A stretch of 64,000 nt of DNA from Celerinatantimonas diazotrophica (lineage in GTDB: Bacteria; Pseudomonadota; Gammaproteobacteria; Enterobacterales; Celerinatantimonadaceae): positions 1 to 64,000 of the forward strand of contig NZ_SMGD01000019.1 of NCBI RefSeq assembly GCF_004339545.1, read 5' to 3'. The number at the start of each line of letters is the position of its first letter. Position 1 is the stretch's first letter. Under the pieces are notes generated by a model. That model was not told the origin of the DNA and did no database searches. It saw nothing but the letters and a program-made list of their open reading frames with translations. Made by a program: the position numbers and the translations under genes. Positions 1 to 64,000 of this stretch are shown here, piece by piece.

Positions 1-110
1 AGTCACTAACAGTCGATGATTAAATCATTTTGCAAATCATCTTCTGTGAGTGCCCACACAGATTGCTTGATAGATTGTTAAAGAACGTTGCTTCATCAGC
101 ACTTTGCCGT
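1..110 (-). other. 5' leader of an rRNA operon (16S lies left of the window)
   Basis: Read on the minus strand, this stretch carries a boxA-like antitermination sequence (GTTCTTTAACAATC, plus-strand 73-86) followed by a TGTGTGGGCACTC block, which is the conserved leader upstream of 16S rRNA in enteric and Vibrio-type bacteria. The mature 16S gene would start beyond base 1, so no rRNA itself is in the window. An open frame on the plus strand at 104-295 is an accident of this leader and is not a gene. Confidence 0.85.
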
Positions 111-124
111 TGAAGCGGATGCGC

Positions 125-153
125 ATCTTACGCATCAGCGGAAAGTCTGTCAA
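125..153 (-). promoter_or_regulatory. rRNA operon promoter P2
   Basis: On the minus strand TTGACA (plus-strand 148-153) is followed after 17 bases by TAAGAT (plus-strand 125-130). It lies between P1 and boxA, as P2 does in rrn operons. Seen directly; the role follows from position. Confidence 0.75.
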
Positions 154-254
154 CGATTATTTTCGTTTTTTGCTTTCCGTTTCAACCGCGATAAACCCGG
201 CTGAAACCCTGAAAGAGCAACCGTTGAAGCGGTGTGCCGTGTCAGTGGTGGTGC

Positions 255-282
255 ATTATAGGGATACGGCAGTTTTACGCAA
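255..282 (-). promoter_or_regulatory. rRNA operon promoter P1
   Basis: On the minus strand TTGCGT (plus-strand 277-282), 16 bases, then a perfect TATAAT (255-260), followed by the GCACCACCACTGACACGGCA-like start region typical of rrn P1. The 50 bases upstream (283-335) are A/T-rich, as expected of an UP element. Confidence 0.8.
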
Positions 283-405
283 GCGGTTTTTGTGATTTTT
301 CTCTACTTTTTGATTACTTGTAGAGATTTCATCCAATTTTGGACATGGAATGACGAAAACGATGGTATTTTATACAACTTCAGCCCATTTTTGGGTACGG
401 CACAC

Positions 406-674
406 CTAGGGACTGTTGACCTTTTGTAATTAGTTTTGCAGAAATCTGAGAGGGATTTAGGCAAGGCAAACGTTGTGCCGTGTAGTTATTGGCCACAAAG
501 AACGTTTAACGCTGGATAAATTCCTCTCAGATACTGCCCTTGGGGTTCATTTAAACGCATCCTGAACTTTGTTGCACCCTGCTTGCTTAACTCATTAAGC
601 GACGCAGGGGGCGCCGCGTTCAAAATGCGTTTAATTTGAACAAAATTCAACCACCAAAGATCAACAGTCCCTAG
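406..674. mobile_element. Non-autonomous IS5-like element (MITE) with CTAG target duplication
   Basis: Terminal inverted repeats GGACTGTTGACCTTT (410-424) and its 14/15-matching complement (656-670) are flanked on both sides by CTAG (406-409 and 671-674). A YTAR-type 4-base duplication of this kind is known for IS5-family elements. The 261-base element has no intact transposase; a second internal inverted repeat pairs 444-459 with 517-532 (15/16). Read on minus, 410-530 could encode the last residues of a transposase, so this is probably an internally deleted IS. The 92 bases at its right end recur at 20718-20809. Confidence 0.7.
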
Positions 675-789
675 TGAATCGGTAATTTTTTAAGATATGA
701 CATTCATCAAGAGATAATTAGGATTCCCTCAGGCATACCTCACCATTATGGTAAAGTATAGCCACTCTCAGTAAAGAACGAGGATAGCT

Positions 790-1332
790 ATGGTTTTAAA
801 GATATATCAGAACAAATCACCGACGTTAGCAAAGCGAGTTTATGTCGACGAAACCGCCGTGCTCGTTGGGGATATCCAACTTGAAGATGACAGTAGTATC
901 TGGCCACAGGTCGCAGCCCGTGGTGATGTCAATCAGATTCAAATTGGTCAACGCACTAACATTCAAGATGGCAGTGTCCTGCATGTCACGCGGCATAGTG
1001 AGAAAAACCCAGCCGGCTATCCACTGTATATCGGGGATGATGTCACAGTTGGCCATCATGCCACTTTACATGGCTGTTGCATTGGGAATTGCGTATTAGT
1101 TGGAATGGGCGCTATCGTGTTAGATGGTGCGATCATTGAAGACAATGTCATGGTCGGTGCTGGTAGTTTGGTACCACCGGGCAAGCGTTTACAATCAGGC
1201 TATTTATATATGGGCAGTCCCGTCACAAGAGCCCGGGCACTCACAGACGATGAAATTAAATTTTTAAAACAATCAGCTGAAAACTATCGCATCCTAAAAG
1301 ATGAATACCTCAGCGAGGCATCGGCCAAATAA
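790..1332 (+). CDS. yrdA: Gamma-carbonic anhydrase-like hexapeptide protein YrdA
   Basis: 180-residue left-handed beta-helix protein of the gamma-carbonic anhydrase/YrdA/PaaY family. Imperfect hexapeptide repeats run from about residue 20 to 155, and the three zinc-ligand histidines of the family are visible (H65, H89 or H90, H94 in the VGHHATLHG segment). Length is normal for the family. A ribosome site (GAGGA) precedes ATG 790. It stands between the rRNA operon and the opgGH/aroE block and is convergent with opgH, 32 bases away. The physiological substrate of YrdA proteins is not settled; a metal-dependent hydratase or acyltransferase-like role is inferred from the fold only. Confidence 0.9.
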   Translation: MVLKIYQNKSPTLAKRVYVDETAVLVGDIQLEDDSSIWPQVAARGDVNQIQIGQRTNIQDGSVLHVTRHSEKNPAGYPLYIGDDVTVGHHATLHGCCIGNCVLVGMGAIVLDGAIIEDNVMVGAGSLVPPGKRLQSGYLYMGSPVTRARALTDDEIKFLKQSAENYRILKDEYLSEASAK

Positions 1333-1364
1333 CACATTCACTATCTGGCCGTTGCCGTGTAAAT

Positions 1365-3578
1365 CTACAAATTATGTAGCAATGTTAGCAAGCGTTGCCC
1401 TTCTTGTGACGTTTGCTCGTGTTGCGGGGCATTCAATCTCGGCGAATCCACTCTTGGTAAGCCCGCTAAAGCTTGCATCAGAGCCGGAGTGTTTTGCACC
1501 CGGGCCTGTTCTTTTGCATTCAAAAAGCTGACGGCTTGTTCGATACTGTGCGCATCCGCAATTTTAATTGCCGCGGTTGCATCGATAGCTTCGACATCCC
1601 CCGCCTCTCTTGACTCATAACGATCCATCAATTGCATATGGATGTTAAACCAGCTTTTATCACTGGCGATATCAATTAATGATGGCGTTTGGATAAGCTG
1701 TTGTTCGTACGTTGCCAATGCTTGCTCCATCTCTTGCCAGATAGGTGGCAACTGAGCTTCCTCGGGAATCTTTAAAATACCCCAACGTTTAATCACCTGA
1801 CCTATTTTATTTGAGCCTGTCCATGATGACAGCGGCACCGCTAACACCATACCGATAATTGCTGGCGACAACCAAGCTAGAACATCGAGTGAAATTACAT
1901 ATGATGATATCGCCAGGATCATTCCGCCAATCACATGCCAACGATGACGATGCCACAGCTCTATCCAAGGGATACGCCCATCATCACGACGCTGCGGATT
2001 CCAACCACTATCTTGACCTAACACGATAGAGGTCACCGCCCCCGAATGGATTAGCATCATAATGGGGGCTATCAGAGCTGAAACAATCATCTCAACGATG
2101 AAGCTTATCAATACTTTTAAGAAGCCTCCTGCTTCGCTGCGACTTTTTTTATCCCAGAGAAACGAAATGAGCCCCAGTACTTTCGGACCAAATAAGATCC
2201 CCATCGTCACGACAAATAACCGTAAGGCTCGTTCAGGATCCATCAGCGGCCAAGTGGGAAACAACGAATATCCTTGCGGAAAGTATTCAGGGCGCACAAA
2301 CTGATATTGCAGTGCTAACAAAAGGCCTGAAATAATTAGCATTAGCCATAGTGGAGAAGACAGATAGGACATAATTCCAGTCATGATGTGCATACGACTG
2401 ACCCAATGCAGACGTTTGCCACCGATCACCCGAGAATGCTGCAGATTCCCCTGACACCAACGTCGGTCACGTACGGCTAGATCAATAATCGACGGCGGTG
2501 ATTCTTCATATGATTCATTCAGATCATCTGCAATCTCAACACTCCAGCCGCTACGACGTAACAACGCCGCTTCGACAAAGTCATGGCTTAAAATATGGCC
2601 ACCAAATGGTGGCTTACCTGGCAATTTAGGTAACCCCGCAGATTGCATAAATGCCTTGGTCCGAATAATTGCGTTATGCCCCCAGAAGTTGCCCTCTTTT
2701 TGCGTCCACCAAGACAATCCAGACCCGACAATCGGCCCATACACGCGTCCAGCAAACTGCTGCAAGCGAGCCACAAGCGTCGTCCCATTAATTAAACGAG
2801 GAATCGTCTGTAGCAGACCCAAGTCAGGATTTTGCTGCATCCGCCGCGCCATTTCGACCATCACGCGGCCACTCATTAGACTATCTGCATCGAGCACTAA
2901 AAGATGATCATATAAACTTCCCCAGCGCACGCAGAAATCCTCAACATTCCCCGACTTACGGGCAATATTTTGGCGGCGGCGACGATAATAAATATTGACT
3001 TTATCGCCGATATTCTCTCGCATCAGCATCACGGCCTGTTCTTCTTTACGAGCCATATCCGCATCTGTCGTGTCACTGATAATGCACCAGTCAAAATGCC
3101 CTTGCCCACCGGCTTCAACAACTTGTCTGGCCATTGCCTCAAGACCGGCAAATAGTCGAGCCGGATCTTCATTATAGGTTGGCATTAGTACTGCTGTACG
3201 AGTCGTTATAGGCTCATCAGACCACTGCACTTCTTTATTGGAGCGGGCCAGCACCGAAAAAAATCCAGCAATGGCACCAGTAAACGCCACCGTAATCCAA
3301 CAGAAGGTCAGTGCGAATAAAATCAGAACCATATATTCCAGCGGAGTTAAACCGCCAATTCCTAATACAGCCCGCATTTCATTAATGGCTAAAGCAGAGA
3401 TTACTAATGCCCCACCCAGTACCAATATGCGCCGCCAAGACAATGAACGCACCGCACTGCGATTGATCGGTTGGCGAACTTGAGCAGCACTAAAATGATG
3501 GAGATCCTGTGCTGGCATTTCGGCTCGATGCTCATTCGGCATTCCCGGCTCACATGAGTTAGGAGTTTCTTGCATCAT
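1365..3578 (-). CDS. opgH: Glucans biosynthesis glucosyltransferase H
   Basis: Inner-membrane family-2 glucosyltransferase that polymerises and exports the beta-1,2-glucose backbone of osmoregulated periplasmic glucans from UDP-glucose. Seen: two transmembrane segments at about 51-70 and 80-108, a cytoplasmic GT2 domain with DAD (230-232), SHD (331-333) and RRW (372-374) motifs, then several C-terminal membrane spans. At 737 residues it is about 110 shorter than E. coli OpgH (847). Its first membrane span begins near residue 50 instead of about 139, so the N-terminal cytosolic region that binds FtsZ in E. coli is largely absent. ATG 3578 follows opgG after 8 bases with an AGG ribosome site, so the two form an operon. 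Confidence 0.94.
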   Translation of the reverse strand: MMQETPNSCEPGMPNEHRAEMPAQDLHHFSAAQVRQPINRSAVRSLSWRRILVLGGALVISALAINEMRAVLGIGGLTPLEYMVLILFALTFCWITVAFTGAIAGFFSVLARSNKEVQWSDEPITTRTAVLMPTYNEDPARLFAGLEAMARQVVEAGGQGHFDWCIISDTTDADMARKEEQAVMLMRENIGDKVNIYYRRRRQNIARKSGNVEDFCVRWGSLYDHLLVLDADSLMSGRVMVEMARRMQQNPDLGLLQTIPRLINGTTLVARLQQFAGRVYGPIVGSGLSWWTQKEGNFWGHNAIIRTKAFMQSAGLPKLPGKPPFGGHILSHDFVEAALLRRSGWSVEIADDLNESYEESPPSIIDLAVRDRRWCQGNLQHSRVIGGKRLHWVSRMHIMTGIMSYLSSPLWLMLIISGLLLALQYQFVRPEYFPQGYSLFPTWPLMDPERALRLFVVTMGILFGPKVLGLISFLWDKKSRSEAGGFLKVLISFIVEMIVSALIAPIMMLIHSGAVTSIVLGQDSGWNPQRRDDGRIPWIELWHRHRWHVIGGMILAISSYVISLDVLAWLSPAIIGMVLAVPLSSWTGSNKIGQVIKRWGILKIPEEAQLPPIWQEMEQALATYEQQLIQTPSLIDIASDKSWFNIHMQLMDRYESREAGDVEAIDATAAIKIADAHSIEQAVSFLNAKEQARVQNTPALMQALAGLPRVDSPRLNAPQHEQTSQEGQRLLTLLHNL

Positions 3579-3586
3579 GACCTCGA

Positions 3587-5194
3587 TTAATTAGCAGTCC
3601 AACGATCAAGCCAAGTTTCAGCTTTACGATTATCGGAAAAAGTTAGTTCCGCCCGCAGCTCCGACGATTTTTGCCCATCCGCATCAAGGATAAATCGTAC
3701 GCGATATCCCGGATTATGTGGGTTTTTCACCAGAGAAACATTTGATACTTTGCCAGCAGAAGCTGTGACATTTACGGTGGGCATCGGAGCATTTACCACA
3801 GATTTGCCTTTCGCCCCCGAGTAATCAATCACAAATATCCGTTTGTTTGCATCAGAACTCCCTGGAGCCTGACCACTGTAAGTACCACTAACGATATAGG
3901 TTGTATTACTGGGCGGATGTGGTGACTGTCCCCAATGCAAGCGATACGAAAAGTCATATTCACTGCCTGCTTTTAGCGGATCTTTAGGCTGCCAATATGC
4001 GACGATATTGTTATGGATTTCACTATCCGATGGGATTTCAATGAGTGTCACGCTACCTTTGCCCCAGTTACCAATAGGCTCAACCCAAAGGCTAGGACGG
4101 TCCTGAAAATTGGCTTTTAGATCCTGATAATCAGAAAACTTGCGATCACGTTGCATCAAACCAAAGCCAATCGGAGCTTCGTCAACAAAACTACTCATCT
4201 GCAAGGTTTTGGGATTATTCAAAGGACGCCAGAGACGTTCACCTTTACCATTCACCATTAACAGTCCGTCAGAATTGTGCACTTCAGGACGATAATCATC
4301 GATATTCTGGCGATCATTGGTTGAGAACATATACATACTGTTCATCGGTGCCAATCCAACTTTTCGAATGTCCTTACGTGGAAACAGCGAAGCCTCGACA
4401 TCCACTACCGTGTCATCATTGGGTCGAATCGTAAAACGATAGGCACCGGTTACACTCGGACTATCAAGCAATGCATTCACGACGATGCTATTGCTGCTGG
4501 CACTAGGTTTTTCTACCCAGAAAGCCCGAAAAACTGGGATCTCTTCACCCTTCGGATCGGCTGTATCAATCGCTAAACCACGAGCAGATGCCCCCCAGCT
4601 TTCACCTTTACCAATTGCCTTAAAATAGCTAGCGCCTTGAAACTGCATCACTTTGTTATAAGTTTCAGGCTGATTGAGATGGTAATACAAACTTAAGCCA
4701 GAAAAACCAATATCTTGTTCAGGCAATGGCAACGCCTGACCCGCGGTATTGGTAAAATATTTAGGTGAAAAAGCAATATGCTGCGCTTGATCACCATCAA
4801 CCTTCGCAATCTCAACCGGCATCTTAAAATAAGAGCCGCGCATCAACAGTTGCATTTTAAATGGTAAATTATCTTTGCCCCAGATCGCCTGAGCCGGTTG
4901 GAAAAGAATATTTTGATAATCTGCCAATGACATATCGACAAGTTTTTTCGGCAGCGGTTCTCGCGGTGCCTGATAAGGCGAGTGCGACAGTTTTTTTGCT
5001 ATCTGGATAACTTGATTGCGGTCATATGGACCACTTTTGGTATATTGAACATAAGGCTGAGGAGGTTGGTCCCCATTCATCGTATCATCAGCATATGCAT
5101 AACTGGCGGTCACTGAAACCAGTGAAAAGGCAACAACAATTTGCTGTGTTTTCTGCCACAAGTTACCCATCTGGTGCTTCTGAGTTTTCTTCAT
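3587..5194 (-). CDS. opgG: Glucans biosynthesis protein G, periplasmic
   Basis: 535-residue OpgG/MdoG protein, needed in the periplasm for release or modification of osmoregulated glucans. Seen: a long basic N-terminus and hydrophobic signal peptide ending around residue 35 (ASYAYADD), then the conserved OpgG beta-sandwich with features such as SLYYHLNQPE and the acidic motif near the middle. E. coli MdoG is 511 residues, so length agrees. ATG 5194 is preceded by AAAGGTAG. It is the first gene of the opgGH operon. The 282 bases upstream are A/T-rich and should contain the promoter, but I could not choose one convincing -35/-10 pair. Confidence 0.93.
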   Translation of the reverse strand: MKKTQKHQMGNLWQKTQQIVVAFSLVSVTASYAYADDTMNGDQPPQPYVQYTKSGPYDRNQVIQIAKKLSHSPYQAPREPLPKKLVDMSLADYQNILFQPAQAIWGKDNLPFKMQLLMRGSYFKMPVEIAKVDGDQAQHIAFSPKYFTNTAGQALPLPEQDIGFSGLSLYYHLNQPETYNKVMQFQGASYFKAIGKGESWGASARGLAIDTADPKGEEIPVFRAFWVEKPSASSNSIVVNALLDSPSVTGAYRFTIRPNDDTVVDVEASLFPRKDIRKVGLAPMNSMYMFSTNDRQNIDDYRPEVHNSDGLLMVNGKGERLWRPLNNPKTLQMSSFVDEAPIGFGLMQRDRKFSDYQDLKANFQDRPSLWVEPIGNWGKGSVTLIEIPSDSEIHNNIVAYWQPKDPLKAGSEYDFSYRLHWGQSPHPPSNTTYIVSGTYSGQAPGSSDANKRIFVIDYSGAKGKSVVNAPMPTVNVTASAGKVSNVSLVKNPHNPGYRVRFILDADGQKSSELRAELTFSDNRKAETWLDRWTAN

Positions 5195-5476
5195 GAAATC
5201 TACCTTTACTGGTACGTTATTTAAACGCTAATTAGGGAATCATCTTGTTATTTTGTCGCTCCCCTATGACATCGGGATCTCTCTATTGTTTATTTATTCA
5301 TCATTTTCATGAAATAGTCGCTAATACTTTTATTAAGAGTCTTTAGCTCAAAATAAACAACAAGATAAAAACATGACGACTAATATAATTGAGCTTATTA
5401 AAAAAGAACATCCATAAATATAGATATCGATTTCCCCATAGAGTAGTTATTATCCCATTCAAATCGATTACATTGA
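5195..5476. other. Intergenic region between aroE and opgG
   Basis: 282 A/T-rich bases without a credible ORF. It must hold the opgGH promoter and the 3' end of the aroE transcript. No strong terminator hairpin or known operator was recognised. Confidence 0.5.
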
Positions 5477-6295
5477 TTAAGTACGCAGGTTTCGACGTAA
5501 TTCGTTAATAACAGAACGAGTTCCAGGGCGTAAACCACGCCAGATGGCAAAACTTTCAGCCGCTTGAGAGACTAACATTCCCACACCATCAAGCACTTGC
5601 CGGGCCCCCAGATTTTTAGCCCATTGATTAAAAGGCGTCAATCCAGACATATACATCATGTCATAACAACAAATTTTATGATGAATGAGCGCATCTGGCA
5701 GCGCCAATGCATGACCACTCAGACTGGCTGAGGTAGCATTAATAATTAAATCAAATGACTCATCCAGCGCTTCAATTAATGAATAATCCACATGACCATA
5801 ATCGCTAAACTGGTCTGCAAGCGCCTTGGCTTTAGCTGGCGTGCGATTACAAATAACGACTTGGGCGGGATTGGCTTTTAGTAACGGGCCTAATACACCA
5901 CGGGCAGCGCCGCCTGCGCCCACCAGCAAAATTTTCTGATTTTCAAGTCCGCCAAACTCGAGTTTTAAATCCGCGAGCAACCCTGCTCCATCGGTATTAT
6001 CACCTAAGATAATACCGTCATCGGTGACCTTCAGGGTATTAACGGCCTGAGCCAACTTGGCCCGCTCAGTCAGTTGCTGCGCATAATGATAAGCTTCTTG
6101 CTTAAACGGTACGGTCACATTGCAACCGCGTAATCCATTTGCAAATAACACATTGATCCCTTCTACGAAACGATCTTCAGGAAGGTCAAGTGCTTCGTAA
6201 GTCATCTGCTGAAAGGTTTGACGGGCAAAAAGGGTGTGAATAAACGGAGATTTGGAATGACTAACCGGATGACCGATCACTGCATAACGATCCAC
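5477..6295 (-). CDS. aroE: Shikimate dehydrogenase (NADP+)
   Basis: Reduces 3-dehydroshikimate to shikimate in aromatic amino acid synthesis. Seen: substrate-binding serines in HSKSP (residues 13-17), catalytic Lys65 in VPFKQ, Asp102 in GDNTDG, and the nucleotide-binding GAGGAAR (126-132) followed by NRT, which binds the NADP phosphate. 272 residues, as in E. coli. The start is GTG 6295, preceded by TGAGG seven bases upstream. It stands in the conserved aroE-hemF-tsaC neighbourhood. Confidence 0.96.
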   Translation of the reverse strand: MDRYAVIGHPVSHSKSPFIHTLFARQTFQQMTYEALDLPEDRFVEGINVLFANGLRGCNVTVPFKQEAYHYAQQLTERAKLAQAVNTLKVTDDGIILGDNTDGAGLLADLKLEFGGLENQKILLVGAGGAARGVLGPLLKANPAQVVICNRTPAKAKALADQFSDYGHVDYSLIEALDESFDLIINATSASLSGHALALPDALIHHKICCYDMMYMSGLTPFNQWAKNLGARQVLDGVGMLVSQAAESFAIWRGLRPGTRSVINELRRNLRT

Positions 6296-6406
6296 AATAC
6301 GCCTCAGGTTGAAAATAAGTAAATAATCATCACACCTTAGCGATTTTTCACGGTAATTTCGAGGAGCAATTACAATACAGTGGCTAATGCCACTGTATTT
6401 ATCATA

Positions 6407-6763
6407 TTAATCTTCCAGAGCAACATCATCATCATCATTGCTTACATAGTCATCATTGCCGGCTATTACTTTCGGCGATCCAACCAGAGCATGAAAACGA
6501 CGACGCCCAGTACGTTGTTTAAATTTAAGCCAAGTTTTTTCCTCGAGCGATTCAGCGGTTTGTTCACCACGACAAACAGCGACAAAATGTTGCTCAACCA
6601 CATCATTCGGCTGACGAATTTGTTCATCAAGCTCTTTAAATGCGTGGCCAAAGCTTTCTAACACCTGCGCTTCTTTAATCGTAAAAACCCCAGAGCGTGA
6701 AAACCCTCTTGGAAAATGCTTGTCGTCATAAAAACGACGATTCGTTGCAAAAGATCCACTCAT
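6407..6763 (-). CDS. maoP: Macrodomain Ori organisation protein MaoP (DUF413)
   Basis: About 118 residues, closely matching E. coli MaoP/YifE: NRRFYDDKHFPRGFSRSG, then FTIKEAQVLE, then FVAVCRGE and the RFH motif are collinear with the E. coli protein. MaoP acts with the cis site maoS to organise the Ori macrodomain of the nucleoid in Dam-containing gammaproteobacteria. I placed the start at ATG 6763 (MSGSF) with GATGAAG upstream; a 13-residue extension to 6802 is open but not conserved. Its presence near an rRNA operon and origin-proximal genes fits its role. I saw no maoS sequence that I can support. Confidence 0.85.
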   Translation of the reverse strand: MSGSFATNRRFYDDKHFPRGFSRSGVFTIKEAQVLESFGHAFKELDEQIRQPNDVVEQHFVAVCRGEQTAESLEEKTWLKFKQRTGRRRFHALVGSPKVIAGNDDYVSNDDDDVALED

Positions 6764-6890
6764 CACTAGCTTCATCTCTTCTAAAACGATGCATAGCATC
6801 ACAACTAACTTTCACAGTGAGTAAATAATCTAAAGTAAGTAAACATGCAAGCAAAAATGATGAATTTTTTGTTTAAATCAATCTTGGTTC

Positions 6891-7811
6891 TCATTCATCT
6901 AACCAATTGCGAGGCTTGAGATATTCGCCAAGCCTAGACTCATCTGAATTAGCCTGAGGCTGATACCCATATTGCCAGCGAACCAAAGGTGGCATGGACA
7001 TCAAAATCGATTCCGTTCGTCCCCCACTTTGCAAGCCAAACAAAGTACCGCGATCGTAAACTAAATTAAACTCCACATAACGGCCACGACGATATAATTG
7101 GAAGTCTCTTTGTGCCTGCTCGTATGGATGCGCCATACGTCGTTTGACGATCGGTAAATAACCATCTAAAAATCCCTGCCCTACCGCTTTAAGGTAGGCA
7201 AAACAACTGGCAAAATCAGGGCTATTTAGATCATCAAAAAATAATCCACCAACACCGCGCGCCTCATGTCGATGAGGCAGATAAAAATACTCATCACACC
7301 ACTTCTTATGCTCACGATAACGTTCTTCACCAAATGGCACACACAGATCATGGGCGACCTGATGCCAGTGGCGAATATCTTCGTCAAATGGATAAAACGG
7401 TGTTAAATCAAATCCCCCACCAAACCACCAGATAGGCTCCTGCCCCGGCTTATCCGCCACAAAAAAGCGAACATTAGCATGGCTGGTTGGCACATATGGA
7501 TTAAGCGGATGTGCGACCACAGAGACCCCCATCGCCTCAAACTTGCATCCGCTTAGCTCAGGACGATTGGCACTCGCTGAGGGTGGCAGCGTATCACCTT
7601 GCACATGCGAGAAATTCACACCCGCCTGCTCGAAAACTTGGTTGTTTAGAATCCGACTCTCACCGCCGCCTTTTAACCCTCGTTCACTCGGATCTTTGCT
7701 CCAAGAATCAATGGCGAACGGCTTGTTATCAAATGCAGCAAACGCCTTACAAATCTCATCTTGTAGTGTGTTTAAATACTCAAATACTTGCTCTCGATTA
7801 ACCGTGACCAT
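6891..7811 (-). CDS. hemF: Oxygen-dependent coproporphyrinogen III oxidase
   Basis: Decarboxylates coproporphyrinogen III to protoporphyrinogen IX with O2 in heme synthesis; cytoplasmic homodimer. Seen: [15 protein letters not shown] near residue 125, [15 protein letters not shown], and the C-terminal segment running from [12 protein letters not shown] to [13 protein letters not shown], all diagnostic. About 306 residues, the family norm. I chose ATG 7811 with AAGAGAG upstream instead of the TTG one codon earlier. It follows tsaC on the same strand after 15 bases, so the two are probably cotranscribed. Confidence 0.96.
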
Positions 7812-7826
7812 CAATGACTCTCTTTT

Positions 7827-8405
7827 TTATTCACGAAAGATCTGACCACTGCGGCCATCTATAATCTTACTCGGTTTTTTACGTCCACCCGTTTGCCCCT
7901 GCAAAATAGTATCAAGTTGGTTCCCTAGCTGGGCAACGACCTCTTCGTAGCAAAGAGCAGCAGGCTGACCCGATAGATTCGCACTGGTTGAAATAAGTGG
8001 CTTGCCAAAGGCCTGACACAGATCGATCACTTGAGAATGATCGGTGACACGCACGGCAACGGTATCAAATTGGCCACTGACCCAATCACTTGTTTTTTTC
8101 GATGTCGGCAACACCCAGGTCACAGCCCCCGGCCAGCTTGCAAAAATCTGCTGACGACGCGACTCGCTTAATGAGTGTATATCAACGTATGGGGCGAGCT
8201 GTTCAAAACTACCGGCAATCAAGATCAGTCCCTTTTCTTTAGCGCGCTGTTTAATCGTCAATAATTGTTGAATCGCCTGAGGATTATCCGGATCGCAACC
8301 TAAACCAAAAACACCCTCCGTCGGATAGGCAATCACCTCTCCGCGTTTTAGCGCACTGACCGCTTGATCAAGATTACTCAACGTTATTTCCTCATTGTTA
8401 CGCAT
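7827..8405 (-). CDS. tsaC: Threonylcarbamoyl-AMP synthase
   Basis: Makes threonylcarbamoyl-AMP from threonine, bicarbonate and ATP, the first step of t6A37 tRNA modification. Seen: YPTEGVFGLGCDP, the basic KQRAKEKG segment and STSANLSG, all typical of the YrdC/TsaC fold. 192 residues matches the short TsaC form. ATG 8405. It is divergent from purE (253 bases between starts) and upstream of hemF. Confidence 0.94.
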   Translation of the reverse strand: MRNNEEITLSNLDQAVSALKRGEVIAYPTEGVFGLGCDPDNPQAIQQLLTIKQRAKEKGLILIAGSFEQLAPYVDIHSLSESRRQQIFASWPGAVTWVLPTSKKTSDWVSGQFDTVAVRVTDHSQVIDLCQAFGKPLISTSANLSGQPAALCYEEVVAQLGNQLDTILQGQTGGRKKPSKIIDGRSGQIFRE

Positions 8406-8587
8406 AACTCAAAATTGGCACAGCCAAACCTTTCAGCAAAAAAGATAAAAATCACAAACTGATTAACATCTCTCAACGTCGCGACCATACGCGATTAATT
8501 CCCGATGTGACAGTCTTGCTATGGACCGCTCACTTCAGATTAGGCACAGCGCATTATTTTGCACGCGATAGCAAATGTGAACAAGTC

Positions 8588-8615
8588 TGCACAGGTGGAC
8601 ATTTGTGTATATAAT
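8588..8615 (+). promoter_or_regulatory. Putative purEK promoter
   Basis: TGCACA (8588-8593), 16 bases, then TATAAT (8610-8615), 43 bases before the purE start. Immediately downstream (8614-8630) is ATGCCAATCGTTTCGAT, an imperfect PurR-box-like sequence carrying one extra base relative to the consensus. The promoter is reasonable; the PurR site is only suggestive. Confidence 0.45.
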
Positions 8616-8658
8616 GCCAATCGTTTCGATATAAGCAGCAAACTCATAGGAGTCGGAA

Positions 8659-9144
8659 ATGAAAGTCGGAATTATTATGGGCTCTAAGTCCGACTGGCCA
8701 ACCATGTTGCATGCCGCCACCATGTTGGACCAGTTTAACATCGCATATGAAACCAAAGTCGTCTCGGCTCATCGCACCCCCCAATTGTTAGCCGACTACG
8801 CACAAAGCGCCAACGAGCGTGGCATTAAAGTGATTATTGCCGGGGCCGGCGGAGCCGCACATTTGCCCGGAATGTGTGCCGCCTTTACTTCGCTCCCCGT
8901 TTTAGGGGTTCCGGTTAAATCACGAGCACTCAAAGGGATGGATTCGCTGTTATCCATTGTGCAAATGCCTAAAGGTGTGGCCGTTGGAACCTTAGCTATC
9001 GGCGATTCAGGCGCTGCCAATGCCGGGCTGTTAGCCGCGCAAATCTTGGCAACAAGCGATCCTGAACTCATGAAAAAGATTGATGCATTCCGCCAAGAGC
9101 AGACGGAGCAAGTTCTTTCTCATCCCGACCCAAGCGAGGAGTAA
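8659..9144 (+). CDS. purE: N5-carboxyaminoimidazole ribonucleotide mutase
   Basis: Class I PurE, converting N5-CAIR to CAIR in purine synthesis. Seen: GSKSDWPTM (8-16), SAHRTP (41-46) and [12 protein letters not shown], the substrate-binding loops. 161 residues, normal. Ribosome site AGGAG before ATG 8659. The gene ends two bases before purK, whose own ribosome site GAGGAG lies in the purE tail, so the two are translationally linked. Confidence 0.96.
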
Positions 9145-9146
9145 CG

Positions 9147-10280
9147 ATGCAGATTTTAGTGTTAGGGGCCGGTCAGCTCGCGCGCATGATGGCACTGGAT
9201 GGATTACCCCTTAACCTTGAGCTCAGAGCTTTTGATGTGGGCCCAGGCAAAGTTGTTCATCCACTCTCAGGCGATAGCTATGAGCAGTCGCTGAGCCAAG
9301 CAATTGACTGGGCGGATGTTATCACTAGCGAGTTTGAACACATCCCCTACGATGTTCTCGAAACCTGTGAGAAAAGCGGCAAAATGTATCCCGACGCCCG
9401 AGCCATTAAGGCCGGCGGGGATCGCTGTCAAGAAAAACAGCTGCTCGATGAAGCAAATGTTGCCAATGCTCCCCATGTCATTATCACCGATCGGGCTAGT
9501 TTTGAACAAGCATTGAGCAAACTGGCCACACCAATGGTCTTAAAAAGCGCACGCGCGGGTTATGATGGCAAAGGCCAGTGGCGATTAAAATCAATGGAGG
9601 ATGCTCAAGCACTCTGGCAGGAACTTGCAGCATTTTTAGAAGCGAATCCGCACCAAGCCATTGTCGGCGAAAAAATGATCCCATTTGATCGCGAAGTCTC
9701 ATTAGTTGGTGCGCGTACCCATGATGGCTCAATCAAAGTCTATCCATTAGCGGTCAACCATCATTATCAAGGGGTGCTCAACTTATCCATTGTAGATGGC
9801 AAGCAAAGTGAGGCCCTAGAGGCACAGGCGCAGCAAATATTCGAAGCCATCGCCAACACGCTCAATTACGTGGGTGTATTAGCCATTGAATTATTTGTTG
9901 TCGGTGAAAAACTGCTGGTGAATGAAATTGCCCCCCGTGTGCATAATTCTGGGCACTGGAGCCAACAAGGGGCATTCGTCAGCCAGTTTGATAACCATCT
10001 TCGTGCGGTAGCGAACCTGCCACTGGGTGACACACAGCTTAGAACGCCCACCGCCATGATCAATATCTTAGGTCAAGATGAAGTCGCACCGGATATCTAC
10101 TCAATGCCAGGCACTCGGGTACATTGGTATGGTAAATCCAAACGGCCAGGTCGAAAAATGGGCCATATCAACGTTACCGCCCAAGATGCTGCACAGTTGA
10201 TCGAACAACTTAACGTCACGGCCAAATGGTTACCTCGGGAGCAATACCCCGGATTACATGAGTATCTAGAGAACTCTTAA
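9147..10280 (+). CDS. purK: N5-carboxyaminoimidazole ribonucleotide synthase
   Basis: ATP-grasp enzyme that makes N5-CAIR from AIR, ATP and bicarbonate, feeding PurE. Seen: N-terminal LGAGQLARMM nucleotide fold, KSARAGYDGKGQWR loop, EKMIPFDREVSL, and NEIAPRVHNSGHW, all PurK hallmarks. 377 residues. Its stop overlaps the stop of the convergent yrdD gene by four bases. Confidence 0.96.
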   Translation: MQILVLGAGQLARMMALDGLPLNLELRAFDVGPGKVVHPLSGDSYEQSLSQAIDWADVITSEFEHIPYDVLETCEKSGKMYPDARAIKAGGDRCQEKQLLDEANVANAPHVIITDRASFEQALSKLATPMVLKSARAGYDGKGQWRLKSMEDAQALWQELAAFLEANPHQAIVGEKMIPFDREVSLVGARTHDGSIKVYPLAVNHHYQGVLNLSIVDGKQSEALEAQAQQIFEAIANTLNYVGVLAIELFVVGEKLLVNEIAPRVHNSGHWSQQGAFVSQFDNHLRAVANLPLGDTQLRTPTAMINILGQDEVAPDIYSMPGTRVHWYGKSKRPGRKMGHINVTAQDAAQLIEQLNVTAKWLPREQYPGLHEYLENS

Positions 10281-10867
10281 ATATGCTCACCGGAGTCATC
10301 TTCAGGCTCCGGTTGCAATTTCCCACATTTTTTACTGGCGCAATACAAACGCTCATGTCCGCCTTTCGAGCGTTTGACTAACAACTCAAACTGACAAAAC
10401 TGACAGTTCCCTATCACGGGTTGGTAGTTCACTGCAAATTTGCACTTGGGATAACAGTTACAGGCATAAAACGTCTTACCAAAGCGCGATTGACGACGCA
10501 CGATTTTGCCTTCATGGCAACTGGGACAAAGGATGTCCGCTTCGCTTGGTTGCGCATTGAGCGGCTCAATATGGCTACATTCAGGAAACCCGCTACAGCC
10601 AACGAATAACCCATAACGGCCACTACGCAACACCAATTCCCGGCCACACTCAGGGCACTCAGTGCCGGGTAAAGGCTTTTCAATTTTAGTACTTTCATCA
10701 TGCAAAGCACGGGTATAATCACATTCAGGATAACGGCTACAACCAATAAAAGAGCCGTTTTTGCGATGCTGATACACAAGTGGCGCACCACATTTTGGGC
10801 AAGGCTCATCAGGGCCTTCCAGCGCATGTTTGTGCGCAGAAAACAGTTTTGGGTCTATCTTAGCCAT
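10277..10867 (-). CDS. yrdD: Topoisomerase I C-terminal-like zinc-ribbon protein YrdD
   Basis: 196 residues made of four consecutive topoisomerase-type zinc ribbons: CPKC...C...C near 23-48, CPEC...C...C near 71-97, CPSC...C...C near 113-137 and CQFC...C...C near 154-180. It has no topoisomerase catalytic domain. Its biochemical role is not known; DNA or RNA binding is inferred from the ribbons. It is first in the minus-strand group yrdD, smg, dprA order seen in enterics, although here it is separated from smg by a 60-base gap. Confidence 0.88.
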   Translation of the reverse strand: MAKIDPKLFSAHKHALEGPDEPCPKCGAPLVYQHRKNGSFIGCSRYPECDYTRALHDESTKIEKPLPGTECPECGRELVLRSGRYGLFVGCSGFPECSHIEPLNAQPSEADILCPSCHEGKIVRRQSRFGKTFYACNCYPKCKFAVNYQPVIGNCQFCQFELLVKRSKGGHERLYCASKKCGKLQPEPEDDSGEHI

Positions 10868-10927
10868 AAATCTCTTAACATTAATCTGTCAATGATGACG
10901 AGTGAGAGCCATCATAACAGATCTCTG

Positions 10928-11401
10928 TTAATGCAAAATGCCATCACCCACTTCGAAAATCAGTTCTTCCATTTGCTGATAAGCTGACTCACTGCCAGGA
11001 ACGTTAAACAGCACCATCAAAATAATCCACTTGAGATCTTCAAGTTCAATTTCAGGGCTATCCAATTCCATTACCCGGTCAATGACCATCTCGCGAGTTT
11101 CTGCTGTCAACACTTTAATCTGTTCTAAGAACATTAAAAAACCGCGACATTCTACATCTAACTTCGCCATTTCTGGGGCAGTAAAGATACGAATTGCGGG
11201 TGTTGCAGACGGATTCAGATACGGATGAGTATCACTTTCCTGAAGTGCAGCAAGCTGCTCCAGCCAATCTAAAGCTTTATAGATTTCTTCTTTTCGAAAA
11301 CCTGCACGAGTAAGCTCATCGGTAAGCTCATCATGATCCATTAACAACTCAACATCGCTATGGATGTAGGTTTCGAAAAGATACATGAGGATATCAAACA
11401 T
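10928..11401 (-). CDS. smg: Smg family protein (DUF494)
   Basis: 157-158-residue acidic alpha-helical protein of the Smg family, beginning [16 protein letters not shown] with the family's LTRAGFxxEEIxKALDWLE segment. The function is not established; the gene is conserved next to dprA. ATG 11401 overlaps the last base of the dprA stop (TGATG), and a GTG one codon earlier is also possible. This coupling places smg downstream of dprA in one transcript. Confidence 0.9.
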
Positions 11402-12501
11402 CACGGGTTCCTCCTCAATCGGACATAACCGCCGGGTACAACAGCAATAAAACCAGACATTTCCAGTTCAATCAGTTCTCCGACGACTTGTTCTACGGGC
11501 AGTAAGCTGCGCTCGACAATTTGATCAATTGATGTCGTCTCATAACCTACGTTATCCAACAATCCACCCGTTGGCAATTGTTGTTGGCAACTATTATCTG
11601 ATGGTAATGCCGTTTTGTCCAAAATATCTGGTGAAATCGGAATCACCTCTTCTAAGATATCGGCTGCTGACGTGATGAGTTTAGCCCCATCTTGAATTAA
11701 TCGATGAGGCCCCTCAGTTAAAGGGTTGTCTATATTTCCAGGAATAGCAAATAGTTCGCGATTTTGTTCCAGCGCATAATGGGCAGTAATCAGAGAGCCA
11801 CTTTTAAGTGCCGCTTCAGAGACCACAACGCCGACACTTAAAGCACTAATCACCCGATTACGCCGTGGAAAGTGCTGCGCATTGGCAGCAGTTCCCGGGA
11901 AAAACTCACTCACCAGCGCCCCGGCCTCACTAATTTGTTGTGCCAGATGGCGATGCCGGGCCGGATATATACGATCACATCCGGTCCCCATCACAGCAAT
12001 CGTGCGTCCTTTCTCAAGGGCCCCCTGATGGGCTGCGCCATCAATTCCCAAGGCCAAGCCACTGGTAATCACTATCCCACATTCCGCCAACTGAGCAGCG
12101 ATGTGGCTCACTTGTTGTTTGGCAACCACGCCGGCCTGTCGACTCCCAACAATGGCAATTTGGAGCTGGCAAAGACAGTCAACTGAACCAACCACAAATA
12201 AAACAGGGGGCGGTGCTACTATCTGTTTTAAACGCATCGGATAAGTCGAATCGGCAAGCGTCACAATATGATGGTTGCACGAGGCCTGTTGCCAGCGACG
12301 AGCTTTCTCAAGCTCCAAGCAGCCCACTAAATAGGCTTGAATTTGCCGACTGTTAAAACCATATTTGCCAAGTCTCTCGCTATCCAGCTGGTCAAGATCA
12401 TCCATATCGAGATGACTAAGTAATTTAGATAGTTTCTTCGGACCGATTCCAGGCACCGCACTCAGGCGCAAAATAACATCCGAACTATTTGAATCATTCA
12501 T
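11401..12501 (-). CDS. dprA: DNA processing protein DprA (Smf)
   Basis: 366-residue DprA, which binds incoming single-stranded DNA and loads RecA during natural transformation; in non-competent species its role is uncertain. Seen: N-terminal helix-hairpin-helix-like region (VPGIGPKKL), the Rossmann-like core with [34 protein letters not shown] and [12 protein letters not shown], and a C-terminal winged helix (about 300-366). ATG 12501. Divergent from def across 201 bases. Confidence 0.94.
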
Positions 12502-12702
12502 ACTTATTTTTAATTGATTTATTTGTCAATTATTGTACACAACCCCATGCCAATGGCGAAACATCGCTGTGACCAATGAGACAGATTGATAAAAGCAATG
12601 CCCCAATCATTGGGTAAAGCTGTTTTTTACCAGCAGATATGACTAAAATAGCCGGATATATGAGCCCGAACATGAACAAAGTTAAGAAGGTGACCTGTTC
12701 CA

Positions 12703-13221
12703 ATGGCAGTTCTGAATGTATTACGTTTTCCCGATGAGCGACTACGCACCATCGCTAAGCCGGTCGTTGAAGTGACCCCGAAAATCCAACAAATCGTTGA
12801 TGATATGTTTGACACAATGTATGCCGAAGACGGTGTCGGTCTGGCGGCAACCCAAGTTGATATTCACCAACAGATTATTGTGATGGATTGTTCTGAAACC
12901 CGGGATCAACGCATTGTCCTGATTAATCCAGAGCTCATTGAACGCTCACCAACCTGCGCAATGAATGAGGAAGGCTGTCTGAGTGTTCCTGAATATCGCG
13001 CTGAAGTTGAACGCTCAACCGAAGTCACTGTGAAAGCCTTAGACCGTGATGGGAATTCGTTCCAAATAGATGCAACAGGTTTATTAGCGATCTGTATTCA
13101 ACATGAAATGGATCACCTTAAAGGAAAGCTATTCGTCGATTATCTTTCACCGCTGAAACGTCAACGCGTGAAACAGAAAATGGAAAAACTAGCTAAACGC
13201 GAAGCTCGCTCACGAGACTAA
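12703..13221 (+). CDS. def: Peptide deformylase
   Basis: Removes the formyl group from nascent proteins. All three motifs are present: GVGLAATQ (44-51), EEGCLS with metal ligand Cys92, and QHEMDH with His134, Glu135 and His138. 172 residues, as usual. First gene of the def-fmt-rsmB-trkA-trkH run. Confidence 0.97.
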
Positions 13222-13243
13222 ATGGAATTTGCAGGAGTTTAGT

Positions 13244-14197
13244 TTGAAGCCATTACGCATTGTTTTTGCCGGAACCCCAGATTTCGCGGCACGTCATCTT
13301 AGAGCACTGCTAGATAGCCCACACGAGGTTATAGCGGTGTATACGCAACCCGATCGCCCGGCAGGCCGCGGGAAAAAATTAACGGCCAGTGCTGTCAAGC
13401 AACTGGCCCAAGAACATCAATTGGACATTTACCAGCCACAATCACTGCGCGATGAACAGGCCCAACAGCAACTGCACCAGTTAAATGCCGATCTCATGGT
13501 CGTTGTGGCGTATGGGGTGATTTTACCCAAAGCAGTCTTAGATACGCCCAAATATGGGTGCATTAACGTTCATGGTTCACTCTTGCCGCGTTGGCGAGGA
13601 GCAGCGCCTATCCAACGCGCAATCTGGGCGGGAGATCCTCAAACGGGGGTCACGATTATGCAGATGGATGAGGGACTCGATACAGGAGATATGCTCCACC
13701 AAGCAAATCTTGAAATTGAAGCCTCAGACACCAGCGCTTCGCTCTATGAAAAATTGGCCCAAATCGGCCCGCAGGCACTGTTGGAAGCTCTGGATAAGTT
13801 AACGGCTGCAGAACTCGTTCCGCAGCCTCAGGATGAGTCACAAAGCAGCTATGCCAAGAAGCTATCTAAAGCCGAAGCACAAATTAACTGGCAAGACAGT
13901 GCGATTGCTATTGAACGCTGCACCCGGGCATTTAATCCTTGGCCAATGAGTTATTTTCATCACCATGACATCGATATAAAAGTGCACAAAGCCAGCGTCG
14001 TGCCACTTGATAAAGACGTCGCCCCGGGCACGATTGTCGCGGCGGATAAAAACGGCATCGTCGTTGCTACCCAAGAGCAAGCTCTCAAATTAGAAGTCTT
14101 GCAACTGCCAGGGAAAAAAGCATTGGGAGTCATTGACCTGTTAAATGCTCGCAAAGACTGGTTTACCGTAGGCAGCCAGTTGGAATTATTATCATGA
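13244..14197 (+). CDS. fmt: Methionyl-tRNA formyltransferase (TTG start)
   Basis: Formylates Met-tRNAfMet for initiation. Seen: [28 protein letters not shown], and the catalytic [20 protein letters not shown] with Asn and His, plus DTGD. I chose TTG 13244 because GCAGGAG ends seven bases upstream and the protein then starts [10 protein letters not shown], like homologues; the longest frame opens at TTG 13229 without a ribosome site, and the nearby ATG 13222 is out of frame. A TTG start may tune Fmt level. The stop overlaps the rsmB start as ATGA. Confidence 0.94.
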
Positions 14198-15492
14198 AGC
14201 CACTTTGTGCGCGGTCTCTGGCCGCGACGATTAGCTACCAAGTGATCGAAAAAAATCAATCTTTGAGCACCCAACTGGATCAACAGCTGATTCGCTGTCC
14301 CGCCAAAGATCGCCCCCTGGTGCAGGAACTTTGTTATGGCGTGATCCGGTTATTGCCGCGGTTAGATTATTGGACTCGACAGCTGATGGACAAGCCACTG
14401 AAAGGCAAATATCGCTGTGCCCATTTTCTAATTTTGGTCGGTCTTTACCAGTTATTTTACACACGCATTCCCCCTCATGCAGCGGTCAGTGAAACCGTTC
14501 AGGCCAGTCGAGAACTTAAACTCAGTAATTTTAGTAAACTCATCAACGGAGTCTTGCGCTCAGCCGTGCGAAAACGTGATGAGTTAATGGATGCCATTAG
14601 CAACATCCCTAGCTTGCAATTCTGCCACCCTAAATGGCTGAGCCAAGCGATTGAAAGTGCCTATCCAGATCATTGGCAAGCGATCTTGTCGGCTAATAAT
14701 GAACGGGCACCAATGTGGCTGCGGGTGAACCAACGCCACCAAAGTACGACCGACTATCTTGCTCGTTTAAACGACGAGCAACTCAAGGCCTATCCCAGCT
14801 CTTTAGCGGTTGATGCTTTACGCCTAGAACAGCCTGTGAACGTGCACAAATTACCCGGTTTTGAGCAAGGTGATGTTTCAGTACAAGATGGTGCTGCGCA
14901 AATGGCCGCCCGCTTACTGGACCCTCAACCCGGCGAGAAAATCTTAGATGCGTGTGCCGCCCCTGGGGGGAAAACGGGGCACCTGTTAGAAATCGCGGAA
15001 CATCTCGATGTCATGGCCATCGATGTGGATCAACAGCGCCTTTCGCGCGTGCAGGAGAACCTCACTCGTCTGCAATTAAAAGCGAATTTAAAAGTTGCGG
15101 ATGCCACTGAACCGCAGCACTGGAGTAATGGCCCTTATGACCGCATTTTATTAGACGCTCCTTGTTCAGCAACTGGGGTCATCCGTCGACACCCGGATAT
15201 TAAATGGCTACGTCGCCACGATGATATTGCCACACTGGCAAAATTACAGCGCAGCATTCTTAATGCTCTGTGGCAGGAACTAAAACCTGGTGGAACTTTG
15301 TTATATGCAACCTGTTCAATTCTTCCAGATGAAAACCGCTCACAAATTGCTAACTTTTTAGCCCAACAGCAAGATGCAGAACTTATTGCAATCAACGATA
15401 TGGACACCCAAGAGCAACCCGGTTGGCAAATTTTACCTGGCGAGCAACACATGGATGGATTCTATTATGCGCGGTTATATAAAAGGTGCTGA
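14194..15492 (+). CDS. rsmB: 16S rRNA (cytosine-967-C5)-methyltransferase
   Basis: 432-residue RsmB/Sun, methylating C967 of 16S rRNA. Domains: N-terminal NusB-like helical bundle (1-140), then the SAM-dependent RNA methyltransferase core with [39 protein letters not shown] (second catalytic Cys region) and YATCS (catalytic Cys). ATG 14194 overlaps the fmt stop by four bases. Confidence 0.96.
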
Positions 15493-15558
15493 GCTTGTCA
15501 ATCGAGCCACAGCAGTCCAAACTATGCCTAGTTACAGGCTAACCACCTTGTTAAATCT

Positions 15559-16935
15559 ATGAAAATTATTATTCTTGGGGCTGGCCAAGTTGGCGGCACC
15601 TTAGCTGAAAATTTAGTAGGCGAGAAGTCTGATATTACCGTGGTCGATACCGATAATGAGCGACTACGGGATCTGCAAGACAAATTTGATCTGCGGGTCG
15701 TACAAGGCTATGCCTCAAATCCAGACGTATTGCGCGAAGCAGGCGCCCATGATGCAGATATGCTAGTTGCAGTCACCAACAGTGACGAAACAAACATGAT
15801 CGCCTGTCAGATTGCTTATACGCTATTTAACACCCCAAACAAAGTCGCTCGCATCCGCTCTCAGGCCATTTTAGCCGAACGAGAGAAACTGTTCCGCCCA
15901 GAAGCGATCCCGCTGGATCACCTAATAGCCCCAGAAAAATTAGTCACTGATTATATCAGTAGCCTGATTGATTACCCTGGCGCACTGCAAGTGATGAACT
16001 TTGCCAATGGCCAAGTTGGATTGGTTGCGGTAAAAGCCTATTACGGCGGGCCACTTGTTGGCAATGCACTATCGGTATTACGTGATCATATACCCAATAC
16101 TGAAACGCGGGTTGCTGCTATTTTCCGCCGCGACCATGCCATTCGCCCTCAAGGGACAACCGTGATCGAAGCGGACGATGAGGTCTTTTTTGTGGCGCCA
16201 AGTCTGCACATTCGCGCTGTAATGAGCGAATTACAACGCCTTGAAGAACCTTACCGGCGAATTATGATTGTCGGCGGAGGAAATATCGGTGCAGCTCTGG
16301 CGCAGCAGTTAGAAAGTCAATATAGCGTCAAGTTAATCGAACAAACCCTAGAGCGTGCCGAATACCTCTCTGAAATGCTGAATAACACCATTGTGTTCTG
16401 TGGAGATGCCTCCGATCAAGAGTTGCTCAGTGAAGAGCATATTGAACAGGTGGATGTCTTTATCGCCGTCACCAATGATGATGAAGCCAACATTATGTCA
16501 GCGATGTTGGCCAAAAAACTCGGTGCGAAAAAAGCAATGGTCTTGATTCAACGCTCCGCTTATGTCGATCTTGTGCAAGGCGGCGTAATTGATGTGGCAA
16601 TCTCCCCGCAGCAAGCGACCTTATCAGCACTACTGACCCATGTGCGCAAAGGCGACATTGTGAATGTCTATTCGCTTCGTCGCGGTGCTGCGGAAGCGAT
16701 TGAGGCAATCGCACATGGTGATGAACACACGTCCAAGGTCGTAGGCCGCACCATTGGTGAACTAAGTTTACCAACCGGAACCACAATTGGTGCCGTGGTT
16801 CGAGGGGAAGAAGTGATCATCGCCCATGATGACACCCGGATTGAACAAAATGACCACGTGGTTATGTTCTTAGTGGATAAAAAATACATTCCGGATGTTG
16901 AAAAGCTCTTCCAACCGAGTCCGTTCTTTCTGTGA
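15559..16935 (+). CDS. trkA: Trk potassium transporter regulatory subunit TrkA
   Basis: 458-residue peripheral membrane protein with two TrkA-N/TrkA-C (RCK) repeats: [13 protein letters not shown] at 7-19 with a C-domain around 140-225, and [15 protein letters not shown] around 236-250 with the second C-domain at 370-455. It binds NAD(H)/nucleotides and gates TrkH. Sixty-six bases after rsmB. Its TGA overlaps the GTG of trkH. Confidence 0.96.
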
Positions 16936-18389
16936 TTCTCCCGGTCAAGCTTCGCCCCATCATTTTCGTCAATGGATTAGTGCTATCTAAACTGGCACTG
17001 TTCATGTACATACCGGCGGCGGTTGCTTTTTTTACCAAAACCCCCGGGGTAGTGAACTTTATCCAAGCGATTGTGATCACCCACTTATTTTCATTTTTGT
17101 TATTACGCATAGGCAAGATGACACAATCGCGAATGAAGGCTCGTGAGATGTTCTTGCTGACCAGTTCCGTCTGGGTGATCTGTTGTGCTTTCGGCGCATT
17201 GCCCATTATGCTTCTGGGGCATACCAGTTACGTCGATGCCTATTTTGAAACTATGTCCGGGCTGACCACCACTGGCTCTACAGTATTATCTGGATTGGAT
17301 AAACTACCGCCAGCATTGCTACTCTGGCGTTCATTATTGCAATGGTTAGGGGGGATTGGATTTATTGTACTGGCAGTAGCGATTCTACCTTTTTTGAACG
17401 TAGGGGGGATGCGGCTGTTCCAGACCGAATCATCTGATTGGTCAGAAAAAAGTGCCCCACGGACTAAATATGTCGCAGCTAATATTCTCGCAGTTTACAG
17501 CACTCTAAGTATTCTATGTGCAATCGGCTACCGACTGTCAGGAATGAGCTGGTTTGACGCCATAAACCACGCCATGACGACCCTATCAACAGGTGGCTAT
17601 TCAACCTCAGATCAGTCAATGGCCCATTTTAGTAAGATTGCCCACTGGAATGGCATTTTATTTATGTTCTTGGGTGGGTTACCGTTTTTGTTGTTTGTAC
17701 AGGCGCTCCGGCAAAAGAAACTCAGCCAGTTAACCCATGATGCACAGGTGCGCGGCTTTTTACTGATCATCCTCATCATCGGTGCGATTATGAGTACTTG
17801 GCTATGGCAACATTCCGCTTTGCATTTTACCGATGCGCTACGGATTAGCCTGTTTAACATTTTATCGATCATTACCACGACGGGGTACGGCCTGACAGAC
17901 TTTAGCCAGTGGGGGCATTTCACCACCACGCTATTTATATTTCTGATGCTTATAGGAGCTTGCTCCGGTTCGACCGCTGGAGGCCTTAAGATCTTCCGTC
18001 TGCAAATTTCGGGAACACTTTTTCACAAACAAATTCGCCAATTACTCTATCCTCGAGGGATTTTTCCACAGCGCTATAATGATCGCCCCGTTTCCGATGA
18101 AATTATCCGCTCCGTAGTAGCATTCACAGTCGCTTATTTTTTAACCATTATTGTGCTATCGGCAGCACTGAGTTTTTTAGGTAGTGGCCCGATTACTGCC
18201 ATCAGTGGCGCCATTACCGCTGTAGCCAATGTCGGCCCCGGAATTGGCTCGGTGATTGGTCCAAGCAGTAACTTTGCCTCGCTATCGGATATGGCAAAAT
18301 GGTTCTTAAGCTTAGGGATGTTGATGGGGCGGCTCGAAATTTTAACGGTCGCAGTTCTGTTTTTCCCCGCTTACTGGCGAGACATATAA
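16932..18389 (+). CDS. trkH: Trk potassium uptake membrane protein TrkH
   Basis: 485-residue K+ channel-like transporter with four pore repeats. The selectivity-filter glycines are visible in [36 protein letters not shown] and [10 protein letters not shown]. About ten membrane segments. The start is GTG 16932, overlapping the trkA stop by four bases (GTGA), so translation is coupled. trkA-trkH pairing is usual in Vibrionales, while E. coli has mscL after trkA. Confidence 0.96.
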
Positions 18390-18722
18390 TTTTAGACACC
18401 CTCACTAGCTTTCGAATAGACCTAATCTTCACACCTTAAGAACAACAGCACATGCTTACAAGCTTCAGCAACCGTCTTTAACTGACGTTTCAAGAATCGA
18501 GGGGCAGTATCTGTAGCCAATGAACGTGAACAGGAACAGATCGGGATGGCAATACGGCGCCATTTTTTCAAACGAAATGCACAAACGAAATGCAATAGGT
18601 TAGAAATTTCTTGAAAACAAAGGATTGCTCGACACTCTATAGCTGACTCAAGGCCATGGGTTCAGCCTCGTAAGCACGTGATATTCATCCGCCGGAATCC
18701 ATATATCTTGCACGCACCTAAA
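18390..18722. other. Intergenic region between trkH and the SirB2 gene
   Basis: About 330 bases with no intact gene. It contains a tandem direct repeat (AACGAAATGCAC followed by AAACGAAATGCAA near 18570-18595) and an open minus-strand frame described separately. No trkH terminator is evident. Confidence 0.5.
18422..18661 (-). pseudogene. Possible decayed ORF, unidentified
   Basis: A minus-strand frame is open for about 79 codons, ending at TAG 18422-18424, with a stop just upstream (18662-18664) and no ATG start. The translation looks protein-like in composition, with segments such as RLKKWRRIAIPICSC and APRFLKRQLKTVAEACKHVL. I do not recognise the family. It could be a remnant whose 5' end was lost, or chance. 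Confidence 0.25.
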
Positions 18723-18754
18723 AAATAACTCGATGCCAAAATCGAGTTATTTTC
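18721..18754 (-). terminator. Rho-independent terminator of the SirB2 gene
   Basis: 13-base perfect stem pairing 18723-18735 with 18742-18754, six-base loop, and a run of T on the minus strand after the stem (18721-18726). It lies 27 bases past the stop of the minus-strand gene. Confidence 0.8.
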
Positions 18755-18780
18755 ATGAATGAACCAGATAATACATCTGC

Positions 18781-19152
18781 TTAATGAGAGCTATAAGCAA
18801 TGACTGCAATTGCAGCAAACACAACAATCGCCAAAATACCACTGATCAATCGTTGTCGATTGTTTTTTGCGCGTTTAATTGCAATAGTTCCCAAGCCAAT
18901 ATAAACGACTAAGAGAATAAGTTTGGCGGTCAGCCAAGATTCGACAAATGGATATTCATCAATCAGAACGCACAACCATATCCCACTGCCCAGCAGAATC
19001 GTGTCGATAATATGCGGCAAAATTTTAACGGCTTTATTTTGCAGGACAGATGAAGAGCGCAGCGCCAGCTGCCAGCGCCAAACGAAGCCAACGATACTCA
19101 CAATCGCACTGGCAATATGAATATTAACTAAACTATGAAAAGTACTCATCAT
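18781..19152 (-). CDS. SirB2 family membrane protein
   Basis: About 123 residues with four hydrophobic segments. The conserved SirB2 pattern is visible: FVWRWQLAL, KILPHIIDTILLGSGIWLC, WLTAKLILLVVYIGLGTIAIKRAK. SirB2 was named as a regulator of invasion gene expression in Salmonella, but the molecular function of the family is not known; it is an integral membrane protein. ATG 19152 or 19149 (a TTG at 19155 is also open). The gene overlaps the end of nsrR by 20 bases, so it is cotranscribed with it. Confidence 0.82.
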   Translation of the reverse strand: MMSTFHSLVNIHIASAIVSIVGFVWRWQLALRSSSVLQNKAVKILPHIIDTILLGSGIWLCVLIDEYPFVESWLTAKLILLVVYIGLGTIAIKRAKNNRQRLISGILAIVVFAAIAVIAYSSH

Positions 19153-19576
19153 CAATATTTAAGATCTCATAAACTTCTTCAGGTTCTTTGATAATATCGG
19201 CCAAGGTATAGAGGTCAAGCTCGTTATAAAACAAATGGATCGCCTTGGCTAAAATAGATTTCATCCGGCACTGATGACTTAAGCAACAATGTGGCGCACT
19301 GCAGTTCATCAAAGAGTGGTGTGGTTCCACATCACGAATCAGTGTGCCCATAAGAATTTCGTTGGCTGGACGAGCCAGTTTCACTCCCCCATTTTTTCCG
19401 CGCTGGGTATGTAAATAGCCTAGCTGCCCCAAACGATGCACCACTTTCACCACATGGTTGCGAGAGAGTTCATATTTATCAGCAATCTCAGTGATTGTTG
19501 TAAGCTGCCCAGGCGATCGCGTCGACACTAAAATTAGCGACCGGATACAGTAATCAGTAAAAAGTGTCAGTTGCAT
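19133..19576 (-). CDS. nsrR: Nitric-oxide-sensing transcriptional repressor NsrR
   Basis: 147-residue Rrf2-family regulator starting MQLTLFTDYCIRSLI, as E. coli NsrR does (MQLTSFTDYGLRAL). Seen: winged helix with LSRNHVVKVVHRLGQLGYLHTQRGKNGG, and the cluster cysteines Cys92, Cys97 or Cys98, and Cys103. The [Fe-S] cluster is destroyed by NO, which lifts repression of NO-detoxifying genes. I chose ATG 19576 (GGGGAG upstream) instead of the 14-residue extension to 19618. A 14-base palindrome (CGTGAA-N2-TTCACG, 19610-19623) sits just upstream and could be an operator or chance. Confidence 0.9.
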   Translation of the reverse strand: MQLTLFTDYCIRSLILVSTRSPGQLTTITEIADKYELSRNHVVKVVHRLGQLGYLHTQRGKNGGVKLARPANEILMGTLIRDVEPHHSLMNCSAPHCCLSHQCRMKSILAKAIHLFYNELDLYTLADIIKEPEEVYEILNIDDEYFS

Positions 19577-20002
19577 CGAGGCTCCCCCTGTTCGTTTGGC
19601 TATCCCAGGCGTGAACATTCACGACCTTGTGCCACACTTTTTAATATCAGGTAAAAATAACAGAACCAATTTGAACAAGTCTGAATCTGCATCAATTTTA
19701 AATCGATATTTTCAAGACATCTTTAGCAAACCGTGATCTCAACAACAGCAAAAGTTGCTTTTTTGTTAAAAAATTAGAAGATTTTGCTGGGTTCTAAACC
19801 GCCGGGATCAAAAAAGAATTAAGTTTGAACAGAATAAATCGTTTTAACACCTCACAAGGATTGATTTATTAAATCAAATCCCCATTTAAATAGCATTAAA
19901 CCAACTGAGAGCATCGTTGATTTGGCAGCCTTAACGGAGCCAAGTATACAATGACCAAACTTAGAACTCATTCACGAAAGAAGTAACACTAAGATCTTAA
20001 TT
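19577..20002. other. Divergent intergenic region, nsrR / DUF1820
   Basis: 426 bases, A/T-rich, holding the promoters of the two divergent units. Visible are the palindrome at 19610-19623 and a 7-base inverted repeat TTGATTT-N3-AAATCAA at 19861-19877. No RNA gene or coding frame is supported. Confidence 0.4.
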
Positions 20003-20326
20003 ATGAAAGAACAACCTTTATACCGTATCCAGTTTATTAGTAATGGTAAGCAGTACGAACTGTACGCCAAACAGGTCGGCCAGGGCAATCTGTTCGGATT
20101 TGTCGAAGTTCGTGATTTTGTGTTCAATACTAACTCATCTGTAGTAGTCGACCCTAGCGAAGAAAAACTCAAATCGGAGTTTGCCGATGTCGAGTGTTCA
20201 TTTATTCCAATGCACAACGTATTACGCATCGATCAGGTCAACAAACCGGGAACGGTGAAACTAACGGATACCAGTGACAAAGTTCGGCCATTCCCCGGGC
20301 CAATCTATACGCATAAACCTGAGTAG
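20003..20326 (+). CDS. DUF1820 family protein
   Basis: 107 residues with the DUF1820 signature YRIQFISNGKQYELYAKQVGQ followed by GFVEVRDFVF. Members are small soluble proteins common in gammaproteobacteria, and their function is unknown. ATG 20003. A second small gene follows after nine bases. Confidence 0.8.
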   Translation: MKEQPLYRIQFISNGKQYELYAKQVGQGNLFGFVEVRDFVFNTNSSVVVDPSEEKLKSEFADVECSFIPMHNVLRIDQVNKPGTVKLTDTSDKVRPFPGPIYTHKPE

Positions 20327-20335
20327 TATCACTTG

Positions 20336-20653
20336 ATGATTGATTGGCAAAAACTCACCATTTTATATGGTCATCCACAAAAATTAGCCTTTTGGCTGGA
20401 TGAAATTGTTCAGCACAGTGACCAAGAGCTGGCATTACTTCAAAAAGCGCGCAGCCAAGGCGAGCTAAAGACGCAAGTAAGTGCCATTTTTAGCGGCATT
20501 GCCAGCTTAGTTAATTTTTCGCCACTGGCAAGCGCCTGTCAGAAATTGGCAGATGCCGAGCAGCTCGATCCCATCATCCTTGATGAACTGACTACTGAAT
20601 ATCAACGACTTTTGATTTTAATTCAGCAATATCAGAGCGATCACCAATCATAG
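20336..20653 (+). CDS. Small helical protein, degenerate Hpt-like
   Basis: 105-residue all-helical soluble protein. The middle (LKTQVSAIFSGIASLVNFSPLASACQKLADAE) resembles the core helices of histidine phosphotransfer domains, LA.TLKGSA..LG...LA..C..LE, but the phospho-accepting His and the following KG are replaced, so it could not relay phosphate as a canonical Hpt. The resemblance is from memory of the motif, not from an alignment. The likely start is ATG 20336, one codon after an open TTG. Probable operon with DUF1820. Confidence 0.5.
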   Translation: MIDWQKLTILYGHPQKLAFWLDEIVQHSDQELALLQKARSQGELKTQVSAIFSGIASLVNFSPLASACQKLADAEQLDPIILDELTTEYQRLLILIQQYQSDHQS

Positions 20654-20713
20654 CAACGACCTCGTTGGTGAAACAATGCCACTGCATTTCCAGACAGAAT
20701 AGCCCAATCAACC

Positions 20714-20809
20714 ACTAGGGACTGTTGACCTTTGGTGGTTGAGTTTTGTTCAAATTAAACGCATTTTGAACGCGGCGCCCCCTGCGTCGCTTAATGAGTT
20801 AAGCAAGCA
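20714..20809. mobile_element. Truncated copy of the IS5-like element
   Basis: CTAG (20714-20717) followed by 92 bases that match the inverted right end of the 410-670 element with two mismatches. The similarity ends sharply at AAGCAAGCA (20809), 18 bases before the stop of the alpha-galactosidase gene, and no second terminal repeat is seen. It marks the left edge of the galactoside cluster. Confidence 0.75.
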
Positions 20810-20826
20810 ATGGCATCGCTCTTTAA

Positions 20827-22947
20827 TCAGAGAACTTCCACAGATAGCAACAAACCGCTTTCTGGATCGAGTAAAGGTAACGATAGCCCGACCTGGCACA
20901 ACCATTCGCCTTTGACAACCAGCGAAGATTCATTCCACCAGCCCTGATTCGGTTTCATCAGGCCAGCACTGGCCGCCGGATAATCGAGCATACTGACCCG
21001 ATACCACTTCTCAATATCCAGGTTAGGTAACAGAATAGGGGCCACCAGCGCATAGTCGGGCATCCTAAGCTGACACACAACCACCAACATGTCACCGTTG
21101 TACTCGACCCCATAGACCCAGCGACTCTGATCACTGCTGTCTAAATAAAAACTATTGCCATGATGCAGCAGATAGCGATGGTGCTTATGCAAGGCAATAT
21201 AACGGGCAAAAGCCTGCTTTTCATCCGCCGCGGCTTTCACCGGATCAAGTTCAACCCCCATGTGCCCGGTTAAGGCAGTTAACCCGCGCAGTTGAATATC
21301 ATGACTACGCCGGGTGGTGTGGCTATGATACGGCCCGATATGGGCTCCCATCACCTCTGGTGGGAAAAAAATACCCATATGTTTTTGGATACTCTGGCGC
21401 TCCAGTGCATCATTACAATCCGATGTCCAGAACCGGCAAGTTCGCTTGAGTATTTCATAATCGATCCGGCCGCCACCGGAGGCACACGACTCAATTTCAA
21501 CGTCTGGATGCCGGGCAATCAATTGATCGATTAAGCGATACAAGGCCATTGTCTGACCATGAACGGCAGCCCGTCCGTTGTGAGTGGGCTGGACCAATTC
21601 CCGGTTCATATCCCATTTAAGATAACCAATCGGGTAGTCACTGAGCAGAGCATCCAGTGTTGAAAACAGATAGTTAAAACACTCAGGGATCTGCAAGTCG
21701 AGCAGATACTGATTACGCCCCGTTGGCGCCTCATAGCCTGCTGCGGCCAGTAGCCATTCAGGATGACGACGAAATAGCTCAGAATCAGGATTCACCATTT
21801 CCGGCTCCACCCACAAACCAAAAGTCATCCCCAGGCGTTGCACATGCTCGATGACCGGCATGAGCCCTTGCGGATACTTCGTTTTGTCCAGTACCCAGTC
21901 GCCCAGTGAGCTGGTATCGTCGTTACGCCCGATAAACCAGCCATCATCAATAATAAACCGCTCTACCCCAAGCGCCGCAGCCTCACTAGCCATCTGGCAG
22001 ATATAATCCGGATCATGATCAAAGTAGATCCCCTCCCAAGTATTCAGATGAACTGGCCTTGGCTCGTTACGATCAAAGGGCACGATCTGCTCACGAACAA
22101 AACGATGCTGGTGAGTCCGGATGCCATTAACCCCCTGAGCGCTATAACTGGCAAACCATTCTGGAGTACTATAACTTTGCGCTGGTGCCAGCGTGATCTC
22201 CCCCGGCAGCAGTAACTCGCCAGCCTGAACAAAACGACGGCCATCACTTTTAGCCTCACAGCGCCATTGATGATTACCACTCCAGCCCAGATGAAAACTC
22301 CATACTTCACCCTGCTGCTCACTGAAATGGGCCGTTCCCACCAGACAACCGGGAAAATACTCATGTGATGTCCGGCCCCGACGGTTTTCCACGCTCCATG
22401 CGCCATGTTCAATCGTCTGCCGATGCGCTTGAAACTCGCGGCTCCAGCGGCCGTAATAGCTTTCCAAACAATTAGCCCGGGCAGGAACAGGCAAGGTCAG
22501 CGCCAGCTTTTGTAATTGGTAAGGTGTTTCTCCCAAGTTAGTCAAAGTCATCTTCTGACGTAACACATTAGAGGACGCATCTAACTGAAATTGCACCACT
22601 AACCGCAGTGCCGCAAGCGCATCTTCACAGACAATCGAGACCTGATGGGCATCGTCTTGATGCACCAAAACCGGTTCAAAACGAGGCATACTATGCTCAC
22701 CATCTCGATGACCTTCAATCCCCGGAGAACCAAAGCTCCCCCGCCCTAACTCAGGGCAAAGGGTCAAGGGAACATCCTGATCCAAACGCGCATTGGCAAT
22801 GGCTCGCCGTTGGCTCCCGACAAACGCAGACCACTGAGTTTCTGTGAGAGGGGCTAACCGTTTGCCCCAATGAACAATTTCAGCAACCGGCGTCAACGCG
22901 ATGACTAAAGAAGCTGATGAACTATTCAGTTGTACGAACTCTTGCAT
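20827..22947 (-). CDS. GH36 alpha-galactosidase
   Basis: 706-residue cytoplasmic enzyme hydrolysing terminal alpha-galactosides such as melibiose and raffinose. Domains: N-terminal beta-supersandwich (1-300), TIM barrel (about 300-620) with FIIDDGWF, nucleophile Asp446 in YLKWDMNRE, CASGGGRIDYEIL and acid/base Asp510 in WTSDCND, then a C-terminal beta domain. I chose ATG 22947 because AAGGAG lies directly upstream; the 46 extra residues of the longest frame are not family-like. It follows lacZ after 16 bases, last in the operon. No signal peptide, so substrates must be imported first. Confidence 0.93.
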   Translation of the reverse strand: MQEFVQLNSSSASLVIALTPVAEIVHWGKRLAPLTETQWSAFVGSQRRAIANARLDQDVPLTLCPELGRGSFGSPGIEGHRDGEHSMPRFEPVLVHQDDAHQVSIVCEDALAALRLVVQFQLDASSNVLRQKMTLTNLGETPYQLQKLALTLPVPARANCLESYYGRWSREFQAHRQTIEHGAWSVENRRGRTSHEYFPGCLVGTAHFSEQQGEVWSFHLGWSGNHQWRCEAKSDGRRFVQAGELLLPGEITLAPAQSYSTPEWFASYSAQGVNGIRTHQHRFVREQIVPFDRNEPRPVHLNTWEGIYFDHDPDYICQMASEAAALGVERFIIDDGWFIGRNDDTSSLGDWVLDKTKYPQGLMPVIEHVQRLGMTFGLWVEPEMVNPDSELFRRHPEWLLAAAGYEAPTGRNQYLLDLQIPECFNYLFSTLDALLSDYPIGYLKWDMNRELVQPTHNGRAAVHGQTMALYRLIDQLIARHPDVEIESCASGGGRIDYEILKRTCRFWTSDCNDALERQSIQKHMGIFFPPEVMGAHIGPYHSHTTRRSHDIQLRGLTALTGHMGVELDPVKAAADEKQAFARYIALHKHHRYLLHHGNSFYLDSSDQSRWVYGVEYNGDMLVVVCQLRMPDYALVAPILLPNLDIEKWYRVSMLDYPAASAGLMKPNQGWWNESSLVVKGEWLCQVGLSLPLLDPESGLLLSVEVL

Positions 22948-22963
22948 GTGATCTCCTTGACGG

Positions 22964-26077
<3,114 letters not shown>

Positions 26078-26092
26078 TTATCAAAAAAATAT

Positions 26093-26131
26093 AAAAACAT
26101 GACAAGCTGAGAATCAGATTGTCATGTTTTT
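26093..26131 (-). terminator. Hairpin between the binding-protein gene and lacZ
   Basis: 13-base perfect stem (26093-26105 with 26119-26131), 13-base loop, A/T-rich ends giving a T tract on the minus strand. It may act as a partial terminator or an mRNA 3' protector, which would set binding protein above enzyme levels. Confidence 0.6.
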
Positions 26132-26153
26132 CTTTATCAAAGATGTTAAATGA

Positions 26154-27383
26154 TCATTTCCGGAAGACGCGTTGGCGAACACGTTCCAGATGTTGCAGGA
26201 TCTGGTTAATTCGGTCAGGATGCACCATAAATTCTTGGAATCCTTTCATTCCTTCTTTGGCCATCGCCGGTGGCGTATCCCGATCATAGAACTGGGATGT
26301 AGCCGTTGCATTATTTAGCATTTTCACCCCTTCTTTGAGGAAAGGATCATTTTTAACGGCCGCTTTATTATTGGTCGGAATTTGTTCAAGTAATTTATTG
26401 ATATATTGCTGGCTACTCGCCTTCGCCACAAACTTCAGGAACTTACGTGCATCCGCTTTATTCTTCGCCTTCGCCGGGATCACAAGGGCCTCAATCGGCG
26501 CCTCTTCGGCATCGGGGATTTTAGGGTTAATTTGCGGGAATGGGAAAAAGCCCATCTCACTTTTAATTTTTCCGGTAAAGTTCGGCGTAATAAAGTTACC
26601 AATCAAATACATCGCAGCTTTGCCGTTATACAAAAATGGCTGAGCTTCCTGCCAAGAATAGGATGGATGATTGGCCAAGAAATAGCCTGGTTTGACGAGC
26701 TGTTTCCAATAACTGAATACTTTTTTGACTCGCGGATCGGTATAAGGAATTTTCCCATGCATCAATTTCATGTGAAAAGCATAACCATTGACTCGCAGAT
26801 CGATATAATCGAACCAACCGGCTGCCGGCCAGAGATATTTGGTACCAATCGCGAATGGGGTAATGCCATGCGACTTCAATGCTGCACAGTCTTTTAACAG
26901 TTCCTTCCAGGTTTTAGGAACCTGGAGATTATATTTTTTGAAAATATCTTTGCGATAATAGATGCCCCATTGATAGTAGGAGTATGGCATCCCATATTGT
27001 TTACCATTCATGGTGATCGCATGCATGGCCGTTTTAAAGTCCGCGCGCATCTGCGGCGACTTCCAGAGATCACTGATATTATCAATCAAACCACGTTTAA
27101 CAAAGGTATCCATCCGGTTGCCTGAATACCAAAACAAGACATCTGGCGGCGCGGTCACCAGCCAGTTACGCACGGCTGTCTTGTATGCTTCATGATCGTA
27201 TAAATTGTATTTGATCTTGATATCTGGATTTGCTTTTTCAAAACGCGCGATCAAATCGTTCCAGGCCTTTTTGGGTGCCGGATCGGATTGGTCAGAGTTA
27301 ATCACCAGCGTGCTCGCGAACACAGAACTGGCTAAAGCCGCACTAATTAAAGCACCAGCAGCAAGTTGTTTTAGATATTTCAT
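26154..27383 (-). CDS. Sugar ABC transporter substrate-binding protein
   Basis: 409-residue periplasmic family-1 solute-binding protein. Seen: signal peptide MKYLKQLAAGALISAALASSVFAS with cleavage near residue 24, then a mature domain with the alternating lobes of MalE/UgpB-type proteins (PDVLFWYSGNRMDTFVKRGLID; FLYNGKAAMYLIGNF). Context with LacZ and alpha-galactosidase makes galactosides, such as lactose or raffinose-type sugars, the likely ligand; this is inferred. ATG 27383 with GAGGACC upstream. Confidence 0.88.
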   Translation of the reverse strand: MKYLKQLAAGALISAALASSVFASTLVINSDQSDPAPKKAWNDLIARFEKANPDIKIKYNLYDHEAYKTAVRNWLVTAPPDVLFWYSGNRMDTFVKRGLIDNISDLWKSPQMRADFKTAMHAITMNGKQYGMPYSYYQWGIYYRKDIFKKYNLQVPKTWKELLKDCAALKSHGITPFAIGTKYLWPAAGWFDYIDLRVNGYAFHMKLMHGKIPYTDPRVKKVFSYWKQLVKPGYFLANHPSYSWQEAQPFLYNGKAAMYLIGNFITPNFTGKIKSEMGFFPFPQINPKIPDAEEAPIEALVIPAKAKNKADARKFLKFVAKASSQQYINKLLEQIPTNNKAAVKNDPFLKEGVKMLNNATATSQFYDRDTPPAMAKEGMKGFQEFMVHPDRINQILQHLERVRQRVFRK

Positions 27384-27510
27384 AATCGGTCCTCATTGAC
27401 GAGCATCGTTGCTCTGGGTCCTGCGTATTCTTATAGTGTTTTCTAAGAGTACTTAAGCGGTTCATCACAAACCGCCGAGTGTTGCAACAGTCTCATCTGT
27501 TGCAGCAAGA

Positions 27511-28362
27511 CTAACCTTTGGTTGCGCCTAAAGTTAATCCTGCAATAAAGTGGCGCTGCATGGTAAAAAATAGAATGACCGGGGGAATCGCCGCAATAAT
27601 GGCGCCGGCAGACATCAGCTGCCAGGAGGCCAGCCACTGTCCCTGCAACGAGCTCAATCCAGCCGTTACCGGGCGAACATCATCACTTTGCACTAATACC
27701 AGTGCCCAGAAGTAATCATTCCAGATAAAAGTGAAGACTAAGACCGACAGAGCCGCTAGTGCGGGGCGCACTAGCGGCACCACGACATGACGGAAAATAT
27801 TCCATTCACTGACGCCTTCAACGCGGGCGGCTTCAATCAGAGCATCCGGGATGCCGACCATGAAATTGCGCATAAACAAAGTACAAAATCCGCTTTGAAA
27901 AGCGATGTGGAAAATAATCAGTGCCCAGTAGGTATCATATAATCCCAGAGCAATCGTTATATTGCGTACCGGAATCATCAGGATCTGAAACGGCACAAAA
28001 TTCCCCGCAATAAACACTGCAAAGATCAAGGTTTTACCACGAAAACGGTATTTGGATAGCGCAAAACCAGCCAGTGTCGACAGGACCACCGCACCAATCA
28101 CCGCAGGAATGGTGATAATTAAGCTGTTGAGCAGGTATTGCCCCATTCGAGTTGATGTAAAAACCTGACTGTAGTTTTGCCAGAGCTGGATATGTGTTGG
28201 CCATCCCCAATAGTTCCCGGCATTGATATCCTGAATAGAACGAATGGATGTCATCAGCACCGCAATCAGAGGCAGCAGCCACAATACAATCGAGATAGGA
28301 AGAGCCACACGATAGCTGATGTTGGCGAAACGGCCGGCTTTTTGAATCGGTTGTGGATACAT
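27511..28362 (-). CDS. Sugar ABC transporter permease, MalG type
   Basis: 283 residues, six membrane segments, with the EAA loop EAARVEGVSEWNIFRHVVVPLVRPALA that contacts the ATPase. Its ATG overlaps the stop of the preceding permease by one base (TAATG). The 127-base gap before the binding-protein gene carries two small hairpins (27457-27475 and 27484-27503). Confidence 0.9.
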   Translation of the reverse strand: MYPQPIQKAGRFANISYRVALPISIVLWLLPLIAVLMTSIRSIQDINAGNYWGWPTHIQLWQNYSQVFTSTRMGQYLLNSLIITIPAVIGAVVLSTLAGFALSKYRFRGKTLIFAVFIAGNFVPFQILMIPVRNITIALGLYDTYWALIIFHIAFQSGFCTLFMRNFMVGIPDALIEAARVEGVSEWNIFRHVVVPLVRPALAALSVLVFTFIWNDYFWALVLVQSDDVRPVTAGLSSLQGQWLASWQLMSAGAIIAAIPPVILFFTMQRHFIAGLTLGATKG

Positions 28363-29279
28363 TATTTTTCACTCCTCAACATCCGCCACAAAAAGTATGC
28401 AATGTACACGTCCATGATCAAAAAGAGCATCACAGCAATTGCTGCGCCGTAACCCATTCGGTAATTAAAGATAGATTCTTCATACACTTTATACGCTAAT
28501 ACGGTGGAGCTGCCCCAAGGGCCCCCAGCCGTCATCGTGGCAATCAAATCAAATGAGCGCAGCGCACCAATTACCGTCACGACAATCGCGATAAAGGTTG
28601 CCGGCCGCAGTTGTGGCAATATCACATACCACAGCATTCGCCACCGCTTCGCGCCATCCAGACGGGCAGCTTCAATTTGTTCCGGATCTAGGTTGTTCAA
28701 TCCCGTCAGATACAAAATCATGCAATAGGAGATCTGTGGCCATAGCCCGGCAACAATGATGCCAAATGTCACATATTTTTCATTAGACAGAACAGCTACC
28801 GGCCCCATGCCGAACCATCCTAAAAAGGTATTGAACAAACCAAAACTGGGATCATAAAACCATGAAAACACCATTCCGACGACGACTTGTGAAATCACAA
28901 AAGGAAAAAAGAAAAGAGATTTTACAACTCGGATACCACGGACTTGTTGGTTTAAAAATAGTGCAATGGCCAATCCACATGGCGGCGCCAACATAAAAAA
29001 TATCAGCCACAGAAAATTATTTTTCAACGCAGTATAAAATTCACTGGAATGAAACAGCTCACGGTAATTGGCCAATCCCACCCATATCTTGGGTCCCAGA
29101 CCATCCCATTGATAAAAGCTGATAGAGATACTGTCAAAAATGGGATAAATCACATAGACCGCAAAAAGAATCATTGCAGGCGCGAGGAATAACCAAGGTG
29201 ACAGTTTTGAACTCACCCGCTTGCGCCGAGCCGATGGCCGACGATTTTCCGGATAAGTTGTCTTTACAGCATGATCCAT
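28362..29279 (-). CDS. Sugar ABC transporter permease, MalF type
   Basis: 305 residues with six predicted membrane segments; EAA loop EAARLDGAKRWRMLWYVILPQLRP. I placed the start at ATG 29279, with AAGGAG seven bases upstream; the GTG at 29297 adds six residues and lacks a ribosome site. First gene of the minus-strand galactoside operon (permeases, binding protein, lacZ, alpha-galactosidase), divergent from the ATPase gene. Confidence 0.9.
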   Translation of the reverse strand: MDHAVKTTYPENRRPSARRKRVSSKLSPWLFLAPAMILFAVYVIYPIFDSISISFYQWDGLGPKIWVGLANYRELFHSSEFYTALKNNFLWLIFFMLAPPCGLAIALFLNQQVRGIRVVKSLFFFPFVISQVVVGMVFSWFYDPSFGLFNTFLGWFGMGPVAVLSNEKYVTFGIIVAGLWPQISYCMILYLTGLNNLDPEQIEAARLDGAKRWRMLWYVILPQLRPATFIAIVVTVIGALRSFDLIATMTAGGPWGSSTVLAYKVYEESIFNYRMGYGAAIAVMLFLIMDVYIAYFLWRMLRSEK

Positions 29280-29608
29280 TGAGTGACTCCTTGCCACAGA
29301 TTGTTATGGTTCGTATCAATCGTCACAGAATCCCCCAACCCATGGGCTCACTATGGACACCTTCGGTTAGGTTGAGCCTTAATATTATTCGGCTCGATCA
29401 CAATTAACACCGTGAGAAATAAATTTTGTAAACGTTTCCACAAAATTGATGCAAATTCGTTAAAAATACATGATCGCGATCAACAAATTCTTGGTACTCA
29501 GTAACAAAACCGCTGTTAAAGACGTATTTTTGGAGACCTAGATGGCGCCAATCCACTCGAATGATGTGGTGGAAGTCGAATGTAACCCAATCAGAGCAAG
29601 GGGTCCGT
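29280..29608. promoter_or_regulatory. Divergent control region of the galactoside cluster
   Basis: 329 bases between the permease and ATPase genes. Two palindromes stand out: TGTAAACGTTTCCA (29427-29440), a LacI/GalR-family type operator with a central CG, and TGATCGCGATCA (29472-29483), a perfect 12-base palindrome matching 10 of 12 inner positions of a CRP site but lacking the outer TG/CA. No regulator gene is adjacent. Confidence 0.5.
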
Positions 29609-30691
29609 ATGGCTGAGATCAGCTTAAAACAAATCATCAAACGTTTTGCAGATGTGGAGACTATTCATGGCGTTGACTTGAACATCAACGATGGTGAATT
29701 CGTTGTATTTGTTGGACCATCCGGTTGCGGGAAGTCCACCCTGCTGCGGTTGATTGCCGGTTTAGAAGAGATAACGGAAGGGGAGCTTTATATTGACGGT
29801 GTTCGTGTCAACGATATTGACCCTGCCGAACGAGGCGTGGCAATGGTCTTTCAATCCTATGCGCTTTACCCACATATGACGGTTGAGGAGAACATGGGAT
29901 TTGGTCTGAAGATGACCGGGCATGACAAAGATGAGATAAAAAAACAGGTACTACGGGCAGCCAAAACCTTGCACTTAGAACCATTGCTCAAACGCAAACC
30001 CAAAGAGCTCTCCGGGGGACAGCGTCAGCGGGTCGCCATTGGTCGGGCAATAGTACGTAATCCTCAAGTCTTTTTATTTGATGAGCCGTTGTCGAACCTG
30101 GATGCAGAATTGCGGGTTGATATGCGTCTGCAAATAGCCAAGCTTCACCAGGAGCTACAAAACACCATGGTGTATGTCACCCATGATCAAGTCGAAGCCA
30201 TGACGCTGGCCGATAAAATCGTCGTCCTGCGTGATGGCCGGGTCGAACAGATCGGTTCACCCCTTGAGCTATACAGCAGTCCTCAAAATGAATTTGTTGC
30301 CGGATTTATCGGTTCACCTAAAATGAATTTTATTCCGACTCAGATTGAGCAACATAATGAGCAGCAATTGGTTCTGCGCACCCAAGATCAACAACGCATT
30401 ACTTTAGCGCCTCTCAAACAATCGGTCGATGTGGGGGCAAACCTGACGTTAGGGATTCGCCCTGAACATCTATATATCGATCAAAACAAACCCATTCAAT
30501 TTGCCTTTACCAGTGAAGTGATCGAGCGACTTGGCAACAGTACGTATCTGTTTGGTCAAACCTGTGGGATCGATGGTTTCCGCGTTTACCTCAATGGGAA
30601 TCGAGCCGTTGACAAGTTCCAGCAGATGACGCTGAACTGTTCACCGGAAGATTGCCATCTGTTTAACGAGCAAGGACTACGCGTCGAATAA
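29609..30691 (+). CDS. Sugar ABC transporter ATP-binding protein, MalK/MsmK type
   Basis: 360 residues. Walker A GPSGCGKST near 37-45, signature LSGGQRQR, Walker B VFLFDEPLSNLDA, switch His in YVTHDQ, and a C-terminal TOBE/MalK regulatory domain (about 240-360). I chose ATG 29609 (AAGGGG upstream, MAEISLKQ) instead of the open ATG 29561. It energises the divergently encoded permeases; ATPases of this type can also serve several transporters. Confidence 0.9.
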   Translation: MAEISLKQIIKRFADVETIHGVDLNINDGEFVVFVGPSGCGKSTLLRLIAGLEEITEGELYIDGVRVNDIDPAERGVAMVFQSYALYPHMTVEENMGFGLKMTGHDKDEIKKQVLRAAKTLHLEPLLKRKPKELSGGQRQRVAIGRAIVRNPQVFLFDEPLSNLDAELRVDMRLQIAKLHQELQNTMVYVTHDQVEAMTLADKIVVLRDGRVEQIGSPLELYSSPQNEFVAGFIGSPKMNFIPTQIEQHNEQQLVLRTQDQQRITLAPLKQSVDVGANLTLGIRPEHLYIDQNKPIQFAFTSEVIERLGNSTYLFGQTCGIDGFRVYLNGNRAVDKFQQMTLNCSPEDCHLFNEQGLRVE

Positions 30692-31167
30692 ATGCTCTCT
30701 AAGCTGCTGAGCAGCATACGCTTACTCATCTATTTAGACGGGTGAATCCCCAACTCCTCAGCCACACGAGTCAGCCATTCCGGTTGGTTCTCTTGGCTTG
30801 ATGAATCGAATCGCTCAGCACAATAATAAGGCGCTGGTAGGAGCTGAGCCAGTCGTTCACCCATCATAACAGCGTCTTAGCGAGGCGACCTGCTGATTAG
30901 CTGTAGCATTTTTCTACATCATTGAAATAGTGATAACGATTAGACTTTTATCCATAACCGCTTTTTTATTGCTAAAATCATTTTATTTGTCGTGATTTAG
31001 CTGAGTTTTTATCACACAGTGTAAAGTTTTCACTGCGAATATCGGTTATTTCAGAACCACTATTACTGATTCGCACCATCGTTGGATAACCGATTGGATT
31101 GACTTAAAATGAACAGTCGGGTTTTCATTTTTCTATGACAGGTATTAGCATCAACGGAGAGCATCGG
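30692..31167. other. Intergenic region before pldB
   Basis: 476 bases. The first third contains a short minus-strand frame described separately; the rest is A/T-rich and should contain the pldB promoter. A small GCTGC-N3-GCAGC hairpin at about 30701-30713 follows the ATPase gene but has no T tract. Confidence 0.4.
30730..30867 (-). pseudogene. Small ORF or gene remnant, unidentified
   Basis: A 45-codon minus-strand frame, ATG 30867 to TAG 30730, whose product (MMGERLAQLLPAPYYCAERF, then QPEWLTRVAEELGIHPSK) looks like the C-terminal end of a larger protein. There is a stop three codons upstream and no good ribosome site. I do not recognise the family. It could be a remnant of a gene lost when the galactoside cluster was rearranged. 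Confidence 0.3.
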
Positions 31168-32106
31168 ATGAAAGCCATCGAGTTACCAGCCCCATTTGCC
31201 CATTATGACTGGATTGATGGTGTAAAACAGCGCAAAGTTTTCTACTGCTATAGCCCTTTAGAAGATACCCAAAATGTTCTGGTCATTTGTGTTGGTCGGC
31301 GGGAAACAGGCTTAAAATATGCTCAGCTCGCTCAATTGTTTGTTAACAATGGTTGGTCGGTCGTGGCGATAGACCATCGTGGGCAAGGGTTTTCGGAACG
31401 CTTATGTAACGACCCGGAATTAGGTCACGTCGAAGATTTTTCGTTTTATATTGAAGACCTTAAACTGTTATTTAATCGATTACATCTCGAGCAGTTCGGG
31501 TATCGCGCATTATTGGGCCACTCCCTAGGAGGAGCCATCGGCACACTTTATCTGGACCAATACCCTCAAGACTTTCACCGAGCACTGTTGCTCAGCCCGA
31601 TGTTTGGCATTATCACCGATCCGGTGCCCCGCTGGCAGGCAAAGGTTTGGATTAAGCGATTATGCCGCAAAGATAAACGCCTGGCCTCGCCATCATTTGC
31701 CCCTGGCCAACATCGCTACGAAGTCACGCCTTTTGCTGAAAATCTATTAACGCAAGATCAAGACAACTATCAGCAGCAACTGGCTCAGTTTGAGTATTAT
31801 CCAGCCCTTAAACTCGGTGGCCCAAGTAACTGTTGGATAGCGGAATGCTTTCACGCAATGGCAGAGATTGCCCGTCTTAAAGCGCTGCCAATACCAGTCA
31901 AAGTCATCGCGGCAGAATTCGATCAAATCGTCGATCATCAGGCCCAGCTGAGATTTGTTCGACGCCAGAAACGACTCGGAGCACAAATCAGTTATAGCTG
32001 GCAAACTGGCGCATTCCATGAGCTTCTCCAAGAGAAAAAGCCCATTTGCTGCGAAGTCATCGGACAAATAAAGCAGTTTTTTAACCTCTCCCCTATCGAC
32101 GGATAA
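31168..32106 (+). CDS. pldB: Lysophospholipase L2 (alpha/beta hydrolase)
   Basis: 312 residues. Nucleophile Ser in LLGHSLGGAIG, oxyanion region and C-terminal His in AFHELLQEK give a serine-hydrolase triad; AIDHRGQGFSER is typical of monoacylglycerol lipase/PldB enzymes. It hydrolyses lysophospholipids at the inner membrane in E. coli. The start at ATG 31168 has GGAGAG six bases upstream; the ATG at 31135 has none. It is followed by yigL, the same pair as in E. coli. Confidence 0.85.
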   Translation: MKAIELPAPFAHYDWIDGVKQRKVFYCYSPLEDTQNVLVICVGRRETGLKYAQLAQLFVNNGWSVVAIDHRGQGFSERLCNDPELGHVEDFSFYIEDLKLLFNRLHLEQFGYRALLGHSLGGAIGTLYLDQYPQDFHRALLLSPMFGIITDPVPRWQAKVWIKRLCRKDKRLASPSFAPGQHRYEVTPFAENLLTQDQDNYQQQLAQFEYYPALKLGGPSNCWIAECFHAMAEIARLKALPIPVKVIAAEFDQIVDHQAQLRFVRRQKRLGAQISYSWQTGAFHELLQEKKPICCEVIGQIKQFFNLSPIDG

Positions 32107-32170
32107 AAAACAGGCGATAGCTCACAATTTTTAGTACCATAATAAAAAGCTTAATCAAGGACAGTGACAG

Positions 32171-32974
32171 ATGTACCGACTCATAGCCTCTGATCTAGAT
32201 GGCACGTTACTCAATCGTAATCACCAGATCTCTCCCTACACAGCCGATGTACTCACTCGCATTCAACAAAACCACGTACACATTCTCATCGCAACCGGTC
32301 GCCACTATCGCGATGTTCGTCAAATCGTCAAGAATTTCACCTTTCCAATGTACTTAATTACTTCCAACGGGGCTCGAGTACATGATGCTGAAGGTGAGAA
32401 GATCCTACAGCAGGATGTATCCCCAACTGCAGTGGACGATATCTTGCGCCTAACGCAAGGGTGCAACTTCTATCGCAACCTCTATCACGACGATAACTGG
32501 TTTGTCGAAGCTGATAACCAGCACGTCTTACGTTATACCAAAGTTTCCGGGTTTAGTTATACACGCGCTGATTTTGCCAAGGTGACTCGTTCAGGCATCA
32601 GCAAAATGCTGTTTATTGGTAACCCAGATGAACTGAATGTCCTTGAGCGAGTATTGGTCGAGCGTTATGGTAATCACCTGAATATCACATTTTCACTGCC
32701 AAGTTGCCTGGAAATCATGGGGCAAAATGTCAACAAAAGTACCGCCTTACAAAATGTATTAGAACGGCTCAGCTTAACTGCTGCTGATGCCATTGCTTTT
32801 GGTGATGGTTTAAATGATAAGGAGATGCTTGAGTTCGTTAATACGGGGGTCATTATGGCCAATGCGGATGGTCGTCTGAAGCGACTATTACCGAACAACC
32901 CAGAAACGATTGATAACGACCATGATGGTGTCGCCGATTACCTTAGCCAAGTATTTACTGAGCAGTTAGCATGA
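32171..32974 (+). CDS. yigL: HAD-superfamily sugar/pyridoxal phosphatase YigL
   Basis: 267-residue Cof-type HAD phosphatase. Motif I DLDGTLLN (residues 8-15), motif II in ATGRH, motif III Lys near 197 (NVNKSTALQ), motif IV GDGLNDKEML. E. coli YigL dephosphorylates sugar phosphates and pyridoxal phosphate. It lies 64 bases after pldB and overlaps thiM by four bases. Confidence 0.9.
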   Translation: MYRLIASDLDGTLLNRNHQISPYTADVLTRIQQNHVHILIATGRHYRDVRQIVKNFTFPMYLITSNGARVHDAEGEKILQQDVSPTAVDDILRLTQGCNFYRNLYHDDNWFVEADNQHVLRYTKVSGFSYTRADFAKVTRSGISKMLFIGNPDELNVLERVLVERYGNHLNITFSLPSCLEIMGQNVNKSTALQNVLERLSLTAADAIAFGDGLNDKEMLEFVNTGVIMANADGRLKRLLPNNPETIDNDHDGVADYLSQVFTEQLA

Positions 32975-33810
32975 TATTAGATTCTAACCATTTGATGATT
33001 AATGAAATTGCCGACAACCTGCGCTACGTTCGAGAACAGTCTCCGCTGGTCATTAATTTAACCAATGACGTAGTCATGAATATCAGCGCTAATATGTTGC
33101 TGGCCTGCGGCGCTTCACCGATTATGGCACACAGCCGCCGTGAGCTGGTTGAACTTATCAAAGTTGCGCAAGCGGTTGTCATTAACATCGGAACCCTTGA
33201 TGAAGTGCGCGTCAAACGGATGTGCGTTGCAATCGAAGCGGCAAATCAGTTTGATAAACTCATTGTACTCGACCCGGTCGGTTGCGGAGCAACTCGTTAT
33301 CGGACCGAAACTGCCCAACAGTTCGCCCAATTAGCCAACCATCTGGTCATTCGTGCCAATGCCTCAGAAATCTTAGCCCTGGCCGGATTGCCCCAGCATG
33401 GCCAAGGTGTCGACAGTCGTGATGATAGCCGTGAAGCACTCCAAGCCTGTGCCAAATTACGCCAGCAGCTCCGCAATAAAGCCCTGTTAGAAATTTCAAT
33501 ATCAGGGGCGATTGACTGGATTGATCGCGGTGTTGATTGCTATCAGCTCAGCAATGGCGTGCCATTAATGACTCAGATTACCGGCACGGGCTGCAGCTTA
33601 AGTGCATTAACAGCAGCTTATCGTGCGGTACATCCAGCCGGTTGTTTAACCGCAGCTGCCGTGATGAGTATCGCCGGAGAACTCGCCGCGAAATACTCGC
33701 GAGGACCGGCCTCACTCCAGCAAAATTTAATTGATGAGATTTATCAGCTCGATGCGGCTACCTTAAGGGCACATCTAAACATCGAGCAAGGTGACGTAAC
33801 TACATTGTAG
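32971..33810 (+). CDS. thiM: Hydroxyethylthiazole kinase
   Basis: 279-residue ThiM, phosphorylating the thiazole moiety for thiamine salvage. Seen: LTNDVVMNISANMLLACGASPIMAH at the substrate site, LDPVGCGATRYR, RANASEI and the catalytic GTGCSLSAL. ATG 32971 overlaps the yigL stop (ATGA). No TPP riboswitch was seen ahead of the operon. The partner thiE/thiD genes are not in the window. Confidence 0.95.
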   Translation: MILDSNHLMINEIADNLRYVREQSPLVINLTNDVVMNISANMLLACGASPIMAHSRRELVELIKVAQAVVINIGTLDEVRVKRMCVAIEAANQFDKLIVLDPVGCGATRYRTETAQQFAQLANHLVIRANASEILALAGLPQHGQGVDSRDDSREALQACAKLRQQLRNKALLEISISGAIDWIDRGVDCYQLSNGVPLMTQITGTGCSLSALTAAYRAVHPAGCLTAAAVMSIAGELAAKYSRGPASLQQNLIDEIYQLDAATLRAHLNIEQGDVTTL

Positions 33811-33837
33811 TGACATGAAAACCATCCAAGTAAGCCA

Positions 33838-34899
33838 CTAAATCCGCTGATTCTCTCGGTTAAACAGATGCCGAGCGGATGGCGTAAAATCAACAAATAG
33901 GGATTGCTCTGAGTTAAATTGCTGATAACCGCTTAAACGCACGACTACCTCATGGTCACTATTGGCCAATGTTGCATATACAAGTGTATCAGCACCGAGT
34001 GGCTCAATTAATTTTACCACCAGCTCAAGACCTGAGTATGGCTTTGCCATTTCAATATCTTCGGGACGGATCCCTAATTGCAATGTCCCATACTGATTCC
34101 AATAACGTTCATCCAACTCTACTTGTTGTCCCCCTGGCAATGTCATAATGCCCTTTTCAACCGTTCCGGGAATAATGTTCATTGCCGGAGAACCAATAAA
34201 TGTTGCGACAAACACACTTTTGGGCTGCTGATAGACTTCAACCGGGGTCCCAACCTGCTCAACGTGACCGGCATTAAGCACCACTAATCGATCCGCTAAC
34301 GTCATTGCCTCAACTTGATCATGGGTCACATAAACCGAGGTTGTATTAAAGCGCCGTTGCAATCGGCGGATTTCCAAACGCATGTGCACACGCAACTTCG
34401 CATCTAAGTTCGATAATGGCTCATCGAATAAAAATACTTTGGGTTGGCGAACAATCGCTCGCCCCATTGCGACCCGCTGGCGTTGCCCACCAGAAAGCTC
34501 TCGAGGGGTACGCTCAAGTAATGGTTCTAGCTCCAAGAGTTTCGCGGCTTCCACCACTTTTTGTTTAATCTGCTCCTTGGGGACTTTACGGTTTTTAAGC
34601 CCATAGGCCATGTTGTTAAACACACTCATATGTGGATAGAGGGCATAGTTTTGAAAAACCATCGCAATATCGCGCTCGCCAGGCTCGACCTCATTAACTC
34701 GAGTGGTATCAATACTCAGATCGCCAGTACTAATAGTTTCCAGTCCGGCTAACATTCTTAGCAAGGTTGATTTACCGCAGCCACTGGGGCCAACGAGTAC
34801 GATCATCTCACCATCTGCAATCTCTAGATTAATGCCTTTAATGGCCTGATAGCCGTTCAGATAGGTTTTGGTTAAATGCTTTAAACTAACGGTAGCCAT
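33838..34899 (-). CDS. ugpC: sn-Glycerol-3-phosphate ABC transporter ATPase
   Basis: 353 residues. Walker A GPSGCGKST, signature LSGGQRQR, Walker B VFLFDEPLSNLDA, switch YVTHDQVEAM, and C-terminal TOBE domain. The assignment as UgpC rests on its place directly after ugpE (four-base gap). It is convergent with thiM, with 27 bases between stops. Confidence 0.93.
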   Translation of the reverse strand: MATVSLKHLTKTYLNGYQAIKGINLEIADGEMIVLVGPSGCGKSTLLRMLAGLETISTGDLSIDTTRVNEVEPGERDIAMVFQNYALYPHMSVFNNMAYGLKNRKVPKEQIKQKVVEAAKLLELEPLLERTPRELSGGQRQRVAMGRAIVRQPKVFLFDEPLSNLDAKLRVHMRLEIRRLQRRFNTTSVYVTHDQVEAMTLADRLVVLNAGHVEQVGTPVEVYQQPKSVFVATFIGSPAMNIIPGTVEKGIMTLPGGQQVELDERYWNQYGTLQLGIRPEDIEMAKPYSGLELVVKLIEPLGADTLVYATLANSDHEVVVRLSGYQQFNSEQSLFVDFTPSARHLFNRENQRI

Positions 34900-34903
34900 G
34901 AAC

Positions 34904-35749
34904 TTATTTCTCCGACTCGACTAGGCCTTTCACAAAAAATCGCTGCATGACAATAATCACAATCACTGGCGGCAGCATCGCCAAGATGGTCGTGGCCATC
35001 ACCTGATTCCACATCACTTCGCCTTCAGGAACCGCAAGCAAATGCTTAATGGCAACCACAATCGTGGTGTATTTTGCGTCGGTAGTGATCATCAATGGCC
35101 ACAAATACTGGTTCCAGCCATAGATAAAAGTGATCACAAACAGCGCCGCAATATTGGTCCGTGATAACGGCAATAAGATATCCCAAAAGAATTTCAGCGG
35201 CCCAGCGCCATCAATGCGAGCGGCTTCAATCAATTCGTTCGGAATGGTTAAGAAAAACTGCCGAAATAAGAAGGTAGCAGTGGCACTGGCAATCATCGGG
35301 ATAATCAGCCCCTGATAAGTGTTCAGCATATGCAGATCGGCGATCACTTGGAATGTTGGCATAATCCGCACTTCAACCGGCAGCATCAAGGTCATGAAGA
35401 TCACCCAAAAGGCGATCATTCGTCCAGGGAAGCGAAAAAACACCACCGCATAAGCCGACAAGATAGATATCGAGATTTTGCCAACGGTAATCCCGAGAGC
35501 CATGAGAGCTGAGTTATACAACATGTGCGCGACACTGACACCTCCCGTTGAGGCACTGCCATTAAACAACGTAACAAAGACTTTCAGCCCCTCTTTGCCA
35601 AACCACAATGGGGTCACCCCTGACATAAAACTGTGGTTATCATGGGTTGCAATCACCAGCGCAATCCAGACCGGAAACGCGACGATCACCACTCCTACAA
35701 TCAAGCTCAGGTGGCCCAGAAAACTGGCCATAGGTTTATGTTCAACCAT
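34904..35749 (-). CDS. ugpE: sn-Glycerol-3-phosphate ABC transporter permease UgpE
   Basis: 281 residues, six membrane segments, EAA loop EAARIDGAGPLKFFWDILLPLSRTN. ATG 35749 overlaps the ugpA stop by one base (TAATG). Matches the UgpE length. Confidence 0.94.
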   Translation of the reverse strand: MVEHKPMASFLGHLSLIVGVVIVAFPVWIALVIATHDNHSFMSGVTPLWFGKEGLKVFVTLFNGSASTGGVSVAHMLYNSALMALGITVGKISISILSAYAVVFFRFPGRMIAFWVIFMTLMLPVEVRIMPTFQVIADLHMLNTYQGLIIPMIASATATFLFRQFFLTIPNELIEAARIDGAGPLKFFWDILLPLSRTNIAALFVITFIYGWNQYLWPLMITTDAKYTTIVVAIKHLLAVPEGEVMWNQVMATTILAMLPPVIVIIVMQRFFVKGLVESEK

Positions 35750-36633
35750 TAGTACGCCACCTTTTTCTCAACATATTTAAATTGCAAAACCGTCAGCCCC
35801 GCGACCACCAGCATTAACACCACTGATTGAGCAGCAGAAGAGCCCAAATTAAGCCCCACATAACCGTCAGAGAATACTTTATAAACTAACGTATTCGTGG
35901 CACTTCCAGGTCCGCCTTGAGTCATCGCATCAATCACCCCAAACGTGTCAAAAAAGGCATAGACTAGATTCATGACTAATAAGAAAAAACTGGTTGGTGA
36001 TAACAGTGGGAAGATAATATTCCAGAATCGACGCATCGGGCCGGCACCATCGATAGCGGCCGCTTCAATAAGTGAACGCGGAATGGATTGCAAACCAGCT
36101 AAAAAGAATAAAAAGTTATAACTGACTTGCTTCCAGGTTGCCGCAATGACCACCATCCACATCGCATCGCCCTCATGGATATGCGGGTTCCAATCCACAC
36201 CAAGTGCATTGAGCATGTGGCCAATAATCCCCACATGCGGCTTGAGTAAAAACAGCCACATGACCCCAGCAACAACGGGCGCAATCGCATATGGCCAAAT
36301 TAATAGCGTCTGATACCAGTATTTTCCCTTAATAATTTTATCGGCCTGAGAGGCCAGATAAAGTGCGATGGCCAATGCCAAAAAAGCCACTAAAAAGCTA
36401 AATTCAAGGGTGGTCAAAAATGACTGATAATAGAGTGGATCGTGAAATAAATTGCTGAAATTTTCCCAGCCCACAAAAACGGTTGAAACGCCAAAAGCAT
36501 CCTGCATCTGGGTTGACTGGTACAATGCTTGCGCCGCCGGCCAGATAAAAAAGATAAAGGTCACCAACAACTGTGGTGTCAGTAACAAAGCCGGTAAAAT
36601 CCAGCCCTTAAAATAAACTTTATTATTCACCAT
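35749..36633 (-). CDS. ugpA: sn-Glycerol-3-phosphate ABC transporter permease UgpA
   Basis: 294 residues, six membrane segments and EAA loop EAAAIDGAGPMRRFWNIIFPLLSP. MQDAFGVSTVFVGWENF near the start is shared with E. coli UgpA. Fifty-odd bases after ugpB. Confidence 0.94.
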   Translation of the reverse strand: MVNNKVYFKGWILPALLLTPQLLVTFIFFIWPAAQALYQSTQMQDAFGVSTVFVGWENFSNLFHDPLYYQSFLTTLEFSFLVAFLALAIALYLASQADKIIKGKYWYQTLLIWPYAIAPVVAGVMWLFLLKPHVGIIGHMLNALGVDWNPHIHEGDAMWMVVIAATWKQVSYNFLFFLAGLQSIPRSLIEAAAIDGAGPMRRFWNIIFPLLSPTSFFLLVMNLVYAFFDTFGVIDAMTQGGPGSATNTLVYKVFSDGYVGLNLGSSAAQSVVLMLVVAGLTVLQFKYVEKKVAY

Positions 36634-36686
36634 AATTAAACCACTAAGCCCGTCATAAAGACGGGCTTATCTTAGAATTAATGTCT

Positions 36687-37991
36687 TTAGCCATTCATCT
36701 GGTGAAATTGAGCGAGCAGTTTATCGCCTCGTTTCACTGCATTATCTAAGGCCTGTTTAGCAGTTTCCTTACCTGACCAGACATTTTCCAATTCACTGTT
36801 AATTACATCGCGAATCTGCGGAAAGTTCCCCAACCGCAACCCCTTCGAGTTAACCGTTGGTTTGACCGAGATCATCTGTTTGATCGCCACATCGGTGCCA
36901 GGATTACGCTTATAAAAGCCCTCTTCTCGGGTTAACTTATAAGCCGCTTTGGTAATTGGCAGATAACCAGTGAACTGGTGCCAATCAGCTTGCACCTTGG
37001 CGCTAGAAAGATAATGGAAAAACTCCGCAACCCCTTTATAAGTGGCTGCCGATTTGCCCCGCAACACCCATAAAGAAGCACCACCGATAATGGTATTTTG
37101 TGGCCGATGAATCAGCGATTTCCAATACGGAAGTTGCGATACACCAAACTTTCCGCCTTTGATATTAGCTTTCACCCCAGCATAGCTAGCTGATGAACCG
37201 GTATACATGGCACATCGCCCGCTATAGAACAGCTGTGCCGCATCGGAACGTCGACCACCATAGGTAAATGTGCCGTTTTTAGTCCATTTTGCCAGAGTCG
37301 AAATGTGTTTAATAAATGGCTTGGTATTAAATAATAATTTGACATTGGTTCCGGCAAAACCGTCGTCTTCGCTGGCAAATGGGAGGTTATGACGCGCAGC
37401 GAAGTTTTCCAGCTGTACCCATGACTGCCAACCCGTGGTAAAACCACATTTAACCCCTGCTTCACGCAATTTTTTGGCCACCGCAGGCATCTGTTCCCAG
37501 GTCTTAGGCGGGTTCTTAATACCTGCTTTTTTAAACAACGTTTTGTTGTAATAAAGCACCGGGGTTGAGCTATTAAATGGCAGAGATAGCATATGATTAT
37601 GGCTGTCGGTGTAATAACTAGTAACCGCAGCTAAGTAGGCATTAGGATTAAACGGTTCATGGGTGTTACGCATCAGTTTATAAACGGGATAAATGGCTTT
37701 TTTGGCCGCCATCATTGTGGCCGTCCCGACTTCATAGACCTGCACAATCGCAGGTTGTTTGTGGGCTCGGAATGCCGCGATAGCAGCGGTCATGGTGTCT
37801 GAATAATTCCCTTTATAAACGGGTTTAATCACGTATTTGTTTTGACTTTTATTAAAATCAGCCGCGATTTGATCAACTTTTTTGCCGAGACTGCCTCCCA
37901 TTGCATGCCACCACTGAATCTCAGTTGCAGCTTGAGCTTGCATTGTAAGCATAGCTCCAGCGAGGCACAGTCCCCATTTAGTCAGTTTCAT
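36687..37991 (-). CDS. ugpB: sn-Glycerol-3-phosphate-binding periplasmic protein
   Basis: 434 residues. Signal peptide to about residue 22 (AGAMLTMQAQAA), then segments collinear with E. coli UgpB: VQVYEVGTATMMA, SLPFNSSTPVLYYNK, IIGGASLWV, TGYLPITKAAYKLTREEGFY and KGLRLGNFPQIRDV. This similarity identifies the whole operon as ugpBAEC, importing glycerol-3-phosphate and glycerophosphodiesters. I chose ATG 37991; the longest frame opens at a TTG. A Pho-box-like repeat lies about 75 bases upstream. Confidence 0.96.
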   Translation of the reverse strand: MKLTKWGLCLAGAMLTMQAQAATEIQWWHAMGGSLGKKVDQIAADFNKSQNKYVIKPVYKGNYSDTMTAAIAAFRAHKQPAIVQVYEVGTATMMAAKKAIYPVYKLMRNTHEPFNPNAYLAAVTSYYTDSHNHMLSLPFNSSTPVLYYNKTLFKKAGIKNPPKTWEQMPAVAKKLREAGVKCGFTTGWQSWVQLENFAARHNLPFASEDDGFAGTNVKLLFNTKPFIKHISTLAKWTKNGTFTYGGRRSDAAQLFYSGRCAMYTGSSASYAGVKANIKGGKFGVSQLPYWKSLIHRPQNTIIGGASLWVLRGKSAATYKGVAEFFHYLSSAKVQADWHQFTGYLPITKAAYKLTREEGFYKRNPGTDVAIKQMISVKPTVNSKGLRLGNFPQIRDVINSELENVWSGKETAKQALDNAVKRGDKLLAQFHQMNG

Positions 37992-38065
37992 AACCCATTC
38001 ACCCCAATCCAATTATTATTTGCCAAACCAAAATGTGTCCGTTTTGTGTAGGCTAGAAGAATGAA

Positions 38066-38094
38066 ATGACAGAGATATGATATTACTGTTACAA
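38066..38094 (-). promoter_or_regulatory. Pho-box-like repeats upstream of ugpB
   Basis: On the minus strand three 7-base units, TTGTAAC, ATATCAT and CTGTCAT, occur at exact 11-base spacing with 4-base A/T-rich spacers, which is the PhoB-binding layout (CTGTCAT repeats). It lies between the divergent ugpB and ugpQ genes; E. coli ugp is a PhoB regulon member. Confidence 0.6.
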
Positions 38095-38198
38095 AAATAT
38101 GGCATCGGACCGCATTACTCTATTCGTCACCGAATTGACATATTTATTGCCTAATCTTGAGCAGTTAAGTTACAAGTTACCGGATCGGAGAATTCACC

Positions 38199-38921
38199 AT
38201 GCGATTAGCAGGACACCGGGGACTGGCGGCTCTAGCGCCAGAAAACACGCTCGCAGGGGCTCGTTTAGCAGCATTAAACCATATTGGCTGGGTAGAGTTT
38301 GACGTGCAATTGAGCGCAGATCACGTGCCAGTCATCATTCATGATGAAACGGTACAACGTTGCAGTAATGGAACGCAACAGGTACGCCAGCTTAGTTGGC
38401 AACAGTTGCAAGAGCTGGATTTTGGGAGTTGGTTTAGTCCTAAATTTGAGGCGGAAAAAATCCCTTCGTTGACCCAATTACTCACGGTCTGCCGACAGTA
38501 TAATTTAAGTCTGAATCTCGAGCTCAAACTCTATCCCCAAGATGATATTCAAAAGCTCTGTGAAGTTGTGGCACAAACGATTATTACCCAGCACTTTGCG
38601 CCCGATCGGTTGATCATTTCAAGCTTTGAGCATGAGGCACTCCGCCAGATCAAACGTCTGTTGCCAAATATTCGGCGCGGCCATCTTTGGGATGAGATCC
38701 CAGACGATTGGGCAGAGCAGCTGTCACAAATCGATGCTTTCAGCGTGCACTGCAACTATCAGAAGTTAGATAAAGTCACCGCCCAAGCGATTAAACGCCT
38801 TGGTTATGAGCTTTACACCTATACCCCTAATGACCCAACGCAAGTGCGTCAGCAGTGGGATTGGGGGGTTGATATGGTCATTAGTGATCAAGCGCATCTC
38901 TATCGCATATCGCACTTTTAA
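38199..38921 (+). CDS. ugpQ: Glycerophosphodiester phosphodiesterase, cytosolic
   Basis: 240 residues. HRG at 6-8, APENT, EFDVQLSADHVPVIIHDE (metal and general acid residues) and ELKLYPQ are the GDPD signature. It cleaves imported glycerophosphodiesters to glycerol-3-phosphate and alcohol. No signal peptide. ATG 38199 with GGAG upstream. In E. coli ugpQ follows ugpC; here it is divergent from ugpB and shares its control region. Confidence 0.94.
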   Translation: MRLAGHRGLAALAPENTLAGARLAALNHIGWVEFDVQLSADHVPVIIHDETVQRCSNGTQQVRQLSWQQLQELDFGSWFSPKFEAEKIPSLTQLLTVCRQYNLSLNLELKLYPQDDIQKLCEVVAQTIITQHFAPDRLIISSFEHEALRQIKRLLPNIRRGHLWDEIPDDWAEQLSQIDAFSVHCNYQKLDKVTAQAIKRLGYELYTYTPNDPTQVRQQWDWGVDMVISDQAHLYRISHF

Positions 38922-38923
38922 AG

Positions 38924-40066
38924 TCAGCGGCGCACTTTAAACGCTAAGACTTGCGTGACTTCAGCAGCATTGAAATTATTGTCGGAAATCACCACCAAGG
39001 ACTGCGAACCGTCCTTAAGTGTGGGACCAAAGCTTATTCCTTCAATATTATCAAGTCGCACAGGTAACGAATTAAGGTCTAACAGTAGCTGTTTGTGAAC
39101 AACTTGATCATCTTTTGACAGTGCCATTTTGGTCACCGGGACCGTGGGTGCATGGGTTAAATCAACCTGATAGATACGAATGTAATCATGATAAACACCT
39201 TTATCATCTTCGATACCAGCACGCTCTAACACTAATAAGTGCTGGTTATCAATGGCCAGTATCTCCGAAACACCATTATCAGCACTTTTGCCCTTACCTG
39301 GTGCTGCAGGCCAAGGATCCAGCTGATAAATAAAACTTTTTTCTAGCTCATTAGCATGATTGTATTCAAAGATACGAATACGCGCACCGTGATCGGTATT
39401 GGGGAGCGGGCCATCTTGCACAAGTGGCGCTTCCATTGAAACAAAATAGTGCTGGCCATCTGGCGTAAAACTGCTCCCTTCTAAGGCTAAATTATCGCGA
39501 AAACCACGGTTTCTCGATAACTTAATCACATTGGGAATAGGAATATCGGCAACATAATCGCCATCGAGGCGAGCTTGGCGAATAAAGGGGTTTAATCCAA
39601 GCTTACGATCCCCTTCACTGGTATAACGAAACCCCTTATGCGAAGGAATGAGCCGAATAGATTCCAGATCAGGCACACTCCCTTGTCCTTGGAGTATAAA
39701 CTTCGCAACATTGGGATATAACGAGCCATCTGGCTGTTTAAGGTTGATTTGCTGGATGATTCGTATCGGCCCGACCTTTGTATCGCTAAGACTCATCGAT
39801 GCCCAATAAGCACGTGCTGGACCTTTCAGCGCGCGGTCATCACTGACCATCAACCAGCGATGATTTTGACTATCATAATCAATGCCCGACAATCCTCCCA
39901 CGGGCACATGGTGGAACGAAGTGGCATTGGGCAAAATACTCTGCCCAATATAGATGAGTTGCTTAATTGGATAAGTTGCAGGCTCAGAGCGAGCGGCCAT
40001 CGCCCATTGACTCAAAACCAGCAAACACCCCAAAAACGACGCTCTCCATACTCTTTTTTGCATCAT
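38924..40066 (-). CDS. Secreted phytase-like esterase
   Basis: About 380 residues. Signal peptide near residues 1-24 (FLGCLLVLSQWAMAAR), then the esterase-like domain of the phytase-like family: GGLSGIDYD, PDLESIRL, NLALEGSSFTPDG, NGVSEILAID, LVLERAGI and NIEGISFG, with conserved acidic residues of a beta-propeller. Substrate unknown; a phosphate or carboxyl ester hydrolase in the periplasm is plausible. I chose ATG 40066 (AAGGGA upstream) over 40114. Its stop is two bases from that of ugpQ, tail to tail, so it may be part of phosphate scavenging. Confidence 0.8.
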   Translation of the reverse strand: MMQKRVWRASFLGCLLVLSQWAMAARSEPATYPIKQLIYIGQSILPNATSFHHVPVGGLSGIDYDSQNHRWLMVSDDRALKGPARAYWASMSLSDTKVGPIRIIQQINLKQPDGSLYPNVAKFILQGQGSVPDLESIRLIPSHKGFRYTSEGDRKLGLNPFIRQARLDGDYVADIPIPNVIKLSRNRGFRDNLALEGSSFTPDGQHYFVSMEAPLVQDGPLPNTDHGARIRIFEYNHANELEKSFIYQLDPWPAAPGKGKSADNGVSEILAIDNQHLLVLERAGIEDDKGVYHDYIRIYQVDLTHAPTVPVTKMALSKDDQVVHKQLLLDLNSLPVRLDNIEGISFGPTLKDGSQSLVVISDNNFNAAEVTQVLAFKVRR

Positions 40067-40189
40067 TTCCCTTAGCTCCCCACCTGCAGGTAAGATAATT
40101 CCCGCAGATGGCAACTTAATGACAACTCGCTAATCTTTAGCATGCATTAAATGATGCAGCAATAAAAATGGTGCCATAAACTCGCTTAT

Positions 40190-41230
40190 TTATAGCTCAT
40201 TCGGGCCGACCTGAATTACCACCTTGCCGAAATTTTGCCCTTGTAACAGCGCCGCTAGCATTTTAGGAGCATTTTCAAGGCCATCAACCAATTGCTCTTT
40301 ATAATGAATTTTGCCCTCAGCAAGCCACTGCTTCATTTGTTGGCTAAAGGTACCAAAATGAGAACCATAGTCATCAAAAATGATGAATCCTTGCATTCTG
40401 GCGCGTTTTTTCAACAGCGTGCCAGCTAATAACGATAAGCGATCAGGCCCTTCTGGCAATTGAGTCGCATTATATTGCGAAACTAATCCACAGACCGGAA
40501 TACGTGCCGAAGTATTCAATAACGGTAAAACCGCATCAAACACTTTGCCCCCAACATTCTCAAAATAGATATCAATGCCATTAGGACAAGCTTTAGCAAG
40601 CTGCTCGGCAAAATCATCCTGATGGTGGTCAAGGCAGACATCAAAGCCTAGCTGTTCTGTCACATAGCGACATTTTTCCTCACTACCGGCCACGCCCACC
40701 ACTCGACAGCCTTTTAATTTACCAATCTGTCCCACAGTGCTACCAACAGGGCCACTCGCAGCGGCAACCACCAGTGTCTCACCCGCTTTAGGCTGGCCAA
40801 TATCCGTCAACCCCATGTAAGCGGTAAAACCAGGCATCCCGGCCACACCTAACGCATACGAAGGTTGTTTAGGATCATGGCCCAAGGCCACCAGTCCAGT
40901 GCCATCACTGACCGCATAATCCTGCCAACCGCCATAGCTCAACACCCAATCACCGGCTGTAAAATCAGGATGCAACGACTCTACAACCCGGCTGACTGTA
41001 CCGCCGACCATGACTTGGCCTAGCGCAACGGGTTGAGCGTAAGACTCTGCGTCACTCATCCGCCCGCGCATGTATGGATCGAGCGACAAATAAACCGTAC
41101 GCAACAACACCTGTCCTTGCGTAATCGAGGGAACCGATTGTTCAACCCAGTTAAAATTATCCTGACTTGGTTCACCATGTGGCCGAGATGCAAGCTGCCA
41201 CTGGCGATTGATATCACTACGCTGACTCAT
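40190..41230 (-). CDS. NADP-dependent MDR oxidoreductase (CurA/leukotriene B4 dehydrogenase-like)
   Basis: 346-residue zinc-free medium-chain reductase that reduces activated double bonds of enones. Seen: LSLDPYMRGRM near 50-60, MPGFTAYMGL, the nucleotide loop AASGPVGSTVGQIGK, and YFENVGG; these match the YncB/CurA group. ATG 41230 with GGGAG upstream. A TetR-type inverted repeat (TAGAC-N5-GTCTA) lies 28 bases upstream. Confidence 0.9.
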   Translation of the reverse strand: MSQRSDINRQWQLASRPHGEPSQDNFNWVEQSVPSITQGQVLLRTVYLSLDPYMRGRMSDAESYAQPVALGQVMVGGTVSRVVESLHPDFTAGDWVLSYGGWQDYAVSDGTGLVALGHDPKQPSYALGVAGMPGFTAYMGLTDIGQPKAGETLVVAAASGPVGSTVGQIGKLKGCRVVGVAGSEEKCRYVTEQLGFDVCLDHHQDDFAEQLAKACPNGIDIYFENVGGKVFDAVLPLLNTSARIPVCGLVSQYNATQLPEGPDRLSLLAGTLLKKRARMQGFIIFDDYGSHFGTFSQQMKQWLAEGKIHYKEQLVDGLENAPKMLAALLQGQNFGKVVIQVGPNEL

Positions 41231-41257
41231 GGGAGACTCCCGTTTCCAATAAAATTT

Positions 41258-41272
41258 TAGACCAATCGTCTA
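41258..41272 (-). promoter_or_regulatory. TetR-type operator candidate upstream of the MDR gene
   Basis: TAGAC (41258-41262), five bases, GTCTA (41268-41272). TAGAC-type inverted repeats are typical of TetR regulators such as NemR that respond to electrophiles, which would fit an enone reductase. No regulator gene is adjacent. Confidence 0.4.
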
Positions 41273-41344
41273 CTGTTTTTACATTGTAACGATCTCTCCC
41301 GGTTAAGTTCAATCTCAGTTTCGTGAGGTTTAAGCAATAAACAG

Positions 41345-42991
41345 TTAAACCCGAAAGACACCAATCTGTTTTTCGAGCGCTTCAGCATCACTTTCAAGTT
41401 GCCGAGTAATACTGGTAATCTCTTGGTTTTTCTTGAAGTTTTCTTCAGAAATCTCATTAATCTGAGTTACATTGTGATTAAGCTCGGTCGTCACAGCATT
41501 CTGCTCATCTGTCGCTGTCGCGATCTGTTCATTCATCCCAGAGATCTGGGCAATAATCTCTTTAATGGTATCGATAGCCTGAATGACGTCGCTGGTTTGG
41601 GTCGATGTTTGAATAGATTTATCCCGAGCTTGTCCAATTTGACTGCTCACCTGAGAAACCGACTGATGAATGGCTTTGGTAATATCGGCAATCTCCTGCG
41701 TGGACTGCTGAGTTTTGCTCGCAAGAGAGCGCACCTCATCGGCGACCACAGCAAATCCGCGCCCAGCCTCACCGGCCCGCGCCGCTTCAATCGCTGCATT
41801 CAAAGCGAGTAAATTAGTCTGGTCGGCAATGGTGGTGATAACGTCTAAAATTTGCGAGATTTTCGCTGAATTACTTTGTAAAACCTCAGCTTCTTGACTG
41901 GCTCCTTCAAGCTCTTCACTGAGCTGTCGAACGTTATCAATCGATTTGCGAATCACCGTATTCATCTCATCCGCATGGTCGTTGGCATGGGCAGCACTTT
42001 GCGCCGCTTGATGTGCATTTTCAGCAACCTGCGCGGAACTCATCGACATCTCATTGATCGCCGCCGCAACACTTTGGGTCTGCGTTTGCATGTTTTGGGT
42101 CACTTGCGACGTTTGGTCAGTGATCCTTGCCAGCATTTCAGAGCGCTGCTGATTTTGTTCCACCGAGTGGTGTACCGATCGGATCACACCTTGGATTTTG
42201 GCCACAAATTCATTGAAATAATCGGTTAATTTGGTCACCTCATCATGACCAGAATGTTCAAGACGGACACTTAAGTCCCCCTCACCCGAGGCGATATTTC
42301 TGAGAGCCTGGTTGGTCTGCTTCAGGGGCAAGGAGATACTCTGGCTAATGATATACAAAATGATTAACACCGGGATCCAAATCCCACCAAGAATCATCAG
42401 GTTGTGTTGTACAAACTGTGATTCTTCTACAGCTATGTCATCCACATAGATCCCGGTTCCAATCACCCAGCCCCAAGGATCAAACCGTTTGACTACGCTC
42501 ATTTTGGGAGAGGGTTCCGTGGCATTTGGCTTATCCCACATATAAAAAACCTTCGCACTTGGGGAGTCCTTAGTACGCTCCAACATCACCTGAAACAGAG
42601 CAACGCCATTGGGGTCCTTTTTACCTAAGACATTGGTTCCCACCAATTGTTTGGCAAAAGGATGCTGAACCATTACGCCAGAGCGATTAAATGAGAAAAA
42701 ATATTCTTTGCCGGAATAGCGCAACCGATTAAGGGCCGCAATCGCTTGCTCTTTCGCTTGCGTGTCACTGACCAACCCCAACTTAGCCTGCTGATAGTGC
42801 TGCTCAACAATACTTAAGGCAACATCACTAAGCGCGTCTAACTTCGCCTCTTTTTCTTTCCATAGAACATTATCTAAATGATTCAACGAAAAGAAAAATA
42901 TCATGATCGTTGCCAATAGGCTTAGCAAAATCATCCCAAACATGCGTGCAGTGATACTGACGTGACGAAGTTTTGCCATTATATAGCCCAT
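41345..42991 (-). CDS. Methyl-accepting chemotaxis protein, single Cache sensor
   Basis: About 548 residues. Membrane segment near 20-40, periplasmic sCache_2-type domain ([32 protein letters not shown]), second membrane segment near 195-215, HAMP linker, then the cytoplasmic coiled coil with the conserved hairpin [20 protein letters not shown]. No C-terminal CheR pentapeptide. The start ATG 42991 has AAGGGAG eight bases upstream; 43018 is the longest alternative. Ligand unknown; related sensors bind small carboxylates. Confidence 0.92.
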
Positions 42992-43222
42992 AATAGGCGC
43001 TCCCTTAAATGGATCCATCTTGATTTAATTTGATGATTATTAAGAAAGTAGCACAGCTCTGATGAGCCTGCCTGAAAGTCAAAACCATCCATACCAAGCA
43101 ATACAGGCTGATCAATGTGACAGTAAGATAGGTTCTGCTTAGAAAATCATGGATAATAGCCCCACAGGCCGCTGATGTTTTACCTTCCACAGCTCAGCGC
43201 ACGAATACACTCAAGGAAAGCT

Positions 43223-44467
43223 ATGAATAAGCTAGTTGAACGCTTTTTAAGTTATATTGCCATTGATACTCAATCTGATGATGAATCCTCACAATGCCCC
43301 AGTACGCCCGGACAGATCATTTTAGGTCAAAAATTAAAAGACGAGCTTCTCACCATGGGCCTCTGTGATGTTTCACTCGATGAAAATGGCTACCTGATGG
43401 CCCGTCTGCCTGCAAATATCGAGGGAGCTCCGGCCATTGGTTTTATCTCACATATGGATACCGCGCTTGATGAAACGGCCACCAATGTGAAAGCCCAAAT
43501 CATCGAAAACTATTCTGGTGGCGAGATTCAGCTCGGACAAAGTGGTGAGAAATTAAGCCCAGCACAATACCCATTTTTAACCGATTTAATCGGCCATGAT
43601 CTGATTACCACCGATGGCACAACCTTATTAGGAGCCGATGATAAAGCAGGTATCGCGGAAATTTTTACCGCACTTTCGTACCTGATTGAACACCCGCAAA
43701 TTCCACATGGAGATATCTGTGTTGGGATTACGCCAGATGAAGAGATTGGCCGTGGTGCAAATCGATTCGATGTCAAAAAATTTGGAGCCCAATGGGCTTA
43801 TACCATCGACGGAGGCAAAGTCGGCGAACTGGAATATGAAAACTTTAATGCAGCCAGCGCCACGATTATCTGTCATGGTGTCAGTGTTCATCCTGGGACG
43901 GCTAAGGACACATTGGTCAATGCCATGAATATTGCCGCTCAGTTTCAACTGATGATGCCGCAGGATGAAACGCCAGAAACCACTGAAGGTCGTGAAGGAT
44001 TTTATCATCTCACTACGATAAAGCCCGGAATCGCTCGCAGCGAATTACACTACATTTTGCGCGATTTTGAAAAAGACGGCATGGCTCGGCGCAAAGCATT
44101 TATGAAAAAGCAAGTTGAAGCATTAAACAAACGTCTCAGTAAAGGCCATGTGGAAGTGGTGATAACCGATAGTTACGCTAATATGGCCGAGCAAATCACC
44201 CCACATCCCCATATAGTCGAGATTGCCAAACAAGCAATGCACGAAGTCGGCATTGAGCCACTTATCACCCCAATTCGTGGGGGAACAGATGGAGCCCGCT
44301 TATCCTATATGGGCTTGCCGTGCCCGAATATCTTTACTGGGGGCTATAATTTTCATGGGATCCATGAATGCATCAGCATTAACTCGATGCGCCAAGCTGT
44401 TGATGTGATTGTAAAAATAGCCCAACTAACAGCACAAAGCACTCATAAACAGAGAACAATAGGCTAA
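43223..44467 (+). CDS. pepT: Peptidase T
   Basis: 414-residue cytoplasmic tripeptide aminopeptidase, M20B. Metal and catalytic residues are seen in [23 protein letters not shown] and the C-terminal FTGGYNFHG. The start at ATG 43223 ([19 protein letters not shown]) has AAGGAAA upstream; the 43175 alternative adds 16 non-conserved residues. Confidence 0.95.
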
Positions 44468-44547
44468 TTTTTGCCCGTTTTACTGGGCAAGACCATACAA
44501 TCAGCATATTCTAATAGAAAGACCTATTGATTGGGTGAGGAGGAAAA

Positions 44548-44766
44548 ATGGCTGTTTTTTTATTAGCCTTTGTACTGTTTTTAATCATCTCATTATTGTT
44601 ATCCCTTGGCGTATTAGCCCATCGCAAGCCCATTCAAGGGAGCTGTGGAGGATTATCAAGTATTGGAGTTGATCGAGTTTGCGACTGTGAAACACCGTGT
44701 GAAGAACACGCCAAGTTGTATCAAATTAGTGAACCTGAACAGTGCCAGAACACACCAGAAAAATAA
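44548..44766 (+). CDS. nqrM: Na(+)-NQR maturation protein NqrM
   Basis: 72 residues: one N-terminal membrane helix (3-22), then HRKPIQGSCGG and CDCETPC, the four conserved cysteines of NqrM (DUF539). NqrM delivers iron to the Cys4 centre of Na+-translocating NADH:quinone reductase. A ribosome site GAGGAGG precedes ATG 44548. In many species it follows nqrF-apbE, but here it is alone. Its 3' half from 44670 lies inside a tandem duplication. Confidence 0.9.
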   Translation: MAVFLLAFVLFLIISLLLSLGVLAHRKPIQGSCGGLSSIGVDRVCDCETPCEEHAKLYQISEPEQCQNTPEK

Positions 44767-45037
44767 TACCATCAGCAATGAGCTACTCAGGGCCATTGAG
44801 GAATGGGGCAAAGCATTTCTAACGCCCAGACAACCAAGACGGGGCAGGTGTTATCTCACCCCCCGCCTCAATCTCCACGCCATTAACTGAAACAGCCCAT
44901 GTATACTTAGCGCTATCTTATGGCCGTATTATCAGTGGCTCAGTCAACCGTGTGTGGTTGTGGCTTTAATGGACCTGCCTATTCCACCACGTTTAGAGTG
45001 TTTATCCCGATGAATAATCCATGTATGATACCGCTCA
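44670..45037. repeat. Tandem duplication, copy 1
   Basis: 368 bases starting inside nqrM (codon 41) and including its stop. Repeated immediately downstream with one substitution (T/C near 44934 and 45304) and a 2-base insertion. Apart from nqrM no real gene is visible; open frames at 44645-44890 and 44920-45258 are duplicated shadows of each other. Confidence 0.92.
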
Positions 45038-45134
45038 TGATCGAGTTTGCGACTGTGAAACACCGTGTGAAGAACACGCCAAGTTGTATCAAATTAGTGA
45101 ACCTGAACAGTGCCAGAACACACCAGAAAAATAA
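45038..45134 (+). pseudogene. nqrM: nqrM 3' fragment in the duplicated copy
   Basis: Ninety-seven bases identical to nqrM codons 41-72 and its stop. They lack the start and membrane helix, so no product is expected. It arose as part of the tandem duplication. Confidence 0.85.
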
Positions 45135-45407
45135 TACCATCAGCAATGAGCTACTCAGGGCCATTGAGGAATGGGGCAAAGCATTTCTAACGCCCAGACA
45201 ACCAAGACGGGGCAGGTGTTATCTCACCCCCCGCCTCAATCTCCACGCCATTAACTGAAACAGCCCATGTATACTTAGCGCTATCTTATGGCCGTATTAT
45301 CAGCGGCTCAGTCAACCGTGTGTGGTTCAGTGGCTTTAATGGACCTGCCTATTCCACCACGTTTAGAGTGTTTATCCCGATGAATAATCCATGTATGATA
45401 CCGCTCA
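45038..45407. repeat. Tandem duplication, copy 2
   Basis: 370 bases, nearly identical to 44670-45037, offset 368 and then 370 after a 2-base insertion near 45329. The near identity indicates a recent event or ongoing gene conversion. The remaining 113 bases to the MATE gene are single copy and hold its promoter. Confidence 0.92.
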
Positions 45408-45520
45408 TTTGGCAATAACAGGTCAATAAGTTGGTTACCAATCTGATTCTTTATTAGATCGATCAAGAACAATCCCACACCCAAAAACATGCATTTCCAA
45501 GCCGCAAATTTTACAAATAA

Positions 45521-46876
45521 ATGAATTTAAATGTAGAGACACAATCTAGCATGAAGCATTTAGCGAAACAGCTTTACCGTATGACTTGGCCGATGATCTT
45601 CGGGGTACTGGCACTGATGAGTTTTCAATTGATTGACAGTGCTTTTATCGGTCAACTCGGCGTGGTACCACTGGCGGTTCAAGGCTTTACCCTACCCGTT
45701 CAAATGGTGATGATTGGTTTACAGGTTGGTCTAGGCATTGCCACGACGGCCGTGATTGCTAAAGCATTAGGCGCACACCGACAGCAGTATGCCAAGCAAC
45801 TAGGGGGACTGATTGTAGCAATGGGAAGCGCCGGAATGGCGTTCGTTTGCGTGGTCATTTATCTACTCCGAGACAGCATATTACAACTTCTGGGAGCAGG
45901 GAGTTCTGTAGCACTTATCGTAGATAGCTACTGGCGCTGGTGGCTCGCCAGTGTCTGGCTCAGCGCCTTCATCTATTTTCTCTACAGCGTCAGTCGGGCC
46001 AATGGCAATACCAAGCTCCCCGGAATGGTGATGGTATTAACCAGCCTACTCAATCTGGCCCTCGATCCACTGTTTATATTTGTATTTAAATTGGGCATTA
46101 ACGGTGCAGCAATCGCCACGGTTATCGCTTTTACGATAGGTATTTTCATCGTTGCGCCCAAATTACTGGCTCAACATTGGATCTTTTTTGATTGGCATGA
46201 TCTCAATATCAAACGCAGCTTACTTGATATTTTGCACATTATGGGGCCAGCGATGCTTAGCCAACTGATGCCGTCTTTATCATCCATGTTAGCGACCAAA
46301 TTACTTGCCTCTTATGGCACAGCAGCCGTCGGGGCATGGGCACTAGGCGCTCGCTATGAACTATTCTCAATTGTGGCGATCCTAGCTCTGACCATGTCAT
46401 TACCACCCTTTGTCTCACGTCTGCTTGGACAGCGCAAAATGGCCGATATCCGTACCCTCGTTCATTGTGCCTTGATCTTTGTTCTAGGGTTTCAACTGGT
46501 GATTGCTCTGATCACCTTTGCCATTGCCCCGCAACTCACCCATCTGATGACTAGTGCCGAAACCGTCGCTCGCATTTTACATCACTATCTGTTGATCGTG
46601 CCATTTAGCTTTGGCTTACTTGGTACCTGCATGATCATGGTGTCCGTTGCCAATGCACTGGGTAAATCCTATGTAGCACTCATGATCTCTATATTCCGAC
46701 TATTCGTGTTCTATCTACCATGTCTGTGGCTGGGTGCCTATCTGGGAGAACTCCATGGGGCCTTTTTTGGGGCTTTAGTGGGCAATTTACTCGCGGGAAC
46801 AGCGTCTTATCTCATCTACTTAAAAATGCTCAACAAGCTAACGGCTACCCTCCCGGCAAATGCGGCAACTCAATAA
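45521..46876 (+). CDS. MATE family efflux transporter
   Basis: 451 residues, twelve membrane segments in two homologous halves (DSAFIGQLGVVPLAVQGF and the later MLATKLLASYGTAAVGAWALG). It exports cationic drugs or metabolites using Na+ or H+; the substrate cannot be told. Start ambiguous: ATG 45521 or ATG 45551 (MKHLAKQLYRMTWP), neither with a strong ribosome site. Confidence 0.88.
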   Translation: MNLNVETQSSMKHLAKQLYRMTWPMIFGVLALMSFQLIDSAFIGQLGVVPLAVQGFTLPVQMVMIGLQVGLGIATTAVIAKALGAHRQQYAKQLGGLIVAMGSAGMAFVCVVIYLLRDSILQLLGAGSSVALIVDSYWRWWLASVWLSAFIYFLYSVSRANGNTKLPGMVMVLTSLLNLALDPLFIFVFKLGINGAAIATVIAFTIGIFIVAPKLLAQHWIFFDWHDLNIKRSLLDILHIMGPAMLSQLMPSLSSMLATKLLASYGTAAVGAWALGARYELFSIVAILALTMSLPPFVSRLLGQRKMADIRTLVHCALIFVLGFQLVIALITFAIAPQLTHLMTSAETVARILHHYLLIVPFSFGLLGTCMIMVSVANALGKSYVALMISIFRLFVFYLPCLWLGAYLGELHGAFFGALVGNLLAGTASYLIYLKMLNKLTATLPANAATQ

Positions 46877-46901
46877 AAAAGGGCCGAAGTAAACGGCCCT
46901 T
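46876..46901 (-). terminator. Rho-independent terminator of the dCache chemoreceptor gene
   Basis: AAGGGCCG (46879-46886), seven-base loop, CGGCCCTT (46894-46901), and T6 on the minus strand. It lies directly after the receptor stop and also sits just past the convergent MATE gene. Confidence 0.85.
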
Positions 46902-46906
46902 GCACA

Positions 46907-49072
46907 CTATTTTTTCAGTTTAAACTGTTGAATCATTGCGGTTAACTGCTCTGAAGCCTGCGATAAGCGATTCGACGACTCAGCGCAGCGCTCTGAGTTA
47001 TTGCTATTTTGTTGGGTCACCTCATCGATCTGCTGGATCCCCTGGCTAACTTGAGCGGTCCCTTGCGCTTGTTCATTCGCCGCAATCGCAATTTCATTCA
47101 CCAAAGAAGCGGATTCACTGACTTTATCCACAATCGAGTGCAGCGCTTGAGCAGTCTGCAATGATAGTTCAATCCCGCGTTGAGTACGCTGCGCAGAAGT
47201 GTCAATTAACGATGAGGTCTGCTGAACCGCTGAGGCACTACGCGCGGCCAACTGGCGAACTTCATCAGCAACCACAGCAAAGCCACGCCCTTGCTCACCC
47301 GCTCTTGCCGCTTCGATAGCCGCATTAAGCGCCAACAAGTTTGTCTGTTCAGCAATACTCTCAATCGTACGAATAATATCGTTGATATCGTTACCTGAAC
47401 TTTCGATCTCCTGCATCGCTTGTTGCAACTCATTCATTAACTCATTGCCCTGAGTTGCCGAGTCCATCGACTGCTGAGAAAGCTCACTGGCTTTGTCAGC
47501 ATTCACCGAACTTTGGCTAACTTGCTGTGCTATCTGAGTAATGGTCGCACTAATTTGTGTCACTGCCGCCGCAGATTCTGTCGCGCCACTGGCTAAATCA
47601 TGGCTCAAATCGGCAACTTCCAGCGCATTCGAGCCGATAAATTCAGAGCGCTGTTTAATGTCACCGACTAGGCGGTTCAAATCGATCACCATCTCAGAGA
47701 GCGCTTTGCCAAGCTGGTCATGCTCTGATGCCAACTCGACCGACTGATTTAAATCCCCTTGCGAGATCTGCTCTGCCACAATGACATGTTTTTGCAGGCT
47801 ATCAGCCATATTATCGAGTGCTTCTGCAAGCTGACCGACTTCATCGTGGCTGTGATAGTTAAGCCGTTGACTGAACTCCCCTCGAGAGATGGCTTTCGCC
47901 ATCGTCACTGCCCGTAAAATCGGTCGAGAAAGACTACGAGCCATCCAAACTAAAACGCCTAAGGCTAATATGGAAATAACCAAGCCAATAATAATCTGCC
48001 AAATCATGTCATGATCTGCAGTTTTATCCATGTGCTGGGTTAAAGCAGTTACATTGGACAAAACGACACTGCGATCCACTCGAATAATAATGGCCCAAAG
48101 GCTATCAGATGTCCCTAAAGTGATCGGTGAAAAGACTTCAATCTGCTTTTCATCTGGCACACTAAAAATTGACTCTTTCCCCGATTTGACAGTATCCAAA
48201 AACCGCTGATACTGCGTGCCAAACAGTGCCTGCATCGAACCGCCAAGAGTATCGGGTTTTTTACTATCAGCAATGACCAATCCTTGACTGGTTACAATAC
48301 TCACCTCAACCCGACCATTATAAAGTTTTGCCGCGACCTGTTTACTTAATGACTGAATAAATTGCAGGTTGTAATTGGCTCCGACCACCCCTAAAAATTT
48401 ACCATTAACCAGCACCGGAGCTGATAAAGTAGCTAACCAGACATTTTTACCCTGATCCACATAAGGCAGCGGAGCAGTGACAGCAGATTTATGGGTGCGT
48501 TTTGGATTTAGGTACCAAGCCCCTTTGGCCACACCATTGGGGAGTTTTGCATCGGAATCATATTCAACCAGAGCCTGAACATTAATATTGCCTTGATCGT
48601 CTCGTGTCCAATAGGGGGTAAATCGCCCAGTTTGAGGGTTGTTGCCCATCGAGTGGTTACGGTTTTCGCTATCTTTACCATCGAAAGCATTCGGTTCCCA
48701 GGCACTATAGATACCATTGAGATCCGGGTGTGATTCGAGAAAACTGCGCAAAACATAATTAAATTTCTGACGCGAGAACTCTTGAGAACTCGATTTATCA
48801 AAACCTCTATCCGCTGATATCTCTTTAGCCAATGTCTGAGCAATTAAAAGACCTGGCTCTAGTCGGCGGCTGATTGCATGCCCATACGCGGTTGCGGTAC
48901 TTTTGAGCTCATCGAGCGTACTTTGCTCAACTAACGAACTGACTCGTTTCGATACGATATCTTGCGTTTTTGCCGCTGAATAAACGGCATAACCGACCAA
49001 CAAGCTGGACGTCACTAAAAGGCACAATCCCGCAACGACAGCTATCTTTGCTTGAATAGACTTTAATTTCAT
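46907..49072 (-). CDS. Methyl-accepting chemotaxis protein, double Cache sensor
   Basis: 721 residues. Membrane helix near 8-30, large periplasmic dCache_1 domain (about 40-345, with [13 protein letters not shown] and [13 protein letters not shown]), second membrane helix near 360-380, HAMP (380-435), and a signalling coiled coil with [27 protein letters not shown] 49072 with AAGGGA upstream. dCache receptors usually bind amino acids or related nutrients; the ligand here is unknown. Confidence 0.93.
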
Positions 49073-49533
49073 GAATATATCCCTTATTCAGATAACTAAT
49101 ACATTCCAGTATCAATGACAGATCTTAGAAAAATATAGAACAAAATCCTGACAGCACGAGCTCTACAAACTTTTTTATGTTGTTTTAATCGTAAATCTTG
49201 AAAATATGGACAGCTTAATGATAAATACAATAATTAAATGACAGATATCAGGTTATTTTGCGTTAAATATCATTAATTTTATTGCGAAAAATATAGCTTA
49301 AAAAACAATGTATTAACAAATAAATATTAAATTTACTCAATATTTATAACAATAATTATACATTTAATTTAAAAATGCAAAATTATTCGTATCATATTTT
49401 GATCAGTAATCACTCCGATAAATCAGCTCAAGACAAGTTCAGATTGGCGCATTGAGTTCAACCAAGGTGAGTGCCGACCGCATGAAATGGACGCTTAAAT
49501 ATAGCGAAATAATTTACTGACAACAGAATCATC

Positions 49534-49549
49534 AGTGATCCTTGTCACT
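49534..49549 (+). promoter_or_regulatory. CRP-like site upstream of rbs
   Basis: GTGA-N6-TCAC (49535-49548) matches the core of the CRP consensus TGTGA-N6-TCACA, missing only the outermost T and A. Position upstream of the operator fits catabolite control of ribose genes. Confidence 0.5.
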
Positions 49550-49638
49550 AATCCATGCTCTTAACCCACGTCAACGTCGATCAAAATCACATTCCTATCG
49601 CCACTCTAATGCATCTTATTGCATTGCTATCTATTATC

Positions 49639-49656
49639 CATCGAAACGTTTCGATG
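49639..49656 (+). promoter_or_regulatory. RbsR operator
   Basis: CATCGAAACGTTTCGATG, an 18-base perfect palindrome 67 bases before rbsD. Its core CGAAACGTTTCG is the same as the E. coli RbsR operator core. A weaker half-like AAAACCGTTTCT follows at about 49667. RbsR is encoded at the end of this operon, so autoregulation is likely. Confidence 0.8.
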
Positions 49657-49722
49657 AGATTTTTCAAAACCGTTTCTAAATCCCTCATCGAAATTAAGAC
49701 AACTGCTTTTAAGGTGGATTTC

Positions 49723-50142
49723 ATGAAAAAAACAGCCCTGCTGAATGCCGAATTATCCCATCTGGTGGCAACACTTGGTCACACCGATGAATATACAGTT
49801 TGTGATGCAGGTTTGCCGATTCCTGAGAGTGTTCAACGCATTGATCTAGCGCTTACCCATGGGATCCCAGCGTTTATCGATGTCGTGACAACGCTACTAG
49901 CAGAATCACAGATTGAAGGGGTGATCATGGCGGAAGAATTCCCCCAAGTTAGCCCCGAACTACATACCCAGCTGAGGGAACTGTTGCATGCTGAAGAGCG
50001 CCGGAGTGCGAAGACGTTCACCATCAGTTACTTGTCCCATGAAGCTTTTAAAATTCGCACTCACCAGAGTCGAGCCATTGTTCGCACCGGAGAATGTACG
50101 GGGTTTGCCAACGTCATTTTCCAAGCGGGTGTAGTGTTTTAA
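49723..50142 (+). CDS. rbsD: D-ribose pyranase
   Basis: 139 residues converting beta-pyranose to beta-furanose ribose. MKKTALLNAELSHLVATLGHTDEYTVCDAGLPIP carries the catalytic His20-type residue and Asp; RTGECTGFANVIFQAGV is the C-terminal end typical of RbsD. ATG 49723 with AAGGTGG upstream; the frame extends to 49555 without family similarity. First gene of rbsDACBKR. Confidence 0.96.
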   Translation: MKKTALLNAELSHLVATLGHTDEYTVCDAGLPIPESVQRIDLALTHGIPAFIDVVTTLLAESQIEGVIMAEEFPQVSPELHTQLRELLHAEERRSAKTFTISYLSHEAFKIRTHQSRAIVRTGECTGFANVIFQAGVVF

Positions 50143-50197
50143 TAAGATGGCGATAGCGCTTGGGCAGACCCATGCAGCCCCAATTTGAGGAGATGTT

Positions 50198-51736
50198 ATG
50201 ACTTCGCCTGTATTAGCCTTAAAGGATATTGAGAAATCATTCCCAGGCGTGAAAGCGCTCGATAAGGCAAGCCTCACTGTTTATCCCGGTAAAGTGATGG
50301 CTTTAATTGGAGAAAATGGTGCCGGTAAATCGACCCTGATGAAAGTTCTAACGGGCATCTATCAAAAAGATGCAGGGAGCATTGAATATCAAGGTTTGCC
50401 TGTCCAATTTAAGGGACCTCGAGAATCACAAATGGCTGGAATCAGCATTATTCATCAAGAATTAAACCTGATCCCAGAACTCACTATTGCTGAGAATATT
50501 TTTCTCGGACGCGAAATTGTCTCACCACTGGGGCGTATTTTGTGGAAACAGATGCATCAAGAGGCCGATAAGTTACTCGCGCGTTTGAACATTAAACGAA
50601 GTTCTAAAACCCCACTGGGAGAGCTAAGTTTAGGTGAGCAACAAATGGTCGAAATTGCCAAAGCACTTTCGTTTAACTCCAAGGTCATCATCATGGATGA
50701 ACCGACCGATGCGCTCACCGATACTGAGACCAATTCACTGTTTAAAGTGATCAAAGAGCTGCGTGATAAAGGCACCGGCATTGTTTATATCTCTCATCGG
50801 CTCAAAGAGATCTTTGAGATTTGTGACGATATAACCGTGCTGCGTGATGGCAAATTTATCGATCAACGTAAAGTCAGCGATATTGATGAAGAACGATTGA
50901 TCGAGAAGATGGTCGGGCGGCGACTGGATGAACAGTATCCAAGGGTCGAAGTTCCCAAAGGCGAGGTCTGTTTACAAGTTGAAGGATTATCTGGTGATGG
51001 CATCGATAATATCAGCTTTGAACTCCGCCATGGTGAGATTTTAGGCGTCTGCGGTTTGATGGGGGCAGGGCGTACTGAGCTGATGAAGATGATTTACGGC
51101 GCGTTAGCGAAAACGCAAGGCACCATCCGTCTTGATGGCAAAGTCATTCAGACCCATACCCCAAAGCATGGGCTCAAAGCAGGGATTGCCTACATCTCGG
51201 AAGATCGTAAAGGCGATGGCTTAGTATTGGATCTGTCGGTTAAAGACAACATGTCATTGTGTGCTTTGAAACATGTCAGTAAAGGATTGCAGATCCATCA
51301 CAGTGAAGAACAGCAGGCAGTGGATAACTTTATTAAATTATTCAACATCAAAACGCCTAAACGGGAGCAAATTATTGGCAACTTATCTGGGGGGAATCAG
51401 CAAAAGGTCGCGATAGCCAAAGGGCTCATGACTCGTCCCAAAGTTCTGATCTTAGATGAACCGACCCGAGGCGTGGATGTCGGCGCCAAAAAAGAGATCT
51501 ACCAACTAATTAACAAATTCAAAACCGAAGGGATGAGCATCATCTTAGTATCGTCAGAGATGCCCGAGGTGCTTGGAATGAGTGACCGTATATTGGTCAT
51601 GCATGAAGGTCGTCTGAGTGGCGAATTTAACGCCGCTGAGGCAAACCAAGAAAACTTATTAGCCTGTGCCGTGGGTCAAATCAACACCGTTAGCGCAGAT
51701 GAGACTGATAACGCAGTATGCGAGGAACCAGCATGA
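50198..51736 (+). CDS. rbsA: Ribose ABC transporter ATP-binding protein
   Basis: 512 residues with two ABC domains. Walker [10 protein letters not shown] in the first; LSLGEQQM signature and MDEPTDAL; the second has the degenerate GLMGAGRTE loop, LSGGNQQK signature and [17 protein letters not shown] precedes ATG 50198. The stop overlaps the rbsC start. Confidence 0.97.
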
Positions 51737-52710
51737 GTACCCAAAATCAATCAACATCGGTAAAGACCCAAAAATGGCTCAGTAAAGAGCGGCTGGTTGA
51801 ACAAAAATCACTGATCGCACTGCTACTATTAGTCGTTGTGGTGTCATTTCTAAACCCAAATTTTTTCACTGTCGACAACTTATTGAACATTCTGCGTCAA
51901 ACGTCGGTCAATGCCATTATGGCCGTGGGTATGACATTTGTCATTCTGACCGCCGGGATTGACCTGAGTGTTGGCTCGGTACTGGCCCTGTCCGGAGCCT
52001 TTGCCGCCAGCTTGATCGCAATGCAAATTCCGGTCGTGGTCGCCGTTCCGACCGCCCTGCTGGCTGGCACGCTGCTCGGTGCACTAAGTGGCGTGATTAT
52101 CGCTAAAGGCAAGGTGCAAGCATTTATTGCAACGCTGGTCACCATGACATTGCTACGCGGGGTCACCATGGTCTATACCGAAGGCCGACCCATTTCAGTG
52201 GGTTTTACAAAAACCGCCGATGCTTTCTCATGGTTTGGTACCGGTTATATTTTTGATATCCCTGTTCCGGTCTGGCTGATGATCATTGTGTTTGCCGGTG
52301 CTTGGTATCTGCTGACGCAGACGCGCTTTGGCCGCTATGTTTACGCCCTCGGGGGAAATGAATCTGCTACTCGGTTATCCGGGATCAACGTCGACCGAGT
52401 CAAAATGGCCGTCTATGCTATCAGTGGTCTGTTGTCAGCCTTGGCAGGGATAATCGTGACGTCACGATTATCTTCAGCACAACCGACCGCAGGGACCGGT
52501 TATGAGTTGGATGCGATCGCAGCGGTTGTGCTCGGTGGCACCAGTCTTATGGGAGGTAAAGGTAAAATCATGGGCACGCTCATTGGCGCCCTGATTATTG
52601 GATTCTTGAACAATGCTCTAAACCTGCTTGATGTGTCGTCCTATTTCCAGATGATCGCGAAAGCCGTTGTCATTTTGGCCGCGGTACTGGTGGACAACAA
52701 AAACAAGTAA
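51733..52710 (+). CDS. rbsC: Ribose ABC transporter permease
   Basis: 325 residues, eight or more membrane segments; [25 protein letters not shown] is nearly the E. coli RbsC segment. I chose ATG 51733 (GAGGA upstream, ATGA overlap with rbsA) over ATG 51718. Confidence 0.96.
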
Positions 52711-52759
52711 ATAACGTGTCTGGTCACAACCAGACCTACCCTACAGAAGGACCATAGTT

Positions 52760-53635
52760 ATGAAAAAACTGGTAACGTTCATCTCAGCGGCGCTAATCAG
52801 TTCACTGATGACAGTGACAGCTTACGCCCAACAAAACATTGCAATTGTGCTATCAACTTTGAATAACCCATTCTTTGTGAGTATGAAAGATGGGGCTCAA
52901 GCCAAAGCGAAAGAGCTAGGTTATAACCTCATTGTACTTGACTCACAAAATGACCCAAGCAAAGAGCTCTCGAATGTTGAGGATCTGACCGTTCGTGGTG
53001 TCAAAGCGATTTTGATCAACCCTACGGATTCAGATGCAGTTTCCAATGCGATTCGTCTGGCCAATCGCGCCAAAATTCCAGTCATCACACTGGACCGTGG
53101 TGCCAACCATGGTAAAGTCGTCGCGCATATCGCCTCAAACAACGTTGCGGGCGGTGAAATGGCCGGTCGTTTTATCAGAGCTAAAATCGGCCCTACAGCG
53201 AAAGTCATTCAGTTAGAAGGGATTGCCGGTACCTCTGCTGCACGCGAACGGGGACAAGGCTTCATGAATATTGTCAAACATTCAAAAATGCAGTTACTGG
53301 CAAGCCAGCCAGCTGATTTTGACCGCACCAAGGGTTTGAATGTCATGGAAAACCTGTTGACTGCTCATCCAGATGTCCAGGCTGTGTTTGCCCAAAATGA
53401 TGAAATGGCATTAGGGGCATTGCGAGCCATTCAAGCTTCTGGTAAAAAAGTTCTAGTGGTCGGATTCGATGGGACCAAAGATGGTATCGCAGCAGTCAAA
53501 CGCGGCGCACTAGGGGCAACGATTGCACAGCAGCCAGCACTGATTGGCGCACTGGGTGTAATCACCGCTGACCGAGTCTTAAAAGGCGAAAAAGTATCAA
53601 AATCAATTCCAGTTCCACTGAAACTTATTGAATAA
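52760..53635 (+). CDS. rbsB: Ribose-binding periplasmic protein
   Basis: 291 residues. Signal peptide to about residue 23 (MTVTAYAQ), then [64 protein letters not shown] and GFDGTKDG, collinear with E. coli RbsB. It also usually serves chemotaxis through a receptor. AGAAGGA upstream. Confidence 0.97.
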
Positions 53636-53649
53636 TTCAGTTCAATAGC

Positions 53650-53675
53650 AGGCTGTCTCAACACAGAGGCAGCCT
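53650..53675 (+). terminator. Hairpin attenuator between rbsB and rbsK
   Basis: AGGCTGTCTC (53650-53659), six-base loop, GAGGCAGCCT (53666-53675), one G-T pair, then TT only. A weak terminator or mRNA-stability hairpin, common after abundant binding-protein genes. Confidence 0.6.
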
Positions 53676-53729
53676 TTACCTCTTATATTCCATCATCAGT
53701 GAATCGAACTTTCGCCAAGGTAAAATTAT

Positions 53730-54644
53730 ATGAATAAATTAGTAGTCTTAGGTAGTGTTAACGCGGATCATGTGCTTCAAGTTCCTCGATTCCCAAGGCC
53801 CGGAGAAACACTGCATGGTCGTAATTATCAGGTGATTCCAGGTGGTAAAGGCGCCAATCAGGCAGTCGCAGCTGCACGCCTGAATGCTGATATCGGTTTT
53901 ATTGCCTGTGTCGGAGATGATGCCTTTGGCCTTGATATTCGAGATAGTTTTGCCCGCGATGGGATGAATGTCGAACATGTATGTGTCGAAAAACACTGCC
54001 CAACCGGGATCGCGATCATTCAAGTATCTGATGAAGGTGAAAATACGATCTGTATCTCAGCTGAAGCGAATGCTCATCTGGATGAGCCGCGGGTCAGCAC
54101 TTACCAGCAGTCGATCCAACAGGCTGATTATCTGCTCATGCAGTTAGAAACGCCCCTTGAAGGTGTGACTAAAGCGGCAGAACTGGCTAAACAGGCAGGA
54201 ACCCCCGTGATCCTCAATCCAGCTCCCGCCCAAGAACTCCCCCGTGAGCTGCTCGCCAATATCGACATCATTACCCCCAATGAAACCGAAGCCGAAGTAT
54301 TAACAGGGATAGCCGTAACCGATGAATCCTCCGCTGAACAAGCTGCGAAAGTTTTACATGATTTAGGAATTAAAGTCGTCATGATTACACTCGGCGCACG
54401 TGGGGTTTGGGTCAGTGAAAATAATCAGGGTCAACTGATTGCCGGCTTTCGCGTCGATGCGGTAGATACGACCGCAGCAGGTGATACGTTTAATGGTGCC
54501 TTTGTGACTGGACTTTTAGAAGGGATGTCACTAGAGACCGCGATTCGATTTGCACATGCTGCAGCGGCTATTTCAGTCACTCGCTTTGGTGCACAAACCT
54601 CTATACCCTATCGTCGTGAAGTGGATGAGTTTCTGCACGCTTAG
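53730..54644 (+). CDS. rbsK: Ribokinase
   Basis: 304-residue PfkB kinase phosphorylating ribose at O5. GSVNADHVL, PGGKGANQAVAAARL (motif I), and DTTAAGDTFNGAF (motif II with catalytic Asp) are present. AAGGTA precedes ATG 53730. Confidence 0.97.
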   Translation: MNKLVVLGSVNADHVLQVPRFPRPGETLHGRNYQVIPGGKGANQAVAAARLNADIGFIACVGDDAFGLDIRDSFARDGMNVEHVCVEKHCPTGIAIIQVSDEGENTICISAEANAHLDEPRVSTYQQSIQQADYLLMQLETPLEGVTKAAELAKQAGTPVILNPAPAQELPRELLANIDIITPNETEAEVLTGIAVTDESSAEQAAKVLHDLGIKVVMITLGARGVWVSENNQGQLIAGFRVDAVDTTAAGDTFNGAFVTGLLEGMSLETAIRFAHAAAAISVTRFGAQTSIPYRREVDEFLHA

Positions 54645-54667
54645 ATCTAAATAAAGGAGTGGGGATC

Positions 54668-55675
54668 ATGGCTACTATGAAAGATATTGCTCGACTTGCG
54701 GGTGTCTCAACATCAACGGTCAGTCATGTCATTAACCAAACCCGGTTTGTCAGCGAAGAGATCGCAACCCGTGTCAATACGGCTGCTCAAGAGCTTCATT
54801 ATACCCCTTCTGCCCTCGCGCGAAGTCTAAAAATGAACCGGACTAAAACACTCGGGATGTTGGTCACAACCTCGATGAATCCCTTCTTTGGGGAGGTTGT
54901 CAAAGGCGTTGAGCGCAGTTGTTATAATCAAGGCTATAACCTGATCCTCTGTAATACCGAAGGCGACAATGAACGAATGCGGACCTCCATCGACACTCTG
55001 TTGCAAAAACGCGTGGATGGACTCATGTTGATGTGCGCCGCGGTCGCAGGAGAGACATTAACCGAGTTTGAGCGCTATCCAGATATCCCCGTCGTGGTGA
55101 TGGACTGGGGACCAACGGTTGCCACCAGCACCGATAAAATCCTAGATAACTCATTTAGCGGTGGTTTTATGGCCGCACAGTATCTCATCGACTGTGGCCA
55201 CCGTCAGATCGGCTGTGTCACCGGTCCGCTCTCGCAATATCAAGCCCTGAATCGTTATCAGGGATTCCAAAAAGCACTCAAAGAAGCCGGGATTGCAGAA
55301 AATCCGGCATGGACAATTGAGTCAGACTTTGAATGTGAAGGCGGATATGCCGCATTTAACCAGCTTGCAGCGACAGGCACATTGCCAACGGCCTTATTCG
55401 CAGGTAACGACATGATGGCTATGGGGATGATCAGTGCGGCCAATGAACTCGGCATAAAAATTCCCGAACAACTCTCACTGATTGGCTATGATGATATTCG
55501 CATTGCCCAATTTATGACGCCCCCGCTGACCACTATCCACCAACCTAAATATCGTTTGGGGAAAGCAGCCGTTGAAGCCCTCTTGCTCAAATTACAAAAT
55601 CCACAGAGCGAACCACAAATCATTCAATTGGAACCCACACTCGTCATACGCGAAAGCGTTATTGAGCAGCAATAA
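54668..55675 (+). CDS. rbsR: Ribose operon repressor RbsR (LacI family)
   Basis: 335 residues. MATMKDIARLAGVSTSTVSHVINQTRFVSEE is the LacI-type helix-turn-helix, almost identical to E. coli RbsR; then the YTPSALARSLK hinge and a periplasmic-binding-like effector domain. The start at ATG 54668 has GGAG eight bases upstream; GTG 54659 overlaps that site. It should bind the palindrome at 49639. Confidence 0.95.
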   Translation: MATMKDIARLAGVSTSTVSHVINQTRFVSEEIATRVNTAAQELHYTPSALARSLKMNRTKTLGMLVTTSMNPFFGEVVKGVERSCYNQGYNLILCNTEGDNERMRTSIDTLLQKRVDGLMLMCAAVAGETLTEFERYPDIPVVVMDWGPTVATSTDKILDNSFSGGFMAAQYLIDCGHRQIGCVTGPLSQYQALNRYQGFQKALKEAGIAENPAWTIESDFECEGGYAAFNQLAATGTLPTALFAGNDMMAMGMISAANELGIKIPEQLSLIGYDDIRIAQFMTPPLTTIHQPKYRLGKAAVEALLLKLQNPQSEPQIIQLEPTLVIRESVIEQQ

Positions 55676-58262
<2,587 letters not shown>

Positions 58263-58281
58263 CTGAATCACTCATAATCGG

Positions 58282-58313
58282 AAAAGCTGGCGAAAATCTT
58301 CGCCAGCTTTTTT
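58282..58313 (+). terminator. Rho-independent terminator of katG
   Basis: 13-base perfect stem (58282-58294 with 58299-58311), 4-base loop and T6. Twenty bases after the katG stop. Confidence 0.92.
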
Positions 58314-58545
58314 ATGCATCCGCTCCGCTAGCCTCAGTTCTAATCACTAAGCCAACATCCATAATATGTTGATGCCCCCACTTTAGAGTCATACACGAAT
58401 CTATCAGTCCAAAGTGATCCGAAGACACAGAAATAATAGTTTTCCTACTGCACCAAATGCAATACGAAAAGCGACTGTCACATAGAACTTGGTCAACACC
58501 AAAAGCAACGCTCAGTGAGCGATCTCGGCCCTTCAAAGGCAACAT
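58312..58545 (-). pseudogene. Carboxylesterase gene fragment
   Basis: The minus-strand translation contains FGLIDSCMTLKWGHQHI, parallel to FGLLDQRTALKWVHQHI in the intact esterase upstream. The DNA of 58364-58421 aligns without gaps to 59752-59809 at roughly two thirds identity. The rest of the fragment is not recognisable, and the GxSxG region is gone. It is most likely a decayed paralogue left directly downstream of the functional copy. Confidence 0.65.
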
Positions 58546-58627
58546 CGAGACAGCAACTAGATAAAAAATTTAATTCATTTATTCACAGTCTTTAGGGAGA
58601 GCGAGCTCTCCCTATTTTACCGCCGTA

Positions 58628-60319
58628 TCATTGCTTCGCGGCTGGCCACAATGAGGGCGAATGAAACGCCCGATCCAGCTCATCGCTAAACCAACGCCCG
58701 TTCAAAACGGTATGAATCAGCTCCATTTTGGTAGCCTGAGGCAGGCTGTGATCTTGCTTCATCGCCGCAATGAGTTCTTTCTCATTATAAGTTTTAGCAG
58801 ACATCGTCATCACAGCCTTGTACTGGTTGGCATTTAGGATCATCAAAGACTGCCCTTGTTGTTGATGCTGTGGGCTCCAACGTAACCACTTAGGTTGCTG
58901 GGCAGCGCGGTTAGGATTGCCATGGCGAATAAATGCGGCTAAATATTGCCGAAAATGCGCGGATAAATCCAATGCGCCGGCTCGCTGAAATGCCTTGCCG
59001 AGTAGCTTCTGGTTCCAGTGGTGATCCAGCAATGGCATAAATACACCATGAAATGCCCCTAACAGCGACATTGTCGCCCCTGGAGTGACATAATTATTAC
59101 GTCCTAAAGCCACCTCAGTCCCATAAATAGGTGCTGGATAATGGGGATACATCCGTTCTGCCGAACGTTGCACATTAAACAAACTATAAAGCTGCCCGCC
59201 ATAATGATAGACAAAGCGATACTGCTGCAGTAGTGAAGGCGTTTTGAGTAACGTACCATCATGCCAAGCTTTGGCAAAATGAGGATCACCTAAAGCAAAG
59301 AACGAGAACTCAGTTTGTCCACTGAGCATGATCACTGGCACAGCGTTGTAATGGGTCGTTTTAAACCCCTTTTTAGGTAATACGTAACCATCTCGATAAA
59401 GATGGGGGAAGGCACTCATGCGGATCCCGGCGTTGGTCATCAATGCGGCCAGCCTAGAGGCGGGAAGTTTCATGAGGTATTTTCGTACCGCTTGATCCCC
59501 CTGAGCTAACCAAGTCTTAGCCGCAGCCAGATCGGGTTTCATCTTATCCTTAACCACCAACGGTGCCAGCGCATTGATAAAGATCTTTTGACTCGCCGCT
59601 ACTGGAGCAGTCGTCATCCCACCACTAAATACGATCGCTCGCTGGAATGCGCCTTTAAATAACGGTGAAATCAACATCGCCATGACATCTCGTCCACCGG
59701 CGGAAAATCCAGCTACGGTCACCTGCGAAGGATCGCCACCGAAGGCCTTAATATGTTGATGAACCCATTTTAAAGCCGTGCGTTGATCTAACAGTCCAAA
59801 ATTACCTGACGCCTGAGCCGGGTTGGATGTTTTGATGGCTTTAAGAGGATTAAATCCGAGAACACCGAGACGGTAGTTAATCTGCACCACAACTGCATTC
59901 AGTGCTTTAGCAAGTTCAGTCGGGTCAAACTCATGCGCTTTCCCCCCTTGATTATTCCCGCCGTGCACATAAACCAGCACTGGCAATGCATGTGAATGAG
60001 TCGCCGGTCGATAAATATCCAGATTCAAACAGTTTTCCTGACCAATATACTGGTCATTGTGATACTGCGGACAAATGGCTCCTTCATGAGTGGCATTAAA
60101 CGTGCCCGCAGGCAGCTTATCCAACTGAGCCACCTGCCAGCGGCGCCCCCCAACAGGTGCTTTTGCATAGGGTATTCCTAAAAAGGACTCAACGGCATGT
60201 TCGCTTTGCCCGGTGACATGGACTCCATCTGACAAGGTCACTTGTGGCGCAGCTATTGCTAAGCTGCTCACTAACCCCAAAGCCCCAATGAGCGCTCGCT
60301 TAAATAAATAAGAGTGCAT
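58628..60319 (-). CDS. Secreted type-B carboxylesterase
   Basis: 563 residues. Signal peptide to about residue 23 (LVSSLAIAAPQ), then ESFLGIPYAKAPVGGRRW, oxyanion HGGNNQGG, FGLLDQRTALKWVHQHI, nucleophile Ser in VAGFSAGGRDV (GFSAGG instead of the usual GESAGG), and GAFHGVFMPLL with the likely catalytic His. Substrate unknown. ATG 60319 with AAAGGAG eight bases upstream. It lies downstream of the sulfatase/maturase pair on the same strand but separated by 149 bases. Confidence 0.87.
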   Translation of the reverse strand: MHSYLFKRALIGALGLVSSLAIAAPQVTLSDGVHVTGQSEHAVESFLGIPYAKAPVGGRRWQVAQLDKLPAGTFNATHEGAICPQYHNDQYIGQENCLNLDIYRPATHSHALPVLVYVHGGNNQGGKAHEFDPTELAKALNAVVVQINYRLGVLGFNPLKAIKTSNPAQASGNFGLLDQRTALKWVHQHIKAFGGDPSQVTVAGFSAGGRDVMAMLISPLFKGAFQRAIVFSGGMTTAPVAASQKIFINALAPLVVKDKMKPDLAAAKTWLAQGDQAVRKYLMKLPASRLAALMTNAGIRMSAFPHLYRDGYVLPKKGFKTTHYNAVPVIMLSGQTEFSFFALGDPHFAKAWHDGTLLKTPSLLQQYRFVYHYGGQLYSLFNVQRSAERMYPHYPAPIYGTEVALGRNNYVTPGATMSLLGAFHGVFMPLLDHHWNQKLLGKAFQRAGALDLSAHFRQYLAAFIRHGNPNRAAQQPKWLRWSPQHQQQGQSLMILNANQYKAVMTMSAKTYNEKELIAAMKQDHSLPQATKMELIHTVLNGRWFSDELDRAFHSPSLWPAAKQ

Positions 60320-60468
60320 TAATGTGCTCCTTTGACATAAGTCTGAATATTTACCCTTGTTAATTTGTTAGCCGCTAGCGAATGAAATAGAGGCCAGCTA
60401 AACCTAGCTTATTTTTGAATATACCAAACGACTTATCCCCCATTGGAAGTGCTGTGAATATCGGTGGA

Positions 60469-61704
60469 TTAAAGACCTTGCTGACGATAAAAACGTTGCT
60501 TCATTGCTACCTTCACTTGCTTAGGTGTTGCTCGCTCTTTCATCAATTCAAATATCCCAACCATTCGAGGAATGGTGTGAGTAAAATAAGTCTTATATCC
60601 ATCACAAAAATAGTTTCGATTCGGTCGACCATCACTGGATAATTCAAACCGATGCTTAGGGCACCCACCATGGCAGGCCTGGCGCACTTCACAGTCCACA
60701 CAATCACAACTGATATTTGATAATTTATTCTCACCAAACAAAATATTCTGTGATGAATTGACTAAGTCGGAGAGCTCATCATCATTAATATTGCCGAGTT
60801 GATGTTCTGGATATACAAAATGATCGCACGAATACACATCACCATTGGCTTCAACAGTCAAGTCACCACCGCAAGTTTTACTAAAAATACAAGCCCCTGG
60901 GCGACCAATCATCTGGGCCATCGTTTGCTCAAAATTCATCACAAACACTCGCCCAAAATCATGCTGAACCCAGTAGTCAAAAATAGTATTCAAAAATTTG
61001 CCATATGCTTTCGCGGGGACAGACCATTGTGTCACTTCACATTGCCCCTCAAATGTCGGTTGAATCAGCGTTAAACCATTTTCATCTGGCTCATTCGCTC
61101 GACGTTCAACCAGAGGGATAAACTGCATATAACGACTACCAATGCGCTTTAAGAAGTTATACACATCCATAGGACGACGGACATTTTCCGCATTTACAAC
61201 CGTTAAGGTATTAAACTCAACCTTGTATTTCTTTAACCACTCAAGCCCTTTTAAAACTTGATCAAACGTACTCTTTCCCGAACGAGTATGCCGATAGGTA
61301 TCATTACTAATCCGATCACCGTCTATCGAGACCCCCACTAAAAATTCATGCTCTTTTAAAAATTTCGCCCACTCTTCATCAATCCGAGTCGCATTGGTCT
61401 GGAAAAAGTTCTGCACCTTTTTAGAACCGCGATATTGCTCCTGAAGGGCCAAAGCTTTCTGATAAAATTCGATGCCTAACAGAGTCGGCTCTCCCCCCTG
61501 CCAGATAAAATCAACGATATTTGCTTTCTGGGACTCAATCTGTTGACGAACATAACTCTCTAGCGTCTTCTCATCCATCTTCCAATGGCTTTTACGCTCT
61601 GGGTAAAGCTTCTCTTTTTCCAGGTAAAAGCAATATTCACAATCAATATTGCATACTGAGCCACTGGGCTTAGCAATCATCTGAAAATTTTTAATCTCTT
61701 TCAC
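60469..61704 (-). CDS. Anaerobic sulfatase-maturating enzyme (radical SAM)
   Basis: 411 residues. The radical SAM motif CNIDCEYC gives Cys18, Cys22 and Cys25; GGEPTLL follows; the C-terminal SPASM cysteines appear in CGGDLTVEANGDVYSC, CDCVDC and CHGGCPKHRF. It oxidises a Ser or Cys in sulfatases to formylglycine without oxygen. I chose GTG 61704 because GGAGGAG lies seven bases upstream and the protein then begins close to the conserved core; ATG 61746 is the longest alternative. It is directly downstream of a Ser-type sulfatase, its likely substrate. Confidence 0.92.
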   Translation of the reverse strand: MKEIKNFQMIAKPSGSVCNIDCEYCFYLEKEKLYPERKSHWKMDEKTLESYVRQQIESQKANIVDFIWQGGEPTLLGIEFYQKALALQEQYRGSKKVQNFFQTNATRIDEEWAKFLKEHEFLVGVSIDGDRISNDTYRHTRSGKSTFDQVLKGLEWLKKYKVEFNTLTVVNAENVRRPMDVYNFLKRIGSRYMQFIPLVERRANEPDENGLTLIQPTFEGQCEVTQWSVPAKAYGKFLNTIFDYWVQHDFGRVFVMNFEQTMAQMIGRPGACIFSKTCGGDLTVEANGDVYSCDHFVYPEHQLGNINDDELSDLVNSSQNILFGENKLSNISCDCVDCEVRQACHGGCPKHRFELSSDGRPNRNYFCDGYKTYFTHTIPRMVGIFELMKERATPKQVKVAMKQRFYRQQGL

Positions 61705-61760
61705 TTCTGCACTCCTCCACAGTTGAGTACTTTTGGAGAAAATCAATTTCTTGAAGGCAC

Positions 61761-61808
61761 AAAAAAACCTGATAAGTGCTTTCAGAATGAAAGCACTTAT
61801 CAGGTTTT
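61761..61808 (-). terminator. Strong Rho-independent terminator between sulfatase and maturase
   Basis: 20-base perfect stem (61764-61783 with 61789-61808), 5-base loop, T7 on the minus strand. It would reduce read-through from the sulfatase into the maturase gene. Confidence 0.88.
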
Positions 61809-61946
61809 GCCTGTATCAATACAGTTACAATCCTAGTTAATTTAATACTACTAGGGAGTAATCTATCCAAGCAACAGGTAGACTTAGAAAATGTGATACA
61901 CCCCTTATCTGTTATCTATAGAAGCAACCTTCGCGACTCGTCAATG

Positions 61947-61975
61947 AACAAGCCATAGTCAAGCTATGGCTTGTT
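61947..61975 (-). terminator. Second hairpin after the sulfatase gene
   Basis: 12-base perfect stem (61947-61958 with 61964-61975), 5-base loop, 14 bases past the sulfatase stop. No T tract beyond TT; an mRNA 3' structure or weak terminator in tandem with 61761-61808. Confidence 0.55.
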
Positions 61976-61989
61976 AAGATAACTGTCAA

Positions 61990-63876
61990 TTAGTCATTCA
62001 GACCATCTGACATATGGTTGAACTTATACAATACCGGATTAGGCTTAATAATTGGTGGATTGCTATATTTTCTTGCCTCTTTCCACCATAATTTTTTCAT
62101 CTCCTTCAATTTTTCAGGATATTTTTTAGCTAAGTCAGTCGACTCAGAAAAGTCTTTTTCAGTATTAAAGAGCTGCCATTGATCTTCAGAGAATGGGGCA
62201 CCTAAACGATGCATTGCTACAGCACGCCACTTGCCATCTGTGATCGCCCGATCACCACGAAGAGAAAAGAACTGAACTGAACGCGTTTTAGCATTCTTAT
62301 CTTCAAAGGTTTTCAAAAATGAACGGCCAGCCACTGGAATTTGCTTAACACCGTCCACTTTTTTGGCAAATTTGGTTCCAGCTGCATCTAACATAGTTGG
62401 CGCCAAATCCACGACATTGACATACTGATCTCGAACCGAACCTGGCGACTTAATATGACCCGGCCAAGACACGATCAGTGGCGTACGAACCCCACCCAAA
62501 TATGGCCATAATTTATAACGACGGAATGGAGTATCGTCAGCATAGGCCCAAGGACGCTGATACAACATGTACGTTTTCGGTCCACCAGCTTCATCTAAAT
62601 GGGCATCCATTTGAGCAACAGTCGTCCGATCACCATAGGCTGTTCTAAAGCCACCGTTCGGTCCACCTTCAGAAGCTGCCCCATTATCAGTGATTAACAT
62701 AATTAGAGTATTTTTATATTGATGGGTTTTCTTCAGATATTTAATTAAACGGCCAATTTGCTCATCTGTTTGTGTCATAAATCCAGCATAAGTCGCCATA
62801 AACCGGGCAAATACTCGTTTATGCTGTGCATCTAAAGAATTCCATGCCGCATCCCCCTTCCCTCGAGGAGGCAAAACAGTGTTTTGAGGAATAATCCCTA
62901 GCTGTTTTTGACGGATAAAACGCTCTTGACGCAGTTTATCCCATCCAATTGCATATTTACCTTTATATTCATCAATATAAGATTTAGAAACTTGCAAAGG
63001 CGCATGTGTCGCCCCCAAAGCTAAATAGAGAAACTTAGGTTTCTTACTATCAGGTTTCATCAGATTAATCGCATGATCAACCAAATCAACTGACAAATCA
63101 TACTTAGGATCTTGGGGGGTTGGTAACTTGTGGTTATCTTCAATCAATAGCGGATGATATTGATCAGTATGACCACTGATAAATCCATAATAATAGTTAA
63201 AACCACGCTGCAGAGGCCAAAATGCTTTGTTCCGCTTCACGTTGTCGACATATTCAGGTGCTAAGTGCCACTTTCCTAGTGCATAGGTTGAATAACCAGA
63301 AGCTTGGAAGGCCTGAGCGACATTTTCGGCATTCGTAGGAATTTCACCGCTAGTTGCAGGCCCCGAACCTAACGGAACACTATTAGCAGGTGCTTTCGAA
63401 CGAGTAATCTTCATGCCACCATTTGGACCTGGTTTGATAACGATTTTAGGTGGAAGATCTTCCATATTAACCGTTTGAGGATTACGCCCAGTAATTAATG
63501 CCGCTCTGGTTGGCGCACTAATGGCTGCTGAATCAAACCGGTTATACCGAAGTCCAGAATAAGCTAGCTGGTCAATGTTAGGCGTTTCGATTTCGGAACC
63601 AAAGGCACCTAATGAGGCGAACCCTGCATCATCAATAACGATCATGATAACATTGGGCTTTTTAGCATGATTCCCCGTCGCTTTTGTATGCGAACCAGCC
63701 GCTAAAGCAGGCATAGCTAAGCAAGAGACGAGTGCTCCAGTTCCAAGCAATTTCAATAGATACTTCTTAGAAAAAGTATTTATTTTAGGCAGCATTCCGC
63801 TCATTTCAGACTCTGACACAGTACTTAATGACTGCCTCTTATTCCTAATATTATTAGTTATGAAATTTCTATCCAT
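61990..63876 (-). CDS. Secreted Ser-type sulfatase
   Basis: 628 residues, alkaline-phosphatase-fold sulfatase. N-terminal basic region with signal-like helix at about 38-60 (LLGTGALVSCLAMPALAAG); metal ligands IDD at 81-83; active-site S120-A-P-T-R with TGRN, so Ser120 is the residue to become formylglycine, the class matured by the radical SAM enzyme; later LGKWH, ATHAPLQ and ITDNGAASEGG. Hydrolyses an organic sulfate ester, identity unknown. ATG 63876 with GAGAGGG; internal ATGs at codons 25 and 28 would give a more usual signal peptide length. Confidence 0.92.
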   Translation of the reverse strand: MDRNFITNNIRNKRQSLSTVSESEMSGMLPKINTFSKKYLLKLLGTGALVSCLAMPALAAGSHTKATGNHAKKPNVIMIVIDDAGFASLGAFGSEIETPNIDQLAYSGLRYNRFDSAAISAPTRAALITGRNPQTVNMEDLPPKIVIKPGPNGGMKITRSKAPANSVPLGSGPATSGEIPTNAENVAQAFQASGYSTYALGKWHLAPEYVDNVKRNKAFWPLQRGFNYYYGFISGHTDQYHPLLIEDNHKLPTPQDPKYDLSVDLVDHAINLMKPDSKKPKFLYLALGATHAPLQVSKSYIDEYKGKYAIGWDKLRQERFIRQKQLGIIPQNTVLPPRGKGDAAWNSLDAQHKRVFARFMATYAGFMTQTDEQIGRLIKYLKKTHQYKNTLIMLITDNGAASEGGPNGGFRTAYGDRTTVAQMDAHLDEAGGPKTYMLYQRPWAYADDTPFRRYKLWPYLGGVRTPLIVSWPGHIKSPGSVRDQYVNVVDLAPTMLDAAGTKFAKKVDGVKQIPVAGRSFLKTFEDKNAKTRSVQFFSLRGDRAITDGKWRAVAMHRLGAPFSEDQWQLFNTEKDFSESTDLAKKYPEKLKEMKKLWWKEARKYSNPPIIKPNPVLYKFNHMSDGLND

Positions 63877-64000
63877 AACGTATCCCTCTCAATATTAATA
63901 ATGACTATGATATTTTCTATCTATAGCCATGGGTACAAAGATAATTGTATTGAATTAAATAACCCTATGTATAAGTTAAATAATTTAATAACACTAAGCT
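63877..64000. other. A/T-rich upstream region of the sulfatase gene
   Basis: 124 very A/T-rich bases at the window edge, presumably with the sulfatase promoter. No further feature is supported. Confidence 0.4.

Follow-up and report, generated by a model that had tools for sequence, protein, structure and literature searches.

Analysis of a 64-kb stretch of DNA (hereafter the window) revealed a head-to-tail direct repeat, in which a 368-nt segment at positions 44670-45037 recurs as a 370-nt segment at positions 45038-45407. We consider it likely that the repeat arose by a single local duplication through near-homology-free recombination, that the event was recent, and that the extra copy is most likely a neutral passenger. 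Read in this way it is an ordinary small tandem duplication, probably recent and neutral, and another natural case in which the joint has almost no homology. Larger significance would follow only if the copy number of the repeat varied and changed the expression of the efflux pump encoded downstream.

Structure of the repeat and its junction

Copy 1 (44670-45037, plus strand) comprised codons 42-72 of an nqrM gene and the 271 nt that follow its stop codon; the first base of the copy is the third base of nqrM codon 41. Copy 2 (45038-45407, plus strand) differed from copy 1 by one substitution and two extra bases. When the copies were aligned over their full length, the single mismatch was a T/C difference at unit position 267 and the single gap was a CA dinucleotide present in copy 2 only, leaving exact runs of 266, 23 and 78 nt common to both copies. 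This alignment bore out the original prediction of a tandem duplication of about 370 bases starting inside nqrM, its copies set apart by a single substitution and a 2-base indel, and the small number of differences agrees with its description of the event as recent. The copies were adjacent, in the same orientation and near-identical, and the unit extended from the interior of a gene into the adjoining sequence, joined with next to no homology, as in a local tandem duplication. Gene conversion could be an alternative cause of the likeness between the copies.

This tandem pair was the only near-identical direct repeat of at least 40 nt reported in the 64-kb window, the copies of the other two direct-repeat families being 66-78% identical; chance was therefore excluded as the source of the repeat. 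The pair at 44670-45407 was absent from the listing of Tandem Repeats Finder, run with a longest period of 500. The window also contained a 97-nt inverted repeat (580-676 and 20713-20809) with 98% complementary arms 20 kb apart, and no tRNA genes were found within it.

At the junction, one base was common to both parental ends. To gauge the overlap expected by chance, 20,000 random site pairs lying 300-450 nt apart in the window were compared; 56% shared no base and 28% shared one. The joint thus gives no sign of guiding homology, and illegitimate recombination or template switching is the favoured route. Using no more than 1 nt of microhomology, such an event would have duplicated, head to tail, one segment made up of the last 31 codons of the accessory nqrM and the adjoining 271 nt of the gap. 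With the intact gene located upstream, nqrM would have stayed whole, and a spare nqrM tail with its spacer would have been placed in the gap before the downstream MATE gene. Only two small differences would have arisen since, which points to a recent event, and the extra copy is most likely a neutral passenger.

The available text of PMC11111574 mentions natural bacterial duplications that arise independently of sequence identity, and its reference list includes Shimizu et al. 1997 on duplication without sequence identity. The repeat described here resembles these in its head-to-tail copy and its essentially homology-free joint. In contrast, the constructs in the available text of that study had 1.6-kb units with 9-bp microhomology borders, compared with 0.37 kb and a 1-base overlap here; they also captured a promoter for a selected marker gene, whereas our unit holds no complete gene and no promoter was detected in it.

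We also considered whether the genome carries one copy, two variants of which were joined by the assembler. The assembly is a draft of 19 contigs, the repeat exceeds many short reads in length and the copies differ slightly, all of which would suit such an error. However, the site lies approximately 44.7 kb inside a contig of 171,519 bases, and an overlap error is unlikely to arise at a 1-base overlap without reads across the join. An overlap of one parental base is too small to have produced a spurious join, and it is therefore probable that reads spanned the junction. An artefact is accordingly unlikely by inference from the sequence, and we give it only a small chance, although the copy number could have been miscounted from short reads in a 19-contig draft.

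The intact nqrM gene and the frame made by the junction

The nqrM gene from which the repeat starts (44548-44766, plus strand) was intact, encoding 72 amino acids. It matched PF04400 over residues 22-62 (E = 1.2e-18) with 67.1 bits against a curated cut-off of 22, which places it in the family, and GAGGAGG was located just upstream of its ATG. A second nqrM was identified elsewhere in the genome (G000:C1:169625-169810, within positions 8587-8853 of locus L073), immediately after nqrF in a set of genes ordered nqrA-F. The nqr gene names at this locus rest on sequence similarity; the naming of nqrD and nqrE was supported by PF02508 matches in the same places. Inspection by eye revealed GSCGG and CDC..PC cysteine motifs common to the NqrM encoded at 44548-44766 and its nqr-linked paralogue. 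The claim that nqrM is separated from any nqr operon therefore held for the gene at 44548-44766, which lies apart from nqr genes because it is a second paralogue, but not for the genome's other nqrM, which adjoins nqrF. According to the available text of PMC12174285, the V. cholerae nqrM is part of the nqr operon; in comparison, the gene at 44548-44766 lies away from nqr genes and copy 2 holds only a tail fragment.

Possession of two nqrM genes was not rare. Among 394 sampled genomes of the order, 305 carried nqrM, and 35 of these 305 had two matches (counted from the table); no match was found in the 14 control genomes. Within the family, two paralogues were present in this genome and two in the other member of the genus, compared with one in each of the 10 family genomes outside the genus. 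The possibility that the extra nqrM is the partner of an extra pump complex was rejected: the PF02508 count was 6 in all but one of the 12 family genomes, which had 4, and nine genomes combined a count of 6 with a single nqrM, so that the extra nqrM does not track an extra complex. As a separate observation, nifH exceeded its cut-off in 11 of the 12 family genomes, and at G000:C1:7975-19468 a nifH match over the cut-off and two Rnf-Nqr family genes lay no more than about 12 kb apart. This proximity suggests a nitrogen-fixing organism in which an Rnf complex is linked to nif genes.

The junction itself made a frame of 37 codons (45021-45134, plus strand), in which six codons encoding MYDTAH precede the last 31 nqrM codons. 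Copy 2 had been described as carrying a headless nqrM end; it does hold only codons 42-72, and PF04400 had two matches in this genome rather than three, but the junction supplies an in-frame ATG and five further codons. The frame begins with this ATG and is open throughout, and could be read as a new short gene in which the added codons are fused to the cysteine-bearing NqrM tail to give a soluble 37-residue protein. Several observations argue against this. No Shine-Dalgarno-like sequence was visible by eye upstream of 45021, in contrast to the GAGGAGG of nqrM. The NqrM N-terminal helix and the first cysteine motif, GSCGG, are missing from the copy 2 fragment and from the frame that contains it. 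By our own reasoning, an in-frame junction is expected by chance one time in three. The frame is probably untranslated, judging from these features, and we regard a new gene as extremely improbable.

The MATE gene, its leader and the content of the unit

Downstream of the repeat lies a MATE-family efflux transporter gene (45521-46876, plus strand; PF01554, E = 2e-35) with candidate starts at 45521 and 45551. The gap from nqrM to the first candidate start was 754 nt; a single-copy version would be 384-386 nt. The last 113 nt of this gap (45408-45520, plus strand) are unduplicated and AT-rich, with 34.5% G+C compared with 46% for the window. The nearest relatives found for the MATE gene were seven Vibrio loci with 57-58% identity, and the other genus member had no close counterpart (best E = 6.5e-9); the gene may have been acquired here or lost there. 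A shared nqrM-MATE block was rejected as an explanation, since none of 21 loci with MATE relatives (3.3-17.4 kb each) gave nqrM at E <= 1e-3 by tblastn, a search that recovered nqrM in 5/5 control loci.

The original prediction placed the repeat in the leader of the MATE gene and proposed that copy number may alter pump expression through expansion and contraction. The first step is sound in principle: recombination could take place between the tandem exact runs of 266 and 78 nt, and 113 nt separate the end of the repeat from the first candidate MATE start. The effect on expression gained no support from the scans. Between 44400 and 45600, no terminator-like sites were detected, against 0.9 expected from shuffled sequence, and the single promoter-like site found (3.4 expected) fell outside the unit, on the minus strand. 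No plus-strand promoter-like site was present in the unit or in 45408-45520, and the Rfam scan returned no match above threshold. A small RNA was rejected as a candidate; the hits to sR42 and SCARNA7 were sub-threshold (E = 1.2 and 1.6) and both outside the duplicated unit. A structured leader was rejected likewise, with fold z-scores for the copy 2 spacer of 0.07 and -0.01 on the two strands, the same as shuffles. The absence of consensus sites leaves room for possible regulatory elements of an unrecognised kind in the unit.

The extent of the unit bears on the same question. It excludes the start and upstream DNA of nqrM, the 113 nt that adjoin the MATE gene, and the MATE gene itself. The available text of PMC11111574 describes how an acquired but silent gene can become active when a tandem duplication captures a promoter; with neither the nqrM start, its upstream DNA nor any part of the MATE gene in the unit, this route does not apply here. 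The MATE promoter would more likely lie in the unduplicated 45408-45520 stretch. An effect of the repeat on MATE expression is possible and nothing points to one, and a leader that tunes the pump by varying in copy number seems to us improbable. Even when taken together, a young copy-number-variable leader adjusting a possibly acquired MATE pump and a short soluble NqrM-tail protein born at the junction would account for the repeat with very low probability. The neutral duplication remains our preferred reading.

A decayed gene in the spacer was rejected as a further candidate: five frames of the 25 listed were scanned, and the best matches were sub-threshold (Pfam E = 0.11, PHROG E = 0.35). 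A 75-codon frame (45191-45415) was open across copy 2, whereas the 2-base indel interrupts it in copy 1. It had no Pfam or PHROG family match above threshold, and when compared with the 12 family genomes at E <= 1, seven gave matches, consisting of its own copies and six at E = 0.24-0.92.

Relatives of the unit in other genomes

At E <= 0.001, the unit was located at one place in its own 3.97-Mb genome. Beyond its nqrM part, no match was detected in the 11 other family genomes. The one genome of the other genus member matched the nqrM part only (73% identity), with unrelated sequence after nqrM, and the 10 family genomes outside the genus had no match to the unit. Searches of plasmids and phages revealed no blastn match to 44670-45430 and no tblastn match to the 75-codon frame. 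On these grounds we rejected both a dispersed or mobile element, given the one genomic place and the lack of non-nqrM matches in the 11 family genomes, plasmids or phages, and a plasmid or phage origin of the unit. Exact-pattern searches, which would miss diverged relatives and may leave out records of the genome itself, found no match to a 33-base piece in genome contigs and none to the 31-base junction in viral contigs.

An order-wide DNA search with positions 45100-45560 as the query gave matches in 4 of 394 genomes at E <= 0.001, the genome itself included. The three non-self matches covered 29-37 query bases, with per-genome E values from 2.6e-5 to 9.2e-4, and were attributed to chance, given that 394 genomes were searched. 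Of these matches, the best was the only one inside the unit. It involved 28 of 31 bases near the unit end (L069 1501-1531, in one genome of the order) and overlapped the start of an ispB-like frame; this similarity is probably due to chance.
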